A stretch of 64,000 nucleotides of DNA from Bacillaceae bacterium. Its GTDB lineage: Bacteria; Bacillota; Bacilli; Bacillales; Alkalibacillaceae. The stretch is taken from assembly GCA_017656265.1 (NCBI GenBank), contig JACDOD010000004.1, forward strand, positions 186,001-250,000, given 5' to 3'. The translations under genes were made by a program, and so were the position numbers. Each line of letters opens with the position of its first letter. The first letter of the stretch is position 1. Shown piece after piece: positions 1-64,000 of this stretch. The notes beneath the pieces are model-generated. The model was not told where the DNA came from. It saw nothing but the letters and a program-made list of their open reading frames with translations, and searched no databases.

Positions 1-56
1 AATCATGAAAAATATCATTGCAAAAAACATTTTATCCTGAAGAAAGAGGGTTCTTC

Positions 57-1193
57 ATGTTACAGGGAATACGCGTTCTGGATTTTAGTCACTATCTTCC
101 GGGTCCTTTTGCATCACTTCGGCTTGCGGATCGGGGAGCGGAAGTCATTAAAGTAGAACCATTAACAGGAGATCCAGCCAGAGGGATGAAAATTGGGGGA
201 GGGTCCTCTTTATTTGATGCGAATAACCGCCATAAAAAAAGCCTTACATTAAATTTAAAATCTAAGGAAGGCCAGGAAATCGCCCTTGGACTGGCAGAGA
301 AAGCTGATGTTATAATCGAAAGTTTTCGTCCGGGAGTGATGAAACGTCTTGGAATGGATTATGGCCTGGTGAAAGCCCGCAATGACCAGATTATCTATTT
401 GTCCTTATCCGGATTGGGACAGCAAGGATCTATCTCCCATCTGGGAAGTCATGATTTGAACTATCTGGCTCTCACAGGAATGCTCGATCAGCTGCGTGAT
501 CACGAGGGAAGACCTGTTCACCCTACCATAACTCTTGCTGATCTGATTGGGGGAATGGCAGCAAGTGAAGCGATTGTAACGGCTCTGTTCCAGCGGGAAA
601 GAACCGGGAAGGGGACTTATATCGACTTTTCTATTACCGATGCTGTTTTTTCTATGATGAACAGCCATACCATGATCGCCAGTTTAACCGGAAATAATCA
701 TGGTGTTCCTGTTCTAAATGGAACTTTTGCTCATTATCATATTTATGAGACAAAAGATGGCAGATATATGAGCCTTGGAGCTCTGGAATTCAAGTTCTGG
801 AAAAATTTTTGTCTGGCCGTCAAGCGTCCCGAGTGGGTAGCTGCCTATCCTGACCAGCTTTCTGCCGATCAGCCGCTGTACCAGAAAGTCAAGGAATTAT
901 TTTTAAGCCGAACACAGGAGGAGTGGACGAAACTTGGACAGGAACATGATTGCTGCTTATTTCCTGTTATGACAACGGAGGAAGCTACATCAAACGAATA
1001 TGCAAAAGAACGAAAATTGATCGATTATGCAGGCAACAAACCGTATGTCAGCACCTTAAGTTTCAGCCATTCTTCAAAACGCAGACAGGAATATGAGATT
1101 CCGCTTGGGGCACATACAAACGAACTGCTGATGAATCTATTACAGGTGGATGAGAAACAAATACATGAGTGGCGCGAAAAAGGAATCATCTGA
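57..1193 (+). CDS. CaiB/BaiF family CoA transferase
   Basis: A 378-residue class III CoA transferase, the family that moves CoA between carboxylic acids or racemises alpha-methylacyl-CoA; cytosolic. The N-terminal pattern GIRVLDFSHYLPGPFAS and the run ADRGAEVIKVEP are typical, and Asp162 in the context TLADLIGG matches the conserved catalytic aspartate of the family. The ATG at 57 is chosen because GAGGG lies 6 bases upstream; a TTG at 18 in frame has no ribosome site. Length is usual for alpha-methylacyl-CoA racemases. An acyl-CoA ligase follows in the same direction and a thiolase and dehydrogenase face it, so a role in fatty or branched acid catabolism is inferred; the substrate cannot be read from sequence. 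The 40 bases before it may be the end of an upstream gene, undetermined. Confidence 0.88.
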   Translation: MLQGIRVLDFSHYLPGPFASLRLADRGAEVIKVEPLTGDPARGMKIGGGSSLFDANNRHKKSLTLNLKSKEGQEIALGLAEKADVIIESFRPGVMKRLGMDYGLVKARNDQIIYLSLSGLGQQGSISHLGSHDLNYLALTGMLDQLRDHEGRPVHPTITLADLIGGMAASEAIVTALFQRERTGKGTYIDFSITDAVFSMMNSHTMIASLTGNNHGVPVLNGTFAHYHIYETKDGRYMSLGALEFKFWKNFCLAVKRPEWVAAYPDQLSADQPLYQKVKELFLSRTQEEWTKLGQEHDCCLFPVMTTEEATSNEYAKERKLIDYAGNKPYVSTLSFSHSSKRRQEYEIPLGAHTNELLMNLLQVDEKQIHEWREKGII

Positions 1194-1534
1194 AATTCTG
1201 TTTTCTGCTTTCAAATTTTTTAGTTAGAAGACACCAATCGAAACCCGGACATGTTTTCCGGGTTTCGATTCAAAGTTTATTTTTCTGATAAGGGGGGAAT
1301 AGCCATTGCCACAAAAAGTGTAAAAGGATGTAAAGACTTCAATCAGTGACCCTTCACAAGTTTGAAATACACCTGTTGATGCCATTCCTTTACTTCTGAT
1401 GATAACCTCATGAACAAAGAAGCCCTCATTTCTACACATCATGTAATTTCTGAAGTCATTCCATCGAGATCATTGGAACAGATGCTTAGTCAACAATATT
1501 AATTTCTAATATGAAGAATGGAGGAGATTTTTTT
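1194..1534. other. Gap between CoA transferase and acyl-CoA ligase
   Basis: This stretch holds the hairpin at 1236-1270 and otherwise no gene I can support. A 72-codon reading frame on the minus strand and a 30-codon frame on the plus strand (ATG at 1410) both lack recognisable domains and good ribosome sites. The ligase ribosome site GGAGGAG sits at 1520-1526. Confidence 0.5.
1236..1270 (+). terminator. Hairpin, probable terminator of CoA transferase gene
   Basis: A perfect 13-bp stem (AATCGAAACCCGG with CCGGGTTTCGATT) lies 43 bases after the stop codon. The T-rich tract starts five bases after the stem, so termination may be imperfect. Confidence 0.6.
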
Positions 1535-3148
1535 ATGATGAACACTCAGCTTACCCTGAACAAAATGGTGGAGCGTGCAGAACAGCTTTTCCCGAATAAG
1601 GAAATTGTGTCTCGGACATCTTCTGGGATCCAGCGTTTTACGTACAAAGAAATGGGGGAACGCACCCGACGTTTGGCCAGTGCACTTGAACAAGTTGGAG
1701 TGAGAAAAGGAGATAGAGTAGCTACCCTGGCCTGGAACGATCACCGCCATCTGGAAGCATATTTTGCCATTCCTAGTATGGGAGCCGTTTTGCACACCAT
1801 AAATATTCGGCTTTCCCCTCAACATATTGTGTATATCATTAATCATGCTGAGGATAAGGTTCTTTTGATCGATCAGGATTTTCTTCCAGTAATAGAGGCT
1901 ATAAAGGATGAGTTAAAAACGGTTCAAGCATATGTTGTCCTCAATGATGAGATGGAATTGCCGGAATCCACTCTAACTCCCCTTCATTCCTATGAAAAAA
2001 TGGTTGCCAATGGAAATCCGAACTACCAGTATCCAGATGATTTAAATGAAAATGAACCCGCAGGTATGTGCTTTACCTCAGCAACAACCGGATTGCCTAA
2101 AGGAGTCGTTTATTCCCACCGGGGCATCACCTTACACAGTATGGCACTGGGGCTTGCGGATACCGCGGGACTTTCCGAATCAGATATTATGATGCCGGTT
2201 GTCCCAATGTTCCATGCTAATGCCTGGGGCCTTCCCTTTGCTGCAACCTGGTTTGGGACTACACAAGTTTTGCCGGGACCACAGTTTACACCAGAAGTGT
2301 TAGCTGAGTTAATTCAATCGGAAAGGGTGACGATTACAGCAGGAGTGCCAACCATCTGGCTGGGACTATTAAAGGAATTCGAAAACGGTGAAAAGGAATA
2401 TGATACAAGTTCTCTGCGGGCTGTCCTTTGCGGGGGATCAGCAGCACCAATGGGAATGATCCGTACCTTTGAAACTAAATATAATATTCCATTTCTTCAC
2501 GCCTATGGAATGACAGAAACCTCTCCACTTGTTACGGTTTCAAGATTAAAAAGCAACCAGGAAGATCTTCCAGAAGAAGAAAAGCTGGCTGTTCGCGCCA
2601 AACAGGGTTATGTGGTCCCCGGACTGGAAATTAAGGTTGTGAATGATGAAGGAGATGTAGAATGGAACGGAGAAGAGATGGGTGAGCTTCTGATCAGAGG
2701 ACCCTGGATTGCTGATGAATATTATAACGATGACCGTACACAGGAAGCTTTCCGCAACGGCTGGCTGCATACTGGCGACATTGTAACCATTGATGAAGAG
2801 GGATTTATTAAAATCACTGACAGGACAAAAGATCTTGTCAAAAGCGGGGGAGAATGGATCTCAACGATTGAACTTGAAAACGCATTAATGGCCCATGAAG
2901 CCGTTTTTGAAGCTGCCGTTGTGGGTGTTCCCCATCCGAAATGGCAGGAGCGTCCCGTTGCCTGTGTAGTACTGAAGCCAGAAGCTGCTGCAAGCAAAGA
3001 GGAACTATTGGATTTTCTAAAACCTCAATTTGCCAAATGGTGGCTTCCGGATGATATTATCTTTATGGATGAGATACCAAAAACATCGGTAGGGAAGTTT
3101 TTAAAAACAAAATTAAGAGAACAATTAAAAGATCACCTGAAAGTATAA
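1535..3148 (+). CDS. Long/medium-chain acyl-CoA ligase (AMP-binding)
   Basis: An adenylate-forming acyl-CoA synthetase of 537 residues that activates a fatty or related acid with ATP and CoA. Visible motifs are the phosphate-binding loop TSATTGLPKGVVYSHRG (about residue 181), YGMTETSP, the hinge region GWLHTGD with TDRTKDLVKSGGEW near residue 428, and the C-terminal catalytic lysine in PKTSVGKF near residue 520. The start is set at ATG 1535 because GGAGGAG ends 8 bases upstream; the ATG at 1511 lies before that ribosome site. Its neighbours (CoA transferase, thiolase, dehydrogenase) suggest one acyl-CoA degradation module. The chain length of the substrate cannot be told. Confidence 0.93.
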   Translation: MMNTQLTLNKMVERAEQLFPNKEIVSRTSSGIQRFTYKEMGERTRRLASALEQVGVRKGDRVATLAWNDHRHLEAYFAIPSMGAVLHTINIRLSPQHIVYIINHAEDKVLLIDQDFLPVIEAIKDELKTVQAYVVLNDEMELPESTLTPLHSYEKMVANGNPNYQYPDDLNENEPAGMCFTSATTGLPKGVVYSHRGITLHSMALGLADTAGLSESDIMMPVVPMFHANAWGLPFAATWFGTTQVLPGPQFTPEVLAELIQSERVTITAGVPTIWLGLLKEFENGEKEYDTSSLRAVLCGGSAAPMGMIRTFETKYNIPFLHAYGMTETSPLVTVSRLKSNQEDLPEEEKLAVRAKQGYVVPGLEIKVVNDEGDVEWNGEEMGELLIRGPWIADEYYNDDRTQEAFRNGWLHTGDIVTIDEEGFIKITDRTKDLVKSGGEWISTIELENALMAHEAVFEAAVVGVPHPKWQERPVACVVLKPEAAASKEELLDFLKPQFAKWWLPDDIIFMDEIPKTSVGKFLKTKLREQLKDHLKV

Positions 3149-3157
3149 GAAAAAGAG

Positions 3158-3455
3158 GTTGGTTATCAGATAAAGTAATGAATGGCAGAAAAGACGAAAA
3201 AATAAATACAGCTAACATGCGCTGACCCCTGTTCGACTAAAAGCGGCCACGTCCTGTGGCCAATGTCGACACTAGCACGTCCTGTGCGTAACAGCACGGG
3301 CCGAAAATTCTGCAGACAACGAAGAATGAGTTGTCTTATGGAGCTTTAGGCAGTGTTCCGCGGAAAACGAGGCATTCGGATAACATGGAAATCCGGACTA
3401 ATTCATGTAACGATTGAAATTAGTCCGGATTTATGTTACCTTTTTCGATTTTGTA
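3158..3455. repeat. Composite intergenic repeat with three hairpins
   Basis: The 3' part (3389-3432) is a perfect 15-bp stem whose loop and flanks match the cores of the hairpin repeats at 17490, 27428 and 53564. The 5' part (about 3165-3210, GAAAAGACGAAAAAATAAATA region) matches the left flank of the 27428 copy. Between them sits unrelated GC-richer DNA with two mini-hairpins sharing the loop GTCCT: GGCCAC/GTGGCC at 3245-3261 and GCAC/GTGC at 3275-3287. The reading is one repeat family interrupted by another. It separates the convergent ligase and SDR genes and may also end transcription. Confidence 0.65.
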
Positions 3456-3484
3456 CCCCTACCACGTCATATGGAATTACCGCA

Positions 3485-4252
3485 TTATTTTGGCTGCATC
3501 CGGATAGCTCCATCTAAACGAATCACTTCACCGTTCAGCATAGGATTTTCGACTATGCTTTCTACCAGTTTTGCATATTCAGCAGGGTGACCGAGTCTTG
3601 ACGGGAATGGGACCATAGCACCTAAAGCTTCCCGGGCCTTTTCAGGAAGGGATTCGAACATCGGGGTGTTAAATAGTCCTGGTGCAATGGCCATTACCCG
3701 AATGCCATGTTTCGCCAGGTCTCTTGCGACAGGAAGGGTCATTCCTGCAATTCCACCTTTTGAAGCACTGTATGCCGCCTGCCCCATCTGGCCTTCAAAT
3801 GCTGCTACCGAAGCAGTATTGATGATGACACCTTTTTCCCCATCTTCAGTGGCTTCATTTGCCGTCATTTTTTCTGCTGCCAGTCGAATGACGTTAAAGG
3901 TTCCGATTAAATTAACCTGAATAACTTTTTGAAAAGCTCCCAGGTCATGTGGACCTTTTGAGCTAATAGTTTTTTGTGCAATGGCGATACCTGCACAATT
4001 AACGAGTATATGTATCCCGCCCCATTGATCATAAGCTGATTGAACTGCTTGCCTGACACTCGATTCGTCGGTCACATCTGTCTTTATAAAAACAACCTGA
4101 TCACCTAATTCATCAGCCAGTGCCTGACCTTTTTCTTCCTGGAGATCAGCAATCATGACATTTGCACCTTTGTGTACGAGATTTCTTACAGTCGCTTCCC
4201 CCAGTCCTGAAGCACCGCCTGTTATGAGTGCAACTCGGTTTTGAATGTTCAA
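3485..4252 (-). CDS. SDR family 3-hydroxyacyl-CoA dehydrogenase-like protein
   Basis: A classical short-chain dehydrogenase/reductase of 255 residues, the usual length for type II 3-hydroxyacyl-CoA dehydrogenases. It shows the nucleotide-binding [11 protein letters not shown] near the N-terminus, NCAG in place of the common NNAG, and the catalytic YSASKGG. It would oxidise a 3-hydroxyacyl-CoA or similar alcohol with NAD. The TTG at 4252 is chosen because the strong ribosome site AAAGGGGGAG ends 6 bases upstream, while the upstream ATG at 4291 has none. It follows the thiolase gene by 45 bases, so the two are likely one operon performing the last steps of beta-oxidation. Confidence 0.9.
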
Positions 4253-4297
4253 GAAAAACTCCCCCTTTAATGAATTTGTGCTTCTATCCATAACAAG

Positions 4298-5452
4298 TTA
4301 TGAATCAATTCTCTCAATGATGGTTGCATTGGCCATCCCGTGTCCTTCACACATAGTTTGTAAACCGTAGCGTCCACCTGTTCTCTCCAGTTCATGGATT
4401 AAGGTGGTCATCAACTTAGCCCCGCTGGCACCCAGTGGATGTCCTAACGCAATGGCTCCTCCATTTGGATTCAGTTTTTCTGGAGCGGCACCTGTTTCTT
4501 TCATCCAGGCCATCGGGACAGGAGCAAAGGCTTCGTTCACCTCAAATAAATCAATGTCATCAATGGTAAGGCCGGCTTTTTGAAGGACCTTTTTGGTTGC
4601 AGGAATTGGCCCTGTGAGCATTAATGTTGGATCTGAGCCAACCACTGTTCTGGCCACCACACGAAAGCGGGGTTTTAGACCGAGCTCTTCTGCTTTTTCC
4701 CGGGACATTAATAGAATGGCAGCAGCCCCATCACTGATCTGACTGGCATTCCCGGCATGTATCACACCATTTTCTTTAAATGAAGGTTTTAGTTGACCAA
4801 GAACTTCTATGGACGTGTTTCGCCGGGGCCCTTCGTCAGCCCGGATCATCTCCTTACTGCCGTCTGGCAAAGTCACCTCAATCGGGAACATTTCCCTTCC
4901 AAAACGTCCTTCATCCTGAGCACGAATCGCTTTCTGATGACTGTGATACGAAAATTCATCCAGCTGCTCCCGGGTAAACCCCCATTTTTCGGCTATCCGC
5001 TCCGCAGAAAGCCCCTGGTGGATGATTTCATATTTTTCAGTTAATGCAGGGCTGAATGAAGCCCCATTCATATTAGAGCCAATAGGAACTCGGGACATGC
5101 TTTCCACCCCGGCAGCAATCACGACATCCATATCACCGCTTAAAATCGCCTGGGCCGCAAAATGGACAGCCTGCTGGCTAGAACCGCACTGACGGTCAAT
5201 GGTTGTTCCCGGAACTTCAATTGGAAATCCGGCAATTAAGGCAGCCAGTCTTCCAATGTCTGCAGCCTGTTCACCAACCTGACTGACACAACCCATGATG
5301 ACATCCTCCACAAGTCCGGGGTCAATCCCAGCCCGATTAACCAATTCTTTTAAGGATAAAGCGGCAAGATCATCAGGGCGGATATGGCTCAACAGACCAT
5401 TGCGGCGCCCGACTGGAGTTCTGACTGCTTCGACGATGACAACTTCTCTCAT
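4298..5452 (-). CDS. Thiolase (acetyl-CoA acyltransferase)
   Basis: A 384-residue thiolase that cleaves 3-ketoacyl-CoA to acetyl-CoA and a shortened acyl-CoA, or runs the reverse condensation. The acyl-accepting Cys89 lies in DRQCGSSQQ, His338 in ALGHPLGASGA and Cys368 in MCEGHGMANA, so the catalytic set is complete. ATG 5452 follows AAGGGAG at proper distance. It is first in a two-gene operon with the SDR dehydrogenase. A TATAAT-like box lies about 70 bases upstream of the start, without a convincing -35. Whether it is degradative (FadA-like) or biosynthetic cannot be decided, but the neighbours favour degradation. Confidence 0.94.
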   Translation of the reverse strand: MREVVIVEAVRTPVGRRNGLLSHIRPDDLAALSLKELVNRAGIDPGLVEDVIMGCVSQVGEQAADIGRLAALIAGFPIEVPGTTIDRQCGSSQQAVHFAAQAILSGDMDVVIAAGVESMSRVPIGSNMNGASFSPALTEKYEIIHQGLSAERIAEKWGFTREQLDEFSYHSHQKAIRAQDEGRFGREMFPIEVTLPDGSKEMIRADEGPRRNTSIEVLGQLKPSFKENGVIHAGNASQISDGAAAILLMSREKAEELGLKPRFRVVARTVVGSDPTLMLTGPIPATKKVLQKAGLTIDDIDLFEVNEAFAPVPMAWMKETGAAPEKLNPNGGAIALGHPLGASGAKLMTTLIHELERTGGRYGLQTMCEGHGMANATIIERIDS

Positions 5453-5725
5453 ACTTAATCTCCCTTCAAATTTTCAAACATCATTTTCAATTGAATTTAT
5501 AAGTTCTTAGTTATTATTGTATTATAACAAATGGCAAGAAAAAACAGATAATTTTAAAAAATATGACATATGGTTTTGGTTCCTGAATGGCTGATTGAAA
5601 CTATTCAACTCTGCTGACGTATAGATATTTATGAACAGATTTGCAAGCAAGTTCACATCTTTTCAATTATTGGGTTAAATAATATACCATATAAGATAGG
5701 ATTGTGACCGGGGAGGATTTTGGAA

Positions 5726-6907
5726 ATGGAGTATGTGAAGAGATGGGGAGCAGGAATCGTAGGCGTTTTCATCTTTATTGGATCTAAATTAAGCTGGGTG
5801 CTCGCTCTGTTAAAGTTGGTGAAAATTCCTTCTTTAATCTCCATGTTTATTATGCTGGGGACCTATGCTTTAATTTTTGGCTGGAGATTTGCTGTGGCTA
5901 TCGTCTATTTAATTTTTATACATGAAATGGGACATCTAGTAGCGGCAAAATGGAAAGGCATTCACACTTCACCGGCAATATTTATTCCATTTGTAGGGGC
6001 AGCAATATCTATTAAAGAAGAACAGATTAAAGATGCTAAGACAGAAGCTTTTATTGCCTATGGCGGACCGCTGGCCGGACTGATTTCATTTTTGCCGGCT
6101 ATTCCATTGTACTATGGAACTGGTGATCCGATATGGGGTTTGATGATCTATCTGGGTGCATTTCTGAACTTATTTAATTTGATCCCGATATCTCCTTTAG
6201 ATGGAGGAAGAATTATTACTGCCTTTTCAACAAAAGTGTGGCTGATTGGGCTGATTATTTTAGTGATACTGGCTATTAAGTTCAGTAATCCCCTGATGTA
6301 TTTCATTTTAATAATCGGTGGCATTACCTGGTATAACCGAATGACGGAAGGCAGAAAGATCGAACTTTTGCGTCATGAAAAATCACTTTACGAAAAGGCG
6401 ATTGAAAATATTGATAGCTGGGCTGACAGAATGAAAAACCATGAAGGATATTCATTTGATTATGTCCATTATTCTCTGCAATCAGATTACAATTGGCTTG
6501 GAACAGAGGTTGAGCGCCTGGAAAAACAGCGGGATAATCTCCCATTTTGGAAGCGAAAAGAAATAAATAGGATGGAGGCTGAGATTCATTCTGTCCGGGA
6601 TCAGCGGATGCTTCTCCATTCTTTTTTGGCTGAATTGAGGGACCGAAACATGGATACTCAAGAGGACAATCAGGAACAGTACTGGCATAGCATGGATGAA
6701 AAAGTGAGCAAGAGCATCGAAAAAGATTTTAATGTTCAAGAAGTTGAAGAAAAACTGCAAAGGTTAAAAACTTATTATCAAACGGATACGAAAACAAAAA
6801 TGATCTGGATCAGTTTATATATCATTTTATTAGCTGTCTTAGGAGGGTTTATGTGGCTTGGAGAAGGGATCATGAACTCACTTACTGGATACCCTTCCAT
6901 CGATTAA
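5726..6907 (+). CDS. Site-2 protease-type (M50) membrane metalloprotease
   Basis: A 393-residue polytopic membrane protein with the zinc-binding HEMGH (His66, Glu67, His70) inside a membrane segment and the third ligand Asp159 in NLIPISPLDGGRI, which is the site-2 protease signature. About six hydrophobic segments occupy residues 8-205. A long charged, helical cytoplasmic stretch (about 210-360) and a final membrane segment (about 368-388) follow, which is longer than minimal M50 proteins. The ATG at 5726 is 9 bases from GGGGAGG; TTG 5720 is too close. The ECF sigma factor gene starts 66 bases downstream. Intramembrane proteases often release ECF sigma factors from anti-sigma proteins, but no anti-sigma gene is visible here, so a link is inference. 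Confidence 0.9.
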   Translation: MEYVKRWGAGIVGVFIFIGSKLSWVLALLKLVKIPSLISMFIMLGTYALIFGWRFAVAIVYLIFIHEMGHLVAAKWKGIHTSPAIFIPFVGAAISIKEEQIKDAKTEAFIAYGGPLAGLISFLPAIPLYYGTGDPIWGLMIYLGAFLNLFNLIPISPLDGGRIITAFSTKVWLIGLIILVILAIKFSNPLMYFILIIGGITWYNRMTEGRKIELLRHEKSLYEKAIENIDSWADRMKNHEGYSFDYVHYSLQSDYNWLGTEVERLEKQRDNLPFWKRKEINRMEAEIHSVRDQRMLLHSFLAELRDRNMDTQEDNQEQYWHSMDEKVSKSIEKDFNVQEVEEKLQRLKTYYQTDTKTKMIWISLYIILLAVLGGFMWLGEGIMNSLTGYPSID

Positions 6908-6973
6908 GTCATCTTAAAACCCACAATACATATCAGGGTGTCATCAATCAAGTATCAGGAAAGGAGAGGGAGA

Positions 6974-7546
6974 GTGAGCCGATATATTTTTGATGAGTTT
7001 AAAGACAAATTGAAAACATTTATTTTGAAACGGGTATCCCATCCTCAGGATGCTGAAGACTTGCTACAGGAAGTGTTTCTTAAAATCCATTCTTATGAAG
7101 GGGCGCTTGAAGAGATAGATAGAATGGAATCATGGATTTATCAAATTACAAGAAACACGATTATCGATTATTACCGGAAAAAAGGCCGTAAGCAGGAAAT
7201 CTCTATGAACGAAAATATCGAAGGAACACTGGAAGAAAAGGCTGATACCGAAGATAATTTAAATGATGTCGTGTCGAACTGGATTAAAGAAATGATTCAA
7301 TCATTACCCGCTCATGACAGGCAGGCTTTGATTTTAACGGAATTTCAAAATTATAAACAAAAGGAGCTCGCAGATGAACTGGGCCTCTCTTTATCAGGAG
7401 CTAAATCAAGGGTTCAAAGAGCCAGAAAACGCCTCAAGAAAGCCCTGCAGGAATGCTGCCATCTGGAATTGGATTCTTTTGGGAATGTATTGGAATATGA
7501 ACAGAAGCAATCCCATTGTTCATATTGTCAGAAAACGGATCATTAG
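6974..7546 (+). CDS. sigZ: ECF-type sigma factor, SigZ-like
   Basis: A 190-residue extracytoplasmic-function sigma factor. Region 2 shows HPQDAEDLLQEVFLKI and WIYQITRNTIIDYYRK; region 4 shows LPAHDRQALILTEF and ELADELGLSLSGAKSRVQRARKRL. The cysteine-bearing tail (ECCHLELDSFGNVLEY, then CSYC) resembles the end of Bacillus SigZ. GTG 6974 is chosen because AAGGAG at 6961-6966 is 7 bases upstream, and the sigma domain begins right there. There is no adjacent anti-sigma gene. The downstream DUF2703 gene, 125 bases away, has a candidate ECF promoter. The cysteine-rich tail could allow metal or redox sensing, which is speculation. Confidence 0.9.
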   Translation: MSRYIFDEFKDKLKTFILKRVSHPQDAEDLLQEVFLKIHSYEGALEEIDRMESWIYQITRNTIIDYYRKKGRKQEISMNENIEGTLEEKADTEDNLNDVVSNWIKEMIQSLPAHDRQALILTEFQNYKQKELADELGLSLSGAKSRVQRARKRLKKALQECCHLELDSFGNVLEYEQKQSHCSYCQKTDH

Positions 7547-7591
7547 AAGAGAGGGATTTTATCGCCAGGCGGTGCAGTCACAAAAAGTTTT

Positions 7592-7618
7592 GAGAACATT
7601 TTGATCCATTTCTGCGTC
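7592..7618 (+). promoter_or_regulatory. Candidate ECF sigma promoter before DUF2703 gene
   Basis: GAGAAC (7592-7597) and CGTC (7615-7618) are separated by 17 bases, which fits the AAC...CGTC pattern of many ECF sigma promoters. It lies between the SigZ-like gene and the DUF2703 gene. No SigZ consensus is firmly known, so the assignment rests on spacing and position. Confidence 0.4.
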
Positions 7619-7671
7619 CTTTTTATATAACCCCCGTCTTTATAGGTGAATAAGAAAAGGAGGTTATATTC

Positions 7672-8262
7672 ATGAACCAGTCAGAATGTGGATGTGGAAC
7701 GAAAACAGTGAAAGGCAATTATTCATGCCATTCAGCGGATCAGAAGGGGAATATAAACAAGCAAGGACCGCAGAAGACATTAACGATTGATTTTTTATAT
7801 TTAGATTTAGAGGTATGTGAACGGTGCCAGGGAACAGAAAATCAGATGGAACAGGCTTTAAACGAAGTGTCAGAGGTACTAAAAACTGCCGGGTATCAGG
7901 TGGAGATCAACAAAATTCACATTGATCAACTGAAAAAAGCGGTTCAATATGAGTTTGAAAGTTCACCGACTATTCGTATCAATGGAAGAGATATTCAAAT
8001 GGAAGTAAAAGAAAGCAGCTGCGGATCATGCAGCGATATTGCAGATACCTCAATTAATTGCCGTACATGGGAATATCAAGGAAAAGAATACTCTGTTCCT
8101 CCTAAAGAAATGATCATTGAATCGATTTTAAGGGAAGTCTATTCAGATGATAAACACCCGGATGATCAAATAAACGTGTATCAAGTACCAGAAAATATTC
8201 ATCGTTTTTTTGCCCAAAAGGAGAATCGATCCTGTGGCTGTAATGAGGAATCTTGCTGTTAA
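7672..8262 (+). CDS. DUF2703 family cysteine-rich protein
   Basis: A 196-residue soluble protein with a thioredoxin-like DUF2703 core (LDLEVCERCQGTENQMEQAL, then SSPTIRINGRDIQMEV), which pairs a CxxC at the end of the first strand with a conserved proline-containing strand. The N-terminal tail (ECGCGTKTV), the middle (SSCGSCSD) and the C-terminus (CGCNEESCC) add many cysteines, a pattern expected of metal or metalloid binding. The family is often found near arsenic or mercury genes, but none are seen here. The ribosome site AAAGGAGG is perfect. It likely belongs with the upstream SigZ-like gene. The biochemical role is unknown. Confidence 0.85.
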   Translation: MNQSECGCGTKTVKGNYSCHSADQKGNINKQGPQKTLTIDFLYLDLEVCERCQGTENQMEQALNEVSEVLKTAGYQVEINKIHIDQLKKAVQYEFESSPTIRINGRDIQMEVKESSCGSCSDIADTSINCRTWEYQGKEYSVPPKEMIIESILREVYSDDKHPDDQINVYQVPENIHRFFAQKENRSCGCNEESCC

Positions 8263-8287
8263 ATATAAACCATATATGTTTAAGTAG

Positions 8288-8331
8288 AAGCGTGTCTGGA
8301 GATTGTATGATTTTCTCCAGACGCTTTTTTT
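8288..8331 (+). terminator. Rho-independent terminator after DUF2703 gene
   Basis: A stem of about 11 bp (TCTGGAGA/TCTCCAGA extended by AGCG/CGCT with one bulge) is followed by seven T residues, 25 bases after the stop codon. Confidence 0.85.
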
Positions 8332-8345
8332 ATGAAAATATTTTC

Positions 8346-8398
8346 TTGCCTATCTTGAATTCTAGGTGTATGATAGAAGTATGATGACCAGGTGGTCA
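8346..8398 (+). promoter_or_regulatory. SigmaA promoter with TetR-type palindrome
   Basis: TTGCCT (8346-8351), 17 bases, TATGAT (8369-8374) form a good housekeeping promoter. The palindrome TGACCA-GG-TGGTCA (8385-8398) covers the expected transcription start, just ahead of the TetR gene ribosome site. The position is typical of an autorepressor operator. Confidence 0.7.
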
Positions 8399-8419
8399 CT
8401 AAGGTAAGGAGGGAATATT

Positions 8420-9013
8420 TTGCCTACTGCATTGTTTTATAAATTAAATATCGAAAAGCAAAACCTAATCGTTAAGCAAAGTTTAAGTGAGTTCTCCAGA
8501 TATGGATATGACGCAACTTCTACTAATCAAATTGTCAAAAAAACTGGAATATCAAAGGGAAGCTTGTTTAAATATTTTGCAAACAAGGAAGACTTGTTTC
8601 TGTTTGTTTGCAAGAAGAGTACTGAAGAGTTAGTTCGACATATTCAACCAGTGGATGATCCTGATTTTTTATCAAACATTAAGCAAATGCTGCTTCAGGA
8701 ATTGGATTTTTATGATAGATATCCTGAAGTTTATCAGTTATTCCTGAAAATACAGTGCGATCCCAATCATCCTGTTTATCAGCGTGTAATCGAGGATTTT
8801 GAAAAAGTTGCTGAGGAGATTATGGAAGGTGTGTTTCAATATCTTCCCGACGGTGATCAGTCACAACAACTTACCAAAACATTTGTTATCTGGGTTTTAG
8901 AAGGACTGAAGAAAGAGATGCTGAAGAAAACGCAGAAAAATAACCAATCAATTAACGATATAGAGCATGAAATTGACCAGTATTTAAATGTTCTGAAAAA
9001 ATGTCTAGGTTAG
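8420..9013 (+). CDS. TetR/AcrR family transcriptional regulator
   Basis: A 197-residue regulator with an N-terminal TetR helix-turn-helix: FSRYGYDATSTNQIVKKTG followed by ISKGSLFKYFANKEDLF at residues 22-62, then an all-helical ligand domain. The start is TTG 8420 with AAGGAGGG just upstream. A palindrome at 8385-8398 over its own transcription start suggests autorepression. An alpha/beta hydrolase and a coiled-coil gene follow at close spacing (13 bases, then an 11-base overlap), so the three are probably one operon and the regulator likely controls the hydrolase. The ligand is unknown. Confidence 0.93.
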   Translation: MPTALFYKLNIEKQNLIVKQSLSEFSRYGYDATSTNQIVKKTGISKGSLFKYFANKEDLFLFVCKKSTEELVRHIQPVDDPDFLSNIKQMLLQELDFYDRYPEVYQLFLKIQCDPNHPVYQRVIEDFEKVAEEIMEGVFQYLPDGDQSQQLTKTFVIWVLEGLKKEMLKKTQKNNQSINDIEHEIDQYLNVLKKCLG

Positions 9014-9026
9014 AAGGGTGATCCAA

Positions 9027-9836
9027 ATGTTTTTAGAAACCACAGACGGCAAGAAAATTTTTTATGAAACTTACGGTAGTCGAAGTAGCGTACCCTTGCT
9101 TTTGCTTCATGGAATTGGTGCTGATCACAACATGTGGGAGCCTCAGATTCATACTTATCCTGAACAAGGTTTTTTTCTTATCGTTCCTGATCTCAGAGGG
9201 CATGGGAAGTCAGACAAAGTAGACAGCCTGTCTATGAAAGATTGGTCAAGAGATCTAGCAGAGTTGATGGATGAACTTGGAATAAAAAAAACAGCGGTTG
9301 CAGGTGTGAGCATGGGAGGTATTATTGCACAGCATTTTGCACTTCATTACCCGGATCGAATCGAGCGTCTCGTTTTATCCGATACCTTTTCAGAATTGAG
9401 AACGTTCAATGAAAAAATGATGGGTGCCTCACAGACCATGGGATTTAAACTGTTTAAAATGTTGGGGCATCAGCAATTTGCAAAAATGATGGCATCTGCT
9501 TATAAAAAACCTTTTGCTACTAAAGCATGTGATTATTTTTTTGATGTCAGTCTAAAAGCGGATTTTCACCAGCTTATTTTAGCGAGAAAAGTGATCAATC
9601 GTATTCATTTGCTTGACCAGCTGAAAAACATAACTGCACCGGCTCTGGTCATGGCAGGAAAGGAATTCGGAAATCAGCTTATCAACATGAATCAAGAAAT
9701 TGCCAGACGCATCCCAACAGCACGTTTTAAGGCACTGGATCAAGCAATGGATCCATCGAATCTAGTGAATCCAGATTCATTTGACCACGAAGTAATCACT
9801 TTCTTAAAGGAAGGCTGGGACGAAAATGAAGATTAA
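9027..9836 (+). CDS. Alpha/beta hydrolase fold protein with degenerate catalytic set
   Basis: A 269-residue alpha/beta hydrolase. The oxyanion region LLHGIGADHNMW, the strand-turn DLRGHGKSD and the nucleophile elbow GVSMGG are intact. The usual acid and histidine positions are not: where homologous enzymes have GxxD and AGH, this protein reads GKEFGNQ and QAMDPSNLVNPDSF. The AMDPSN wording appears to belong to a TetR-linked subfamily, so it may be a family trait rather than a local mutation. ATG 9027 is preferred over GTG 9018 because AGAAGGGTGA then serves as ribosome site. Part of the TetR operon. Esterase-like activity cannot be assumed. Confidence 0.85.
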   Translation: MFLETTDGKKIFYETYGSRSSVPLLLLHGIGADHNMWEPQIHTYPEQGFFLIVPDLRGHGKSDKVDSLSMKDWSRDLAELMDELGIKKTAVAGVSMGGIIAQHFALHYPDRIERLVLSDTFSELRTFNEKMMGASQTMGFKLFKMLGHQQFAKMMASAYKKPFATKACDYFFDVSLKADFHQLILARKVINRIHLLDQLKNITAPALVMAGKEFGNQLINMNQEIARRIPTARFKALDQAMDPSNLVNPDSFDHEVITFLKEGWDENED

Positions 9837-10497
9837 AGGAATGAATACAGGGTTCCAGTTTACCATTCAGCCAGGTAAGCAGGAAGCGAATGTTCAAATC
9901 AAAGTATTACAAAAACAAAAAGCTGAGCTTCAGGAAAGATTAACGGAAATAAAAGATAACAAGGAAATGGATCCTAAAAGAAAGTTGGAACATAGCCAAC
10001 TCATTAAAGAGCAACTAGAGGAACTTGATCAGCAGATTCAAAAGGTCAAATTCAGACAGTTAAAGGATAGAATAAATCTAGACAATGATGACAACAAAAA
10101 GAAAAAATCAGAAGAGATAGAGAATAAACCGAATCGCGATGCTGTCCATCAAATGTCTTCTCTAATAGCTGCCAGTCAGACATTCGAACAGGTTCGAACC
10201 CTGGACAAAGTAAAATCAGCCCTAAAAGGCAGATTAAAAACACTGCAGGTTCAAGTTCAAAGTAACGGGGATAAGAGTTCATATAAGCAACAGGAAATGG
10301 AGGAAATTAATAAACGAATTCAGAGTGTGAATCAAAGCATGATGAAAAAGCTGTCCGAAGCTTATGAAAAAACTCGAGAGGTCAACCGCAGAGATGTTTA
10401 TAAACCAATTGATCCAAAACAAAAAGAGGAGAAAGAACTTAATCAAAAAACTGCTATCGATTCTATGCATTCCCTTTCACCTCATAAGGCTGAATGA
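9826..10497 (+). CDS. Coiled-coil protein of unknown function
   Basis: A 223-residue, very charged protein without signal peptide or membrane segment. Residues 20-75 and 125-190 are rich in heptads of K, E, Q and L and are predicted by eye to form coiled coils (LQKQKAELQERLTEIK; QEMEEINKRIQSVNQ). It starts inside the end of the hydrolase gene (11-base overlap), so translation is probably coupled. I do not recognise a family. Its place at the end of the TetR operon says only that it is co-made with the hydrolase. Confidence 0.8.
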   Translation: MKIKGMNTGFQFTIQPGKQEANVQIKVLQKQKAELQERLTEIKDNKEMDPKRKLEHSQLIKEQLEELDQQIQKVKFRQLKDRINLDNDDNKKKKSEEIENKPNRDAVHQMSSLIAASQTFEQVRTLDKVKSALKGRLKTLQVQVQSNGDKSSYKQQEMEEINKRIQSVNQSMMKKLSEAYEKTREVNRRDVYKPIDPKQKEEKELNQKTAIDSMHSLSPHKAE

Positions 10498-10550
10498 TGA
10501 ATAAAAACCCAGTATTTTCATCACAACTTTTTGCTCAATCAAAAAAAATG

Positions 10551-10604
10551 TTGAAAATATTGGGTGATTTTATTATAATTTATTTAAAACTGACTAGTCA
10601 GTTT
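10551..10604 (+). promoter_or_regulatory. Strong sigmaA promoter with 18-bp palindromic operator
   Basis: TTGAAA (10551-10556), 17 bases, TATAAT (10574-10579) is a near-consensus promoter. The perfect 18-bp palindrome at 10587-10604, centred on TGACTAGTCA, starts where transcription should begin; such sites are typical TetR-family operators. The nearest plus-strand gene is appD, more than 500 bases away. The region 10508-10566 also forms a stem (CCAGTATTTTCA with TGAAAATATTGG) that may end the preceding operon. Confidence 0.65.
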
Positions 10605-11117
10605 ATTTAATTTGTATTCTTTAGCTTATTTTAATGAAACTTTACTTCGCAGTTACCTCAAGATTGTTCACCGATAAATGATAGTAATAGAAATATCATC
10701 CTTTAATCCATTCATCACGAAAAGAAAATTCCTTTTAAATTTTTCTCATAGATAAAACATATTAATGAAAATGGAAGTCTTCCATCTAATCCCTTACATC
10801 AGGAAGGGGTGACTCCAGCTTTTTATACCCCCGCATAGCTTAAATACGGCAATGTGTATCTTCATTTGACAATTAAAATTTCAGAAAAATCAAATAAAAA
10901 GAATATTTTAGAAAATAGTTTATAAGTTTTTATTGAATACGAATTTTGACCCAGTTTTAAAAGTACCTGCATTTGTTACACCATAATGCAGATCAGTTAT
11001 GTAATAACTAAACTTTCATGATCATGGATAACTTCCAGTACAATCCCCAAGTTGCATACTCATCCAAAGGTCAGGCCTTTTCCATATATGAGATAAAAGT
11101 AAACAGAGGTGTTTAAA
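10605..11117. other. Gene-free 510-bp stretch before app operon
   Basis: No reading frame over 20 codons with a ribosome site is seen on the plus strand. The DNA is AT-rich with one GC-richer patch (about 10795-10850, containing GGAAGGGGTGACTCCAGC and a CCCCC run) that I cannot match to a known RNA. A TTGACA at about 10866 lacks a matching -10. If the promoter at 10551 drives app, this is its leader. Confidence 0.4.
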
Positions 11118-12146
11118 TTGACGAATGACACGGTTTTAGAAGTTAAAAATCTAAAAACATACTTTTTTCTGGATGATAATAAAGTAGCTAAAGCAGTAGA
11201 TGGAGTGGATTTTTCGGTTAGGCGGGGGGAAACAGTTGCGTTAGTAGGGGAGTCAGGCAGCGGCAAGAGTATTACGTCGTTATCTATTATGCAATTGATC
11301 AACAGACCAGGAAGAATTGTGGATGGCGCTGTTCATTTTAATGGAAAAAATTTATTAGACATGTCAGACAAGCAGATGGCGTCAATCCGGGGGAATGATA
11401 TCGCCATGATTTTCCAGGAACCAATGACAGCTTTGAATCCGGTCTTCACGATTGGAAACCAGATCATCGAAGTGCTGCGGAAACATAAAAAAATGACAAA
11501 AAAACAGGCACGTAAGCGGGCCATTGAGCTATTAAAAATGGTAGGTTTTCCGAGAGCGGAAGAAACGGTAGACGAATACCCGCATCAGTTATCAGGCGGA
11601 ATGAGACAAAGGGCGATGATTGCAATAGCCATTTCATGTGAACCCAAATTGTTAATTGCCGATGAACCCACAACCGCATTAGACGTCACTATTCAGTCCC
11701 AAATATTAGACCTCATGATGGAGATGAAAGAAAAATTTAATATGTCTTTAGTTCTGATTACACATGACCTGGGTGTCGTGGCAGAATATGCTGATCGTGT
11801 CATGGTTATGTATGGGGGACAAATAGTAGAAACTTCCGATAAACGAACGTTGTTTAAACATCCGAAACACCCATATACGAATGGATTACTGGAAAGTTTG
11901 CCTAGTGTTGATAAAGAGGAAGAGCGATTAGGGATGATCAAAGGAATCGTTCCTCCTGCACATAATTTTCCGAAAGGGTGCCGTTTTTCCAGCAGATGTC
12001 CAAAGGTAATGAAGAAATGTTTTGAATCCAATCCCGAGCTAGAGGAAATTGAATTTGAACATTCAGTTCGCTGCTATTTATACACGGATACGGATAAGGA
12101 GGCTAATCATGACAGTTCTCAAACAAAAGAAAGATCAAAAAGCTGA
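11118..12146 (+). CDS. appD: Oligopeptide ABC transporter ATP-binding protein (D subunit)
   Basis: A 342-residue ATPase of the Opp/Dpp/App peptide importer family, one of two that power the permease at the inner membrane face. Walker A is GESGSGKS, the signature is LSGGMRQRAMIAIAIS, Walker B is LLIADEPTTALD, and the C-terminal oligopeptide-transporter cysteine region reads CRFSSRCPKVMKKC, a possible iron-sulfur or zinc site seen in the family. The TTG at 11118 is 6 bases after AGAGGTG. The next gene starts 38 bases before this one ends, so translation is coupled. The order D-F-A-B-C equals that of the Bacillus subtilis app operon. Confidence 0.94.
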   Translation: MTNDTVLEVKNLKTYFFLDDNKVAKAVDGVDFSVRRGETVALVGESGSGKSITSLSIMQLINRPGRIVDGAVHFNGKNLLDMSDKQMASIRGNDIAMIFQEPMTALNPVFTIGNQIIEVLRKHKKMTKKQARKRAIELLKMVGFPRAEETVDEYPHQLSGGMRQRAMIAIAISCEPKLLIADEPTTALDVTIQSQILDLMMEMKEKFNMSLVLITHDLGVVAEYADRVMVMYGGQIVETSDKRTLFKHPKHPYTNGLLESLPSVDKEEERLGMIKGIVPPAHNFPKGCRFSSRCPKVMKKCFESNPELEEIEFEHSVRCYLYTDTDKEANHDSSQTKERSKS

Positions 12147-13161
12147 TCAACAGACCATCGTAAAAGTGGAGAATCTGAAAAAATATTTTCCGATCAAAGG
12201 CGGGATATTGAAGCGCACGATTGGCCATGTCAAAGCCGTCGATGATGTCTCATTTGAAATTAAAAAAGGAGAGACACTTGGTGTAGTTGGAGAATCAGGG
12301 TCTGGCAAATCGACTCTGGGGAGAATGATTTTACGTCTTCTCGAACCAACGGAAGGGAAGATTGTTTTCGAAGATCAGGACATAACCCATTTAAGTAATC
12401 GAAAAATGCGTTCATTACGAAAAGATATGCAAATTGTGTTTCAGGATCCATTTGCGTCTTTAAATTCAAAAATGAGCATTCGTGAAATTATCGAGGAACC
12501 TTTACTAGTACAAACATCTATGTCAAAGAAAGAAAGGCAAGAGAAAGTCGTATCACTGCTTGAAAAAGTTGGATTGCAGCCTGATGACCGGGTAAAGTAT
12601 CCCCATGAATTTTCAGGCGGACAAAGACAACGAATCAGTATTGCCCGGGCACTGGCAATAAATCCCAAGTTTATTATCGGTGATGAACCCGTATCTGCAT
12701 TAGACGTCTCCATCCAGGCTCAAGTATTAAATTTAATGAAAGATCTCCAGGATGAATTTGATCTGACTTATCTGTTTATTTCACACGATTTAAGCGTAGT
12801 GAGGCATATTAGCGACCGAGTAGCTGTCATGTACCTGGGCAGAATTGTAGAATTAGCATCTAAAAAAGAGATTTATGAAAACCCGTTGCATCCATATACA
12901 CAGGCGCTTTTATCTTCTATTCCGACAACAGATATTGATCGAAAAAAAGAAAAAATCACCTTATCAGGTGATTTACCCAGCCCATCGAATCCTCCTTCAG
13001 GGTGTGCTTTTCGCACAAGGTGTCCTCTGGTACATGAAAGATGTGCAGAAGAGCGTCCTGAATTCAATGATATGGGGGAAGGACATTTTGTAGCTTGTCA
13101 TTTATTTGACAAGCCGTCGATCAGGGATGAGGAGGTGAAACAGGAAAAAGATATGCATTGA
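12109..13161 (+). CDS. appF: Oligopeptide ABC transporter ATP-binding protein (F subunit)
   Basis: The second ATPase of the importer, 350 residues. Walker A GESGSGKS, signature FSGGQRQRISIARALA, Walker B FIIGDEPVSALD, and the family C-terminal cysteines in CAFRTRCPLVHERC are all present. ATG 12109 follows AAGGAGG at a good distance and lies within the end of appD. About 55 bases separate it from the binding-protein gene. It works as a heterodimer with the D subunit. Confidence 0.94.
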   Translation: MTVLKQKKDQKADQQTIVKVENLKKYFPIKGGILKRTIGHVKAVDDVSFEIKKGETLGVVGESGSGKSTLGRMILRLLEPTEGKIVFEDQDITHLSNRKMRSLRKDMQIVFQDPFASLNSKMSIREIIEEPLLVQTSMSKKERQEKVVSLLEKVGLQPDDRVKYPHEFSGGQRQRISIARALAINPKFIIGDEPVSALDVSIQAQVLNLMKDLQDEFDLTYLFISHDLSVVRHISDRVAVMYLGRIVELASKKEIYENPLHPYTQALLSSIPTTDIDRKKEKITLSGDLPSPSNPPSGCAFRTRCPLVHERCAEERPEFNDMGEGHFVACHLFDKPSIRDEEVKQEKDMH

Positions 13162-13216
13162 AGCAAAATTCTCTTAAATTTTAGATTTTTAATTAAAAAA
13201 GGGGGAAATGAAGTTG

Positions 13217-15049
13217 ATGAAAAAGAAGTTCTGGCTGATATCTTTAATGATGGTCATGGTTGCTTTTTTACTGGTTGCCTGTAACACAGGTGAACAATCA
13301 ACTCAAAGTGATGGACAGGATAAAAGTGATACGACAGAAACTCCGTCTGATAATGGCGGAGACAGCGGGGAGGATCATGAAGATAGTAGTGATGATGGTC
13401 CGGTTAAAGGGGGTACCATCGTCGGTGCTATGCACACAGCACCTTCAGGCGTATTTAACCCAATCTTTTATTCGGAGACCTACGAAGCGAACATTTTAGA
13501 CTTTACGCATGAAGCGTTAGTTGGACAAAATAATTCCCTTGAATTTATACCGGAATTAGCATATGACTGGGAAATTAATGATGATCAGACAGCCATTACT
13601 TTCTTCCTGGAAGAAGGCGTGAAATGGCATGATGGAGAAGCATTCACAGCTGATGACGTAGTATTTACTTATCAAACAATTGCAGATCCAAACTACACAG
13701 AAGCCGGGGGTATTCGAACAGAATACGTTACTCCTCTTAAAGGTTATCAAGAATATGTAAATGGTGAAACAGATGAATTCGAAGGGGTAGTGGCAGAGGA
13801 CGATTATACGGTAACGTTCTACTTCGAAGAGCCAAATGTAAACCCACTGTATTATGCCAGCTTTCCAATTATTCCTGAACATAAGTTTGCAGGTGTAGAT
13901 GTCATGGATATGCCATCTCATCCAGCAACACTTGATCCTGGTGAAGTTGTCGGTACTGGTCCATTTGTGTTCACTGACATGGTAGAACGTGAACAGTATA
14001 TCTTAACAGCTAATGAAGATTACTGGCAGGGCAGACCATACCTTGATCAGATTATTTGGCGTATCGTTGATCAATCAGTCATGACAGGATTGCTTGAGAC
14101 AGGAGAAATTGACTTTATTGCGGATCCTGAAGGGGTTGCCCCGGCAGACTATGAGACAGTTAAAGGTTTTGGAAATATTGAAATCATTGAGCAAACTGAC
14201 TTCGGTTATCAGCTCATGGGCTTCAAATTGAACTATCGAACACCGGAAGATGCGGAAGCAGGAAAGATTAATCCAGATAACTGGGTTGAAAATCCGGATG
14301 TTGCCGATCAAAAGGTAAGGCAGGCAATCGCACATGCTATTAACCGACCTGGATTAGTACAGGGGCTGCTATATGGCAGAGGATCAGTCATCAATGCTCC
14401 TATTGCACAGCAATTCTGGGCTTATACCGAAGACGTTCCTAGCTATGACTATGATCCAGAAACTGCTGCCAGAATGTTAGATGAAGCTGGATATGTTGAT
14501 GCTGACGGTGATGGCTGGCGTGACTTCCCTAATGGAGATGAATGGGTTCTGGACTTAGCTTATCCAACAGGAAACAAACTGCGTGAAAGATCCGCACCGG
14601 TTCTTGAAGAGAATTTAGAAGCAGTTGGAATTAATGTAAACTTGCATCCACCAAAAGAATTCAGCGCTTACCTGGATGATATTTTCTATAATGATACACC
14701 AGATAAAAAGGTTGATCTTTACTTGCTAGGCTGGTCATTAAGCAGCGGGGACCCAGATCCATCCGGATTATGGAATATTGAAGCACAATACAATATATCC
14801 CGCTGGAACAATGCTGAATCTGATGCATTAATTCAAAAAGCATTACAAACTCCAGAGGCATTTGATCAGGACTTCCGGATTGATGTGTATCATGAATGGC
14901 AAAACCTGTTCGCAACCGATTTGCCAGCAGTGCTTCTTTACGCTCAAAATAAAATTTATGCATTCAATGACCGTTTGCGAGGTGTAGATCCTTTACCTTA
15001 CAGCTTTATTAATAATCCGCATTTATGGTGGGTTACTGACGGAAAATAA
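13217..15049 (+). CDS. appA: Oligopeptide ABC transporter substrate-binding lipoprotein
   Basis: A 610-residue family 5 extracellular solute-binding protein, anchored by lipid at the outer face of the membrane. The signal peptide ends in the lipobox LLVAC. An acidic, low-complexity linker rich in D, S, G and E follows (to about residue 65), then the binding domain with the family pattern GTIVGAMHTAP, WHDGEAFTADDVVFT and RQAIAHAINRPGLVQG. The linker and protein are acidic, which fits a salt-tolerant surface protein. The start could be TTG 13214 or ATG 13217 after AAAGGGGG. It lies third in the operon; a repeat hairpin separates it from appB. Confidence 0.93.
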   Translation: MKKKFWLISLMMVMVAFLLVACNTGEQSTQSDGQDKSDTTETPSDNGGDSGEDHEDSSDDGPVKGGTIVGAMHTAPSGVFNPIFYSETYEANILDFTHEALVGQNNSLEFIPELAYDWEINDDQTAITFFLEEGVKWHDGEAFTADDVVFTYQTIADPNYTEAGGIRTEYVTPLKGYQEYVNGETDEFEGVVAEDDYTVTFYFEEPNVNPLYYASFPIIPEHKFAGVDVMDMPSHPATLDPGEVVGTGPFVFTDMVEREQYILTANEDYWQGRPYLDQIIWRIVDQSVMTGLLETGEIDFIADPEGVAPADYETVKGFGNIEIIEQTDFGYQLMGFKLNYRTPEDAEAGKINPDNWVENPDVADQKVRQAIAHAINRPGLVQGLLYGRGSVINAPIAQQFWAYTEDVPSYDYDPETAARMLDEAGYVDADGDGWRDFPNGDEWVLDLAYPTGNKLRERSAPVLEENLEAVGINVNLHPPKEFSAYLDDIFYNDTPDKKVDLYLLGWSLSSGDPDPSGLWNIEAQYNISRWNNAESDALIQKALQTPEAFDQDFRIDVYHEWQNLFATDLPAVLLYAQNKIYAFNDRLRGVDPLPYSFINNPHLWWVTDGK

Positions 15050-15065
15050 ATTGTAGAAAATGAAA

Positions 15066-15151
15066 GAGGCTGGGACATATAGAAATGAACAGAGAAAGAA
15101 CGAACAACTGGGCTAAAGAAAAAATATCAATTGGCGTTATGTCCCTGCCTC
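15066..15151. repeat. GAGGCTGGGACA hairpin repeat inside app operon
   Basis: GAGGCTGGGACATA at 15066 pairs with TATGTCCCTGCCTC at 15138-15151 over a 58-base loop, followed by ATCCCCTTTTTT. It is one of several copies in the window (17490, 27428, 34844, 53564, 60059). Lying 17 bases after the appA stop and before appB, it could act as a partial terminator or mRNA stabiliser, giving more binding protein than permease. Confidence 0.75.
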
Positions 15152-15182
15152 ATCCCCTTTTTTGAACAGGGAGGAAATCAAA

Positions 15183-16145
15183 GTGTACAAGTATGTCATT
15201 AGAAGAATCTTAATATTTATACCTATGCTTTTCTTTCTGACAGTCATTGTTTTTATTCTAGCCAAGTCAGCTCCAGGTGATCCATTTTCAACCATGCTGG
15301 ATCCTAATGTTGACCAGCAAGTGTTTGAAGAACGAAGAGAAGCTCTTGGTTTAAATGATTCGTTGCCTGTTCAGTATGTAAGATGGATTAGCAGTGTGAT
15401 CCAGGGGGATTTTGGACAATCTCTAGTTTATAACGGGAGAGAGGTCAGCGAGCTAATTAATGACCGGTTCATGAATACGATCTATTTAGGGTTAGTTGCA
15501 TTATTTTTTACATTGATTGTAGCCATTCCAATTGGGATTTACTCAGCTAAAAATCCTTATTCACCGTTAGACTATTTTGCAACAGGATTTGGTTTTTTAG
15601 GATTGGCCATCCCGAACTTCTTTTTTGGGTTGATTGCGATTTATGTATTTGCCATTCATTTAGGATGGTTCCCTGCACAGGGCACCGTCTCTAACCCAAA
15701 TATATCAGGATTTCAGGAGTTTTTGGATCGAATTCATCACATGATTTTACCGGGCATTACCCTTGGATTAGCCGGAACTGCTACTTATATGCGTTATATG
15801 AGATCAGAAGTCCTGGATGTATTAGGCAGTGATTATGTTCGTACAGCAAAAGCAAAAGGAATGACTGACCGAAATGTGCTATACAAACATACACTTCGGA
15901 ATGCACTCATACCAATTATCACGTTAATGGGGTTTGAGTTTGGTGTATTAGTGAGTGGAGCCGTTATCACAGAACAAGTTTTCAATTATCCGGGTCTCGG
16001 AACACTTTTTATTGATTCAACGATTAATCGGGATTATCCAGTAGTGATGGCTCTATGTCTCATTTTTGGTGCATTTATTCTAGTGGGTAATCTCCTAGCA
16101 GATATTTTCTATAGCGTCGTTGACCCGAGAATTCGATATGATTGA
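15183..16145 (+). CDS. appB: Oligopeptide ABC transporter permease (B subunit)
   Basis: A 320-residue permease with about six membrane segments. It has the family opening RILIFIPMLFFLTVIVF, the APGDPF motif and the EAA loop contacting the ATPases (RTAKAKGMTDRNVLYKHTLRNA). GTG 15183 lies 8 bases after GGGAGG; earlier in-frame codons have no ribosome site. The next gene follows after 12 bases. It forms the membrane pore with the C subunit. Confidence 0.94.
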   Translation: MYKYVIRRILIFIPMLFFLTVIVFILAKSAPGDPFSTMLDPNVDQQVFEERREALGLNDSLPVQYVRWISSVIQGDFGQSLVYNGREVSELINDRFMNTIYLGLVALFFTLIVAIPIGIYSAKNPYSPLDYFATGFGFLGLAIPNFFFGLIAIYVFAIHLGWFPAQGTVSNPNISGFQEFLDRIHHMILPGITLGLAGTATYMRYMRSEVLDVLGSDYVRTAKAKGMTDRNVLYKHTLRNALIPIITLMGFEFGVLVSGAVITEQVFNYPGLGTLFIDSTINRDYPVVMALCLIFGAFILVGNLLADIFYSVVDPRIRYD

Positions 16146-16157
16146 GGTGACAATGAA

Positions 16158-17087
16158 ATGGAAACTGCGACATCTCAACCACCAAATAAAAATCCTGAAT
16201 TTAATGAGTTTAACAGTTCCAAAGTAAAGAAGAGTAAGAGCCCTTTTCAACTGGCATTCCGGAGATTTTTGAAAAATAAATTAGCCGTAATGGGTGTTAT
16301 TACTCTATTCATCATTGTTATTATGTCATTCGCTGCTCCACTATTAACGGATCATAGCCCGACGAAAACCAATTTGTTAATGGTCGAGCGCCCGCCGAGT
16401 GAGGAACATATACTTGGAACCGATAGTTCTGGCAGAGATATTTGGTCTCGATTGCTGTATGGATCACGGGTTTCTTTAACAGTTGGTTTCAGTGCGATGC
16501 TTTTCACCCTTATCCTCGGGGTGATCATTGGATCAATTGCCGGATATTATGGCGGGAAAATAGATAATATCATTATGCGCATAACGGATATGGTGTTAGC
16601 ATTGCCGTTCTTAGTATTAACGTTAACCATCATTTCACTAGTACCAAAAGTCTCCGTTCCGCTTCTGGTCACCATCATTGCTCTGACTGCCTGGCCCAAT
16701 ATGGCGAGGATCATTAGAGGATCCTTTTTGTCCTTACGGGAACAGGAGTTTGTGTTAGGAGCAAGAGCAATAGGTGCTTCGGATTTTCGAATCATTTTTA
16801 AACATTTAATTCCGAACGCCATTGGGCCAATTGTAGTGAACGCTACATTAATGATGGCTACAATGATCATCATTGAGTCAGGGTTAAGTTTTATTGGAAT
16901 GGGTATTCCTCAGCCGCAACCTACCTGGGGGAATATGCTGTCAGATGCACAAAACATTCGTATATTGCGAGATCACTGGTACGCCTGGATTCCACCGGGA
17001 TTCTGCATTTTAGTTACTGTGCTGGCCATCAACTTTATAGGTGATGGACTGCGGGATGCGTTTGATCCTAAAAGTGATCGCAGATAA
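16158..17087 (+). CDS. appC: Oligopeptide ABC transporter permease (C subunit)
   Basis: A 309-residue permease with the typical longer N-terminal cytoplasmic tail, about six membrane segments and the EAA loop (GARAIGASDFRIIFKHLIPNA). LGTDSSGRDIWSRLLYGSR near residue 95 is the usual signature of DppC/OppC-type subunits. GAGGTGAC provides the ribosome site. It is the last gene of the app operon and is followed by a strong terminator. Confidence 0.94.
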   Translation: METATSQPPNKNPEFNEFNSSKVKKSKSPFQLAFRRFLKNKLAVMGVITLFIIVIMSFAAPLLTDHSPTKTNLLMVERPPSEEHILGTDSSGRDIWSRLLYGSRVSLTVGFSAMLFTLILGVIIGSIAGYYGGKIDNIIMRITDMVLALPFLVLTLTIISLVPKVSVPLLVTIIALTAWPNMARIIRGSFLSLREQEFVLGARAIGASDFRIIFKHLIPNAIGPIVVNATLMMATMIIIESGLSFIGMGIPQPQPTWGNMLSDAQNIRILRDHWYAWIPPGFCILVTVLAINFIGDGLRDAFDPKSDRR

Positions 17088-17125
17088 TTTTTGTTTCGAT
17101 TCATATCATCATTTTTTTCCATGAG

Positions 17126-17160
17126 TGCACAACTAACCTCGTATTAGTTGTGCATTTTAT
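17126..17160 (+). terminator. Terminator of app operon
   Basis: A perfect 11-bp stem (TGCACAACTAA/TTAGTTGTGCA) with a 7-base loop is followed by TTTTATTTTA, 38 bases after the appC stop. Confidence 0.88.
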
Positions 17161-17373
17161 TTTAGCTCTAAAATCGGTTTTTTAGATGAATATCATCGAA
17201 AACGTCCGTCGTTGGACTGATTTATCCTGTTATAAAATTTTTGAAGAGACAAAGAAATTAATCCATGAGAAGAAAAGATGCGGACCGAAACGTTTTTTAG
17301 AAGTAAGTGGGGAATCTTCCTTTCAACCGTAGGATCAACATTTTTATAGGGGAGCTCCTTCCCCTTTATTAAA

Positions 17374-17484
17374 CGTCAAAATGTGCAGACTCCTTCTGGA
17401 ACAACACAAGCCAAAAGTCCCTGGAGACAGAGGAATGAGCTTCAAGGAAGTTTTAGTGCTCACTGAAAGGGTGGCATTTTGACG
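17374..17484. repeat. 111-bp element bounded by 10-bp inverted repeats
   Basis: CGTCAAAATG (17374-17383) and CATTTTGACG (17475-17484) are perfect inverted ends around a stretch with GTGCAGACTCCTTCTGG. The wording resembles a dispersed intergenic repeat I recall from other Bacillaceae genomes. No reading frame is inside. It lies directly before the hairpin repeat core at 17490, as if inserted in it. Confidence 0.55.
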
Positions 17485-17489
17485 AAGTA

Positions 17490-17572
17490 AAATATATCCG
17501 AACTTATTCATGGGATGATTGAATATAGTTCGGATATTTTCATTGCCCTATGTAGTTTTTTGTCCCATCCCC
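17490..17572. repeat. CCGAACT hairpin repeat copy
   Basis: The stem ATATCCGAACT/AGTTCGGATAT and the end TGTCCCATCCCC match the 27428 and 53564 copies. The left arm expected further upstream is not recognisable, probably displaced by the element at 17374. It is in the convergent space between appC and the Nudix gene. Confidence 0.7.
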
Positions 17573-17595
17573 TTCTTGTATTATAAAATTTTTAT

Positions 17596-18063
17596 CTAAA
17601 CTATAATGTGTTCTGTATGAATAGGTAAATTGATTAATTTTTTCTTTAAAAATTCAGGTTGTATGTTCATTTTTTTAATTTCTTTAAGGGGAATCCATTG
17701 ATAGACAAACTCTTTATCATTATCCTTTATAACCCAAGGATTTGTTCCCATATCTAAGAAAGAATTACCTTCTATCATTCCCTTATAATACAACCCAATT
17801 TCATGAAAATGAGTATGGCCATGAGCAAAAAAGTTTTCAACAATCCATAACAATGAATCTACTTTTATTTCTTCTCCTATTTCCTCCTTTATTTCTCTCT
17901 TCAAAGCTTTTTCTCCACTTTCCATCATTTGAACACGTCCACCTGGGAGAAACCAATAATCGTCAACTCTACCTTTATTAAGAAGGATATGGTTTTCTTC
18001 TATACATACAGCTGCAACTCGATAATTAAAACGTTGATTATCATTTGTAAATACAATATCCAT
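17596..18063 (-). CDS. Nudix hydrolase
   Basis: A 155-residue Nudix protein, hydrolysing a nucleoside diphosphate linked to another group; the substrate is not predictable. The Nudix box is complete: GGRVQMMESGEKALKR followed by EIKEEIGEE. ATG 18063 is preferred over ATG 18072 because AAAGGAG ends just one base before the latter. The gene is more AT-rich than the app operon and starts the accessory stretch that runs to tRNA-Val, so it may be acquired. Confidence 0.88.
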   Translation of the reverse strand: MDIVFTNDNQRFNYRVAAVCIEENHILLNKGRVDDYWFLPGGRVQMMESGEKALKREIKEEIGEEIKVDSLLWIVENFFAHGHTHFHEIGLYYKGMIEGNSFLDMGTNPWVIKDNDKEFVYQWIPLKEIKKMNIQPEFLKKKLINLPIHTEHIIV

Positions 18064-18184
18064 ATTTTTCATCTCCTTTTTTTCATTGTAACAAAATCAT
18101 GACTATCAGAGTTCCCAGGGTAAAATCTGATTAATCATTATCCAGAATGTAATATTATGTTTTGATTATCAACAGCAATCGGTA

Positions 18185-18385
18185 TCAACGTTGCTCAGAC
18201 AAATGAGAGGTTAAACATTTTTGTGTTACTTTTCTTCCAAGTCCTTCCCCTCTGTAATTCTTATCAACAATGACCATACCAATTGATGCAAGACTTGACC
18301 CATAAGGAATAAGCGCTGTACTAGATACAATTTTACCGTCTTTAGTCTTGTGTCCGTATACTTTACCAGATAAAGAAGACCCGTA
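18185..18385 (-). pseudogene. GNAT acetyltransferase fragment
   Basis: Reading the minus strand from 18385 to a stop at 18185 gives about 66 residues with the acetyl-CoA site of GNAT enzymes (IGMVIVDKNYRGEGLGRKV). No start, no N-terminal part and no complete C-terminus are present. At about 18385 the sequence changes to a different reading frame resembling an integrase. It is a remnant cut by recombination. Confidence 0.7.
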
Positions 18386-18479
18386 ATGTCTTTAGGCGCG
18401 TGTTCATCGTTTCGATGGAGAGCCCTTTTCCTTTTACGTTTTCCGGTTTATATTTGTTCCTCGAAGCGTACGATTTCAT
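18363..18479 (-). pseudogene. Possible tyrosine recombinase N-terminal fragment
   Basis: A 38-codon frame from ATG 18479 contains KGLSIETMNTRLKTLRVFF, which resembles the SAM-like core-binding domain of phage or transposon integrases. It runs out of frame into the GNAT fragment. The nearby DNA to 18845 has many CGA/CGT/CGG triplets and broken frames, unlike its surroundings. The assignment rests on one motif and is tentative. Confidence 0.35.
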
Positions 18480-18580
18480 TTTTTATAATTTTATATAAGA
18501 CCGAATCACATTCCGATCAATTAACGATAAGTTTCGATAATTTTATCGAGGAATCGTAGGAAATACGTAAAGTTCTTAAT

Positions 18581-18667
18581 TTACTTTGGCCGCGTCCTTC
18601 CTTTTCGTTTAACCCGCTTCCCATTTTGTTTAGAAGGTAGTTTGTCAACGTTTGGCTCGTCGTTCAC
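18581..18667 (-). CDS. Small basic phage-like peptide (28 aa), uncertain
   Basis: GTG 18667 with AAAGGGTGA seven bases upstream opens a 28-codon frame rich in lysine and arginine (PSKQNGKRVKRKGRTRPK). I do not recognise it. Its base composition (CGG, CGT, CGA) matches the surrounding mobile-element remnant. It could be a real small gene of a lost element or chance. Confidence 0.25.
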   Translation of the reverse strand: MNDEPNVDKLPSKQNGKRVKRKGRTRPK

Positions 18668-18846
18668 TTCGAAATCACCCTTTCGAAAATAGTTACGAAA
18701 ACAGGCGATCGACTGCGGAAACCGCCCGCCACCCTGCGAAAAATAGCAGTGCAACCTTGTCGTCTAAACCCTGTATTAAGTCAACGAATATGATAACGAC
18801 AAAACCGCGTCAAATCAACGACTCAACGCGGTTCTATAATGCCTAG

Positions 18847-18881
18847 TGACTCCGACTGGGACTCGAACCAGCCACCCCGCC
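18847..18881 (-). repeat. Degenerate tRNA 3'-end copy (module boundary 1)
   Basis: TGACTCCGACTGGGACTCGAACC matches, with a few changes and one inserted base, the 3' half of the intact tRNA-Val at 22771-22843. It marks the edge between integrase-like debris and the next gene, as an old attachment site would. Confidence 0.6.
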
Positions 18882-18968
18882 AATCTTTTTGTATCTAAAA
18901 ACTACATAAATTAACTGCGAAAAAACTACATTTATATTTTTTCATAAACAGTGTCTCAATATATATGT

Positions 18969-19313
18969 TTACAAGTACAAGAATTCAAATAAAAGGGAGT
19001 GTAACAGATAACCAATTGTAATTGAAGCAATAACCATTAGTCCGAGATCACTTGTAAAAATTTTTTTGTTTTTCTTAGAAATCCACTTATAAATACTCGT
19101 TGATAGAATGGGTGTTCCAATTAATACGGTAATGACTGATCCCAAAAATCCATACATTCCAAAATGTAATGAGCGTGCTTCATTATAGCAACCAATACAA
19201 TCTCCATAAGGGGAGACTTTGGGTGCAGTAAGATAAATAAATCCAAAAACTAAAGATTTAACAATCACGAATGAAAAAATAATGATACACAGTTTCAGCA
19301 TTATTTGCTTCAT
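18969..19313 (-). CDS. Small membrane protein of unknown function
   Basis: A 114-residue protein with three to four hydrophobic segments (about 5-30, 55-75, 88-112) and one CxxC (GDCIGCYNEA) in an exterior or interior loop. I do not recognise a family. The ATG at 19313 is 8 bases after GGGGAG; reading further upstream adds residues without a ribosome site. Lying between two tRNA remnants, it is likely cargo of an integrated module. Confidence 0.65.
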   Translation of the reverse strand: MKQIMLKLCIIIFSFVIVKSLVFGFIYLTAPKVSPYGDCIGCYNEARSLHFGMYGFLGSVITVLIGTPILSTSIYKWISKKNKKIFTSDLGLMVIASITIGYLLHSLLFEFLYL

Positions 19314-19603
19314 GTTCATTTCTCCCCTATCCAGGGAAACACTAATCCCTTGAAAAATTTTGTGCCTATTAATAAATCCTGTGAAGAAAATGGGTAACGT
19401 CAAGAATTTTGTGTAAGCAAACTGAAATTCTAACATTGTTGTAACTGATTTTCTCATTCCAGGAAGTAGTAGCACTCAACGCGTAGTACATTTAACCATA
19501 ACATTAAAGGTAAGTAATAAGTACTGTTTGCAATATTTAAATAAAAGTATATGAACAAATAGTGAACAACAAAATAAATAATCAAAAAAATTACCTTTTT
19601 AGT

Positions 19604-19635
19604 AATTCCGACAGGGCTCAATCCACCCTGTCCAG
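19604..19635 (-). repeat. Degenerate tRNA 3'-end copy (module boundary 2)
   Basis: ATTCCGACAGGGCTC, a gap, then CCACCCTGTC AGG-like bases follow the order of the tRNA-Val gene with an internal deletion. It is weaker than the other copies and is supported mainly by its position. Confidence 0.4.
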
Positions 19636-19800
19636 GTAAATTCGTATTTCTGAAAAATAATGAAATACCTTTTTAAACCTTATTAATATAGGATTTTATT
19701 CCTGTCTATATGTGATTAATTAGGGGGGGTTGGGTTGTTACAGACCATTTTCGTCAACAATTAGTATGAGGAACTACACGCTCAATTCAAAATTAATCAG

Positions 19801-19829
19801 CCTTTGCCCTGTTCAAATCAGGGCAAAGG
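19801..19829 (-). terminator. Hairpin downstream of lipoprotein gene
   Basis: A perfect 11-bp stem (CCTTTGCCCTG/CAGGGCAAAGG) lies 58 bases past the lipoprotein stop codon on the minus strand. The following bases on that strand, CTGATTAATTTT, are only partly T-rich. Confidence 0.55.
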
Positions 19830-19886
19830 CAGCATAGCTGATTTTTCTTACCTCACATAACTGGATCAGTTCAAAATTACAGCGTT

Positions 19887-20288
19887 TTATTTCTCGTTAG
19901 TTTTTAAAGGTTCATAAAGAATCCAACCTTCATCACTTTTTACAGCAATCCCTTCTTTACCTTTTACCTGATAAAATGCTGTTCCTTCATTTAACAAAGT
20001 GGCATCTCCATTTACCAATTTATAACTAGAAGGTTTGTCACTGCCTTCCACGCGAAATTTGACTTCTCCTAACTTCTCCCCAACATCTTCGCTATCCACT
20101 GTTTTAAATTTTAAATTAGCATATTCTTTGTTATCGTACTTAATTATATCGATGTAGGTCCCCATTTTTTGATTTTCTATGTCAGATGTTTTAGATAAAG
20201 AAGATTCCTTTGTATTGTTTGAAGAATTATCGGCACATCCAGAAATAATTAATATAGATGCTACAACAGAAAGCAATATTTTTACCAT
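19887..20288 (-). CDS. Putative lipoprotein of unknown function
   Basis: A 133-residue secreted protein with a short signal peptide and lipobox (IISGC at residues 13-17), so anchored to the outer membrane face after processing. A serine/asparagine-rich linker leads to a small, probably beta-rich domain (about 45-130) with no family I recognise. The ribosome site AAGGAGG is strong. It lies in the accessory region between tRNA remnants. Confidence 0.75.
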   Translation of the reverse strand: MVKILLSVVASILIISGCADNSSNNTKESSLSKTSDIENQKMGTYIDIIKYDNKEYANLKFKTVDSEDVGEKLGEVKFRVEGSDKPSSYKLVNGDATLLNEGTAFYQVKGKEGIAVKSDEGWILYEPLKTNEK

Positions 20289-20534
20289 TACTTTTCCTCC
20301 TTAAGGTTTATTTTCATAAGAGTAGTCGTAGTGCAAATGTTAAATGTTACAATATTTAGGGGAATATATAAAAAAGAAGTCTTCGCATTTTGACTACGTA
20401 ATTTTTTTACCAATTGGTTCGTCTTTATGTACGAAAAATTTTATGTCTCAGCCTGTTTTTTCCCCTAAGGTAATTAATTGTTTGTGAACTTAGAAATGCT
20501 GTGTTACTTATATGATTTTTGGATATAAACTTTT

Positions 20535-21404
20535 TTAGTAAGACTGCTTCACACTAAGTACGGTGATTGCAGCCAGGATGAGCACCATTCCAAGAAGTTG
20601 AATGATGGTCAAATGATCTCCTATAAACAGAACCCCAAATAATGAAGCTGTCACCGGCTCTACCATAGCGACCATCGAAGCAGTTGTCGGGACAGTCCAT
20701 CGAATGCCAATCATATAAAGTATAAATGAAATTCCAGCCCCCACAATCCCTAATAAAAGAAACCATCCCATGTCGCTTGATTTCATCACACTAGCTGCTT
20801 CATCATAGTCTGTAAAAAGAAGAAGGATGAGACAAAATGAAAAAAAGGCGATCGTTAAGGTGGTCTGCGGGTTTCCAACAGAAGAAGCATTTTTAAAACC
20901 AAATATAAATAAAGCATAGGAAAGTCCAGAAGCAAGGCCAACTGCTGTTCCTAAAAAACTCACTGAAATCGATTCGGGGGTGTAGGCACCCGTAAGCAGA
21001 ATAATCCCCATAAGTACAACGGAAATGCACACCCATTTCAACCAGGTCGAACGTTCTATTCGTAATAAAAAGGAGATGATAAAGACGAACAGAGGAGCGG
21101 TGTACATTAAAGTAGCAGCAACAGCAATGCTTGAGGACTGGATACTTAAAAAATAAAAAGTAAAATTTCCAGCAACACCTAAACCCGCCACCAGGGACCA
21201 TTTGTATAAACGAGTAGAGAATGTCCAATTTTGTCTAAAGCGAAAGAGAAACCACACAAAAAAACATATAAATCCAACAGCCCCTCGGTAAAATGAAATT
21301 ACAATAGGATCCCAGCCCCTGGACATTAAAATATCAGCAATTCCCCCACTAATGCCCCAGCATATAGCGGCCAGTATAATTAAGACTATACCAGCATATT
21401 TCAT
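20535..21404 (-). CDS. EamA/DMT family transporter
   Basis: A 289-residue integral membrane protein with ten predicted helices in two EamA repeats, the drug/metabolite transporter design that usually exports amino acids or other small metabolites. Typical marks are CWGISGGIADILM in the first helix and SMVAMVEPVTASLFGVLFIGD near the end of the second repeat. TAGGAGGG precedes the ATG. Single gene within the accessory region; substrate unknown. Confidence 0.9.
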   Translation of the reverse strand: MKYAGIVLIILAAICWGISGGIADILMSRGWDPIVISFYRGAVGFICFFVWFLFRFRQNWTFSTRLYKWSLVAGLGVAGNFTFYFLSIQSSSIAVAATLMYTAPLFVFIISFLLRIERSTWLKWVCISVVLMGIILLTGAYTPESISVSFLGTAVGLASGLSYALFIFGFKNASSVGNPQTTLTIAFFSFCLILLLFTDYDEAASVMKSSDMGWFLLLGIVGAGISFILYMIGIRWTVPTTASMVAMVEPVTASLFGVLFIGDHLTIIQLLGMVLILAAITVLSVKQSY

Positions 21405-21775
21405 CGTGTCCCTCCTAAAGATCAGTATATTTTTATGTTTTTTGTGGGTCTTAGTTTAATAGTTGTATCCTTTTTATTGAGACTGTAAGGGAACAAGTTC
21501 ATGGATTTAAATGCCATTATAAATAAAATTTTATTTTATATCGGATAACACTATTTAAGTATTTAGCTTTTATGCATGAAATCCATAATCATAACAGATA
21601 GAATAATTTGCAGGAGATTGTCCTTTAGGAGAAGGAAAAACAATTATATGAAGAAATTCATTACGGTAATTCTCTTGTTATAACTATACAATCCGCATCA
21701 CAGTGACGCAAATGGCTATACACTTCGGTCAGCTTATAGAAGTTTCAACTATTTAAGGAGGTTTCAAAAAATAGG
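21405..21775. other. Gap with truncated signal-peptide frame
   Basis: An ATG at about 21644 with AGGAGAAGG upstream opens MKKFITVILLL and then stops, looking like the remaining start of a lost exported-protein gene. Nothing else is supported. Confidence 0.35.
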
Positions 21776-21806
21776 AAACCCTAGAACCTTTGTGGTTCTA
21801 GGGTTT
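21776..21806. terminator. Bidirectional terminator next to tRNA remnant
   Basis: A perfect 13-bp stem (AAACCCTAGAACC/GGTTCTAGGGTTT) with a 5-base loop and T runs on both sides. It sits just after the tRNA 3' remnant, as the terminator at 22736 sits after the intact tRNA, so the duplicated unit probably included a terminator. Confidence 0.8.
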
Positions 21807-21812
21807 TGTTAG

Positions 21813-21845
21813 TGATTCCGACTGGGATCGAACCAGCGACCTCCA
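21813..21845 (-). repeat. tRNA-Val 3'-end copy (module boundary 3)
   Basis: 33 bases match the 3' part of the tRNA-Val gene (T arm, acceptor 3' strand and discriminator) with one mismatch (A at 21827 against C at 22785). The rest of the tRNA is absent. This is what integration at the 3' end of a tRNA leaves as the distal attachment site. Confidence 0.85.
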
Positions 21846-21887
21846 GTCTCTTAAGGTTTAGCAGGTTTGTAAAATAGTGCATCCAAT

Positions 21888-22262
21888 TCATCTTTTCTTA
21901 ATGCTTTTTGCTTGCGTTCCCTGGATACCTTTAATTAATCTTAGGATTTTGTTCCTTGGGATATCTTCTATATCAGATTTTGAATATATATCTAGTAAAT
22001 AAACGGTATTGTCTTTTGTAACTAAATACTCAATAATTCTAAATCCCCCATGTTCACCTTTATTAGCACTAGAGTTTTTCATCCTCTTTTTAAAAACTTT
22101 ATGACCATCATTTGTAACTTTTTTTATTTTATTGCCTAAATTCCCTTTTTCTAATTCATCAAGAAAATCTTCAAAGTCATCATCTATTTAAGGGTATTTC
22201 TTTTTTAGTTTTTTGTATTCTGATTCAAAATTCGGGGTAACTATTGCCGTATATTTACCCAT
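21888..22262 (-). pseudogene. RelE/ParE-type toxin gene broken by a nonsense codon
   Basis: From ATG 22262 the frame reads MGKYTAIVTPNFESEYKKL and continues to codon 24, where TAA interrupts it; the same frame then runs on without break for about 98 codons to 21888, ending KSIKKR. The size and order (a helix-rich N-terminus, then FRIIEYLV and VYLLDIYSKSD strands) fit RelE/ParE family toxins. The 60-codon gene six bases upstream would be the antitoxin. Internal ATG 22082 would give only the last 64 residues. The toxin is probably dead, unless the stop is a sequencing error. Confidence 0.7.
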
Positions 22263-22268
22263 TAGTCA

Positions 22269-22451
22269 TTATCCTTTACTGTTACGAGATTCTTTTAAAA
22301 ATTCCCTTGCTGTTTTTCGAGGAAGTTTGCCTGAGTGAATCATTTTAGCCTGTTCAACCGCTTTATTAATCTTTTTTTCTCGTTTGGCTGGATATGAAGT
22401 ATGAACTTTTTTTGCAGTTATTGGCACTTTTTTCTCCCCCTCTTTGCTCAT
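22269..22451 (-). CDS. Probable antitoxin of RelE-type module
   Basis: A 60-residue, strongly basic protein with helical character (KREKKINKAVEQAKMIHSGK, LPRKTAREFLKESR). It ends six bases before the broken toxin frame, the usual antitoxin-toxin order. It has no recognisable DNA-binding motif. The function is inferred from position and size. Confidence 0.55.
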   Translation of the reverse strand: MSKEGEKKVPITAKKVHTSYPAKREKKINKAVEQAKMIHSGKLPRKTAREFLKESRNSKG

Positions 22452-22735
22452 ACAGCCACCACCTTATTAAAGGTGGTAACATTATATGCGATTTTTAAAT
22501 TAATTATACAACAGACATATCAAATTTACCAGAAAATAACTATATTTCATTTTCAAACACTTTATCTTGAACTATGATTTTCAGTAAAATTTTACAGAGT
22601 CTAGAACCTGGTCCTAATCAATTATAATTATTGATTTAACAGTTATGATTACCTCTCTCGCTGTGGACGAAAATGTCCAGCTCCTTGTATAATGGTGTGA
22701 ACATTAAAGTAATGACAAAAAACATCAAATTACAA

Positions 22736-22766
22736 AAAAGAACCCTTGATAATCAAAGGTTCTTTT
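22736..22766 (-). terminator. Terminator of tRNA-Val
   Basis: AAAAGAACC/GGTTCTTTT stem extended by TTGA/TCAA with one bulge, followed on the minus strand by a T run. It lies four bases after the mature 3' end of the tRNA. Confidence 0.85.
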
Positions 22767-22770
22767 GTAG

Positions 22771-22843
22771 TGATTCCGACTGGGCTCGAACCAGCGACCT
22801 CCACCCTGTCAAGGTGGCGCTCTCCCAGCTGAGCTACGGAATC
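22771..22843 (-). tRNA. tRNA-Val (anticodon GAC)
   Basis: On the minus strand a 73-base tRNA folds fully: acceptor GATTCCG/CGGAATC with discriminator A, D arm GCTC...GAGC, anticodon stem CCACC/GGTGG around loop TTGACAG (anticodon GAC, reading GUC valine codons), variable AGGTC and T arm GCTGG-TTCGAGC-CCAGT. CCA is not encoded. Its 3' part is copied at 21813, 19604 and 18847, so it has served as an integration target. Confidence 0.96.
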
Positions 22844-23310
22844 ATATATATGGTTTTGTTGGTTTCGACATATATAAATATAATCATTTTTTACTTTAAT
22901 GTCAATAGCTATATTCTGTTATTTTTGGAAAACTACATACGTTGATGTTGTGTTAGACATTATGATGACAGTTTTTCAGCGTAATCGCTCTGATTGATTT
23001 TTCATTTGAACCAATTGCTGCAGGTCATAAAAAATATAAAACGTTTTTACATTCTGATAGGTTCGCATCTGTGTGGAGATGATTAAGCAAACCTAAAAAC
23101 GAAATGGTTTCAGGATTTTTTGTTTCAAAAAAGAATTCTTTAGTCTTACCTATTATGATTTCCAGGGATTTGGTATAGTTTTTGGAAAGAAAATAACAGG
23201 AAGATGATGAAAAGTTGAATAGTTTTAGAAAAAGCAAGAGGGATACGAAAATTACACTAAGTGCAAGACAAGTTGGTTACATAAAAAATGTTCAGAGGGA
23301 GGAGATTAGA
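22844..23310. other. Gap upstream of tRNA-Val and the Clp_N-GNAT gene
   Basis: No gene is supported. It must contain the tRNA promoter (minus) and that of the Clp_N-GNAT gene (plus), neither of which stands out. The frame of the next gene is open back to about 23215 but without recognisable protein similarity. Confidence 0.45.
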
Positions 23311-24174
23311 CTGGATCATACAAAACTCTACTTTACCACTAGAATGAAGAGAATAATGGAAAATGCAGAAAAGGAAGCTCGTATTTCAAAACATAAAGGC
23401 TTACATCCTGTTCACCTGCTTATAGCCTGTTTCAATGAAACTGAAGGAGCTCTTGGTGAAATCGTATTAAAATGTTCAGTAAATCAGGATTCATTAAGAG
23501 CATTATTAAATGATATAAATAATTTGCAGTACCCCCAGCTAAACAGCGAATTTTTCAACTTGCCGGTCACAGAAGAGGTGGAACTGGTTATGGATGCTGC
23601 CATTCGCTATATGGAAGGATATAACCAGGTGTTTTTGAATGAAGGACATTTGCTGAAGGCTATGATAAAAACAAAAGTGGTTGAAAGGCTTTTATCTTCA
23701 GAAGATCAGGAGACCATTATTAATCTCGGTACTGTTCCAAGGGATATGATTGCACATCTAGGGAAATATACATTTCCAAATAAGGCAGAGTTACATCATG
23801 TTCGACGTGCCGTTAAAAAAGATGAATATCAGCTGCTTCGTTTTGTTGAAGACAATTTTTCAGAGGAATGGTCTCGAACCATTAAAGGGGCATTTGACCA
23901 GAAAGAACAGCCTGTATACATAGCTTTTGATGATGATGGAAATATCATCGGTTTTGCTGCTTATGATACTTATCAGAATAAAAAATGTTATTTCGGTCCA
24001 ATGGGAGTAACTAAATCTAATAGGGTAAAGGGTATTGGGTATGCACTGCTTCACTATTGTTTAAGGGATATGCATCAAATTGGTTATGAGTATGCTATTA
24101 TAGGCGGAGCAGGCCCGATAGAATTTTATGAAAAAGCCTGTAATGCTGTGGTAATTCCTTCCATAGCAAACTAG
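23311..24174 (+). CDS. Clp N-terminal domain fused to GNAT acetyltransferase
   Basis: A 287-residue two-domain protein. Residues 1-150 are a Clp_N domain (FTTRMKRIMENAEKEA, HKGLHPVHLLIACF, then a second repeat with NEGHLLKAMI), normally the adaptor-binding cap of ClpC/ClpB. Residues about 165-285 are a GNAT fold with acetyl-CoA motif NRVKGIGYALL and IGGAGPIEFYEKAC. No AAA+ domain is present. AGAGGGAGGAG lies six bases before an in-frame CTG at 23311, exactly where Clp_N proteins begin, so CTG initiation is likely; the first ATG (23344) would cut into the first helix. Role unknown; it may acetylate or recruit Clp substrates (inference). Confidence 0.82.
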   Translation: MDHTKLYFTTRMKRIMENAEKEARISKHKGLHPVHLLIACFNETEGALGEIVLKCSVNQDSLRALLNDINNLQYPQLNSEFFNLPVTEEVELVMDAAIRYMEGYNQVFLNEGHLLKAMIKTKVVERLLSSEDQETIINLGTVPRDMIAHLGKYTFPNKAELHHVRRAVKKDEYQLLRFVEDNFSEEWSRTIKGAFDQKEQPVYIAFDDDGNIIGFAAYDTYQNKKCYFGPMGVTKSNRVKGIGYALLHYCLRDMHQIGYEYAIIGGAGPIEFYEKACNAVVIPSIAN

Positions 24175-24217
24175 TATTGTCTACTTTAAATAAAACCAAT
24201 GAAAACGAGGTCATTCG

Positions 24218-25828
24218 ATGAAAAAATACCTGTTATCCGTATCATTCATAGGTCTGCTTATTACAACATACCTTTATTTTAGTCATTCCCTGACAATGTT
24301 AGAATTTCTACTTTACTTATCAATCACCGTCTATTTGCCGTTTCATTTTTGGCTGGTCGGTGATAACTATAAATTTTACCGGCTAATTTTGCTTGGTTAT
24401 CCTTTGGGGGTCGCAGGTGTTTATTTAGCGATGGCCAGCCCCAAAATGTCCATTGTCTGGCTTGTTTTTTGCGGTTTGCTTGCTATGTATGGAATTTTTC
24501 GTTTCTTTGCGAGTGGCGGTTATTATTTTGAGGAAACGTTAATAGATGTAAGTTTTATATACATGGGGCTCGGGGGGCTCTGGTACGTTGTTTATATGAT
24601 GGGTGCCAAGCTGTTTAGTTTCTCCGGTCAAGTTGCACTGTTAACAGCGATCCATTTTCATTATTCGTCACTATATGTGCTGCTGTTTGCAGGGCTGCTT
24701 GGACGGATAATGAAACGTGAAAGGCCTCTTCCTGTCTGGTATAAATGGATGGGTGCGTTTATGATAATGTCGCCGATCTTAATTGCTCTTGGAATCACCT
24801 ATTCTTGGGTGGTGGAGGTGATCAGTGTCTGTCTATTTGTTCTGGCATTAATCGTGTATGGGATTAAGAGTTTTACCATTCAAAACTGGTTCATTAAAAT
24901 TTCATCATTACTGTTGATGTTCTCGATGGCTATGGCGTTTTTGTATGCCATTCGGATTGTTGATATTCCGTTCATGGTCAATGCCCATGGCTTAGTCAAT
25001 GCATTTGGCTTTGTTGGACTGGGGATGGTTGGATATCTTTTTATTTCACCAGAGTCCCATGTCATGATTTCTTCCATTCCTTTTTCAAAGATACAGGGGG
25101 ATCGAGTGATTGGCACTAATTTTTTTGAACGGAATGAGTACGTTGAGCAGCAGGTAGAAGAGCAACCACGCGGAATGGTGGATTCTATGGAAGTATTCGA
25201 ACGGGACGGCTTTCGATATGAACAGGTTCACCCATTGATTAGAGGGTTTTATGAACGGACCATTGAGTTTGATATGAAGGTCTATCCAGAATGGCACCCA
25301 ATATTTTTGCCCGCTGCCAGATGGTATAAAAAATTTTCTGCCAAAATAGAGCAAATGAACTTTCCAGTTTTAAAGGACGAACAGGAAACCGAAGTAGAAA
25401 GCCGGATGCTGAAGCTGAAGGATGCTATGGATGGGCGTGAAAACGTTCGGGCATGGGTGAGAATGGACAAAAAGAAAAACAAGGCTATTTATGCAGCCGC
25501 CTATTCTACTCACCAGAATGATTGGGGTGAGCGATATTACAATGTCTTTTTTCCTTTGCCATTTGGGGGCATGACCAGTATTTTGCGAATTACCAATAAG
25601 TTTGGTGAAGGAGTGACACTGACATCTTTTTCAAAGGGACAATGGTTTGAACATCAGGGAGTTTACCTGACAATAGGGAAGTTGACGGTACGGCTTCCAA
25701 TTAACGAGATTATAGATGTGTGGGAAGAAGGTGGAATCATCAAAGCTAAACATGACAGCTGGCTGTTTGGGATAAAAGTGCTGACGTTAAGGTATGAAAT
25801 TGTGGAGTGTATAAGTAACTATAAGTAA
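24218..25828 (+). CDS. yndJ: YndJ-like integral membrane protein
   Basis: A 536-residue protein whose N-terminal 280 residues hold about nine membrane helices, including the typical TAIHFHYSSLYVLLFAGLLGR, and whose C-terminal half (about 300-536) is a soluble domain ending in beta-rich sequence. Size and layout agree with Bacillus YndJ. Its function is unknown. It follows the Clp_N-GNAT gene by 43 bases with a modest ribosome site (AACGAGGTC), so co-transcription is possible. Confidence 0.75.
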   Translation: MKKYLLSVSFIGLLITTYLYFSHSLTMLEFLLYLSITVYLPFHFWLVGDNYKFYRLILLGYPLGVAGVYLAMASPKMSIVWLVFCGLLAMYGIFRFFASGGYYFEETLIDVSFIYMGLGGLWYVVYMMGAKLFSFSGQVALLTAIHFHYSSLYVLLFAGLLGRIMKRERPLPVWYKWMGAFMIMSPILIALGITYSWVVEVISVCLFVLALIVYGIKSFTIQNWFIKISSLLLMFSMAMAFLYAIRIVDIPFMVNAHGLVNAFGFVGLGMVGYLFISPESHVMISSIPFSKIQGDRVIGTNFFERNEYVEQQVEEQPRGMVDSMEVFERDGFRYEQVHPLIRGFYERTIEFDMKVYPEWHPIFLPAARWYKKFSAKIEQMNFPVLKDEQETEVESRMLKLKDAMDGRENVRAWVRMDKKKNKAIYAAAYSTHQNDWGERYYNVFFPLPFGGMTSILRITNKFGEGVTLTSFSKGQWFEHQGVYLTIGKLTVRLPINEIIDVWEEGGIIKAKHDSWLFGIKVLTLRYEIVECISNYK

Positions 25829-26114
25829 CATGAAGGTGTAATTGTATGATAGATAGATTAATACTGAATATTTGAAAAGGCGCTAAAAAATATATGGGAA
25901 TAGAGGAAATATCAAACGTAGGACTTCCTGTTTTTTTATGGTTAGCATGTCAAGCCTTCCTTGACAATAAAGGAAGGAGAAGGGAACGACACGTTATTTG
26001 GAAAAACTATTAAACTTTTAATGATTAGCAAAAATGGAAAGGTTTACGTAATGAAACCGCGACAGGATGATGGTACGTTTTAATAGAGCTAAAATACTAC
26101 AGGAGGTAATCTAT
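25829..26114. other. Gap with short unassigned frames
   Basis: An ATG at 25894 opens a 39-codon frame beginning MGIEEISNVGLPVFLWL, slightly like the start of YvrJ-family peptides but without a ribosome site. A second frame ends KNGKVYVMKPRQDDG before 26085. Both may be decayed short genes; I do not call them. Confidence 0.3.
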
Positions 26115-26702
26115 ATGAAACTGACAAAAATCATCCTGTCTGCTATGCTTACACTTGGAATGTTCGCTTTACCTTATACACCTCATGCGGATGCAGCCAT
26201 CCTTCAATCCCATTTCGTGCAAAAAGGGGATACGTTGTGGGAAATTGGATTGAAATATGGGGTCTCTGTTGCAGAGCTTAAACGAGTTAACCAAAAAACA
26301 TCTGATGTTATTTATATTGGTGAAACACTGAAAATACCTCAAAAAATTTCAGCCTATGAAAAGGATCTGTTAGCCAGATTAGTAGAGGCAGAGGCCAAGG
26401 GCGAACCGTATGCAGGAAAAGTAGCAGTAGCTACGGTGGTCCTGAATCGGGTTGACAGTAATCTGTTCCCGGATACGATTCGGGAGGTCATCTATCAGAA
26501 AGGTCAATTCACTCCGGTGAAAAACGGTACCATCAATCAGCCTGCAAGCTATGCTTCGAGGAAGGCTGTTGACGAAGCTCTTGCATTTCGAGGTCAGGGA
26601 AGCGGATCCTTATATTTTTATAACCCCAAAAAGACATCGAATACATGGCTTCGTTCCAAAACTGTTACGGTGGTAATCGGTAATCATGTGTTTGCGAAAT
26701 AA
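26115..26702 (+). CDS. LysM and SleB-type cell wall hydrolase
   Basis: A 195-residue exported protein: signal peptide (about 1-27, ending in HADAA), one LysM domain (HFVQKGDTLWEIGLKYGVS...LKIPQ, about 32-77) that binds peptidoglycan, and a SleB/CwlJ hydrolase domain (LLARLVEAEAKGEPYAGKVAVATVVLNRV to the end). The conserved glutamate lies in EAEAKGE. Such proteins open spore cortex or trim vegetative walls; YkvT of B. subtilis has a similar layout. AGGAGGT precedes the ATG and a strong terminator follows. Confidence 0.92.
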   Translation: MKLTKIILSAMLTLGMFALPYTPHADAAILQSHFVQKGDTLWEIGLKYGVSVAELKRVNQKTSDVIYIGETLKIPQKISAYEKDLLARLVEAEAKGEPYAGKVAVATVVLNRVDSNLFPDTIREVIYQKGQFTPVKNGTINQPASYASRKAVDEALAFRGQGSGSLYFYNPKKTSNTWLRSKTVTVVIGNHVFAK

Positions 26703-26726
26703 GCGCTAAAGCAATATGTTAATTTT

Positions 26727-26751
26727 AGCCAGGGCAACCCCTGGCTTTTTA
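26727..26751 (+). terminator. Terminator after cell wall hydrolase gene
   Basis: AGCCAGGG/CCCTGGCT stem with loop CAAC followed by TTTTT, 24 bases after the stop codon. Confidence 0.88.
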
Positions 26752-26847
26752 TGTTTGATATGTAAGAATGAATGATAGAAAATAGTTGAAAAAGAATTTG
26801 TTTTCTTATGTAAAATAAGAATAGTTTATCTTTTTAGGAGGCAGAAG

Positions 26848-27321
26848 ATGAAAATACGTTCTATTAAATCTAAAGACTACGATATTATTTCACCTCTGAT
26901 CAACGATTGGTGGGGCGGCAGACAGATGGCGGATATGTTGCCGAAATTATTTTTTGTACATTTTCAAGATACTAGTTTTGTGGCTGAGGAGAATGGGAAA
27001 ATAGTTGGTTTCTTGATAGGTTTTTTATCGCAGAGTAATCCGTATGAGGCTTATATACACTTTGTAGGTATTCACCCTGATTATCGAAAGCGAAAGATAG
27101 GCAAAAGTCTATATGATGAATTTTTTAACCTTGTAAAACAACGAGGCAGGAATGTGGTGCGTTGTATTACTTCACCTGTAAACAAAGTTTCGATTGCTTA
27201 CCATACAAAAATGGGGTTTGAGATTGAAAAAGGTGATCGTGAGGAAAACGGTGTATCCATACATACTGACTATGATGGTCCAGGAAAAGATCGGATATTG
27301 TTTGTAAAGGAGCTGGATTAA
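26848..27321 (+). CDS. GNAT family N-acetyltransferase
   Basis: A 157-residue single-domain acetyltransferase using acetyl-CoA. Motif A is visible as [22 protein letters not shown] and motif B as [16 protein letters not shown]. The mention of a large central loop and closing FVKELD matches small GNAT proteins. AGGAGGC precedes the ATG. The acceptor substrate cannot be predicted. It is a single gene followed by a repeat hairpin that may end transcription. Confidence 0.9.
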
Positions 27322-27427
27322 CAGTATTTGTTCGTGTATACCGGGTTGGAACCTCTGGCATTATTAGCATTAAATTAGAATGGATAGGTATTATCTGTAT
27401 CCAGAGTAGAAGTACGGACATGTAAAT

Positions 27428-27561
27428 GAGGCTGGGACATAAAAAAATTAATGGTGAAAAAGACGAACAAATAGAATAAAGGAAAAATATCCGAACTCAT
27501 TCATGTGAAGATGGAATATAGTTCGGATATTTCATTACTTTTATTGTTTTGTCCCAGCCCC
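27428..27561. repeat. GAGGCTGGGACA hairpin repeat, full copy
   Basis: Outer arms GAGGCTGGGACA (27428) and TGTCCCAGCCC (27550) enclose the inner stem ATATCCGAACT (27487)/AGTTCGGATAT (27520). This is the most complete of the six or seven copies. It ends in CTGTTTTTT, so it can serve as terminator for the GNAT gene. Confidence 0.8.
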
Positions 27562-27630
27562 TGTTTTTTATAAAATGAATCATTGTGAGTTAATGAATAA
27601 TCTGTACCTTTTTTAATTAGTGCACAGTAT

Positions 27631-28146
27631 CTACATTTTTTCAATAGACCCTTTTACATTTACACCATTTACAACGGTTTCTACCATTGGTGACAGTTTG
27701 TGAGCCATTTCCTTAATCTCCTCTAATTCTTCTTTTGAAGCATCAGATTTAACTTTAACGGTATAGCGGATATCGGTATAACCTGGGCGTATGGTTTGGT
27801 CAAGTCCAAAATAACCGCGAAGATCAAGGTCACCTTCTGTTTCAATGACAAAGTCCTCAAATTCAATCCCTTTTTTTGCAGCGTGGGTTACTAGGCCAAT
27901 ACTCAAGCATGTAGCAATGGATGCTAATAACAATTCAACTGGATCAGCCCCTGTGTCTGTTCCCCCAAGCTCTTTTGGTTCGTCAGTTTTAAACACGAAA
28001 TCCCGAGCCGTTGTTTTCGAGATGGCACCACCTTGCCACTCGGTTGTTGTTTTAAAGGTAACTTTTCCGTGTGAAGGGTCATCACTCACCTTTTTCACAA
28101 ACTCATCAAATGCACCTATATTAACTTGAAAACAACTTTTTGTCAT
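27631..28146 (-). CDS. OsmC family peroxidase-like protein
   Basis: A 171-residue OsmC/Ohr-type protein, cytosolic, reducing organic hydroperoxides through two cysteines. One is in PVELLLASIATCLSIG, the family signature; the second expected one is harder to place, the only other cysteine (residue 5) being near the start, so it may be an OsmC-fold member with altered chemistry. GGAGGGG precedes ATG 28146. It is transcribed alone toward the hairpin repeat, which would end it. Confidence 0.85.
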   Translation of the reverse strand: MTKSCFQVNIGAFDEFVKKVSDDPSHGKVTFKTTTEWQGGAISKTTARDFVFKTDEPKELGGTDTGADPVELLLASIATCLSIGLVTHAAKKGIEFEDFVIETEGDLDLRGYFGLDQTIRPGYTDIRYTVKVKSDASKEELEEIKEMAHKLSPMVETVVNGVNVKGSIEKM

Positions 28147-28312
28147 TTCGTCCCCTCCTAATGTTATTGTTATAATTCCTATAGAAATACTAAGGTTTAA
28201 TGTTATTATATCAGATTGTGAAAGGTAGTCAAATGGGAAAGGTTACTAAGTATCATTTAACAGATTAATACTACCGGACAAATGACAAAAATCTACAAAT
28301 TAAACCAAATAC

Positions 28313-28330
28313 CGACAAGTGACAGGCACC
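28313..28330. repeat. 18-nt direct repeat, copy 1
   Basis: CGACAAGTGACAGGCACC. The same 18 bases recur at 28413 and 31819. In this copy the next bases extend it to a GACAGG/CCTGTC palindrome. Confidence 0.8.
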
Positions 28331-28412
28331 TGTCGAAAGGAGAAAGTGATGAAATTGTTTATTCATGAGGCTGAAGACATGATAAAATAAGGCAGTGGTA
28401 CAAAATTAAATT

Positions 28413-28430
28413 CGACAAGTGACAGGCACC
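28413..28430. repeat. 18-nt direct repeat, copy 2
   Basis: Identical to copy 1 and exactly 100 bases from it; lies 30 bases before the thioredoxin-like gene. Confidence 0.8.
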
Positions 28431-28459
28431 ACATAGAAGTTTTTTAGGGAGGGTTTTTA

Positions 28460-28795
28460 ATGGAAGCAATTAGTTCTGAGAAGCAGTTTAATGAGGTTAT
28501 TAATCGCAGTGAGATTTCAATTGTGAAGTTTTATGCCAATTGGTGTCCGGATTGTGTCAGAATGAATTATTTTATTGAGCCAATCCTGGAAAAATACAAT
28601 CAATACAACTGGTTTGAAATGAATCGGGATGATTTTCCTGAAATCGGAGAGAAATATGAAGTAATGGGGATCCCGAGTTTATTAGTGTTTAGAAATGGAG
28701 AAAAAATTGCTCACCTGCATAGTGCCAATGCGAAAACTCCAGAACAGGTAACAGAGTTTCTGGATGAATTAGAAGGGGTTCTCAATAGTCAATAA
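28460..28795 (+). CDS. Thioredoxin-like protein
   Basis: A 111-residue thioredoxin fold protein with the active site YANWCPDCVRM (WCPDC instead of WCGPC) and the cis-proline in MGIPSLLVF. The altered active site is seen in thioredoxin-like proteins of Bacillaceae whose partners are not defined. GGGAGGG precedes ATG 28460. Two 18-nt repeats lie upstream. Single gene. Confidence 0.9.
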   Translation: MEAISSEKQFNEVINRSEISIVKFYANWCPDCVRMNYFIEPILEKYNQYNWFEMNRDDFPEIGEKYEVMGIPSLLVFRNGEKIAHLHSANAKTPEQVTEFLDELEGVLNSQ

Positions 28796-28861
28796 TACAT
28801 TCTACTATCAATACATGAAGGATATGGATAATGGATAACCTATTTTTTCATTCGCCAAAAA

Positions 28862-28903
28862 ATGACAAAATTCATTGATTTTGTCATGAATTTAAATTAC
28901 TAT
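28862..28903 (+). promoter_or_regulatory. motPS promoter overlapped by inverted repeat
   Basis: TTGATT (28875-28880), 17 bases, TACTAT (28898-28903) form a plausible sigmaA promoter. A perfect 10-bp inverted repeat, ATGACAAAAT (28862-28871) and ATTTTGTCAT (28878-28887), covers the -35. It may be an operator or the end of the preceding transcript; no T run follows on either strand. Confidence 0.5.
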
Positions 28904-28950
28904 AGAGGAAAGTTCCCTTTTTATAACATTCGAACAATTACATACGATTG

Positions 28951-29032
28951 AAAAAGGCAAACCTATCGAAAGGTAGGGGCGCAAAGCCACAGATCTACCG
29001 TTCTTAATAGAACCACGATGGCTGGGCTGCCA
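28951..29032 (+). promoter_or_regulatory. Cyclic-di-GMP-I (GEMM) riboswitch
   Basis: The order AAAGGCAAACC, GAAAGG, GGGGCGCAAAGCCACAG, CGATGGCTGGGCTGCC is the GEMM-I consensus, including the GAAA tetraloop that docks and the CGCAAAGCC strand with the ligand-binding residues. It is followed 10 bases later by a terminator. The internal segment TTCTTAATAG (29001-29010) is the exact complement of CTATTAAGAA (29050-29059) in the terminator, giving an antiterminator alternative. It should control motP-motS transcription in response to cyclic-di-GMP. Confidence 0.88.
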
Positions 29033-29042
29033 ATCTGCGGTT

Positions 29043-29069
29043 GGCTATTCTATTAAGAATAGCCTTTTT
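29043..29069 (+). terminator. Riboswitch-controlled terminator
   Basis: GGCTATTCT/AGAATAGCC stem, loop ATTA, then TTTTTG. Located between the aptamer and motP, 98 bases before the start codon. Confidence 0.88.
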
Positions 29070-29166
29070 GTTTTGAAGGATAAATCATAGGTTTGATAGG
29101 TCGAAGAAGAAGGATTTTTCTAGTCGTTTAAACCATTTTGAATCAAGAAATGATAGGAGAATGGCT

Positions 29167-29967
29167 ATGGATAAAACATCACTCATTGGCTTGATTTTAG
29201 GTTTGATTGCTGTTTTCGTCGGTATGATGCTAAAAGGCGTGGGGATGGTCAGTTTAATTAACCCGGCCGCTTTTCTGATCATCATTTTAGGTACGATTGG
29301 TGCTGTGACCATTGCATTTCCTGCAAATGAGATTAAGAAGGTACCAAAGTTATTCAAGATAATTTTTCGAGAACAGCAGCTGCAAAGCAATGCAGATTTG
29401 ATCAAAATGTTCTCTGGCTGGGCTCAGCTTGCCCGCAAAGAGGGATTATTATCGCTGGAAACTAAATTAGAGGAAATTGAGGATCCGTTCTTAAGGAATG
29501 GAATGACCCTTGTGATTGATGGTAAAGATACGGATTACGTTCGGGAGGTATTACTTGAAGAAATCGAAGCCATGGAAGAACGGCATAAAATAGGTGCATC
29601 TATTTTTACGCAGGCAGGTACATATGCTCCTACGCTCGGGGTTCTGGGAGCGGTAGTAGGATTAATAGCAGCACTGGCTGATATGAGTGATATTGATAAA
29701 CTGGGACATGCCATATCCTCTGCCTTTGTTGCAACACTTCTGGGGATTTTTACAGGTTATGTACTCTGGCATCCATTTGCGAATAAACTGAAACGCAAGT
29801 CAAAGCAGGAAGTCAGTCAGCGAGAGCTAATGATTGAAGGAATTCTTTCTATCTTAGAAGGAGAAGCTCCCAGAGAAATTGAAACAAAGCTTTCCTCTTA
29901 TCTTCCAGTACATGAGAGAAAGAAATTTCTAGAAGAAAGTGGAGTGAGTGAATATGAAAAAGCGTAG
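29167..29967 (+). CDS. motP: Flagellar motor stator protein MotP
   Basis: A 266-residue MotA-type stator subunit with four membrane helices (two near the N-terminus, MDKTSLIGLILGLIAV and LINPAAFLIIILG; two after residue 145, PTLGVLGAVVGLI and the next) and the large cytoplasmic loop that touches the rotor. The sequence start and the paired gene match the sodium-driven MotP of Bacillus. ATG 29167 is 8 bases from GGAGA; ATG 29161 is too close. The stop overlaps the motS start. Expression is placed under cyclic-di-GMP by the upstream riboswitch. Confidence 0.93.
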   Translation: MDKTSLIGLILGLIAVFVGMMLKGVGMVSLINPAAFLIIILGTIGAVTIAFPANEIKKVPKLFKIIFREQQLQSNADLIKMFSGWAQLARKEGLLSLETKLEEIEDPFLRNGMTLVIDGKDTDYVREVLLEEIEAMEERHKIGASIFTQAGTYAPTLGVLGAVVGLIAALADMSDIDKLGHAISSAFVATLLGIFTGYVLWHPFANKLKRKSKQEVSQRELMIEGILSILEGEAPREIETKLSSYLPVHERKKFLEESGVSEYEKA

Positions 29968-30700
29968 AAAAAAGCACGACGCTGAGGAGCATACGGATGA
30001 ATCATGGCTAATTCCATATGCTGACTTGCTCACTCTGCTTCTGGCTTTATTTATTGTGCTATTTTCTATGAGCACCATCAATGCTGAAAAATTTGCCCGG
30101 ATGGCAGAAGTATTTAGCATTGAATTTAAAAGTGGAACTGGTGTATTTGAATATCCAAGCCCGCTGCCATCAAATAAAATGCTCTCCCCAGACGAAGTAG
30201 AAAAGACTAATGTGGCCAATGAAGATTTTGACATGGAAGAACTTCGTCAAATTCAGGGGAAAATTAATCGATATATCCAAGAGAATAATCTTACTGAAAC
30301 CTTTGAAACCTTTCTGACGGAAGAAGGACTGATGGTCAGAATCCGGGATTATGTTTTGTTTGATTCAGGAAGTGCTGAAGTAGATGAAGAGCATCGTGAA
30401 ATCGCCCGGGAAATATCCAATTTATTAGTGATGAATCCGCCTCGAAATATCATTATCAGCGGGCATACCGACAATGTGCCAATCAGCACAGTTGATTTTT
30501 CATCTAACTGGGAACTAAGTGTCATGCGAGCTGTCAATTTTATGAAAATAATGTTAGAAAACGAAGAGCTTGATCCGGCATGGTTCAGCGCCAAGGGATA
30601 TGGGGAATTTAGTCCAGTTGCATCAAATGATACTGCGGAAGGAAGAGCGAAAAACCGTCGGGTGGAAATTTTGATCTTACCGAGAGTATCTGAAGAATGA
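29954..30700 (+). CDS. motS: Flagellar motor stator protein MotS
   Basis: A 248-residue MotB-type subunit. A basic N-terminus precedes one membrane helix with Asp24 in IPYADLLTLLLALFIVLF, the ion-carrying aspartate; an OmpA-like peptidoglycan-binding domain lies at about 130-245 (SGHTDNVPIS, NWELSVMRAVNF, RRVEI). The sequence agrees with MotS of the sodium-coupled pair MotPS. ATG 29954 lies inside the end of motP after GGAGTGAG, so the two are coupled. It anchors the stator to the wall. Confidence 0.93.
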   Translation: MKKRRKKHDAEEHTDESWLIPYADLLTLLLALFIVLFSMSTINAEKFARMAEVFSIEFKSGTGVFEYPSPLPSNKMLSPDEVEKTNVANEDFDMEELRQIQGKINRYIQENNLTETFETFLTEEGLMVRIRDYVLFDSGSAEVDEEHREIAREISNLLVMNPPRNIIISGHTDNVPISTVDFSSNWELSVMRAVNFMKIMLENEELDPAWFSAKGYGEFSPVASNDTAEGRAKNRRVEILILPRVSEE

Positions 30701-30739
30701 TTTTCATGGGTTCATTGGTTGGCTATGAATGGAGGTTTT

Positions 30740-31390
30740 ATGTTGTCAAAAGCAGTTATTTTTGATATGGATGGGACTTTGTTTCAGACTGATAAAATCT
30801 TAGAGCCATCTCTTGAAGACACCTTTGATCATTTAAGGGCTCTAAATTTATGGAGTGGAGAAACCCCTATTGAACAATACCGTAAAATTATGGGAGTACC
30901 ACTGCCGGTTGTCTGGGAAACGCTGATGCCTGATCACAACAATCACATTCGTCTCAAAGCGAATGAAATTTTTCATAGGAAGCTGATTGAAAATATTTAC
31001 GAGGGAAAAGGTGCTTTATATCCAAATGTTAAGGAAGTGTTCAGTTATTTATTATCTAAAAATTATTCCATATTTATTGCAAGTAATGGCCAAACAGAAT
31101 ATTTAAGAGCCATTGTGGAATTTTATAAGCTTGATCATTGGGTTACCGAAACGTTCAGTATTGAGTTTATTTCATCTGGCAATAAAGGTGATCTGGTTCA
31201 GCATATTATGAAAAAATATGACTTAAAAGCAGGGGCAGTAGTGGGGGACAGGCTGTCTGACTTTCATGCTGCAAAAATGAACGGTTTATTATCTGTTGGA
31301 TGCAATTTTGACTTTGCCCGACAGGATGAGCTTACAAAGGCTGATATAAGGATAAATGACTTATCTGAAATTAAAAGGATAGGGATTTGA
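30740..31390 (+). CDS. HAD family hydrolase
   Basis: A 216-residue haloacid dehalogenase-type phosphatase: DMDGTLF (nucleophile Asp near residue 9), SNGQTEYL (motif II), a lysine in SGNKGDLVQH and the acidic GDRLSDFHAAK (motif IV). The helical cap between motifs I and II marks it as subclass I, like phosphoglycolate phosphatase or beta-phosphoglucomutase. ATG 30740 follows GGAGG. It trails motS by 39 bases and may be co-transcribed. The substrate is unknown. Its stop overlaps the start of a broken gene. Confidence 0.9.
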   Translation: MLSKAVIFDMDGTLFQTDKILEPSLEDTFDHLRALNLWSGETPIEQYRKIMGVPLPVVWETLMPDHNNHIRLKANEIFHRKLIENIYEGKGALYPNVKEVFSYLLSKNYSIFIASNGQTEYLRAIVEFYKLDHWVTETFSIEFISSGNKGDLVQHIMKKYDLKAGAVVGDRLSDFHAAKMNGLLSVGCNFDFARQDELTKADIRINDLSEIKRIGI

Positions 31391-31650
31391 TGACCATACT
31401 CGTAACAGGTTTTAATGGGAAAGTCGGTTCGGGAGTTGCAAAAAAGTTAAAAAGAGAAAGATATTTCTTTTAAATGCGCAGTCAGAAATGAGGATAGAGC
31501 CAGAGCTAAACATGGACATTCCTATGAATTCACTTCCCTTGACTGAACATTGAATCATGAATTTATCTGTAAACGAGTTTAAGAATGATTTGATTGCTAA
31601 GGTTGCTGTTGAAGGGGATATAAACGAATGGTAGGCGTCCATTTTCCAAC
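31390..31650 (+). pseudogene. Broken NmrA-like NAD(P)-binding protein gene
   Basis: ATG 31390 opens MTILVTGFNGKVGSGVAKKLK, a Rossmann start, and stops after 27 codons. One base shift later the next frame reads FKCAVRNEDRARAKHG and HSYEFTSLD, and a later stretch reads LSVNEFKNDLIAKVAVEGD, both like NmrA family parts. Two frameshifts and a large internal deletion make it a pseudogene. It overlaps the HAD stop codon (TGATG), so it was once the next gene of that operon. Confidence 0.7.
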
Positions 31651-31774
31651 CAAACATGGACTGGCAAAAGAAATCAAATATGACTTTGAAAAGGTGACAA
31701 AGAGAAATACGACCCAAAACTGAGGATACGTTGGAGATTATAAAAAAACTGATTATGAATTTAGTAATAAAAAA

Positions 31775-31806
31775 GGGCTGCCGGCTTTTTTCGGCAGTCC
31801 TTTTTT
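31775..31806 (+). terminator. Terminator after broken gene
   Basis: GGGCTGCCG/CGGCAGTCC stem with one G-T pair and a T-rich loop, followed by TTTTTT. Confidence 0.85.
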
Positions 31807-31818
31807 ATAAAGATTTTT

Positions 31819-31836
31819 CGACAAGTGACAGGCACC
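31819..31836. repeat. 18-nt direct repeat, copy 3
   Basis: CGACAAGTGACAGGCACC, identical to the copies at 28313 and 28413, here 13 bases past a terminator and before the converging aminopeptidase gene. Confidence 0.8.
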
Positions 31837-31872
31837 AGGAAAGGAGAGGCTACTGAAAGGGTGGGAGGGTTT

Positions 31873-33099
31873 TTAGGTCCAGTTACCTTTGCGGAAGGTC
31901 GGTTCTTTTGTTCCGTCCTCTTTTATGCCGTCAATATCCATTTCAGCTGAACCAACCATAAAATCAATATGAATCATGCTGACATTGGTACCTGCCTTTA
32001 ATAATTCTTCTTCCGTCATGTTTTCCCCATTTTTCAGGCAGAATGGGATTCCTCGTCCGATAGCCAGGTGGCAGGACGCATTTTCATCATATAATGTGTT
32101 AAAAAACAGCAGATCCTTATTGGAAATAGGGGAATCATCAGGCACAAGAGCAATTTCTCCAAGATAACGGGCTCCTTCATCTGTCTCCAGTACAGATTTC
32201 AAAACCTCTTCTCCTTTTTTGGCTGAAACATCTGTGATTTTTCCGTTCTCAAATGTTAGAGTAAATTGATCCACAATGCCCCCATTTAAATTAAGAGGTT
32301 TGGTGTTCGTCACCGTTCCCTGAACCCCGGTTTTCTTCGGAATTGTAAAAACTTCCTCTGTCGGAATATTGGCTACAAAATCCTGTCCGCTTTTAGTAGT
32401 TTCGCCTGCGTGTACCCATTGATGTTCATCAGCCAGTTCAACTACTAAATCCGTTCCTGGAGCCTTTAAATGAAGAGCCTTATATTTTTTGTGATTTAAC
32501 TTAGCAGCTTTTTCTTCTAAGGCAGCTATATGCTTCTGCCAGTTATCGATCACACTATGATCATCAATGCGTGAAGCATCAAATATGTGGGCCCATAACT
32601 TTTCAATAGCCTGATCATCTGATAAATCAGGGAAAAGTTTTTTCGCCCATCCTTTTGATGGAGCTCCGGCTATAGTAAATGGTACAATTTTGTTTTGTAT
32701 TGGAGACATCACTTGATCAAGTTTAGACAGGGATTGAAAGTAGGTTCCGATGCGTTCCGGGTCCGAGTCATCCAATAAATCAGGGTTGATTGACAGGACC
32801 TTAATAAAAGCAGCTCCTTCTTTCAACAGTGCTTTTTGGTCGGTAATCAGCCAATCAGGAACAGAAGATAGGGTTTCCGGTGGAGCGTGATCAATAGTTA
32901 ATTTATGAAGACGTTCGTCCTGCCATGAAATATGCACCCGGCTAGCTCCAGAATGGTATGCTGCTTCGGCCAGTTCCCTTGCAAACGATGCATTTTCAAT
33001 GTCAGATAAAATACAAACGGGCTGTCCATTTTGAACATTAACCCCCACTTGAATAATAGCTTCCGCATATTTTCTTCTCATGTTTTGTAAATTTTCCAT
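31873..33099 (-). CDS. Aminopeptidase, M29 family
   Basis: A 408-residue M29 (AmpS/PepS/aminopeptidase T) metallopeptidase, cytosolic, removing N-terminal residues from peptides with two bound metal ions. Recognisable parts are NIPTEEVFTIPKK (metal-ligand glutamates), LETDEGARYLGEIALV, and FFNTLYDENASCHLAIGRG with ligands near the C-terminus, and MIHIDFMVGS. Full length for the family. GGGGAGGC precedes ATG 33099. It converges with the HAD transcript; the terminator at 31775 lies between. Confidence 0.93.
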   Translation of the reverse strand: MENLQNMRRKYAEAIIQVGVNVQNGQPVCILSDIENASFARELAEAAYHSGASRVHISWQDERLHKLTIDHAPPETLSSVPDWLITDQKALLKEGAAFIKVLSINPDLLDDSDPERIGTYFQSLSKLDQVMSPIQNKIVPFTIAGAPSKGWAKKLFPDLSDDQAIEKLWAHIFDASRIDDHSVIDNWQKHIAALEEKAAKLNHKKYKALHLKAPGTDLVVELADEHQWVHAGETTKSGQDFVANIPTEEVFTIPKKTGVQGTVTNTKPLNLNGGIVDQFTLTFENGKITDVSAKKGEEVLKSVLETDEGARYLGEIALVPDDSPISNKDLLFFNTLYDENASCHLAIGRGIPFCLKNGENMTEEELLKAGTNVSMIHIDFMVGSAEMDIDGIKEDGTKEPTFRKGNWT

Positions 33100-33279
33100 A
33101 TGAGCCTCCCCTGAAAAAGTGATTTAAATCCATTTTACTAGACATCCTGCAATTATTCTCCGTCTTAAGTCTGAAATGTTCTCGTTCAGGAAAATGATTT
33201 TTTGGTAATTTTATTGATTCGCTGGCAAAGTTTATATATTTTGTGGTTAAGAAGGATGAATTTGTAAGGAGGAACTGAT

Positions 33280-34833
33280 TTGAAAAGATATTTTATTTTT
33301 TACCTGATGATTATGATATTCCTTGCAGCCTGTGCGGATAGAAATATTGAAGATGCTGCAGGCAATACGGATGACGATAATCAATTAAGCCACGATGAGG
33401 AAAAGGATATGGAAGACGTATCAACGGAAGACAAGAAAAACAGAACTGAACCAGACCAAAAAAGTGTAACCTATGGTCCGGTTACCCTGATTGAAAGTGA
33501 AATCGATCAGGAAGCAATCGAAGCTTTTACTCCCAATACGCCCGAACCGGGGAATTACGCTAAGTATAAGATTGATCTTGAAGTGAAAGATGATGGCTGG
33601 CTTACTGTTCACGCCAAAATTGAAGTGGAAAACCTGTCAAATGATGCATGGGATCAAGTGGCTTTTTATTTTATTCCTCAGGCATTTTTAAAAGAAACAA
33701 AGCCAAAATTCATGGAAACACATGCAAATCTAGAAAATCTACTTGTTTTGCAGGATAAACAACCTTTGGATTATGAATTAAATCAGGGACAGTTAGTTAT
33801 TCACTTAAATCAGCAGTTTACCCCTGACACAAAGCAGACTTTTACCATTACTTATGATTATCAGCCAGCCCAAAAAGGACTCCGTTTAAAAAGAACGGAA
33901 GACAGCATCGTGTTAGCTCAATGGTATCCGATGCTGGCTGCCTACCAGAATGGATCATGGAACATTCATCCGTTTCATACGAATGGAGAATCTTATTTTA
34001 CGGGCCGCGGTGAATATCACATAACCTATCATTCTATGAAAAATTATTTAGTTGCCTCAACAGCGGTAAAGGATCCTAATGAGCCACATCAGGAATATGA
34101 GACTCAGGCAAAAAACGTTCCGGATTATTTAATTGCCTTTCTGGATCCGGAGCATTGGGAGATTATATCAAGTGAAGCGAACGGGAAGACAATTAGGCTG
34201 TTTTATCAAAAGGGGAATGATGAACAGGCGGTTAACTATCTGGAAACGGCCCGGCAGACTATAATAGATCTTGAACAATTAATAGGCATTTATCCGTATG
34301 AAGAACTGGACATCATTATGAACGGCGGTGGGATGGAGTACCCGGGCGTCATTGAAGCCGGAACATTTGCTTACCCATTTGTAAATGGAGAACATACACT
34401 CATACATGAAATCGCTCATCAATGGTTTTACTTTCAAGTCATGGATGATCCCTTTAACGAAGGATGGCTGGACGAAACATTAACAGAGCTGACAACAGCA
34501 GCTTACTTAATGGAAAAATATCAGGATAAAGAACGGGCCCTTCGCTACCCTAAAAATATAGGAGGACCAAAGGGGAATGAACAAATTACTGTCAATCAGC
34601 CTCTGAATGAATTTAAACAAAGTGGCTTTAAACTTATTTACGGGGATGCGGTCATCCGGCTCTGGAATTTCTTTGAATTAAACGGCGGTCATCAAGAAAT
34701 ATTTGACTTTCTGCAGAAGTATTATGAAACCTATCAGCACAAACAAGTAACAACTCAGGAGTTTGTCCGGTTTTTCCAGGCTTATTTTGTGGAAGATTAT
34801 GAAGAATTTTTAGATTGGTGGCTAGAATTCTAA
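33280..34833 (+). CDS. M1 family metallopeptidase, lipoprotein
   Basis: A 517-residue surface lipoprotein: signal peptide with lipobox FLAAC, an acidic linker (about 20-60), a beta-sandwich N-terminal domain, and an M1-type gluzincin domain with HEIAHQW (His376, Glu377, His380) and the third ligand Glu399 in EGWLDE. GGGMEYPG corresponds to the substrate-binding GxMEN of the family. It should cleave peptides at the cell surface, possibly feeding the App importer, which is inference. The TTG start follows AAGGAGG by 7 bases. A repeat hairpin directly follows the stop. Confidence 0.9.
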   Translation: MKRYFIFYLMIMIFLAACADRNIEDAAGNTDDDNQLSHDEEKDMEDVSTEDKKNRTEPDQKSVTYGPVTLIESEIDQEAIEAFTPNTPEPGNYAKYKIDLEVKDDGWLTVHAKIEVENLSNDAWDQVAFYFIPQAFLKETKPKFMETHANLENLLVLQDKQPLDYELNQGQLVIHLNQQFTPDTKQTFTITYDYQPAQKGLRLKRTEDSIVLAQWYPMLAAYQNGSWNIHPFHTNGESYFTGRGEYHITYHSMKNYLVASTAVKDPNEPHQEYETQAKNVPDYLIAFLDPEHWEIISSEANGKTIRLFYQKGNDEQAVNYLETARQTIIDLEQLIGIYPYEELDIIMNGGGMEYPGVIEAGTFAYPFVNGEHTLIHEIAHQWFYFQVMDDPFNEGWLDETLTELTTAAYLMEKYQDKERALRYPKNIGGPKGNEQITVNQPLNEFKQSGFKLIYGDAVIRLWNFFELNGGHQEIFDFLQKYYETYQHKQVTTQEFVRFFQAYFVEDYEEFLDWWLEF

Positions 34834-34843
34834 AGAGAAAAAT

Positions 34844-34925
34844 GGGCTGGGACAAAACTGTAAAAAGTAATGACAGATCCGAACGATATTCCATCATCAC
34901 ATGAATATCGTTTGGATCTTTTTGC
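34844..34925. repeat. Hairpin repeat copy with inverted core
   Basis: It opens with GGGCTGGGACAAAA like the others, but the inner stem (GATCCGAACGATATTC/GAATATCGTTTGGATC) reads as the reverse complement of the 27428 core. The right arm is missing. It probably serves as terminator of the M1 gene (TCTTTTTGCGTTTTT follows). Confidence 0.65.
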
Positions 34926-34989
34926 GTTTTTAAAAGGTTCGAACGTGCAATATTCGGGTCTTTTATCATCCTGCAAATGAAGGGAATGA

Positions 34990-35130
34990 TTATCCAGCTT
35001 CAGCGCCCAGCACCTCTAGCTGCTTTGGTCTCTGAAGGCGTGGGCACCCCTCCTCGGTGGCCCTCCAGCCGTTTTCGGGTCTAAGCGGGGAGCTTGCGTA
35101 TTTCTAATCAACATCCACCGCTTTCCACAT
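34990..35130. repeat. GC-rich intergenic repeat of Bacillaceae type
   Basis: The block from CCAGCTTCAGCGCCCAGC through GGCACCCCTCCTCGGTGG to GCGGGGAGCTTGCG is much richer in GC than its surroundings, lacks a reading frame, and resembles a dispersed repeat I recall from other Bacillaceae intergenic spaces. Only one copy is in this window. The remaining bases to 35355 hold no gene. Confidence 0.45.
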
Positions 35131-35355
35131 GCATGGCATAAGGCTTCCCTAAGGCTGCTCTTCGTTTGCCAGATTTGTTGAAAGAGTGCAAAATATGTAG
35201 TAATATGAACGAATAAGACTAAATGCTTAGAACCTTTTTACCAACAAATCAATCACTATTTTTCCTCATACATATGATGATTGACATGCCGTGAATAGGT
35301 CTCATTTATTACCGCCGCAATTATACGTTTTCCTCAAGAAGAAGAAGGTGACAAA

Positions 35356-37785
35356 ATGCCGGACAAATCGTATAATCTTCAACATTTATCTCTGATTTTT
35401 GAGAAAGTATCTGATCTTATTTTTTTAATGAAAATAGAGGGTCCTTCCCAATATCGATGTATACAAGTTAATCCTTCTTATTTAAATGTTACCGGGTTAA
35501 AAGAAGAACAGATGGTGGGAAAAAGAGTTGAGGACATTTTGCCGGAGGATCTGTCTGCTTACATAATGAATCAATATCAAAGGGCCATTGAGTTAAAGGA
35601 AACGATACAATATAACGAATATTTAATGGTAGATCACAATCGAGTTGTGGTCGAAACCACCTTAACCCCCATACTCAATCAAATGGGTGAATGCACACAC
35701 TTACTGGGGATTTCCCGTGATTTAACTCAGCGGCTGAATACGGAAGAAGAGCAAAAACGCCTCCTCTCAATTATCGAAGCAACACCCGATTTTATCGCTA
35801 CAGCTGATGCTGAAGGAAATGTTTTGTTTTACAATCGATCAGCCCGGAAAATTCTTGGGATTGGAGAAGATGATGATGTTTCGCATTTAACCATTCCTGA
35901 GACCCATCCGGAATGGGTTCGGGGCAAGATTCTCGGAGAAGCGCTTACCGTTGCGAAAGAAAAAGGCTATTGGAGTGGTGAATCTGCTTTTATTAGTACC
36001 ATTGGCAAAGAAACGCCTGTTTCACAGGTGATCATTGCCCATAAAAACAAAAAGGGTGATGTAGAGTATTTTTCTACAGTTGCCCGTGATTTGACATTAG
36101 AAAAACGAGCTGAGGAGAAAGAAAAAATCGCTGCCAAAGTTTTTGAAAATATCATGGATGGGGTCATGATAACGGATCGGAATAATTTTATTCAATTTGT
36201 CAATCCGGCATTCACCCGGATAACTGGTTATCAAGAAAATGAGGTTATTGGCAAAAAGCCGAGAATATTAAGTTCCGGGAAGCATGATGCTGATTTTTTT
36301 CAAACGATGTGGAATAGTATTCACAAGACAGGAATGTGGAAAGGGGAAATATGGAACAAAAAAAAGAATGGTGAACTTTATCTTGAAGAAATTACAATTA
36401 ATGCTTTGAAAGATCATAAAGGGCATGTCCGTCATTATGTTGCTATTTTTAAGGACATTACGGATAGGAAGTCCTTAGAGGAAAAATTGCAATTTCAGGC
36501 ACTTCACGATGATTTGACCAAACTTCCAAATCGTAATTGCTTTTATGAACAATTAAACAAAACCATCGAGCATGCCTCGAATACAAATGCTGCGTTTGGG
36601 GTTATTTTCTTAGACCTTGACCGGTTTAAGGAGATTAATGATACATTGGGGCACAGCGCAGGAGACGAATTATTAAAAGCGGTTGCTGATCGATTAAGAC
36701 AAACGGTAAGACAAAGTGATCTTGTAGCTAGACTTGGTGGAGACGAATTTGTTGTTATTCTTCAACATTTAAACAAGAGCAGCGATTGTATTAAGGTAGC
36801 AGAAAAAATCAAGGATAGTTTTTCAAAACCATTCTTATTAGGTGATTATGATTTATATATAACTCCAAGCATGGGTATAAGTGTTTTTCCAGACAACGGA
36901 AAGGACGCAGAAACGCTTGTTAAGCATGCAGACACAGCCATGTATCAGGCAAAACAGCATGGAAAAAATACGTTTAAATTTTTCAGCAGTGAATTTGATG
37001 ATGAATCCTTTGAAAGGCTTATGCTGGCAAGTGATTTAAGAAAAGCCATTGATCGGACGGAGTTTATCCTGCATTATCAGCCCCAATTTTCGCTACATAC
37101 AGACGAACTGGTTGGGTTTGAAGCTTTAATCAGATGGAATCACCCTAAGAAGGGGATGATCCCTCCTGGTTCATTTATACCGTTAGCAGAAGAAACTGGG
37201 ATGATTATCCCAATCGATCAGTGGGTGCTGCGGGAGGCGTGTCTCCAAAATGTGAAATGGCAACAGCAGGGGTATAAACCGGTCAGAATATCGGTGAATC
37301 TATCCATGCTCCAATTTCAGCGTCAAAATGTATTTGAACTGATCCAGTCAATTCTGAAGGATACAGGACTGGACCCGCATTATCTGGAAATCGAATTAAC
37401 CGAAAGTATCATTATGGATAATCCCGAAATCACTTCTAAAAACATTCAACAATTAAAAACAATCGGTGTTCAAATTTCTCTGGATGACTTTGGCACCCAT
37501 TATTCCTCATTAAGTTATTTAAAACGGCTGTCGCTGGACCGATTAAAAATTGATCAGTCATTCATGCGGGATTTAGCTGACAACAAAGATGATCAAATTA
37601 TCGTACAGACGATGATTCAATTGGCCCATAACTTAAATTTAAGAGTTGTGGCAGAAGGTGCAGAACATCAGGAACATTTAGAGTTTTTAAAAAACCACAG
37701 GTGCGATGAAGTACAGGGTTATTACTACAGCAAACCTGTCCCAGCTATGGAGGCGGTAAAGTGGATTGAAAAAAGTTTCATGTAA
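35356..37785 (+). CDS. PAS-PAS-PAS-GGDEF-EAL cyclic-di-GMP enzyme
   Basis: An 809-residue soluble signalling protein. Three PAS domains (about 10-125, 135-255, 260-380) are followed by a GGDEF domain with intact GGDEF (461-465) and the inhibitory RxxD five residues before it (RQSD), and an EAL domain with EALIRWN (589), ELTES, DDFGTHYSSL and VAEGAE. Both synthesis and breakdown sites look active, so the PAS inputs probably set the balance. The ATG follows GAAGGTGAC. It may feed the riboswitch at 28951. A Spo0E-like gene follows by 48 bases. Confidence 0.95.
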   Translation: MPDKSYNLQHLSLIFEKVSDLIFLMKIEGPSQYRCIQVNPSYLNVTGLKEEQMVGKRVEDILPEDLSAYIMNQYQRAIELKETIQYNEYLMVDHNRVVVETTLTPILNQMGECTHLLGISRDLTQRLNTEEEQKRLLSIIEATPDFIATADAEGNVLFYNRSARKILGIGEDDDVSHLTIPETHPEWVRGKILGEALTVAKEKGYWSGESAFISTIGKETPVSQVIIAHKNKKGDVEYFSTVARDLTLEKRAEEKEKIAAKVFENIMDGVMITDRNNFIQFVNPAFTRITGYQENEVIGKKPRILSSGKHDADFFQTMWNSIHKTGMWKGEIWNKKKNGELYLEEITINALKDHKGHVRHYVAIFKDITDRKSLEEKLQFQALHDDLTKLPNRNCFYEQLNKTIEHASNTNAAFGVIFLDLDRFKEINDTLGHSAGDELLKAVADRLRQTVRQSDLVARLGGDEFVVILQHLNKSSDCIKVAEKIKDSFSKPFLLGDYDLYITPSMGISVFPDNGKDAETLVKHADTAMYQAKQHGKNTFKFFSSEFDDESFERLMLASDLRKAIDRTEFILHYQPQFSLHTDELVGFEALIRWNHPKKGMIPPGSFIPLAEETGMIIPIDQWVLREACLQNVKWQQQGYKPVRISVNLSMLQFQRQNVFELIQSILKDTGLDPHYLEIELTESIIMDNPEITSKNIQQLKTIGVQISLDDFGTHYSSLSYLKRLSLDRLKIDQSFMRDLADNKDDQIIVQTMIQLAHNLNLRVVAEGAEHQEHLEFLKNHRCDEVQGYYYSKPVPAMEAVKWIEKSFM

Positions 37786-37833
37786 GTGTTTTTTTTCTGT
37801 TTGCCTGGAAACCTTGAGCGGGGGTGGTTACTT

Positions 37834-38001
37834 TTGAATTGCAGCCTATTAATACAGGTAGAATCATTAAGAGAAGAGATGATTCAGTCGGGGGTAAACA
37901 AGGGGATAGGAATGGAACAAACTATAAAGACTTCTGAAGAACTGGATAAGATCCTGAACTTGTTCCAGGAATGTTCAATGACTTGTAATTTATTTAAATA
38001 A
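37834..38001 (+). CDS. Spo0E-like aspartyl-phosphate phosphatase
   Basis: A 55-residue peptide with the Spo0E pattern: IQVESLREEMIQSG in helix one and KTSEELDKILNLF in helix two, holding the SxxLDxxI motif that enters the active site of Spo0A-P. Members dephosphorylate Spo0A and delay sporulation, or act on other regulators. The TTG at 37834 follows GGGGGTGG by 7 bases and gives the usual small size. It is 48 bases after the GGDEF-EAL gene, so cyclic-di-GMP and sporulation control may be co-expressed. Confidence 0.8.
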   Translation: MNCSLLIQVESLREEMIQSGVNKGIGMEQTIKTSEELDKILNLFQECSMTCNLFK

Positions 38002-38095
38002 GTAAAAAATATGTTTGGTTTAAAGCCATGAATTTATCTAACTTGAGGTTCCGGGCAAATTTTCATCTGACAATAAAAAAAGGAGAAATGATAAT

Positions 38096-38590
38096 CTATT
38101 TCTCCAAAAAATTTCTGCCTCTTAATGTCTGGCAAACGGGATATCGCATTAAAAACTTAGAGAGCAACTGATTAACTTGCTTCATTTCATCTTCAGAAAA
38201 AATATTTTCAAGCTTTTTATAAAATTCCTGATCAATGCGTACAATTTTCTCGTATATTTCCCTGCCTTTTTCGGACAGTTCCAATAATACATACCTGGAA
38301 TCTTCTTCGCTTCTATATTTATTAATAAAACCTGCTTTAACCATACGATCGATTAATCTGGACGGACTTCCTTCCTCACATAATAGCAGTTCCCCAAGCT
38401 TTTTTAGTGATATGGGTTCCCATTCCTTTAACACTTGAATAACTTCTGACTGTGAGGAACTGATTCCTATTTTTTTATATTCTTCCTGCAATAGTCTGCT
38501 TCCTAACCTTTGTGTAGCCAATATGATGTATCGAAATTGTTCTGTTACGTAGCTGCTATCTTGTCTAATTTTGGACACCTCACCTTTCAT
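38096..38590 (-). CDS. MarR family transcriptional regulator
   Basis: A 164-residue winged-helix regulator: GISSSQSEVIQVLKEW, ISLKKLGELLLCEEGSPSRLIDRMVKAGF (recognition helix) and the wing RSEEDSRYVLLELSEKGREI. ATG 38590 is 7 bases after AAAGG. It is divergent from the serine hydrolase gene, and the space between carries copies of the palindrome ATGACATGTCAT, also present twice before the lactonase-like gene. Autorepression and control of both transcripts are therefore likely. Two cysteines (CEE and QTLRG preceded by C) could sense oxidants, which is speculation. Confidence 0.92.
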   Translation of the reverse strand: MKGEVSKIRQDSSYVTEQFRYIILATQRLGSRLLQEEYKKIGISSSQSEVIQVLKEWEPISLKKLGELLLCEEGSPSRLIDRMVKAGFINKYRSEEDSRYVLLELSEKGREIYEKIVRIDQEFYKKLENIFSEDEMKQVNQLLSKFLMRYPVCQTLRGRNFLEK

Positions 38591-38612
38591 TTTCAATCCT
38601 TTTTCATTTTAA

Positions 38613-38624
38613 ATGATGTGTCAT
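38613..38624. promoter_or_regulatory. MarR operator candidate near its own start
   Basis: ATGATGTGTCAT, two mismatches from ATGACATGTCAT, within an AAATGA/TCATTT palindrome, 23 bases upstream of the MarR start codon. Confidence 0.5.
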
Positions 38625-38649
38625 TTATATGCAATGAAATAAAATTGAT

Positions 38650-38708
38650 TTGACAATTAGAACATCAAAGGCTAAAATGAATGACATGTAAACTAATGAC
38701 ATGTCATT
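38650..38708 (+). promoter_or_regulatory. Serine hydrolase promoter with MarR palindromes
   Basis: TTGACA (38650-38655), 17 bases, TAAAAT (38673-38678) is a near-perfect promoter. ATGACATGTAAA (38681-38692) lies over the start point and the exact palindrome ATGACATGTCAT (38696-38707) right after, so bound repressor would block initiation. Confidence 0.75.
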
Positions 38709-38738
38709 TAAAATGAGTCGATTGAGAGGTTCTATTTT

Positions 38739-40544
38739 ATGAAAAAAATGATTTATTTTTTTGTCATTCTATTTTGTTTTAACCCTAGTGCTGTTTTTGC
38801 ACAAGAGTCTTTGGAACTTGAGGAACTCGTGGATAGTTTTTTTCAGGAAAAATTGAATGATGCAGAAATTCCAGGAGCAGTAATTGTCTTAATAAAGGAC
38901 GGAGAAGCGGTTTTAACAAAGGGCTATGGGTACGCAGATATCAATCATAAAATTCCGATGTCCAGCAAGACTTTAATGAATAATGGGTCCATTTCTAAAA
39001 TTTTTACAGCAACATCGATGATGCAACTTTATGAAGAAGGAAGACTAAAACTGGATCAAGATATTAAATCTTATTTGAAGCATCCAGGTATAGTAAATGA
39101 TTTACCAGATAATATTACCGTCCATCAGCTGCTAACTCATACAAGCGGTTTGGCGCACCGAGGTTTAGGAACAGCGGTTTCAAATCAAAATAGTCTGCCT
39201 TCGTTATCCGAATATTTATCTTCTGATGTAATTCATCAAATTGCAGATAGTGGAGAAGCCATGATTTATTCCAGTATAGGTATAGCTCTGCTGGGGCATT
39301 TAATTGAGGAGGTTACAAATGAAACGTATGATCAATACGTTACACAACATATTTTTCTTCCGCTGGAAATGAATCATTCAAGTACCAGACAGACGTTACC
39401 CCCGGATGTAAAAAAGAAAATAATGAAAAGATATCACTTAAACGGCAATTCTTTCCTGGAATATTCAAAAGATTATCTTTCTACGATCCCGCCTGCAGGA
39501 GGATTTTATGTCACTGCCGAAGACATGGAAAAGTTTCTTCTGTTCCATATTAATAAGGGGAAGATGGCTAACGGCCAACTATTAAAAGCTGAAACAATGA
39601 ACAAAATGCATGAACAGCAGGAAGCCCAGCATGAATCGTTACGAGGAAGGACGTATGGCTTTGCTGAAATGTTTATGAATGGAGAGCGGTTTATATTTCA
39701 AGATGGGGGTATCCCTGGAACAGATCTTCGCCTGTTTCTTGCACCAGAGCATAAATTTGGATTCTTTCTGGCATACAATACAAATAATTATGAGGTGAAA
39801 AAGGAATTTACGAGTGAGGTTGTAGATTTTTTATTTCCGCCAACTGAAAAGAACCTCATGGGAAATTTAATAGAAAAACATGTTCAGAGTAATGGAAGTC
39901 GTTGGGATGGACAGTATTCAATGTTAAGTTATTCAAGTAACTCAATTGAGAAATTTCTGTCGTTATTTCAGCAAATACCTGTCAGGTCAAATGGGAAAGA
40001 ACTCATATTTGGTTCGATAAGATATGATGCTTTAAAACATGGGGTTTTTAAAAGATCTGATCAACAAGAATATTTAATTACTGACCAGTCCCGTGATGGA
40101 AACAGTATGATATACAGAGGTACTGCATCCTACAAGAAATTGCACTGGTACGAAACTAATGGTTTTCACTTCAGTATACTGGCGTTTTGCTTACTGGTTT
40201 TTATAGGCACTTTAATAACTGTTCTAATAAGAAAGTATAAGCTAAAAAATCAGGAATTTAAAACATTTGGACTAGTTATCAGTCTATTCAATTTAATATT
40301 TATAGCAGGATTCTTTCTGGTTTTTTACCGCACGAATGAATGGGAATTTATTTACGGACTACCTTTATCTATAAAGTTAATCACATTATTGCCTCTGATT
40401 AATACCGGTTATATACTTGGATACTTTTTTATTCACTATAAACAGATAAAACAACATAAATTCCCCTTTGCATTTTTGATGTTTACCCACTTTCTATTTA
40501 TGGGGTGGTTGATGTATTGGAGAATAATAGGCTGGTATTTTTAG
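38739..40544 (+). CDS. Serine hydrolase (class C beta-lactamase fold) with membrane tail
   Basis: A 601-residue exported protein: signal peptide to about residue 22 (ending VFAQ), then a penicillin-binding/class C beta-lactamase type domain with the SxxK motif in NNGSISKIFTA (Ser near residue 85), a YSS motif (YSSIGIALLG) and HTSGLAHRG. After about residue 480 there are four membrane helices and a short end. Such anchored enzymes act on D-amino acid peptides, wall esters or unknown substrates outside the cell. It is the first gene of a MarR-controlled pair with the S33 hydrolase (21 bases apart). Confidence 0.9.
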   Translation: MKKMIYFFVILFCFNPSAVFAQESLELEELVDSFFQEKLNDAEIPGAVIVLIKDGEAVLTKGYGYADINHKIPMSSKTLMNNGSISKIFTATSMMQLYEEGRLKLDQDIKSYLKHPGIVNDLPDNITVHQLLTHTSGLAHRGLGTAVSNQNSLPSLSEYLSSDVIHQIADSGEAMIYSSIGIALLGHLIEEVTNETYDQYVTQHIFLPLEMNHSSTRQTLPPDVKKKIMKRYHLNGNSFLEYSKDYLSTIPPAGGFYVTAEDMEKFLLFHINKGKMANGQLLKAETMNKMHEQQEAQHESLRGRTYGFAEMFMNGERFIFQDGGIPGTDLRLFLAPEHKFGFFLAYNTNNYEVKKEFTSEVVDFLFPPTEKNLMGNLIEKHVQSNGSRWDGQYSMLSYSSNSIEKFLSLFQQIPVRSNGKELIFGSIRYDALKHGVFKRSDQQEYLITDQSRDGNSMIYRGTASYKKLHWYETNGFHFSILAFCLLVFIGTLITVLIRKYKLKNQEFKTFGLVISLFNLIFIAGFFLVFYRTNEWEFIYGLPLSIKLITLLPLINTGYILGYFFIHYKQIKQHKFPFAFLMFTHFLFMGWLMYWRIIGWYF

Positions 40545-40565
40545 GCGAAAGGGGGAGAAGAGCAA

Positions 40566-41585
40566 ATGATTAAAAAAATATTGGGCGGATACACTCCAGA
40601 AATTAAAGACGAGAATGGGAACCCTATTCCAAACAGCCTGGCACAGTTAGAAAAGATCCGCCTTGGAGGAATTGATCAATGGATAACGATTCGCAGTCAT
40701 AACAAAAGCCATCCGATTTTACTAATCCTTCACGGTGGACCAGGTGCATCCCAGACTGGGGCTTTTCGGAAGTATAACAGCAAGCTAGAAGAAATTTTTA
40801 CAGTAATTCACTGGGAACAAAGGGGATCTGCAAAAAGTTTTTCTGAACAAATACCTGATGAGACCATGACTCTATCGCAAATTCAACAGGATTTACATGA
40901 ATTAATAGAAAAGCTAAAAAAGAAATTTAATAAAGAAAAAATTTATTTGCTTGGTCAGTCAATAGGCGCTTTATATGGCTTGATTTATGCGCGTGAACAT
41001 CCTGACAATGTATATGCATTTGTGGGTGTGAATCAACCACTGAATCGGGCAGAAGAGGAAAAACTCTCATTTCACTACGTCCAGGAAACCGTTAATAAAG
41101 AAGGAACCAGAAAAGAAAAGAAATTAATGAAAAAAAATCCCATACTAAACCATGGCGGTTACCGTCATATGGATGGAGTTCTCATTCAAAGACGATTACT
41201 GACGAAATATGGGGGAGTTACGTATAGAAAAAATGCGATTTGGATACAACTTAGCTGCCTGTTAGCCTCAGAGTTAACACTTATGGATAAGTTTCGATTC
41301 CTTAAAGGACTAAAATATTCTATGGAAAAACTGTGGCCTGAACTGTTGATGGTTAATTTCTTTGATCAAGTAACATCATTTGATGTTCCGATATATTTGT
41401 GTATGGGCGAACATGATAAGATTGTACATCATTTTGCCAGAGATTATATTAAAAAAATGAATGCTCCAAGAAAGGAACTAGTTGTTTTTGAAGAGTCCGG
41501 GCATTTAGCTTGTTTTGAGGAACCGAATAAGTTTAATAGATTTATGATTGACAGGGTTTTAAGGAAAGAAGATAAGGATAAATGA
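40566..41585 (+). CDS. S33 proline iminopeptidase-like alpha/beta hydrolase
   Basis: A 339-residue alpha/beta hydrolase with the oxyanion pattern LILHGGPGAS and WEQRGSAKSF typical of prolyl aminopeptidases, nucleophile LLGQSIGALYG, acid GEHDKIVHH and histidine ESGHLACFEEP, so the triad is complete. No signal peptide. AGGGGGAG precedes the ATG, 21 bases after the serine hydrolase stop; the two share the MarR-controlled promoter. The substrate may be a peptide or a small ester or amide. Confidence 0.9.
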   Translation: MIKKILGGYTPEIKDENGNPIPNSLAQLEKIRLGGIDQWITIRSHNKSHPILLILHGGPGASQTGAFRKYNSKLEEIFTVIHWEQRGSAKSFSEQIPDETMTLSQIQQDLHELIEKLKKKFNKEKIYLLGQSIGALYGLIYAREHPDNVYAFVGVNQPLNRAEEEKLSFHYVQETVNKEGTRKEKKLMKKNPILNHGGYRHMDGVLIQRRLLTKYGGVTYRKNAIWIQLSCLLASELTLMDKFRFLKGLKYSMEKLWPELLMVNFFDQVTSFDVPIYLCMGEHDKIVHHFARDYIKKMNAPRKELVVFEESGHLACFEEPNKFNRFMIDRVLRKEDKDK

Positions 41586-41669
41586 TTACTTCCTGGCCTT
41601 CTAAAGTTACACGCAATTAGCTTTAGATGGCTTTATATTTGATTTTAAATAAAAAAATTGAAATAACAC

Positions 41670-41718
41670 TTGCAAATAAATGACATGTCATTTATTATGG
41701 AGATAGATGACATGTCAT
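41670..41718 (+). promoter_or_regulatory. Lactonase-like gene promoter with two MarR palindromes
   Basis: TTGCAA (41670-41675), 17 bases, TATTAT (41693-41698). A perfect 22-bp palindrome centred on ATGACATGTCAT fills the spacer (41675-41696) and a second exact copy lies at 41707-41718 over the transcription start. This is repressor geometry of the clearest kind. Confidence 0.8.
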
Positions 41719-41753
41719 TTATTTGTTCAATAATATCAAAAGGTGGTTTTTTT

Positions 41754-42566
41754 ATGAATACAAAGTTACATGTGTTGCACACGGGAAAAGTTTATGTGGA
41801 TCAAGCACTGGCTTATAAGGAAAAAACCCTTCATCCCATGGCTTACAGTGGATGGTTTCGCTCCAAAAAAAAGAAGAGCTGGGTTCCTGTATCGGCTTAT
41901 CTGATTGAACACGAGAAAGGATTAGCCTTAATTGACACAGGCTGGCATGAGGACATAAGAATAGACCAAAAAAAACATTTAGGCCGTATCCCTCATTCCA
42001 TGTATAAAGGTCAATTGCCTGAAGGAGAATCGATTATTGAACAATTAAATGATTTAGGCTATACGGATTATGATCTAGATTATGTGATCCTGACACATCT
42101 GCATTCCGACCATGTTAGTGGACTAAAGCATGTGAAAAACGCAAAAATGATCCTAACAAGTGAACCAGAGTGGGATACTGCTCAAAAAGATAAGCTAAGA
42201 TATATTGCATCTATGTGGGAAGGGGTAAATATCAATACCTTTCCTTTTGAACAAATACCGTTTGGGCCATATAAACAAGGGCTGGATTTATTTCAGGATG
42301 GAACGGTTTATTTAGTCTATACTCCCGGACACAGTAATGGTCAGATGTCGGTTCTGGTAAAGACATCAAAAGGATGGGTATTATTAGCAAGTGATGTCGG
42401 CTACTCAGAAAGATCATGGAAAGAATCTTTATTGCCTGGTGTAACAACGTCAAAAAAAGAAGCGAAGAAGTCTTTGGAATGGGTTAAAGAATTTTCATCA
42501 AGGGATGACTGTTATCAGGTTCTTGCTAATCATGATCCAATGATAACGCCGCAAGTTGTCCAATAA
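41754..42566 (+). CDS. Metallo-beta-lactamase fold hydrolase, AHL lactonase-like
   Basis: A 270-residue metallo-beta-lactamase fold protein with the two-zinc motif HLHSDH, then His in YTPGHSNGQMSV, Asp in LLASDVGY and His in LANHDP, the full ligand set of N-acyl homoserine lactonases such as AiiA. The N-terminal SAYLIEHEKGLALIDTG also agrees. ATG 41754 follows AAGGTGG; upstream in-frame codons lie inside the operators. No signal peptide. Lactone hydrolysis is likely; homoserine lactone as substrate is a guess. It is repressed, by inference, by the adjacent MarR protein. Confidence 0.88.
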   Translation: MNTKLHVLHTGKVYVDQALAYKEKTLHPMAYSGWFRSKKKKSWVPVSAYLIEHEKGLALIDTGWHEDIRIDQKKHLGRIPHSMYKGQLPEGESIIEQLNDLGYTDYDLDYVILTHLHSDHVSGLKHVKNAKMILTSEPEWDTAQKDKLRYIASMWEGVNINTFPFEQIPFGPYKQGLDLFQDGTVYLVYTPGHSNGQMSVLVKTSKGWVLLASDVGYSERSWKESLLPGVTTSKKEAKKSLEWVKEFSSRDDCYQVLANHDPMITPQVVQ

Positions 42567-42615
42567 ATCCCTTGTTCTGATGAACAAAGGTAAAATAAAC
42601 TAAGGAGTTTAAATC

Positions 42616-43050
42616 ATGATTGATTTTGAAAATGAGATTAATGTAAATCAGGAGTTTGAACATGTTTTTGATTACCTGGCAAATCCAGAAAATCTCTCTG
42701 TATGGAATTATGCTGTCGATAAAGTTACACTTCAAAGCGGCTACAGAGCGCAAGAAGGAAGCAAGTATACAGTATTAAGAAATATGCTGGGCCAAGTGGT
42801 AGATGAATTAATTGAATTAAAACAAGTAAGCCACAACAAAATTTTTTTACAATCCATTGAGGGTCCTTTTGAATATAGAATAGAATATGAACTTCAAAAA
42901 CTTAAAGAAAATCAGACACGTATTAGAAACAAAATGATCCTTAAGCCAGCAGGATTTTTCAGGTTTTTTGGACATCTTGCTAAAAACCAAATAAAAAATG
43001 AGGTATCCAACAATTTATCTGTATTAAAAAAAGTATTAGAATATAGGTAA
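42616..43050 (+). CDS. SRPBCC family protein
   Basis: A 144-residue START-like protein: VNQEFEHVFDYLANPENLSVWN opens the hydrophobic-pocket fold of the polyketide cyclase/SRPBCC superfamily, which binds or converts lipophilic ligands. A basic end follows. It begins 49 bases after the lactonase-like gene with TAAGGAG upstream, so may share its MarR-controlled promoter. Ligand unknown. Confidence 0.82.
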   Translation: MIDFENEINVNQEFEHVFDYLANPENLSVWNYAVDKVTLQSGYRAQEGSKYTVLRNMLGQVVDELIELKQVSHNKIFLQSIEGPFEYRIEYELQKLKENQTRIRNKMILKPAGFFRFFGHLAKNQIKNEVSNNLSVLKKVLEYR

Positions 43051-43076
43051 ACATTCACATATAAGGAGAAGGTTGT

Positions 43077-43514
43077 ATGTACATCGTTAATGTAGAGGGT
43101 GCTATATTCCATGGAGATAAATGGCTGATCATAGAGAGAAGCTTAAAGGAAGAACATGCTGGAGGAACATTATCATTTGTTGGCGGAAAAGTCGAAGAAA
43201 ATGAACCTTCTTCTGAAATACTTGAGCGAACGGTTCAACGGGAAATAGGTGAAGAGGTTGGTATTGAAATAAAGGATCAGATGAAATACGTTTGCAGCAG
43301 TTCTTTCATATCGGATGATGGCTGTCGGGTGCTGAATATTGTGTTTTTGTGTGAATACAGGAGTGGAACGCCTTATAGCAAAAGTACCGATGAGGTTGAA
43401 AACGTATATTGGATGTCAACGGAAGAAATTTTAGATCACCCAAATTCTCCAATATGGTTAAAAGAATACCTGGTAAAAGCCAATAAGCTAAGAGAAGAAC
43501 ATTATTCAACTTAA
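43077..43514 (+). CDS. Nudix hydrolase
   Basis: A 145-residue Nudix protein with a complete box (GGKVEENEPSSEILE, then TVQREIGEEVGIE), hydrolysing an unidentified nucleoside diphosphate derivative. AAGGAGAAGG precedes the ATG, 26 bases after the SRPBCC stop, so it probably belongs to the same transcript. Confidence 0.9.
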   Translation: MYIVNVEGAIFHGDKWLIIERSLKEEHAGGTLSFVGGKVEENEPSSEILERTVQREIGEEVGIEIKDQMKYVCSSSFISDDGCRVLNIVFLCEYRSGTPYSKSTDEVENVYWMSTEEILDHPNSPIWLKEYLVKANKLREEHYST

Positions 43515-43548
43515 TGCAGAATTACTCTGTAAAGAAAGGTTGCGAATC

Positions 43549-44109
43549 ATGAAGCAGGACATGAACAAAGTAATAAAATGGGAAAACCTGGAGAATGGTG
43601 GGCAAGAACAGTTAACTATAACCCAAACCAATGATGAAATATTGTTTTCAAGTTCACTCGAATATATCGAAAACCATACATTATTTCATATTAGATATGA
43701 AGTTAAAACGGACTTAAACTGGAGAACAAAGGAAATCTATGCAGAAAATGTGACGAATGGAAAGAATGTTTATCTGCACACAAATAATAAAGGTGAATGG
43801 ATGAACAATCACGGGGAAGTCAAGGAACTTCAAGGATGCATTGATATAGATATTTCAGTCACTCCATTCTCAAATTCGTTACCAATCAATCGCTGCAGTT
43901 GGAAAGAAAACACCCCAAAAAACTTTAACATGGTTTATATTTCAGTCCCAGAAATGACTTTTCATAAGGCAGAGCAGTCATATACCCTTATTCATTGTAC
44001 TGACAAGGAGAAAGTATTTAAATACGAAAGCGGTAATTTTGAATCATTCATTTATACAGATGAAAGTGGTATGGTTACGTTATACCCAAATTTATTTAAA
44101 AAAATTTAA
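43549..44109 (+). CDS. Hypothetical protein
   Basis: A 186-residue soluble protein without signal peptide, cysteine pair motifs or membrane segments. The sequence alternates hydrophobic and polar residues in a way expected of beta strands (TLFHIRYEVKTDLNWRTKE, NMVYISVPEMTF). I do not recognise a family. ATG 43549 is 9 bases after AAGAAAGG and 34 bases after the Nudix stop; it looks like the last gene of the lactonase transcript. Confidence 0.7.
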   Translation: MKQDMNKVIKWENLENGGQEQLTITQTNDEILFSSSLEYIENHTLFHIRYEVKTDLNWRTKEIYAENVTNGKNVYLHTNNKGEWMNNHGEVKELQGCIDIDISVTPFSNSLPINRCSWKENTPKNFNMVYISVPEMTFHKAEQSYTLIHCTDKEKVFKYESGNFESFIYTDESGMVTLYPNLFKKI

Positions 44110-44397
44110 ATTCGAATAACATGTATAAAATGATTGACTTTGGAAAATACTTGTTATAAACTTAATCTATGCTATACAGTTTATTTATTAAAGAATATAT
44201 GGGTAAGAATAAGTCAAAGCCGCCGGAAAGGGTTAGTGTTTTGTAATCCATATTTTCTGGTCAGGCTTTTTTTATTGCTGTTATAAATCATGAGCAGTTT
44301 AAAAAAAACTTTTAGTGCCAGACGTTAACAGTGTTCCCTTCACCTTTGATGAATGAACTTATAGTATAGAAAACAACATTTTTTAGGAGGAAGTTTA
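44110..44397 (+). promoter_or_regulatory. Long leader of cold-shock gene, possibly structured
   Basis: About 290 bases without a gene. TTGTTA, 16 bases, TATACA near 44152-44179 may be a promoter, giving a leader over 200 bases. Within it, AAAGCC (about 44218) pairs with GGCTTT (about 44265) around GGGTTA/TAATCC, followed by a T run. Cold-shock mRNAs have long, structured, temperature-responsive leaders, so this fits, but no specific fold is proven. Confidence 0.4.
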
Positions 44398-44598
44398 GTG
44401 AATAACGGAAAAGTAAAATGGTTTAATTCAGAAAAAGGTTATGGATTTATTGAAGTTGAAGGTGGAGACGACGTATTCGTACATTTCTCAGCTATTCAGA
44501 GCGAAGGTTTCAAAACGCTAGAAGAAGGCGAAACTGTTCAATTTGACATTGTTGAAGGTAACCGCGGTCCTCAGGCTGCTAACGTTCAAAAAGGTTAA
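44398..44598 (+). CDS. Cold-shock protein (CspA/CspB family)
   Basis: A 66-residue single cold-shock domain that binds single-stranded RNA and DNA. RNP1 ([10 protein letters not shown]) and RNP2 (DVFVHFSAI) are intact, and length is the family standard. The GTG start follows TAGGAGG. A strong terminator follows, so it is a single transcript with a long leader. A CshA-like helicase gene, often linked to cold adaptation, is next. Confidence 0.97.
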
Positions 44599-44610
44599 TT
44601 AAAAAATTGG

Positions 44611-44646
44611 AAGGTGATGCTTTTGACAATAGGCATCACCTTTTTA
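44611..44646 (+). terminator. Terminator of cold-shock gene
   Basis: AAGGTGATGC/GCATCACCTT stem with a 12-base loop and TTTTTATTT. Confidence 0.9.
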
Positions 44647-44818
44647 TTTACACCTTTTTTAATGGGACATAACATCATTTTAAAAACATATGGTTTTTCC
44701 ATAGTCAATTAAAAGTCATATATCATCCCCTTTTACAGATTAATTCTGGACAAAAATCAATTTTTTAATTTTTTGGGGAATAATGAGAGTAACCATATAT
44801 TTGGGAGGAAAGAGAGAA

Positions 44819-46231
44819 TTGAAATTTACAGATCTAAATCTTAGCCAGGAAGTATTGAAAGCAATATCTTCGATGGGATTTGAGGAGCCAAGTCCGATCC
44901 AGGCTAAAGCAATACCAATTGCGATGAACGAACAGGATATTATCGGTCAGGCACAAACAGGAACAGGGAAAACAACTGCTTTTGGTGTTCCTCTGATTGA
45001 ACGAACAGACATAGAACATGAAGGAATACAGGGGCTTGTACTGGCCCCTACACGAGAACTGGCCATTCAGGTAGCAGAGGAATTAAATCGAATTGGCCAG
45101 GTTAAAGGAGTCCGCACACTGCCGATTTATGGCGGTCAGGATATTACCAGACAGATTAAAGCCTTAAAAAAGAAACCCCAAATTATTGCTGCTACACCTG
45201 GAAGGCTAATGGATCATATGAAGCGCAGAACCATTCGTCTTGACCAAATTAGGATGGTAGTTCTGGATGAAGCAGATGAAATGCTGAATATGGGGTTCAT
45301 TGAAGATATTGAAGCTATTCTTGCGGGAATTACATCCAGTTATCAGATGATGCTCTTTTCTGCAACCATGCCAAAACGGATTCAAAATCTTGCTGAAAAG
45401 TATATGAATGAACCTGAAGTGGTCAAAGTAAAAGCCAAAACCATGACAGTAAAAAATATTGAACAGCATTATATCGAAGTTCCAGAGAAAAGAAAATTTG
45501 ATATTCTTTGCAATCTGCTGGATATCCAATCTCCAGAACGGGCGATTGTCTTTGGAAGAACCAAAAAACGTGTGGATGAACTGGTTGGTGCTTTAATGAA
45601 ACGGGGATATTCTGCTGAGGGGATTCATGGGGATATTTCACAGGCGAAACGAAATCAGGTGATTCGCCGTTTTAAGGATCAATCCATCGAAATTATGGTA
45701 GCAACCGATGTGGCTGCCAGGGGTCTAGATATCAAAGGTGTTTCACATATTTACAATTTTGATATTCCGCAAGACCCGGAAAGTTACGTTCACCGGATCG
45801 GCAGAACAGGAAGAGCCGGGGAAAAGGGACAGGCAACAACATTTGTAACACCAAGAGAAATGAGCCAATTAAAAACTATTGAAGAAGTAACAAAAACGAA
45901 AATTGTTAGACAGCCTGTTCCAACAGTGAGTGATGTTATTGAAGAAAACAAGCAGGCTGCAATTGAAGACATCAAGAAAATTGCTGAAAAAGGGGAATAT
46001 CATGAATATAAGCAGATTGCAGAAAATCTGCTTGAAGATGTCGACTCTGTGACTGCCCTTGCATCAGCATTAAAACTGTTAACAAAGAAACCGGATGTAA
46101 CCCCGGTGAAACTTTCTGAAGTGCCGCCAATTCGCGTGAGAAAGAATAAGCCTCCAAAAAACTATCGCAGGAGTAATACGGGCGGGAAAAAGAGAAGAAA
46201 TAATGGGAAAAACCGGCGTCGTTACGGCTAA
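44819..46231 (+). CDS. cshA: DEAD-box ATP-dependent RNA helicase, CshA-like
   Basis: A 470-residue DEAD-box helicase with the full motif series: Q motif (F preceding GFEEPSPIQ), [33 protein letters not shown], and in the second half [18 protein letters not shown] and HRIGRTGR. A basic tail with [13 protein letters not shown] aids RNA binding. It remodels RNA in decay and cold adaptation. TTG 44819 after GGGAGGAAAG is preferred: the Q-motif region begins right there, whereas ATG 44783 has no ribosome site. Bacillus CshA is similar in size and tail. Confidence 0.94.
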
Positions 46232-46439
46232 ACGGTGACCACAACATCCTTTAAATGGATGTAATAGCTCGTGATGTTCCTTCTTGCAAGGATGGCAGAA
46301 GGATTCATGGGCTATTTTTATTTATGCATTGTGATTGCTGTCTATTTTAATGCAAATTCCATATTTGTCCTCTACATTAAAGCCCCTCCTTCATATCTTA
46401 ATTAATGTAACCATGATCATAATTTAAGGGGGTATTTGT

Positions 46440-46562
46440 ATGGGCTTTGGCTACGCTGGATTTGGAGGCGGATATGGCTACGGCTATGGCGGTGGCTTTA
46501 CGCTAATTGTAGTACTGTTTATTCTATTAATTATCGTCGGTGCAACATGGGGATACTTCTAA
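46440..46562 (+). CDS. YjcZ family small sporulation-type protein
   Basis: A 40-residue peptide: a glycine-tyrosine-rich start ([18 protein letters not shown]) and one hydrophobic helix ([18 protein letters not shown]). This is the YjcZ family layout, small membrane peptides common in spore formers and often spore-associated. AAGGGGGT lies 8 bases before ATG 46440. A bidirectional terminator follows. Confidence 0.88.
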
Positions 46563-46567
46563 TAAAT

Positions 46568-46605
46568 AAATGCTCCTTAAGGGTGAGTTCCCTTAAGGAG
46601 CATTT
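46568..46605. terminator. Bidirectional terminator between YjcZ-like and subtilase genes
   Basis: A 16-bp perfect stem (AAATGCTCCTTAAGGG with CCCTTAAGGAGCATTT), six-base loop, T runs on both strands; it serves the two converging genes. Confidence 0.92.
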
Positions 46606-46610
46606 TTCCT

Positions 46611-48107
46611 TTAGTTCATCAGTGCCTGATAGGCATTGGACAGGCCGTATCCAAAATATTTGTCTTTCCCTGTTTTCCCGATATCTTCTGCCGATTTTTG
46701 CAGTAAGTTTTTCACCTCTTTTGGTGTTGCCTCTTCATGTTCTGCAAATAACAGTGCGGCTACAGCAGACACTTTTGGTGCTGCCATAGATGTACCTACA
46801 TACCAGCTGTAACCAGGGCCTTCATATGTGTAATCAATCACCTGTCCATTTTCATTGTAAGTGTATCCTAAGGTTGGGACAGAGCTTAAATTGAACTCTT
46901 GTTCGAATAAGCGCTGCTCCAGGTACTCATCAAAAGTTCCATTATTTAAATACTCATAGTACATTTCTAAATTACCGCCAGGGGCAGCGACATCAATAAA
47001 CCCTGAACCATAATTGGAATAAACAGCCAGTTCATCATTTGGACCAGTTGCTGAAACGGTTACAACGTTTGGCAGTGATGCAGGCGAATAGAAACCGGCA
47101 CCTACAAACTCATAACCGAGGGGGCCGTATTCTGCATTAGCAAAATCAAGAACTTCCTTTTTATTGGCAGCATTTAAACCATCATTGCCAGCAGAAGTAA
47201 CAATCAGTGTACCATTTTCCTCAGCAAATTTTGCAGCCCGCATGTAAGCCACATAGTCTGCGACATCGTTTCCAAGCTTGATTTTTTCACCAGTCGCAGG
47301 ATCAGTGTACCAGATTTGGCCTTTAATATAAATACCGCCAAGACTCATGTTGATTACATCTGTACCGTCTTTGGCTGCTTCAACAATAGCTTTCATAATC
47401 CAGGCTCCATATGCACCGCCTTCAGCACCAAATACACGGTATGCGCGGAAACCTGTGTCAGGAGCGACACCTAAAATGGCCCCATTTCCGGCGATATTTC
47501 CGGCAACATGGGTGCCGTGACCATTACGGTCTTGTACGTCATTGATATCTCCGGTTTCAGACTGATCTACACCATAGATTCCCCCTGCAGGGACAAAGTT
47601 TTTAGACCCTGGAAGGAGATTTTTTTGCACATCCGGATGATTCAAATCAATTCCGGTATCAATAATTCCTACAACCACATCATGGTTTCCTGTATTTAAG
47701 TCAAAACTTTTGCCGTCTTCTGTCACTCGCTTAATATCCCACTGAAACGCATCGTAAAGAACTGCATCTTCGAGGTTTACATCCTGTGTTTCAAACGGAA
47801 TGTTTTCTACTTCCGGTACTCTTTCCATTAAAGATGGTGTAGCAATTTGAATATCCGAATGATTCAAAGCATCTTTACCAAATTCAGCAGGAGCCTCAAC
47901 TTGAACCACCCCAATTTCTGGGATTTCATATACGATTTCCCCGCCAAGATTCCCAATGATCTTACCGGCATTGTCAGGTAATGTACTTTTCTTGAATACA
48001 ACAGTAAAAGGAATAGTGTCATGATATGATTGGTCAGCAGCATTTACTGGAAGAGCAAAGCTAATGACCAGCATAAAGCTTAAGAGTAATGATGAAAATT
48101 TTTTCAT
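46611..48107 (-). CDS. Subtilisin-like serine protease (S8), secreted
   Basis: A 498-residue secreted protease: signal peptide (1-23, ending PVNAA), an I9-type propeptide with inhibitor fold (about 30-100), then a subtilase domain with Asp150 in GIIDTG, His197 in NGHGTHVAG and Ser440 in GTSMAAP. An insertion of roughly 40 residues (EYLNNGTFDEYLEQR region) before the Ser loop makes it longer than subtilisin E. The mature part is acidic, as in salt-tolerant secreted enzymes. AAAGGAGGG precedes the ATG. It likely degrades outside proteins, supplying peptides. Confidence 0.94.
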   Translation of the reverse strand: MKKFSSLLLSFMLVISFALPVNAADQSYHDTIPFTVVFKKSTLPDNAGKIIGNLGGEIVYEIPEIGVVQVEAPAEFGKDALNHSDIQIATPSLMERVPEVENIPFETQDVNLEDAVLYDAFQWDIKRVTEDGKSFDLNTGNHDVVVGIIDTGIDLNHPDVQKNLLPGSKNFVPAGGIYGVDQSETGDINDVQDRNGHGTHVAGNIAGNGAILGVAPDTGFRAYRVFGAEGGAYGAWIMKAIVEAAKDGTDVINMSLGGIYIKGQIWYTDPATGEKIKLGNDVADYVAYMRAAKFAEENGTLIVTSAGNDGLNAANKKEVLDFANAEYGPLGYEFVGAGFYSPASLPNVVTVSATGPNDELAVYSNYGSGFIDVAAPGGNLEMYYEYLNNGTFDEYLEQRLFEQEFNLSSVPTLGYTYNENGQVIDYTYEGPGYSWYVGTSMAAPKVSAVAALLFAEHEEATPKEVKNLLQKSAEDIGKTGKDKYFGYGLSNAYQALMN

Positions 48108-48357
48108 AAAATTCCCTCCTTTGGATTATGACGCTATACTTAATAATTCCATTTTTTTGAGTCAAATCCTTGAGGGAAAAAAGTAACGTTTTTTCGAGGA
48201 CGTTCAACAAAATTCCTCTATCTCCTGTTTTTTTGTGAGGAAAAAGTCATATTCTTCATCATGACTTATTTCTTACTATGTTAATTAAACTTCTTAGACG
48301 GAAAATTCATCAGAATAATCGTTTATGGGCAGTGAAAAATAAAGAAGGGGTGATGGT

Positions 48358-48477
48358 GTGAAACGAGATAAGGAAAAAGAGTATCTGATGAAAAATGAGG
48401 ATGAACCTTCTGTTGCACCTGGTATAGATGATGATGAAGAATTAAATCAAAATGCCAGTAAAGAAGATATCAAGTAG
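48358..48477 (+). CDS. Small acidic protein (39 aa)
   Basis: GTG 48358 with AGAAGGGGTGA upstream opens a 39-codon frame. The peptide is very acidic in the second half (PGIDDDEELNQ, SKEDIK) and hydrophilic throughout. I do not recognise a family; similar short acidic peptides occur in spore formers. The ribosome site and clean frame support it, length does not. Confidence 0.5.
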   Translation: MKRDKEKEYLMKNEDEPSVAPGIDDDEELNQNASKEDIK

Positions 48478-48629
48478 GGGAATTACACAAGGGTCGTTCA
48501 CCTTTCCTATGATGAAGTTGGACCGAGCGGAGAAGACAGATAAAAATTTTATATATGCATGTGCCTATCCATAAAGGGATAGGTTTATGAGCTGATTTTT
48601 ATGGAAAATGGATAAGGAATCTTCTCTTA

Positions 48630-48659
48630 AAAAAATCCGGGAGTACCCCGGATTTTTTT
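48630..48659. terminator. Bidirectional terminator
   Basis: AAAAAATCCGGG/CCCGGATTTTTT-type stem with T runs on both strands, between the small acidic gene and the converging dehydrogenase gene. Confidence 0.9.
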
Positions 48660-48679
48660 ACTCCATCTTTTTTGCCAAA

Positions 48680-49636
48680 TTAATACCCTCGCTCCACATC
48701 AACTAAATTGATCGGCGGCTGTTTTCCTTTTATGTATGCTTTTAGGTTTGGAAGGAAAATATCATAAACCATCCGGTCATTATAATGTTCCGTTGAGCCG
48801 GCAGTGTGGGGAGTGATGATTACGTTTTCCATTTCCCACAGGGGATGATCTTCCGGTAAGGGCTCGTTATCAAAAACATCAAGGCCAGCTCCGGCAATTT
48901 CACCTGATTGAAGTGCATGAATAAGTGCCTTTTCATCTACCGTTCTCCCTCTGCTGATGTTAATGAAAAAGGCACTTGATTTCATCACTTGAAAATGTTC
49001 CTCTTTTAACATATATTCGGTTTCCTTTGTTAAAGGGGCAGTCATGACAACATAATCACATTTCTCCAGCATCTCATGCAATCGGTCTGGTGTAAACATT
49101 TCGTCTACATGTTCAAAAGGTTTTCCAGTTCTTCTCAGTCCTAACACATGCATTCCAAACGCTTTGGCTATTTTAGCTGTTTCTTGACCAATGGCTCCAA
49201 CACCAATGATTCCTATCGTTTTGGTATGAATTTCCAGCCTCATATGTTCATGGTGCCATTTTTTTTGCAGCTGGTTACGTATATACGTATGAATTTTCCG
49301 AGTCCATGCCAGCATCAGTCCAATTATTGTTTCAGAAATAGGGTAGGCATGGACACCACTGGCATTAGTTACCCAGATGTTTTTATTCTTAATGGATTCC
49401 AGGGGCAAAGCATTGATTCCGGCAGCCCAATTTTGGATCCATTTCAAGTTTTGATTTTCATCAATGAATGTTCGAATATCTTGTTTTGGCCAACCGGCAA
49501 TAATTTCTGCATCTTTTAGGTGGGACAGCCATTGTTCAGGTTCTTTTCCGTATACGATTTCCCAATTTGGAGCGGCATCTTTAATACTCTGAACATGTTT
49601 TTCCGTTACATTTTTTGTGATCACCAGCTTTTTCAA
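48680..49636 (-). CDS. D-2-hydroxyacid dehydrogenase
   Basis: A 318-residue NAD(P)-dependent dehydrogenase of the D-isomer 2-hydroxyacid family. The nucleotide site is GVGAIGQETAKIAKAFG, the catalytic arginine is in NISRGRTVDE, the glutamate in FDNEPLP and the histidine in TPHTAGSTE. The N-terminal catalytic half is shorter than in phosphoglycerate dehydrogenase and no ACT domain is present, so it is a glyoxylate/hydroxypyruvate reductase-like or related member. The TTG start follows AAGGAGG by 7 bases. Single gene. Confidence 0.93.
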   Translation of the reverse strand: MKKLVITKNVTEKHVQSIKDAAPNWEIVYGKEPEQWLSHLKDAEIIAGWPKQDIRTFIDENQNLKWIQNWAAGINALPLESIKNKNIWVTNASGVHAYPISETIIGLMLAWTRKIHTYIRNQLQKKWHHEHMRLEIHTKTIGIIGVGAIGQETAKIAKAFGMHVLGLRRTGKPFEHVDEMFTPDRLHEMLEKCDYVVMTAPLTKETEYMLKEEHFQVMKSSAFFINISRGRTVDEKALIHALQSGEIAGAGLDVFDNEPLPEDHPLWEMENVIITPHTAGSTEHYNDRMVYDIFLPNLKAYIKGKQPPINLVDVERGY

Positions 49637-49767
49637 TCAAATACCTCCTTAGAACTTTATATTTGCTGACGTTTGCCCGTAATTGACAATGTCTATCACG
49701 TCTGATTTTGAGGATTCATAAGAATATATTATACGCGAGTGACTAATTGGATTAGGGTGGGGGATAT

Positions 49768-50451
49768 ATGGAAACGAATAGACGCAATATCAGTGATCAG
49801 GACCCGTATTATTCTGACTTAAAGCATATGGTTGTGTATCTGCGTTCAGAATTAAATCGATATAAGCAAACACTTCGCAGAGTACATGAAAATATTCGCT
49901 ATCGTCAATTGGATTCCCTTCTTGAAGAAAATGAAAACCTTCTATTAAAAGTTGAGGATTTAAATAAACGGTTAAAAAATGCCAAATATCGATTAAATTC
50001 TGAGCCGGCTAATAAAAACAATACACCTGTCAGGGTAACCATGGATGATTCACACTTTATTGCCCGACTAAACAAAAAAGAGGAGGAGAAGGAACAGCTT
50101 AAAGGAGAAATGCGGGTGATGGAGGAGAAAATGGATGAATTGAATGAAAAGTTAAAGCAATCTGAAGCAAAAATCAAAGGATATCAGAATTTGGAATCAA
50201 GGTTAACGAAACAAATCATTGATTTAAAAGATGAACAGGATGCTCTAGAAAAACAATTTGAAGAAAAGAAGAAGGAATATGAGGAAGAATTAAGGTCTTA
50301 CAAACAGGGGAACGAAAAATTGTATGCCAGATTATATGAAATGGAATCCAGACTGGAGGAAGCTAAGCGGGAGCTACATCAAAAAAGTGAACAGAACGAT
50401 GAAGAAGAATCGTCCTCATCTTCTTTAAGTAATAATTTACCGGAAAATTGA
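49768..50451 (+). CDS. Coiled-coil protein of unknown function
   Basis: A 227-residue, highly charged protein, almost entirely heptad-like from residue 20 to 210 (LLEENENLLLKVEDLNKRL; KMDELNEKLKQSEAK; EMESRLEEAKRELHQK) with a break at about 75-90 and a serine-rich acidic end. No signal peptide or membrane part. It probably forms a long dimeric rod; no family is recognised. ATG 49768 follows GGGTGGGGG. Single gene ending at a GC-rich hairpin (50483-50502). Confidence 0.8.
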   Translation: METNRRNISDQDPYYSDLKHMVVYLRSELNRYKQTLRRVHENIRYRQLDSLLEENENLLLKVEDLNKRLKNAKYRLNSEPANKNNTPVRVTMDDSHFIARLNKKEEEKEQLKGEMRVMEEKMDELNEKLKQSEAKIKGYQNLESRLTKQIIDLKDEQDALEKQFEEKKKEYEEELRSYKQGNEKLYARLYEMESRLEEAKRELHQKSEQNDEEESSSSSLSNNLPEN

Positions 50452-50482
50452 GTCAGCTGATTAGAAAAGTGAATAATGACAT

Positions 50483-50502
50483 GCCCCGGATAAAACCGGG
50501 GC
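50483..50502 (+). terminator. Hairpin after coiled-coil gene
   Basis: GCCCCGG/CCGGGGC with a six-base loop, 31 bases after the stop. No T run follows, so its terminator role is uncertain. Confidence 0.45.
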
Positions 50503-50612
50503 AGACAGGTTAAACATCTACATTAAAATAACGGGCTGCAGGATAAGTCCAATCACTTCCATTACATATACAATATGAATCTTCTTTTAGTGCGGATTTT
50601 CTAAATGAAAGA

Positions 50613-50635
50613 GGAACCTAATTTTTTTAGGCTCC
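50613..50635 (-). terminator. Hairpin at end of GGDEF gene
   Basis: On the minus strand GGAGCCTAA/TTAGGTTCC with one mismatch overlaps the stop codon of the MASE3-GGDEF gene and is followed by TCTTT. Weak. Confidence 0.4.
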
Positions 50636-52021
50636 CCTTTCATTTCCTATAGAAAATCGCACACAATTCCTACAATCATGTTTTGCTTGATATAAGGCCT
50701 GATCAGCCATATTGATCAATTCGTTTGGCTCCTGCTCCTGATCAGGAATGATGGTACTGACCCCAACACTGATGGTGACAAATTGGCTGATATCAGAAGA
50801 AGCATGGGGAATCTTAAGGGATTCTACATTTTTTCGAAACAATTCTCCAACATTTCTTGCTCCTTCGACGTCTGTTTCCGGAAGAATGATGCCGAACTCT
50901 TCTCCTCCATAGCGGGCGACCAGATCAAAAGCTCTATTGACACTTTGATGTAACGACTCTGCTACTTTTTGCAGACACTCATCCCCCGCCAGATGTCCGT
51001 AGGTATCATTAAACTTTTTGAAAAAATCAATGTCGACCATGATCAGAGAAAGAGGTGTATGATTGCGAGCTGCATTCTGCCACTGTTTTCTAAAATGTTC
51101 ATCAAAATATCGGCGGTTTGGGATTTTCGTCAGACCATCTAAATTGGTAAGTTGCTGCAGACGTTCGTTCATGTCATGCAGTTTTTTCTGAGTTCGCTGC
51201 ACTTTTAAAAAAGGTTCTTCAATGGTGGCCACATGAATGCCCTTTAATAAATAGTAATAGCCAAGAACTTTATATAAATGACCGAAAAAGTGAATAAAGT
51301 CAAAAGGACTGATGTATAACGTAAACGTTAATTCACTGAAAATAAGAAACACCATTGCAAGCAGCAAGTGCAACATTGCAGGTTCCTGGTTAATACGATA
51401 CTTCCTGGCTAAAACCATAATTGTTACGAGATGAATAAATGAAATAAGGTATTCCAATCCATTTTTTAAGGCGGTGGTTCCCTCTCCTTCTACTGCAAGT
51501 ACTGGTAAGAAGTCACTATAAAAAATAACTGCACTGATGATGGTTACGTATGCCAGCGGCAATATAAAAGCTGTGTTGCGCTTAATTTTAGCTTCAGATT
51601 GGTCAGTTATAAAATAAAAAATCAATAATAATCCTATTGCACCCGTAATTCTCGCCATAATCCAGAACCAGACTGTATGCTCCAGAGAACTTTCTGTAAT
51701 AAAAAAAGGCATCTCCGGGAATGTAAGAGCGTGCATGAGATCCAGTGACCCAACTGCAAAGAAAGTGATGGATAAATATAATCTCTGCACAGAGGAAGAA
51801 TAGTGGTGACTAAACCAGCTGGTAAAGGCGATAGAGTAGGAGACGGCTATGCTGAAGAATTCCATAATCATATGAATGGCCAGGTAATTCTCTGTTGTGT
51901 AGGAGTTAAGCTGATCATTAAAAATTGAAATAAACAGAAAAATGACTGTAATCGCAAGGATAGCAAAAAATGTTTTTTTCTCGTGAAGGGGAAATTTCCC
52001 TTGTATTGTCGATCTTCCCAT
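50627..52021 (-). CDS. MASE3-GGDEF diguanylate cyclase
   Basis: A 464-residue membrane cyclase. The first 260 residues carry about seven helices with features of the MASE3 sensor (YLAIHMIMEFFSIAVSYSIAFT, LDLMHALTFPEMPFF). A GGDEF domain follows, with LDGLTKIPNRRYFDEHF, the active-site variant GGEEF and the inhibitory RAFD five residues upstream. It should make cyclic-di-GMP in response to an unknown membrane signal. ATG 52021 follows AAAGGAAG; the ATG at 52045 has no ribosome site. A second potential source of ligand for the riboswitch at 28951. Confidence 0.93.
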   Translation of the reverse strand: MGRSTIQGKFPLHEKKTFFAILAITVIFLFISIFNDQLNSYTTENYLAIHMIMEFFSIAVSYSIAFTSWFSHHYSSSVQRLYLSITFFAVGSLDLMHALTFPEMPFFITESSLEHTVWFWIMARITGAIGLLLIFYFITDQSEAKIKRNTAFILPLAYVTIISAVIFYSDFLPVLAVEGEGTTALKNGLEYLISFIHLVTIMVLARKYRINQEPAMLHLLLAMVFLIFSELTFTLYISPFDFIHFFGHLYKVLGYYYLLKGIHVATIEEPFLKVQRTQKKLHDMNERLQQLTNLDGLTKIPNRRYFDEHFRKQWQNAARNHTPLSLIMVDIDFFKKFNDTYGHLAGDECLQKVAESLHQSVNRAFDLVARYGGEEFGIILPETDVEGARNVGELFRKNVESLKIPHASSDISQFVTISVGVSTIIPDQEQEPNELINMADQALYQAKHDCRNCVRFSIGNERGA

Positions 52022-52285
52022 GTATTTATTTCTTCCTTTCAGCATTTTCAGACCTAATACAAATTCCCTAGTTGATTTATTGTAAACATATTTTTCGAGC
52101 TATTTCTACAACAATTCGCAAATTAACACTATGATCATAATAAAAAATATAATTCAATGGACAAATGCTGGAAAACCAGGATACTTTACCCTATTAACAG
52201 ATGAAGATTTCATGTTATTTCCTGTTTATTATTTTGGAAAAAGAACAACATAAAACTAAATTTTGATAAAGGAGGTAAAACAGTT

Positions 52286-52492
52286 ATGACAGTAGGCGAT
52301 CAGGTGAAACAGGCAGTGGCTAGCTTGAAAAGTGCACAGGCAAGTTTTGAGTCTTTTGCACTTCAGACCAACAATCAGAATGCAAAGCAAATATATCAAA
52401 ATGCTGCTCAACAAACCCAGACAATTGTACAGCAAATTGAGCAGCGTGTTCAGGAAATGATTGATGAAGAGCCTGAATATGGAAATCAATAA
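52286..52492 (+). CDS. DUF1657 domain protein
   Basis: A 68-residue helical protein: VKQAVASLKSAQASFESFALQT, then NAKQIYQNAAQQTQTIVQQI, the DUF1657 pattern. These small proteins are often encoded beside SpoVA and DUF421 genes in spore formers and are thought to be spore-linked. AAAGGAGG precedes the ATG. The next gene encodes a DUF421 protein whose C-terminal 45 residues repeat this domain. Confidence 0.9.
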   Translation: MTVGDQVKQAVASLKSAQASFESFALQTNNQNAKQIYQNAAQQTQTIVQQIEQRVQEMIDEEPEYGNQ

Positions 52493-52632
52493 TAGAACTT
52501 TTTCAAAGGTGTGTTAAACATACGGGCCAGCCCCACTCTCAGGAGTCTGGGGGTGGCCATATACACATATACGAAGAAATATTCGTTTCTAAAACGGGTC
52601 ATCTTTACATAACTTCGACAGGAGGATGAACG
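52493..52632. other. Spacer with GC-rich hairpin
   Basis: At about 52522-52556 GGGCCAGCCCC and GGGGGTGGCC pair around CTCTCAGGAG, with no T run after it. It may tune expression between the two DUF1657-containing genes. Confidence 0.45.
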
Positions 52633-53496
52633 ATGCCGACATACATTGAAATGATACTTCGGGCGATTGCGATTTTTTTCATATTATTTATCCTTGCACG
52701 TATTCTTGGAAAGAAACAAATTTCACAGCTGACATTTTTTGATTACGTTACGGGAATTGCAATCGGAAGTATGGCTGCATCGGTTGCCATACGCCAGGAT
52801 CAATCCTTTCTATATGGATTTTTCGGCCTGATGGTTTTCACCTTGCTTTCTTTACTTTTTTCTTTTTTGTCTATTCATTCCCTTTCCCTACGAACATTAA
52901 TTGAAGGGAAGCCCACTACACTAATCAAAAACGGCGAGGTGCTGGAGGATAATCTGAAGAAGGCAAGATTGACCCATGCTGATCTCATGATGGGCCTCAG
53001 AAGAAAAAATGTATTTAAACTATCCGACGTTGAGTCCGCGGTTTTGGAAACCAATGGACTAATCAGTGTCATGAAGAAGTCACAGACTCAGCCCCTTACT
53101 CCAAAGGACATTGGTCTTAGCGTGCAGAGTGAATCGGAACCTTATTTGGTGATTGTTGATGGACATGTACTGGAAAAGCGATTGAGTTATCTTGGGTATA
53201 CAAAAGAATGGCTGAAAGGGGAAATTGTAAAACAGGGAGCGAAAGAATTTGATGATGTGTTTTTGGCTCAAATTGATTCTCAGGGCAATGTATTTGTAGA
53301 CTTGCGGAAGGATCAGAATCGCAGTGAAAAGGTTCCTCAAAAACCGCTTCTTGCTGCACAGCTCAGAAAAGTTCAGGCAGACTTGGAGATGTTTGCTCTG
53401 CAAACAGATGACCAAAACGCCAAACAGATGTATTACAGCCAGTCAAAAGAACTGGACAATGTAATTCAGATGGTTAATCCTTATATGACTGAATAA
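52633..53496 (+). CDS. DUF421 (YetF-like) membrane protein with DUF1657 tail
   Basis: A 287-residue protein: three membrane helices (about 5-25, 32-55, 60-82; ARILGKKQISQLTFFDYVTGIAIGS is the DUF421 mark), a cytoplasmic DUF421 domain (KPTTLIKNGEVLEDNLKKARL, LMMGLRRKNVFKLSDVE, to about 215) and a helical C-terminus (about 238-285) containing LEMFALQTDDQNAKQMYY, which parallels FESFALQTNNQNAKQIYQ of the preceding gene. So it is a DUF421-DUF1657 fusion. Such proteins accompany the mobile spoVA operon linked to spore germination, but no SpoVAC/D/E gene is nearby. GACAGGAGG precedes the ATG. Confidence 0.9.
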   Translation: MPTYIEMILRAIAIFFILFILARILGKKQISQLTFFDYVTGIAIGSMAASVAIRQDQSFLYGFFGLMVFTLLSLLFSFLSIHSLSLRTLIEGKPTTLIKNGEVLEDNLKKARLTHADLMMGLRRKNVFKLSDVESAVLETNGLISVMKKSQTQPLTPKDIGLSVQSESEPYLVIVDGHVLEKRLSYLGYTKEWLKGEIVKQGAKEFDDVFLAQIDSQGNVFVDLRKDQNRSEKVPQKPLLAAQLRKVQADLEMFALQTDDQNAKQMYYSQSKELDNVIQMVNPYMTE

Positions 53497-53563
53497 TGAA
53501 GAGAAGATACAGCGGATTATGAGGTATTAATTGAGTTTTTTAAATGTACGCCAAATAAATAAT

Positions 53564-53698
53564 AGGATGGGACAAAAAGCTCTTAACGGAGAAAAAGACG
53601 TACAAATGGACGAAATGAAAAATATCCGAACCCATTCATGTGACGATAGAATATAGTTCGGATATTTTAATGTCTTTTTGCACTTTTGTCCCAGCCTC
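53564..53698. repeat. Hairpin repeat copy
   Basis: AGGATGGGACAAAA (53564) and TTTTGTCCCAGCCT (53685) are the outer arms; the inner stem is ATATCCGAAC/GTTCGGATAT. Converging genes end on either side (53496 and 53699), so it probably terminates both. Confidence 0.8.
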
Positions 53699-54541
53699 TT
53701 ATCTTATGGCTCCAAGAGAATGCCGGACAGCGTATGGAGAAACATTAATCTCATGAATCGTGATTTCAGGTCTGCTCCCGACCCGGATATTTACTCCTGT
53801 TTGTCCAAGTCCTTCACTGATGTAGAAAGGCTTTCCATGAAACTGGTGCAGGCCTTTAATCATGTTCATTTTAGGCAGCTTTCCCATTTTTGCCAGATGA
53901 TATGCTTTAGGGTATAAAATTTGTCCTCCGTGAAAATGTCCGGACAATAAATAATCAAAATGATACTCTTCCATTTGCAAAACTGCGTTTGGATCATGGG
54001 TTAAGACTAGATTATATCCATCTTCTATACCTTCATAAGATTTTTCAAAGTCGCTGCGGTTAGTGCTAAAATCATCAATTCCTATAATATTTAGTTTGTT
54101 TCCGTTCACTTCAATTACATCATGTTCATTTTGCAGTGTTTTAACACCATATCGCTTCAATGTTTGATTTAATTGTTCAAAGTTTTTTCGCCGAAGGACA
54201 TAATCATGATTTCCATAAACGGCGTAGATACCATAAGCAGGGGAAAACTGATTGAACACTTGCAGGTAAGGGATGAGTTTGGGGATGCTTCGAACACGGT
54301 CAAGGAAATCACCGGTTAATGCAATTAGATCAATGGATTCATTTTTTAAGTGATGGTACAGTGTTTCAGGAGTTACTGAGATATTTTCAAGATGCATATC
54401 TGAAATATGCAGCACCCGAAACGGTTCTCGATTTAAACTAATCTGATCTAATGTCACTTTATTAATGGTTACATCGTGTGTGTTTTTATATGCTTTATAA
54501 AACCCTATAAAAATAGGTATTAGACCTGCTAGATAGTACAT
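53699..54541 (-). CDS. Metallophosphoesterase
   Basis: A 280-residue calcineurin-like phosphoesterase with an N-terminal membrane anchor (about 1-18). The five metal-binding motifs are seen: DMH in LHISDMHL, GDFLD, YGNHDYV, LTHDP and GHFHGG. It probably faces one side of the membrane and hydrolyses a phosphate ester, in the group of YkuE/YpbG-like proteins; the substrate is unknown. TAGGAGGTG precedes the ATG. The stop codon touches the repeat hairpin. Confidence 0.92.
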   Translation of the reverse strand: MYYLAGLIPIFIGFYKAYKNTHDVTINKVTLDQISLNREPFRVLHISDMHLENISVTPETLYHHLKNESIDLIALTGDFLDRVRSIPKLIPYLQVFNQFSPAYGIYAVYGNHDYVLRRKNFEQLNQTLKRYGVKTLQNEHDVIEVNGNKLNIIGIDDFSTNRSDFEKSYEGIEDGYNLVLTHDPNAVLQMEEYHFDYLLSGHFHGGQILYPKAYHLAKMGKLPKMNMIKGLHQFHGKPFYISEGLGQTGVNIRVGSRPEITIHEINVSPYAVRHSLGAIR

Positions 54542-54875
54542 CTATAACACCTCCTATTCTATTATATATAAATTACTAGGGCTTTTGGCTGACAATACAT
54601 GGTGTATCTGCCATTTAAAAAAATGTAACAGGATTTTGGAACGAAGGAAATCACCACTGACTGTCGAATATAGACATATAGAAACAATGAATGATCAGCT
54701 TCAGACATAGGTCAACCCAAACGGTACATGATCTAATGGAAATCATATTTATATTGGGTGTTTACATGCAGGATGACGTGGGAATACATATACTGCATAC
54801 CTGTTGATTTTAAATTACCAGAGTCCTGCATGTATCTGGAAAATAAAGATATAGAGAAAAAGGGTGGATGTGGCA
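54542..54875. other. Gap upstream of DUF1028 operon
   Basis: No gene is supported. It holds one exact Spo0A-box core TGTCGAA (54663-54669) and the candidate promoters of two divergent genes, none clear. An interrupted repeat, TGCAGGA and TCCTGCA (54768-54830 region), pairs at long range. Confidence 0.4.
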
Positions 54876-55049
54876 TTGCATGAATATGCGGGCGAATGCT
54901 CAAAATGCGGAAAAATGATCTTTCAGGTAAATGTATTCCTCGATGGTGTCAGTGAACGGGGAACATTGCTCTGTTATGAATGTGCAGCTAAAGAATTTAA
55001 ACAAAATGAAGAACGATTAAAGAAGCCTCAAACAAGGAGGGAAAGCTGA
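54876..55049 (+). CDS. Small zinc-finger-like protein
   Basis: A 57-residue protein with two CxxC pairs (ECSKCGK and LCYECAA) 26 residues apart, the layout of a zinc ribbon or treble clef, and a charged end. The TTG at 54876 is 8 bases after AGGGTGG; GTG codons further up lie within that site. The stop overlaps the ATG of the DUF1028 gene, so translation is coupled. Its partner is unknown; it may be an accessory of the DUF1028 protein. Confidence 0.72.
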   Translation: MHEYAGECSKCGKMIFQVNVFLDGVSERGTLLCYECAAKEFKQNEERLKKPQTRRES

Positions 55050-55921
55050 TGAGAACAATACCAAAGGATTTAATAGCAACATTTTCTATTGTGGGATTCG
55101 ATCCAGAAACAGGAGAATTAGGTATAGCCGTTCAATCTAAATTTATCGGTGTAGGTGCCGTCGTTCCATGGGCGAAGGCTGGAGTTGGAGCTATTGCAAC
55201 CCAATCTTATGCGAATACGTCCTATGGTCCAGAAGGTATAAAATACATGGAAGAAGGCAAAGATGCCAGGGATACCCTTGAATTGTTAATTAATGACGAT
55301 CCTGACAAAGAAATGCGTCAGGTTGGGATCGTCGATGCAAAGGGTAATGCGGCTACGTTTACTGGAAAAGAATGTTACGATTGGGCTGGGGGACGTACCG
55401 GAAAACATTATGCTGCTCAGGGGAATATTTTAGTAAGTCAGAATACAGTAGAAGCAATGGGTGAAACCTTTGAGAACACAAAAGGATCCCTGGCTGACCG
55501 TTTGCTCAAATCCCTGGAAGCCGGTCAAAAAGCCGGCGGGGACAGCCGCGGAAAGCAATCCGCTGCTCTTTACGTCGTTAAAGAAAAGGGAGGATATGGC
55601 GGCTATAATGACCGTTTCATTGATTTAAGGGTTGATGATCACCCTGAGCCTATTCAGGAACTAATCCGTATATACAAACTTCAGCAATTATACTTTGGCC
55701 AAACCAGGACAGAAAATGTATTAGAAATTAAAGGTGCCGTAAAGGAAGAGCTTGAGAAGGAGTTAGTTCGTCTTGGCTATCTGCAAAAAGGTGCAGAACA
55801 AGACGAGTTATTAAAAGCACTAACTTCATTTATTCATGTTGAGAATTTTGAAGAAAGGGAGCAGGAACCGGGTAAGATTGACCGAGAAGTTCTTGACTTT
55901 ATGAAACAAAAACAGGTTTAA
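55049..55921 (+). CDS. DUF1028 domain protein
   Basis: A 290-residue protein with the DUF1028 domain (ATFSIVGFDPETGELGIAVQSKF, GAIATQSYANTSYGP, AAQGNILV), which has an Ntn-hydrolase-like fold, at residues 5-220; an about 65-residue helical extension follows. Members are thought to be hydrolases, but their substrate is not settled. GGAGGG precedes the ATG, and the gene lies between the coupled zinc-finger gene and spo0M (30 bases). Confidence 0.92.
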   Translation: MRTIPKDLIATFSIVGFDPETGELGIAVQSKFIGVGAVVPWAKAGVGAIATQSYANTSYGPEGIKYMEEGKDARDTLELLINDDPDKEMRQVGIVDAKGNAATFTGKECYDWAGGRTGKHYAAQGNILVSQNTVEAMGETFENTKGSLADRLLKSLEAGQKAGGDSRGKQSAALYVVKEKGGYGGYNDRFIDLRVDDHPEPIQELIRIYKLQQLYFGQTRTENVLEIKGAVKEELEKELVRLGYLQKGAEQDELLKALTSFIHVENFEEREQEPGKIDREVLDFMKQKQV

Positions 55922-55951
55922 AGAACCCCATATGTTAAGGAGGTTTGTTAC

Positions 55952-56710
55952 ATGTTTAAGAAAATTCTTGCCAGTATTGGAATTGGAAATGCAGAAGTAG
56001 ATACTCAGCTTGAAAAAGATCGATATATGCCTGGAGAAGAAGTAAAAGGGAAAGTTTTAATCAAAGGAGGAAACACAGAACAGAACATTGACCGTATTCA
56101 GCTCTTTATAATGACTGAGGCTGTTCGGGAGACGGATGACTCTAAGGTTTATGAGTCTGTTATGATCAAACAGTATACAATCGGAGAAGCTTTTAAAATC
56201 GGTGCTGGAGAAGAGCGGGTATATGACTTTTCATTCAACTTGCCTGCACACACGCCGCCAACTCTTGGCAAAACAAAAATCTGGGTACAGACTGGTCTGG
56301 ACGTACCGAATGCAGTAGATCCAAATGATCAGGATTTTATACAGGTAGATCCGCATCCTTATATGGAAACTGTTCTGACAGCGGTTACTGATGTACTCGG
56401 ATTCCATTTGCGCAAAGTGGAGATGGAATATTCAAAACGATATAACTATGTCCAGGAATTCGAATTTACACCAATGAAAGATTTTCGTGGAGACCTGGAT
56501 GAGCTGGAAATCCTTTTCTTTATGAAGGACAATGGACTCGATCTTGTTATGCAGGTAGACCGACGTGCAAAAGGTCTTGGAGGGCTGTTTGCCGAGGCCC
56601 TTGAAATGGATGAAAGCTTTGTAAAAATTCAATTTTCTCAAACCGAATTAAACCAGGGGAAACATGCAGTAGCAGAAAAGTTAAAGAATATTATTACACA
56701 ATATGTTTAG
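55952..56710 (+). CDS. spo0M: Sporulation-control protein Spo0M
   Basis: A 252-residue arrestin-like protein of the SpoOM family: FKKILASIGIGNAEVDTQL, MPGEEVKGKVLIKGG and the beta-rich N-terminal half, then DPHPYMETVLTAV and a regulatory C-terminus. In B. subtilis Spo0M affects the start of sporulation and cytoskeletal or stress functions, acting in the cytosol. AAGGAGG precedes the ATG. Here it shares an operon with a DUF1028 protein. A GGCACC/GGTGCC hairpin with TTTT at 56718-56753 likely ends the transcript. Confidence 0.93.
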   Translation: MFKKILASIGIGNAEVDTQLEKDRYMPGEEVKGKVLIKGGNTEQNIDRIQLFIMTEAVRETDDSKVYESVMIKQYTIGEAFKIGAGEERVYDFSFNLPAHTPPTLGKTKIWVQTGLDVPNAVDPNDQDFIQVDPHPYMETVLTAVTDVLGFHLRKVEMEYSKRYNYVQEFEFTPMKDFRGDLDELEILFFMKDNGLDLVMQVDRRAKGLGGLFAEALEMDESFVKIQFSQTELNQGKHAVAEKLKNIITQYV

Positions 56711-56790
56711 AAAGCCAGGGCACCTCTAGCCACAAATTGGGGGTGCCTTTTAATCAGACAATTTATAGATGCAGGTTAGGAGGTTAAGAG

Positions 56791-57267
56791 ATGTCTGTTT
56801 ATGAGTATGAAGCGAAATCAATTGACGGAGAGCAGAAATCTCTGTCTGATTATCAAGGAAAGGTTCTTTTGATTGTGAATACTGCCAGTAAATGCGGGTT
56901 TACTCCTCAGTATAAAGGTTTGCAGCAGCTCTATGATAGATATCATGATCAGGGCTTTGAGGTGCTTGGTTTCCCGTGTAATCAGTTTGCCGGTCAGGAG
57001 CCGGGCACGGACGAAGACATAAAAGAATTTTGTACGCATACTTATCAGGTGACTTTTCCTATGTTCGCCAAAGTTGATGTCAATGGCGAAGGAGCCCATC
57101 CACTTTTTCAATACTTAACCAGGGAGGCTCCCGGAGTGATGGGAACATCATCCATAAAATGGAACTTTACCAAGTTTCTGATAGATCGGAATGGAAATGT
57201 TGTGAAACGTTTTGCCCCAAAAACGGAACCGGAAAAAATAGAACATGTGATAAAAGAATATTTATAA
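56791..57267 (+). CDS. Glutathione peroxidase family thiol peroxidase
   Basis: A 158-residue cytosolic peroxidase. The peroxidatic cysteine is in NTASKCGFTPQY, the glutamine in FPCNQFAGQEPG and the tryptophan-asparagine in KWNFTKFLIDRNG, giving the full catalytic tetrad with Cys instead of selenocysteine. In Bacillaceae (BsaA type) it most likely uses thioredoxin or bacillithiol rather than glutathione. TTAGGAGG precedes the ATG. Single gene with its own terminator. Confidence 0.95.
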   Translation: MSVYEYEAKSIDGEQKSLSDYQGKVLLIVNTASKCGFTPQYKGLQQLYDRYHDQGFEVLGFPCNQFAGQEPGTDEDIKEFCTHTYQVTFPMFAKVDVNGEGAHPLFQYLTREAPGVMGTSSIKWNFTKFLIDRNGNVVKRFAPKTEPEKIEHVIKEYL

Positions 57268-57309
57268 TCAAACGGTGCTTTCCCAAAAAGCCTTTAGAAA
57301 TGGAAAAAC

Positions 57310-57342
57310 CAGTCATGATGCGATGGTCATGGCTGTTTTTTT
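57310..57342 (+). terminator. Terminator of peroxidase gene
   Basis: CAGTCATGA/TCATGGCTG stem with one G-T pair and seven T residues. Confidence 0.85.
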
Positions 57343-57528
57343 GTCGAAATCTAAGAATGTCGAAATTCCCGCATGAACTGCAAAATTCACCCGTTCAGGT
57401 GATTTTCACATTGCCCATCAAGTATTTCAGACAATGAGTGCAGCTTATTTTTGAGACAACATTCGCCAATTCTTGATATGATAAAACATAAATAGAATGA
57501 TAGAATATATGGTCGGAGGATGATGCAA

Positions 57529-58206
57529 TTGATACCTGAAAAGGAAAAAGTAATCGTTTCTTTTAGCGGCGGTAAAGATTCAATGCTTGCACTGCATCGT
57601 ATAGTGGAGAGCAGTCAGTTTGAAATAGAAGGATTGCTGACAACTGTAAACAAGGGATATGGACGTACCAGCATTCATGGGGTAAGGGAAGAAATTCTTG
57701 ATGCACAGGCCGAAGCCCTTGGATTTCTAGTTCACAAAGTGTATATTCCGAAGCGATGCACCAATGAAGAATATGAGCAAATAATGGAAGAGGAAATGAA
57801 GAGGGTAAAAGAAGCAGGAGTGAAGTATGTTGTTTTTGGAGACATTTTTCTGGAGGATATACGTGCTTATAGAGAAAACAACCTAAAGTCAACGGGCGTA
57901 CATCCGCTTTTTCCTTTATGGGGTGAGGATCCAAAACATGTAATGAATGAATTTTTGTCCCTTGGCTATGAAACGCTGATAACAACCATAAATGAAAAAA
58001 AATTGCCGAGAAGTTTTCTGGGCAAGACAATAAATGAAAGGCTTTTGCAGCAGTTCCCTAAAAATGTTGATATTTGCGGGGAAAATGGTGAATACCACAC
58101 GTTTGTTGTAAATGGGCCGTTGTTTGCGGAACGTTTAAAGATCAAACCGGGTCATCATCAAGTTGAAGATGATTATTATGTATATCAGGATGTTGTATTT
58201 GAATAA
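57529..58206 (+). CDS. Dph6-related ATP pyrophosphatase
   Basis: A 225-residue PP-loop enzyme: VSFSGGKDSMLALH binds ATP, and GENGEYHTFV near the end is the mark of the diphthine-ammonia ligase/MJ0570 family. Bacteria lack diphthamide, so the true substrate is unknown; it would adenylate a carboxylate and add ammonia or act on a nucleotide. TTG 57529 is nine bases from GGAGG, whereas the ATGs at 57520 and 57523 abut it. Two Spo0A-box-like cores lie about 170 bases upstream. The end overlaps the open frame before the next gene; 25 bases separate them. Confidence 0.88.
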   Translation: MIPEKEKVIVSFSGGKDSMLALHRIVESSQFEIEGLLTTVNKGYGRTSIHGVREEILDAQAEALGFLVHKVYIPKRCTNEEYEQIMEEEMKRVKEAGVKYVVFGDIFLEDIRAYRENNLKSTGVHPLFPLWGEDPKHVMNEFLSLGYETLITTINEKKLPRSFLGKTINERLLQQFPKNVDICGENGEYHTFVVNGPLFAERLKIKPGHHQVEDDYYVYQDVVFE

Positions 58207-58231
58207 GTTGCTAAGTCGGGAGAGAAACTGG

Positions 58232-59434
58232 ATGAAGACAAAACAATTTCTGCTGATCGTAAACCTAATGATTTTGTTTGGATGCAGTCCATCCCAGCAG
58301 GCTAATGTCACTGATGAAAAAATGGAGGAACTGCAAACGGAAGTTGAGGAATTAAAAAAAGAAAAAACGGAACTTTTGGATGAAATCGATGAGTTAAAAA
58401 AACAAATTCGAACTTTGCGTGAACAAGAAATAGATTATACAACGAAAATCACCTGGCAAAATTATCGAATAAACCAATTGGAACAGGCCTACAAGGAAAC
58501 AAAGATGAATGTGGTGCAGGAACAAATTCAATATGAGCCTGTCTATGCTGAATTCGTTGGCTTGATCGATGAAGTGGGTGTAAAGGGGGAGGCCTGGTTT
58601 AAGGCAGAAACCAATTTTACCGAACTCTACTTTCATGGAGAAGCAGTTAAGATGGAATACATGAAAGACCATGCGGATCAGATGTTTGAATATATTTTAA
58701 CCTTTTTAGGAGAAACATGGGAAGGGGAAAAACTTCGCATATATTTTACGGATGGGGAGAACCTTTTTGGCAATGAGGAGTTTTTAGGTTATTATGAGCC
58801 ATTAACGCAAAGAATATGGATCGCTCCTGACTTTACAATGATTTATTCGGATGAATATGGTGACTTCTTGCTTGATCCCCGGGATACGGTTCTGCATGAA
58901 ATGTTTCATGCTATCAGTAATTTTGATCAGGGACTTCCCTATGAAGATTACTGGTTTGAAGAAGGTATGGCCAGCTATTTAGCGCTCAGGTACGATTATC
59001 AGCCCATTAATGCTCAATCTTTCCCTGAAGCCTATGAATACAGACTTCTTTACGATGTGTACTGGTTTGATTATGCAAATGGTTCCTTTCAGACTGCCAT
59101 TCACGATGAACAGGAACTGAATCAAAATTGGTCCTTATTAACAGCTGAAGAGAAGAAGGAGTTTTTTAGCTTAAAAGGTATCGCGCGCCTTCACTATGGG
59201 GACTCATTTGGCATATCTATATCATTTTTTGAAGCTAGCATCATTGATGCGTTGATTGATTTTTATGGACAAGATCGAACCCTTTCCTTTTATCAAGCAA
59301 TGAAAAATGTGGAAACTTCATTAGATGTTGAAGTTGTTTTTGAGGAAATTTTTCAGGTGACTTTGAGTGATTTTGAACATCAATGGAAAAAGAGGATACA
59401 GCAGACAGGAGATGTCGAAGAAAATATGTATTAA
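58232..59434 (+). CDS. Zinc metallopeptidase-like lipoprotein with coiled coil
   Basis: A 400-residue surface lipoprotein: signal peptide with lipobox LFGC, a coiled coil at about 30-85 (KMEELQTEVEELKKEK), then a gluzincin-like domain with HEMFH (His222, Glu223, His226) and FEEGMAS around Glu243-Glu244. The layout agrees with extracellular peptidases of the MA clan but the exact family is not recognised. ATG 58232 follows GGGAGAG. It lies between the ATP pyrophosphatase and the phosphatase genes, probably in one transcript with the former. Confidence 0.82.
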   Translation: MKTKQFLLIVNLMILFGCSPSQQANVTDEKMEELQTEVEELKKEKTELLDEIDELKKQIRTLREQEIDYTTKITWQNYRINQLEQAYKETKMNVVQEQIQYEPVYAEFVGLIDEVGVKGEAWFKAETNFTELYFHGEAVKMEYMKDHADQMFEYILTFLGETWEGEKLRIYFTDGENLFGNEEFLGYYEPLTQRIWIAPDFTMIYSDEYGDFLLDPRDTVLHEMFHAISNFDQGLPYEDYWFEEGMASYLALRYDYQPINAQSFPEAYEYRLLYDVYWFDYANGSFQTAIHDEQELNQNWSLLTAEEKKEFFSLKGIARLHYGDSFGISISFFEASIIDALIDFYGQDRTLSFYQAMKNVETSLDVEVVFEEIFQVTLSDFEHQWKKRIQQTGDVEENMY

Positions 59435-59499
59435 CTGATTATCCTTTCAGGAATTTTCAGGCATACTATGGTTTAGGTATGAGAAAGGAGAATGAAGTT

Positions 59500-60027
59500 A
59501 TGAATCGAGCCGTTTTTTTAGATCGGGACGGGGTCATTAATGAAGTGCTGAGTAAAAGAGTAAAGTTTGTGAATAAACCAGATGATTTTTATTTATTGGA
59601 TGGTGTCGGGGAAGGAATTAAAATGCTTAACGATGCAGGGTTTAAAGTGTTTGTTGTAACAAACCAGGGAGGGATTGGCCTGGGTTATATGAATGAGTCT
59701 GATTTGTTACGTGTACACGAGAAAATGGAAAAGGATCTGAAAGCGTATCATGCTCATGTGGACGATATTGCGTATTGTCCCCACAAACCCCATGCCAACT
59801 GTCCATGCCGAAAACCTAAACCTAAAATGATACTGGACCTTGCCAGAAAATATGATATCGACCTATCCAAAAGCTTTATGGTCGGAGATCGGGATCCGGA
59901 TATTGAAGCTGGTAAACGAGCCGGAACCAGGACAGTGTTCATTGGTGATCGTGATGAGGGGGAAGAAGCGGATATTGCATTTCCAGATCTGCTAAGTGCT
60001 GCCACATGGCTAACAGAACTAAAATAA
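59500..60027 (+). CDS. HAD-IIIA phosphatase, GmhB-like
   Basis: A 175-residue HAD phosphatase of the histidinol-phosphate/heptose-bisphosphate phosphatase group: FLDRDGVINE (nucleophile), VVTNQGGIG, the zinc loop CPHKPHANCPCRKP with a His and three Cys, and GDRDPDIEAGKRAG. In Bacillaceae without LPS the substrate may be another sugar bisphosphate. ATG 59500 follows AAAGGAG. A mini copy of the hairpin repeat follows and probably ends transcription. Confidence 0.92.
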   Translation: MNRAVFLDRDGVINEVLSKRVKFVNKPDDFYLLDGVGEGIKMLNDAGFKVFVVTNQGGIGLGYMNESDLLRVHEKMEKDLKAYHAHVDDIAYCPHKPHANCPCRKPKPKMILDLARKYDIDLSKSFMVGDRDPDIEAGKRAGTRTVFIGDRDEGEEADIAFPDLLSAATWLTELK

Positions 60028-60058
60028 ATCATAGTGACAAACTTCATAACTAAAATTA

Positions 60059-60102
60059 GAGGCTGAAACAAATGATTATCTTTCGAATGTGTCCCAGCCT
60101 AT
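60059..60102. repeat. Mini copy of GAGGCTGGGACA repeat
   Basis: GAGGCTGAAACA (60059-60070) and TGTCCCAGCCT (60090-60100) with only a 19-base loop and no inner stem. It appears as a reduced form of the family, here in terminator position after the phosphatase gene. Confidence 0.7.
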
Positions 60103-60255
60103 TATATGTTATGGTGAAAGGCTTGTAGCAGTCCGTTGCTTACTGGGCGTTTGTCACAAATCTTCGTTCGAACAATAGAATGTATTGAGAACGTTCCGAT
60201 TGGCAGGATGCGAGATAAAAACGATAGATGACCATCTTTTTTAAGGAGGAAGTAT

Positions 60256-60759
60256 GTGAAAGTTTTTAAGGAAATTAAGGATTTTGCGGTTAAAGGCTCG
60301 GTTGTAGATTTGAGTGTTGGAGTAATGCTTGGAGGTGCTTTTGGCAAGGTGATTGATTCACTAGTATCAGATATGTTAATGCCGCCATTGGGTCTGATGA
60401 TGGCGAAAGTGGACTTTTCAAACCTTTATATTAATTTATCTGGCGGTTCTTATCGTTCCTTGCAGGAGGCTAAAGAAGCCGGTGCGATTACAGTTAATTA
60501 TGGTCTGTTTTTAAACACCCTGCTTCATTTTGGTATCATCAGCATTTCTACCTTTTACATGATCCGTCAGCTAAACCGCTTTCGAAATAGCCCTTTACAG
60601 ACTTTATCAGACAAAGATTGTCCATTCTGCTTTACTCGAATACCGGAACAGGCCAAACGCTGTCCCCACTGTACATCGGATTTAACGAAGCCGAATCCCC
60701 CCTTAAAAGTTCAGTCAAATGGAATTAAAGTGAATATAATGCCGGAGCAAAAAAATTAA
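60256..60759 (+). CDS. mscL: MscL mechanosensitive channel with C-terminal zinc ribbon
   Basis: A 167-residue large-conductance mechanosensitive channel: amphipathic N-terminus (KEIKDFAVKGSVVDLSVGVMLGGAFGKVIDSLVSD cut into the first helix), periplasmic loop, second helix (NTLLHFGIISISTFYMI). After the second helix, where MscL normally ends in a short charged bundle, there is a zinc ribbon (CPFCFTRIPEQAKRCPHC) and a hydrophilic end. The channel opens under tension to release solutes at osmotic downshock, useful for a salt-tolerant cell. GTG start after TAAGGAGG. Confidence 0.93.
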   Translation: MKVFKEIKDFAVKGSVVDLSVGVMLGGAFGKVIDSLVSDMLMPPLGLMMAKVDFSNLYINLSGGSYRSLQEAKEAGAITVNYGLFLNTLLHFGIISISTFYMIRQLNRFRNSPLQTLSDKDCPFCFTRIPEQAKRCPHCTSDLTKPNPPLKVQSNGIKVNIMPEQKN

Positions 60760-60919
60760 TTTTTGAAAATGGAAAACTTACCAAGCTTGGATATTTGGTT
60801 TCTGGAAAAACCTATGTCTGGTATAATCGAACTACATTTAACGTTTTTTAACGTTAAAATATTAAATTAAATCTATCAGGAACCACATCATCAGAAATAG
60901 AAAGGATTGCGAAACACTA

Positions 60920-62344
60920 ATGACTTTCATGCTTCTGTTATTATTTGCTATTTTTATGATGTCGATGGGGATTTTTTTGTTTATTTTCTTTAAGGAGTAT
61001 GTATTCAGCAAATATATCTCTATCTATTTAATGTGTCTGGCTTTATGGCAAATGGATGTTGCCGTTTTATATGGGGTTGATTTTTTTGCGAAAGATACAA
61101 TCGATATCCTTTTTCGTATTTTTAGGGCTGGACCAGCACTCATCTTGCCTTTTCTGGTGACTACATTTTATATGTTTGTAAAACATTTTGATATAAATGT
61201 AAAAGGGATTTATAAAGTTATTTCAAACCGGTATTTTTTGCTGGCTTCTTATGCCTGGGGAGTATTTATTTACGTTTCTGGTTTTACAGGTTTTCAAATT
61301 AAAGAAGTTGAAGAGGTTGCAAATTATATAGAACCTTATCTGTATCCAGTATACAATTCTGGAATTTATTTTTTTTATAGTCATGTGGCTTTATATATTA
61401 TCATTTCTATTCATCTTTTTATATATGGTCTGACGATTAAGATGAAAAACTTGCGCATCCTGTTTGTTACCTTTTATTCCTCAGCTCTGATGATCGGGCT
61501 GTTGGGGATCCTTAACTTTTCTGTTGAATTTCGGCTGCTCCCTACAAGTGTGGGCATTGTCATCACATCACTTGGTGTCTTTTTTGCTTATATGAGTTTT
61601 CAGCGGTTCATCATTGAGGATATACACGAACGAGCCAAAAAACAATCCAATATTCATTATTTAAAATCCAATACATCAACTCTGCTGCATGAACTGAGAA
61701 ACCCAATTACTATTTTAAAAGGTTTTATTGATCTGCTGAAACAATTCCGTTCGTATGATGAAAAAACAGGAGAACTTTTAAAACAAACGGACCTTGCCGT
61801 CAGACACTTGAATCAAATAGTGGAAGGCTATTCTGATTTTATTTTGAGTGGGAAAATGGAGGTAGCACGATGTTCCATTCATCGAATAGTGGACGAGTCT
61901 ATTCAAATGATGGACATAAAAGCTGCTAAGAAAAAAATTCGTATAACGCGTACGTATAAGGGAGAAGAGGTTTTCATCAAAGCAGACGAGGACAGACTGA
62001 GACAGGTATTTATCAATCTCATTAAAAATAGCATTGAGGCTATACCTGATGACCGGGAAAGGCGGGAAATTAAGCTTGTCATTCATGAAAAATCCAACAA
62101 TGTGATTATAGATATTGTTGATACTGGGGCAGGCATTGCCAGGGATAAATGGGATTTGATTTTTACGCCCTTTGAATCCAGCAAACCTTCTGGAATGGGG
62201 TTAGGTTTGTCAATTGTACACAAGATCATACTGGCACATAATGGGCATATCGAAATCGTAAAAAGCTCTTCTGAAGGAACACATATTCAAGTTACCCTCC
62301 CGACGTATGACTTACAAGAAATGTTTATGTATTTAGGGAATTAA
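60920..62344 (+). CDS. Membrane sensor histidine kinase
   Basis: A 474-residue kinase. About seven membrane helices fill residues 1-235 with no large outside loop, so it senses within or near the membrane. The H box is HELRNPITILKGF with phosphorylated His257, followed by the N box NLIKNSIEAIPD and the glycine boxes DTGAGIARD and GMGLGLSI. No response regulator is adjacent. Its layout resembles sporulation kinases of the KinB group, which feed the Spo0F/Spo0A relay; this is inference. The ribosome site AAAGGA is rather distant (13 bases). Confidence 0.9.
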   Translation: MTFMLLLLFAIFMMSMGIFLFIFFKEYVFSKYISIYLMCLALWQMDVAVLYGVDFFAKDTIDILFRIFRAGPALILPFLVTTFYMFVKHFDINVKGIYKVISNRYFLLASYAWGVFIYVSGFTGFQIKEVEEVANYIEPYLYPVYNSGIYFFYSHVALYIIISIHLFIYGLTIKMKNLRILFVTFYSSALMIGLLGILNFSVEFRLLPTSVGIVITSLGVFFAYMSFQRFIIEDIHERAKKQSNIHYLKSNTSTLLHELRNPITILKGFIDLLKQFRSYDEKTGELLKQTDLAVRHLNQIVEGYSDFILSGKMEVARCSIHRIVDESIQMMDIKAAKKKIRITRTYKGEEVFIKADEDRLRQVFINLIKNSIEAIPDDRERREIKLVIHEKSNNVIIDIVDTGAGIARDKWDLIFTPFESSKPSGMGLGLSIVHKIILAHNGHIEIVKSSSEGTHIQVTLPTYDLQEMFMYLGN

Positions 62345-62454
62345 CGAATTTTACTGTGGATAAGGAAAATTCGTTAATTAGAAAGTTACAAAAACGCTCA
62401 GATAAACCTGATTTTCAGGATCAGCAGAGCTGAGATAAAAAATGAGGTGTTGGA

Positions 62455-63174
62455 ATGATGTCCAAAGATGAAATACGTCATCGAATATGGGAACGGATGA
62501 CTGAAGAAAAGGTTGGGCGATTCCCCTTTCCATTAACCAATCGGATTCCTAACTTCAAAGGAGCTGAAAAAGCAGCCAGTCTCTTTGCTGACCAAACCGT
62601 GTATCAAGATGCTGAGGTTATAAAGGTTAATCCGGATGCTCCTCAGCTTCCCTTAAGACAGCGGGTATTGGCAGATGGAAAAGTGCTTTTAATTCCAACT
62701 CCACGTTTAAGGGCGGGCTTCATTATGATTCGGCCTGAATGGATTCCTGCCGGTGAAGAACGAAAAGCTGCCAGCATAAAGCATATGAAAACATACGGGA
62801 AAGAAATTTCATTAAGAGATCTGCCGAAAATTGACTTAATTGTAGCTGGTTCTGTAGCAGTTCATCGGGATGGCAGGCGAATTGGAAAGGGTGAGGGATA
62901 TTCCGATCGGGAATATGCGATCTTGCGGGAACTGGGACAATCTGCTATGCCGGTTGTCACCACAGTTCATTCTTATCAGGTAGTGGAAGATGATTTGCCC
63001 CGGGCTGAGTTTGATCTGACGCTCGACTGGATTATCACCGAAAAAGAAGTGATTGAAACCCATACACCTTATCGTAAACCTGAGGGAATATTATGGAATC
63101 AGGTGAGCGGTGAAGAGAGAGAAGCAATGCCGGTATTACAAGAGATATGGGATATCACACATGCTGAAAATTGA
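62455..63174 (+). CDS. 5-formyltetrahydrofolate cyclo-ligase family protein
   Basis: A 239-residue protein of the 5-FTHF cyclo-ligase superfamily (NagB-like fold). RHRIWERMTEEKVGRFPFP opens it, VIKVNPDAPQLPLRQR and the signature IGKGEGYSDREYAILREL follow. The glycine-rich site resembles the ATP/folate-binding end of true cyclo-ligases, but overall it is closer to the longer MTHFSD-like branch, whose reaction is not known. GAGGTGTTGG precedes the ATG. Single gene. Confidence 0.85.
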   Translation: MMSKDEIRHRIWERMTEEKVGRFPFPLTNRIPNFKGAEKAASLFADQTVYQDAEVIKVNPDAPQLPLRQRVLADGKVLLIPTPRLRAGFIMIRPEWIPAGEERKAASIKHMKTYGKEISLRDLPKIDLIVAGSVAVHRDGRRIGKGEGYSDREYAILRELGQSAMPVVTTVHSYQVVEDDLPRAEFDLTLDWIITEKEVIETHTPYRKPEGILWNQVSGEEREAMPVLQEIWDITHAEN

Positions 63175-63250
63175 AAAAGTGTCCGGGACTCTAACTACTA
63201 ATGCACAGTCTGAAAAATGATTGATAATAACGGGCAGGTTACGATGAGAA

Positions 63251-63296
63251 AAGGGGCTTCTCTAAGATGGTCGATTGGCATATGAGACAGCCCCTT
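63251..63296. terminator. Hairpin between converging genes
   Basis: AAGGGGCT/AGCCCCTT with additional CTC/GAG pairing and a long loop. No long T run; probable shared terminator. Confidence 0.5.
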
Positions 63297-63301
63297 CATG
63301 T

Positions 63302-63727
63302 TTATATGTCTTTTCCACATTTGGGACAAAAATCAAAATCCTCTTCAACCTTTTCTCCGCAGAATGGGCAGTAATCGCCTTGATACTTTCTTGGGGAAGA
63401 AGATGTTGAGCGATCTATTCTGGTTTCTTTTGAGTCTCCATTGAAACGTATATTTAGCGGATCTGGTTCTTCATCATGATCAGTTATTTCCAGAAGAGAC
63501 ATTCGATTTTTTCCAGTTGCGTTTTTATAATGGAAGATAAACTGAATAACACCCATGCCAATAAAAATAAAACCGAATAACGGAAAAATGATCCCAATCA
63601 TAGGGAAAGGTGCGTCTCGTGTAATAGAATAAGCCATAATGGTCCAAAAAACACCAAAAATAATAGCTCCGATACTTCCCGCAGCCCCCAATGCTGATGG
63701 ACCTCTTCCTGGTTTGATGCTTTTCAT
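63302..63727 (-). CDS. Membrane protein with C-terminal zinc ribbon
   Basis: A 141-residue protein: glycine-rich start (PGRGPSALGAAGS), two membrane helices (about 14-36 and 44-68), a polar linker and a zinc ribbon with two CxxC pairs (YCPFCGEKV...FCPKCGKDI) facing the cytosol. Function unknown. ATG 63727 follows AAAGGAG; the longer frame upstream lacks a ribosome site. It is the second membrane protein here, after MscL, to carry such a ribbon. Confidence 0.82.
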   Translation of the reverse strand: MKSIKPGRGPSALGAAGSIGAIIFGVFWTIMAYSITRDAPFPMIGIIFPLFGFIFIGMGVIQFIFHYKNATGKNRMSLLEITDHDEEPDPLNIRFNGDSKETRIDRSTSSSPRKYQGDYCPFCGEKVEEDFDFCPKCGKDI

Positions 63728-63915
63728 CTGTATGCTCCTTTCTAATACCATATTCATATAATTATACGGACTGGCATAATGAAAAGTTACAGATTTTAAG
63801 AAAATTATCGAGGCATAGAGATATAGATTTTGCAATGAATCATCAGGATAGCCATGTTAACATTAAGTAAAGTATGTTTCAACCTGTTAAAAATGTTCTG
63901 ATCAGGAGGAATTTG

Positions 63916-64000
63916 ATGAAAAATAAACGGAAAATACTCCTCACTTTTGGGGGAATTATTACAGTGATATGGGCACTCGCAACTATATATCTGGCAATAA
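63916..64000 (+). CDS. Partial membrane or exported protein gene
   Basis: ATG 63916 with AGGAGG upstream opens a frame cut by the window end after 28 codons: MKNKRKILLTFGGIITV and further hydrophobic residues, a signal anchor or signal peptide. Nothing more can be said. Confidence 0.65.
   Translation, partial: MKNKRKILLTFGGIITVIWALATIYLAI

Follow-up and report, generated by a model that had tools for sequence, protein, structure and literature searches.

The window, by which we mean the whole stretch of 64,000 nucleotides that was analyzed, carries a c-di-GMP-I (GEMM-I) aptamer on the forward strand (28946-29035), followed by an intrinsic terminator and two overlapping flagellar stator genes (Table 1). 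In a cmscan search, the Rfam family RF03167 (c-di-GMP-I-GGC) matches 28947-29035 of the forward strand (E 2.5e-15) with 72.8 bits, above its gathering score of 59, and RF01051 (c-di-GMP-I) scores 81.9 bits at the same place (cut-off 35). A preliminary description of this DNA had recognized the aptamer, a terminator behind it and a pair of stator genes. All three are borne out, the aptamer by a significant match in the Rfam covariance search; P1 begins five bases before the start given in that description.

Table 1. Positions of the riboswitch elements, the stator genes and two GGDEF genes in the window.
Feature	Position	Strand	Basis or remark
Aptamer P1	28946-28950 with 29031-29035	+	pairing of helices checked
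G20 (Vc2 numbering) equivalent	28956, G	+	column invariant in alignment A1
Aptamer P2, GAAA loop	28962-28967 with 28972-28977	+	pairing of helices checked
A47 equivalent	28983, A	+	column invariant in alignment A1
P3 tip	29000-29012	+	complementary to terminator 29048-29060, 13 bp (12 Watson-Crick)
Anti-P1 hairpin	29029-29045	+	GCCAATC-TGC-GGTTGGC; 29029-29035 with 29039-29045
C92 equivalent	29030, C	+	column invariant in alignment A1
Intrinsic terminator stem-loop	29043-29064	+	GGCTATTCT-ATTA-AGAATAGCC, then T5 tract 29065-29069
motA, stator subunit A	29161-29967	+	NF005997; 6ysl chain G, E 2e-112; PF01618
motB, stator subunit B, overlaps motA	29954-30700	+	NF005831; 6ysl chain A, E 1.1e-83; PF13677, PF00691
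PAS-GGDEF-EAL protein	35356-37785	+	domain search; RxxD motif read from translation
Protein with GGEEF diguanylate cyclase motif	50627-52045	-	motif read from translation

Stator Genes

The preliminary description had assigned the two genes to motP and motS, the sodium-type stator, but the curated models assign them to motA and motB. The first gene scores 422.9 bits with the NCBIfam MotA model NF005997 (cut-off 340) and falls below the cut-off of the MotP model NF005383 (212.4 against 394); it just passes a model named "flagellar motor protein" (NF006583, 245.8 against 237). The second gene reaches 369 bits with the MotB model NF005831 (cut-off 301) and stays below the cut-off of the MotS model NF005382 (160.8 against 264). 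The nearest solved chains of the two proteins are MotA and MotB of 6ysl, which we take to be from B. subtilis. By eye, the likely start of motA is the ATG at 29167, behind AGGAG. The neighbors of the operon are a thioredoxin-like gene and a HAD gene, not ccpA.

A search of the same genome with the window MotA found one further homolog at E <= 0.001 (36% identical, C5:122977-123735). At this locus (L027) the MotP model (439.5 against 394) and the MotS model (334.6 against 264) are both passed, and the gene before motPS is ccpA (TIGR01481, 523.1 against 442.35). The order ccpA-motPS is also found in B. subtilis, to go by the title of a reference cited in PMC9039648. The Rfam model search of this genome found no c-di-GMP-I aptamer on contig C5, which carries motPS. 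The genome has both stators, and the riboswitch sits on motAB, not on motPS. A sodium-stator MotPS identity for the window operon is ruled out by the NCBIfam models, the 6ysl chains and the real motPS behind ccpA. MotAB is the proton-driven stator in B. subtilis, and by analogy the stator encoded here may be proton-coupled too, a putative assignment.

The Aptamer

Thirteen aptamers were aligned (alignment A1), 11 from this genome, one from its genus mate, Melghiribacillus thermohalophilus, and one from G013, another genome of the family. The pocket bases in Table 1 follow Vc2 numbering, and we presume that the ligand-contact roles of G20, A47 and C92 carry over to 28956, 28983 and 29030. The strand of P3 at 28995-29000, presumably the receptor side for the tetraloop on P2, reads CUACCG in the window, against CUAA[AG]G in 12/12 other A1 aptamers. 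The affinity of the aptamer may therefore be lower. The same strand is also able to pair with the 3′ strand of P2 in short transcripts. From its sequence, the aptamer is predicted to bind c-di-GMP; a literature search found nothing on whether the ligand of RF03167 differs from c-di-GMP. A scan of the forward strand before the aptamer found no consensus promoter, and to name the conserved, AT-rich stretch at about 28862-28915 as the promoter would be a guess.

Terminator and Competing Structures

Three structures compete in the leader: P1, the anti-P1 hairpin and the terminator. In the anti-P1 hairpin, the 3′ strand of P1 is sequestered together with the C92 equivalent and with the bases that begin the terminator. 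Its stem is identical in the genus mate, and the terminator stems of the two leaders differ at 29058 and 29064, where both changes leave G-U pairs. When the leaders are aligned, a long run of near-identity spans the aptamer, the anti-P1 hairpin and the terminator; from there to the ribosome site of motA they have largely diverged. Both strands of 28780-31500 together hold 6 terminator-like sites against 1.6 expected, the anti-P1 hairpin being among the 6.

With P1 and P2 alone forced, the terminator forms in the folds, at -37.7 kcal/mol in the window and -31.5 in the genus mate. The rival state, in which the anti-P1 hairpin is joined by a duplex of the P3 tip with the terminator, lies at -37.4 and -33.9 kcal/mol, respectively. 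Near-equal energies of the OFF state and its rival are what a switch decided by a ligand needs. The anti-P1 state without the duplex comes to -26.6 kcal/mol in the window and to -32.3 in the genus mate, there 1.6 kcal/mol weaker than the duplex state. In window transcripts ending at 29045, 29050, 29055, 29059 and 29064, the ligand-free fold is more stable than the locked aptamer by 4.5, 4.5, 4.5, 6.3 and 2.4 kcal/mol, respectively, ligand energy not counted.

The unconstrained minimum of the window transcript to 29064 (-40.1 kcal/mol) combines the terminator with a misfolded aptamer and lies 2.7 kcal/mol below the antiterminated state. Since this minimum holds the terminator, ligand-free read-through must rely on folding order. 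Once the T-tract is included, the window minimum (-45.5, z -4.0) contains the P3-tip duplex, but another inner helix replaces the anti-P1 hairpin. The genus mate, folded to the end of the terminator stem, has the full antiterminated state of duplex and anti-P1 hairpin as its minimum; with the T-tract, the anti-P1 hairpin is kept and the duplex is lost. The full antiterminated state is the minimum only in the genus mate and only at the end of the terminator stem.

The P3 Tip and the Terminator

The complementarity of the P3 tip to the terminator was spotted after the fact. Its 13 bp were reached in 0/2000 shuffles of the terminator for the window and in 1/2000 for the genus mate. Shuffles that kept the terminator hairpin reached them in 36/20000 cases, and those in which both hairpins were shuffled in 32/20000. 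At the rate of 36/20000, over about 80 leaders, one case of 13 bp is not astonishing.

Match lengths were compared across 93 c-di-GMP-I leaders drawn from family and order: 11 from this genome, one each from the genus mate and G013, and a further 80 selected by hand, mostly high scorers. The parsing pattern dropped nine of them; of the 84 parsed, 82 were usable, and two returned a length of 0, probably because their P3 slice was empty. The two longest matches, 13 bp each, are those of the window and the genus mate, in this order, a length that no other leader reaches. The next longest match is 11 bp (L214, another aptamer of the genus mate), and 81/84 leaders have 10 bp or fewer. The other 10 aptamers of this genome have at most 8 bp, or at most 7 bp against the terminator alone. 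Window and genus mate have the same P3 tip, and only one of the two changes in the terminator stem (29058) lies within the duplex, a conservation between two related sequences that is not proof by covariation. The P3 tip seems to serve as the antiterminator strand, an apparently unusual layout.

Proposed Mechanism and Alternatives

We consider it likely that the c-di-GMP-I riboswitch acts on motAB transcription as an OFF switch, a prediction from the folds, in which a locked aptamer lets the terminator form. In the proposed mechanism, c-di-GMP would bind the nascent transcript and lock P1 and the pocket base 29030. With P1 locked, 29039-29045 would stay free, the terminator would form and transcription would stop before motA. 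In the ligand-free transcript, 29029-29035 would fold onto 29039-29045 to give the anti-P1 hairpin, and the P3 tip would pair with 29048-29060; both would break the terminator, and motAB would be made. High c-di-GMP would then mean less MotAB torque, with motPS outside the switch. Both the direction and the size of this effect are predictions.

The switch may also work as described through the anti-P1 hairpin only, the P3-tip match being fortuitous or a minor stabilizer, a possibility that we think doubtful. In the genus mate, the state of anti-P1 hairpin plus local hairpins comes close to the duplex state in energy, the OFF state is weaker than either, and the minimum with the T-tract lacks the duplex; the match was also noticed post hoc, and hairpin-preserving shuffles reach it at the rate given above. 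In the window, however, the anti-P1 state without the duplex lies far above the OFF state, and the terminator would hardly be prevented by the hairpin alone. Moreover, the genus mate has an unchanged P3 tip, and the sole change in the terminator arm of the duplex leaves a G-U pair. An antiterminator that includes the P3 tip is the reading we prefer for the OFF switch. That c-di-GMP would instead raise motAB expression is very unlikely. ON switches of this class are known, such as the one before cbpA in B. thuringiensis (PMC7793685, in the part available), but locking the aptamer forms the terminator in the folds of both the window and the genus mate, and the anti-P1 hairpin is incompatible with P1 and takes in the C92 equivalent. 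The motility of B. subtilis is lowered by c-di-GMP through DgrA, according to the available part of PMC7064775.

We also find it highly improbable that the aptamer senses another cyclic dinucleotide, e.g., c-AMP-GMP. A G at position 20 is the c-di-GMP state, and an A at this position that of c-AMP-GMP (GEMM-Ib). The base at 28956 is a G, as is its equivalent in 13/13 A1 aptamers. The RF01051 score and the GGDEF and EAL proteins encoded in the genome likewise argue for c-di-GMP, even though c-AMP-GMP variants of GEMM-I exist (PMC7266159, in the part available) and the best Rfam label is that of a named variant, RF03167. We give next to no credence to the version of the preliminary description in which the switch governs the sodium stator MotPS. 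Its c-di-GMP riboswitch on a stator operon stands, but the control of a sodium stator does not: the curated models and nearest structures are those of MotA and MotB, and the real motPS lies on C5 behind ccpA, on a contig free of c-di-GMP-I aptamers. What speaks for a sodium stator is that the genus mate is a halophile by name and that stators named MotAB are not always proton-driven. MotAB of B. clausii is a dual-ion stator, and the coupling ions of a Paenibacillus MotA1/MotB1 are reportedly the subject of PMC7407149. The suggestion that transcription sets the ion use of the motor could possibly hold in a reversed sense, in which c-di-GMP would remove MotAB and leave MotPS.

Distribution of the Aptamer-motA Pairing

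Within the family, MotA was found in 4/22 genomes (E <= 1e-60) and MotP in 21/22 (E <= 1e-20), with the MotP of G015 split in two pieces and none in G006. An aptamer lies directly upstream of motA in three of the four MotA-bearing genomes, namely this one, the genus mate and G013. Among 85 loci, the upstream matches are L026 (this genome), L028 and L031 (the same DNA of the genus mate) and L030 (G013). No aptamer was found upstream of motA in the fourth genome, G016 (L029). There, a c-di-GMP-I aptamer lies past motAB/motB on the same strand (G016:C1:41808-41912).

None of the 79 closest relatives outside the genus (L032-L110, from the best 80 of 530 MotA relatives, i.e., the closest ones and not an even sample) has an aptamer upstream of motA in the stretch searched, which was up to 2.5 kb long (0.9-1.9 kb for L044, L051 and L089). 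In six of the 79 (L032, L034, L039, L052, L054, L063) an aptamer lies 1.1-1.9 kb past motA. Order-wide, 0/40 upstream stretches of motA, each of 1 kb and hand-picked for family spread among the matches listed (188/299 genomes of the order have a match), held a credible match; the strongest scored 10.3 bits and lay on the minus strand of L141. The two surveys, of 40 stretches and of 79 loci, partly overlap in genomes. At least one c-di-GMP-I aptamer is present in 266/299 genomes of the order. Thus, the aptamer class is ordinary and motA as its target is rare in our sample.

In the leader of G013, the 3′ end region of the aptamer can pair with a downstream stretch over 9 bp, and the P3 tip matches the terminator over at most 6 bp; this leader seems to use a different platform from that of the window. 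In a MotA tree of 45 rows, which took every second locus of L032-L110, the window groups with the genus mate only, and G013 and G016 are sisters (99/99). No aptamer was seen close to motPS when the positions of both in the genomes of the family were compared by eye; on shared contigs the distance between the two is about 100 kb or more, and otherwise they lie on different contigs, which in draft assemblies falls short of proof. Another genome of the family, G020, carries 18 c-di-GMP-I aptamers.

Tentatively, and with more doubt than confidence, we suggest that c-di-GMP may select between two stator sets by transcription. The uncommon layout with the P3 tip as antiterminator strand would cut the supply of MotAB and leave MotPS, so that a cell high in c-di-GMP would turn its flagella on the other ion or stop. 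Such a switch would have arisen on motAB two or more times in a single family, in this genus and in G013, with unrelated expression platforms.

The c-di-GMP Regulon and Turnover Proteins

This genome has 11 c-di-GMP-I aptamers, and the gene downstream of each of the other 10 was surveyed, taken as the next frame of at least 90 codons for nine and as the frame behind a ribosome site for the tenth (L025). These genes encode two chemoreceptors, CheW, two EAL proteins, a MASE3-PAS-GGDEF protein, an ATP-grasp protein, a DUF192 protein, a long RHS-repeat protein and one protein without a Pfam match. Six of the 10 aptamers precede chemotaxis or c-di-GMP-turnover genes. For both chemoreceptors and CheW, more than 200 bases separate the aptamer from the start of the frame, which leaves room for shorter genes. 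As a target, motAB is in keeping with the other motility genes behind aptamers of this genome.

Three of the other leaders have features of their own. The DUF192 gene (L024, contig C19) is followed by prepilin-peptidase-like and TadE-like genes, by eye seemingly those of a Tad-type pilus. The RHS-repeat frame (L018:2-4513, contig C15) has at least 1503 codons, runs off its stretch and lies behind an aptamer and a terminator-like hairpin. The weakest aptamer of the genome (L025:1084-1168, 64.6 bits) has a ribosome site and start codon within 30 bases; no terminator was seen between aptamer and start, and control may therefore be translational.

The preliminary description had also pointed to two GGDEF proteins with inhibition sites in the window. 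In both, an RxxD motif lies five residues ahead of GG[D/E]EF, as described. The one at 35.4 kb also has an EAL domain and may therefore degrade rather than make c-di-GMP. The sole PilZ match in the genome is L111 (43.2 bits against 22.5), a gene between a ypeB-like gene (by eye) and cmk; its match to the NCBIfam model YcgR is weak (28.1 against 400). We take its position to recall that of B. subtilis ypfA, and by this analogy L111 may be MotI/DgrA. If so, c-di-GMP would hit MotAB twice, at the transcript and at the finished motor. Among the papers on Melghiribacillus listed in a literature search, nothing on motility was found.

Relation to Known Systems

The riboswitch shares the aptamer fold, the pocket bases and a transcription-terminator platform with the class of RF01051 and RF03167, but differs in that its predicted target is motAB and in that the P3 tip is seemingly the antiterminator strand. 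In 7/10 other leaders of this genome, the 3′ end region of the aptamer can pair with a downstream stretch over 9-12 bp. The available part of PMC7793685 describes an "off" c-di-GMP riboswitch before mcpA in B. thuringiensis, alongside the "on" one before cbpA. Like the switch proposed here, the mcpA riboswitch is of the OFF kind and serves a motility gene of a Bacillus relative, but its target, as described there, is a chemoreceptor and not a stator. In the same part of that source, motAB is mentioned only among what the repressor MogR lowers.

Proteins through which c-di-GMP slows flagella by acting on built stators are known, among them MotI, YcgR and FlgZ (PMC9039648, in the part available). 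In B. subtilis, the PilZ protein MotI/DgrA pulls MotA off the rotor on binding c-di-GMP, as the available part of PMC7064775 reports. This clutch resembles the proposed switch in that c-di-GMP acts on the MotA stator, but it is a protein and not an RNA; this genome, too, has a PilZ protein, before cmk (L111). In P. aeruginosa (FlgZ and MotCD), a single motor has two stator sets and c-di-GMP affects one of them, as may be the case here, but by protein-protein control and not by transcription, according to the available part of PMC9039648.

Precedents exist for the riboswitch class, for a motility gene under OFF control and for protein-based c-di-GMP control of one of two stators. motAB appears to be new as a target of the c-di-GMP-I class: among the titles and abstract openings listed in the literature searches, no c-di-GMP riboswitch on motAB was found. 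The layout of the expression platform is possibly new. If the proposed switch is true, the messenger would use RNA to set how much of one stator type, out of two, is supplied, and a cell would have a simple route to choose its motor. A P3-tip antiterminator, if real, would mean that a peripheral loop, and not P1 alone, can carry the signal in this riboswitch.

Elsewhere in the window, at 3221-3288, a match to the Bacillaceae-1 RNA family (RF01690) scores 36.9 bits, just over the cut-off of 35.
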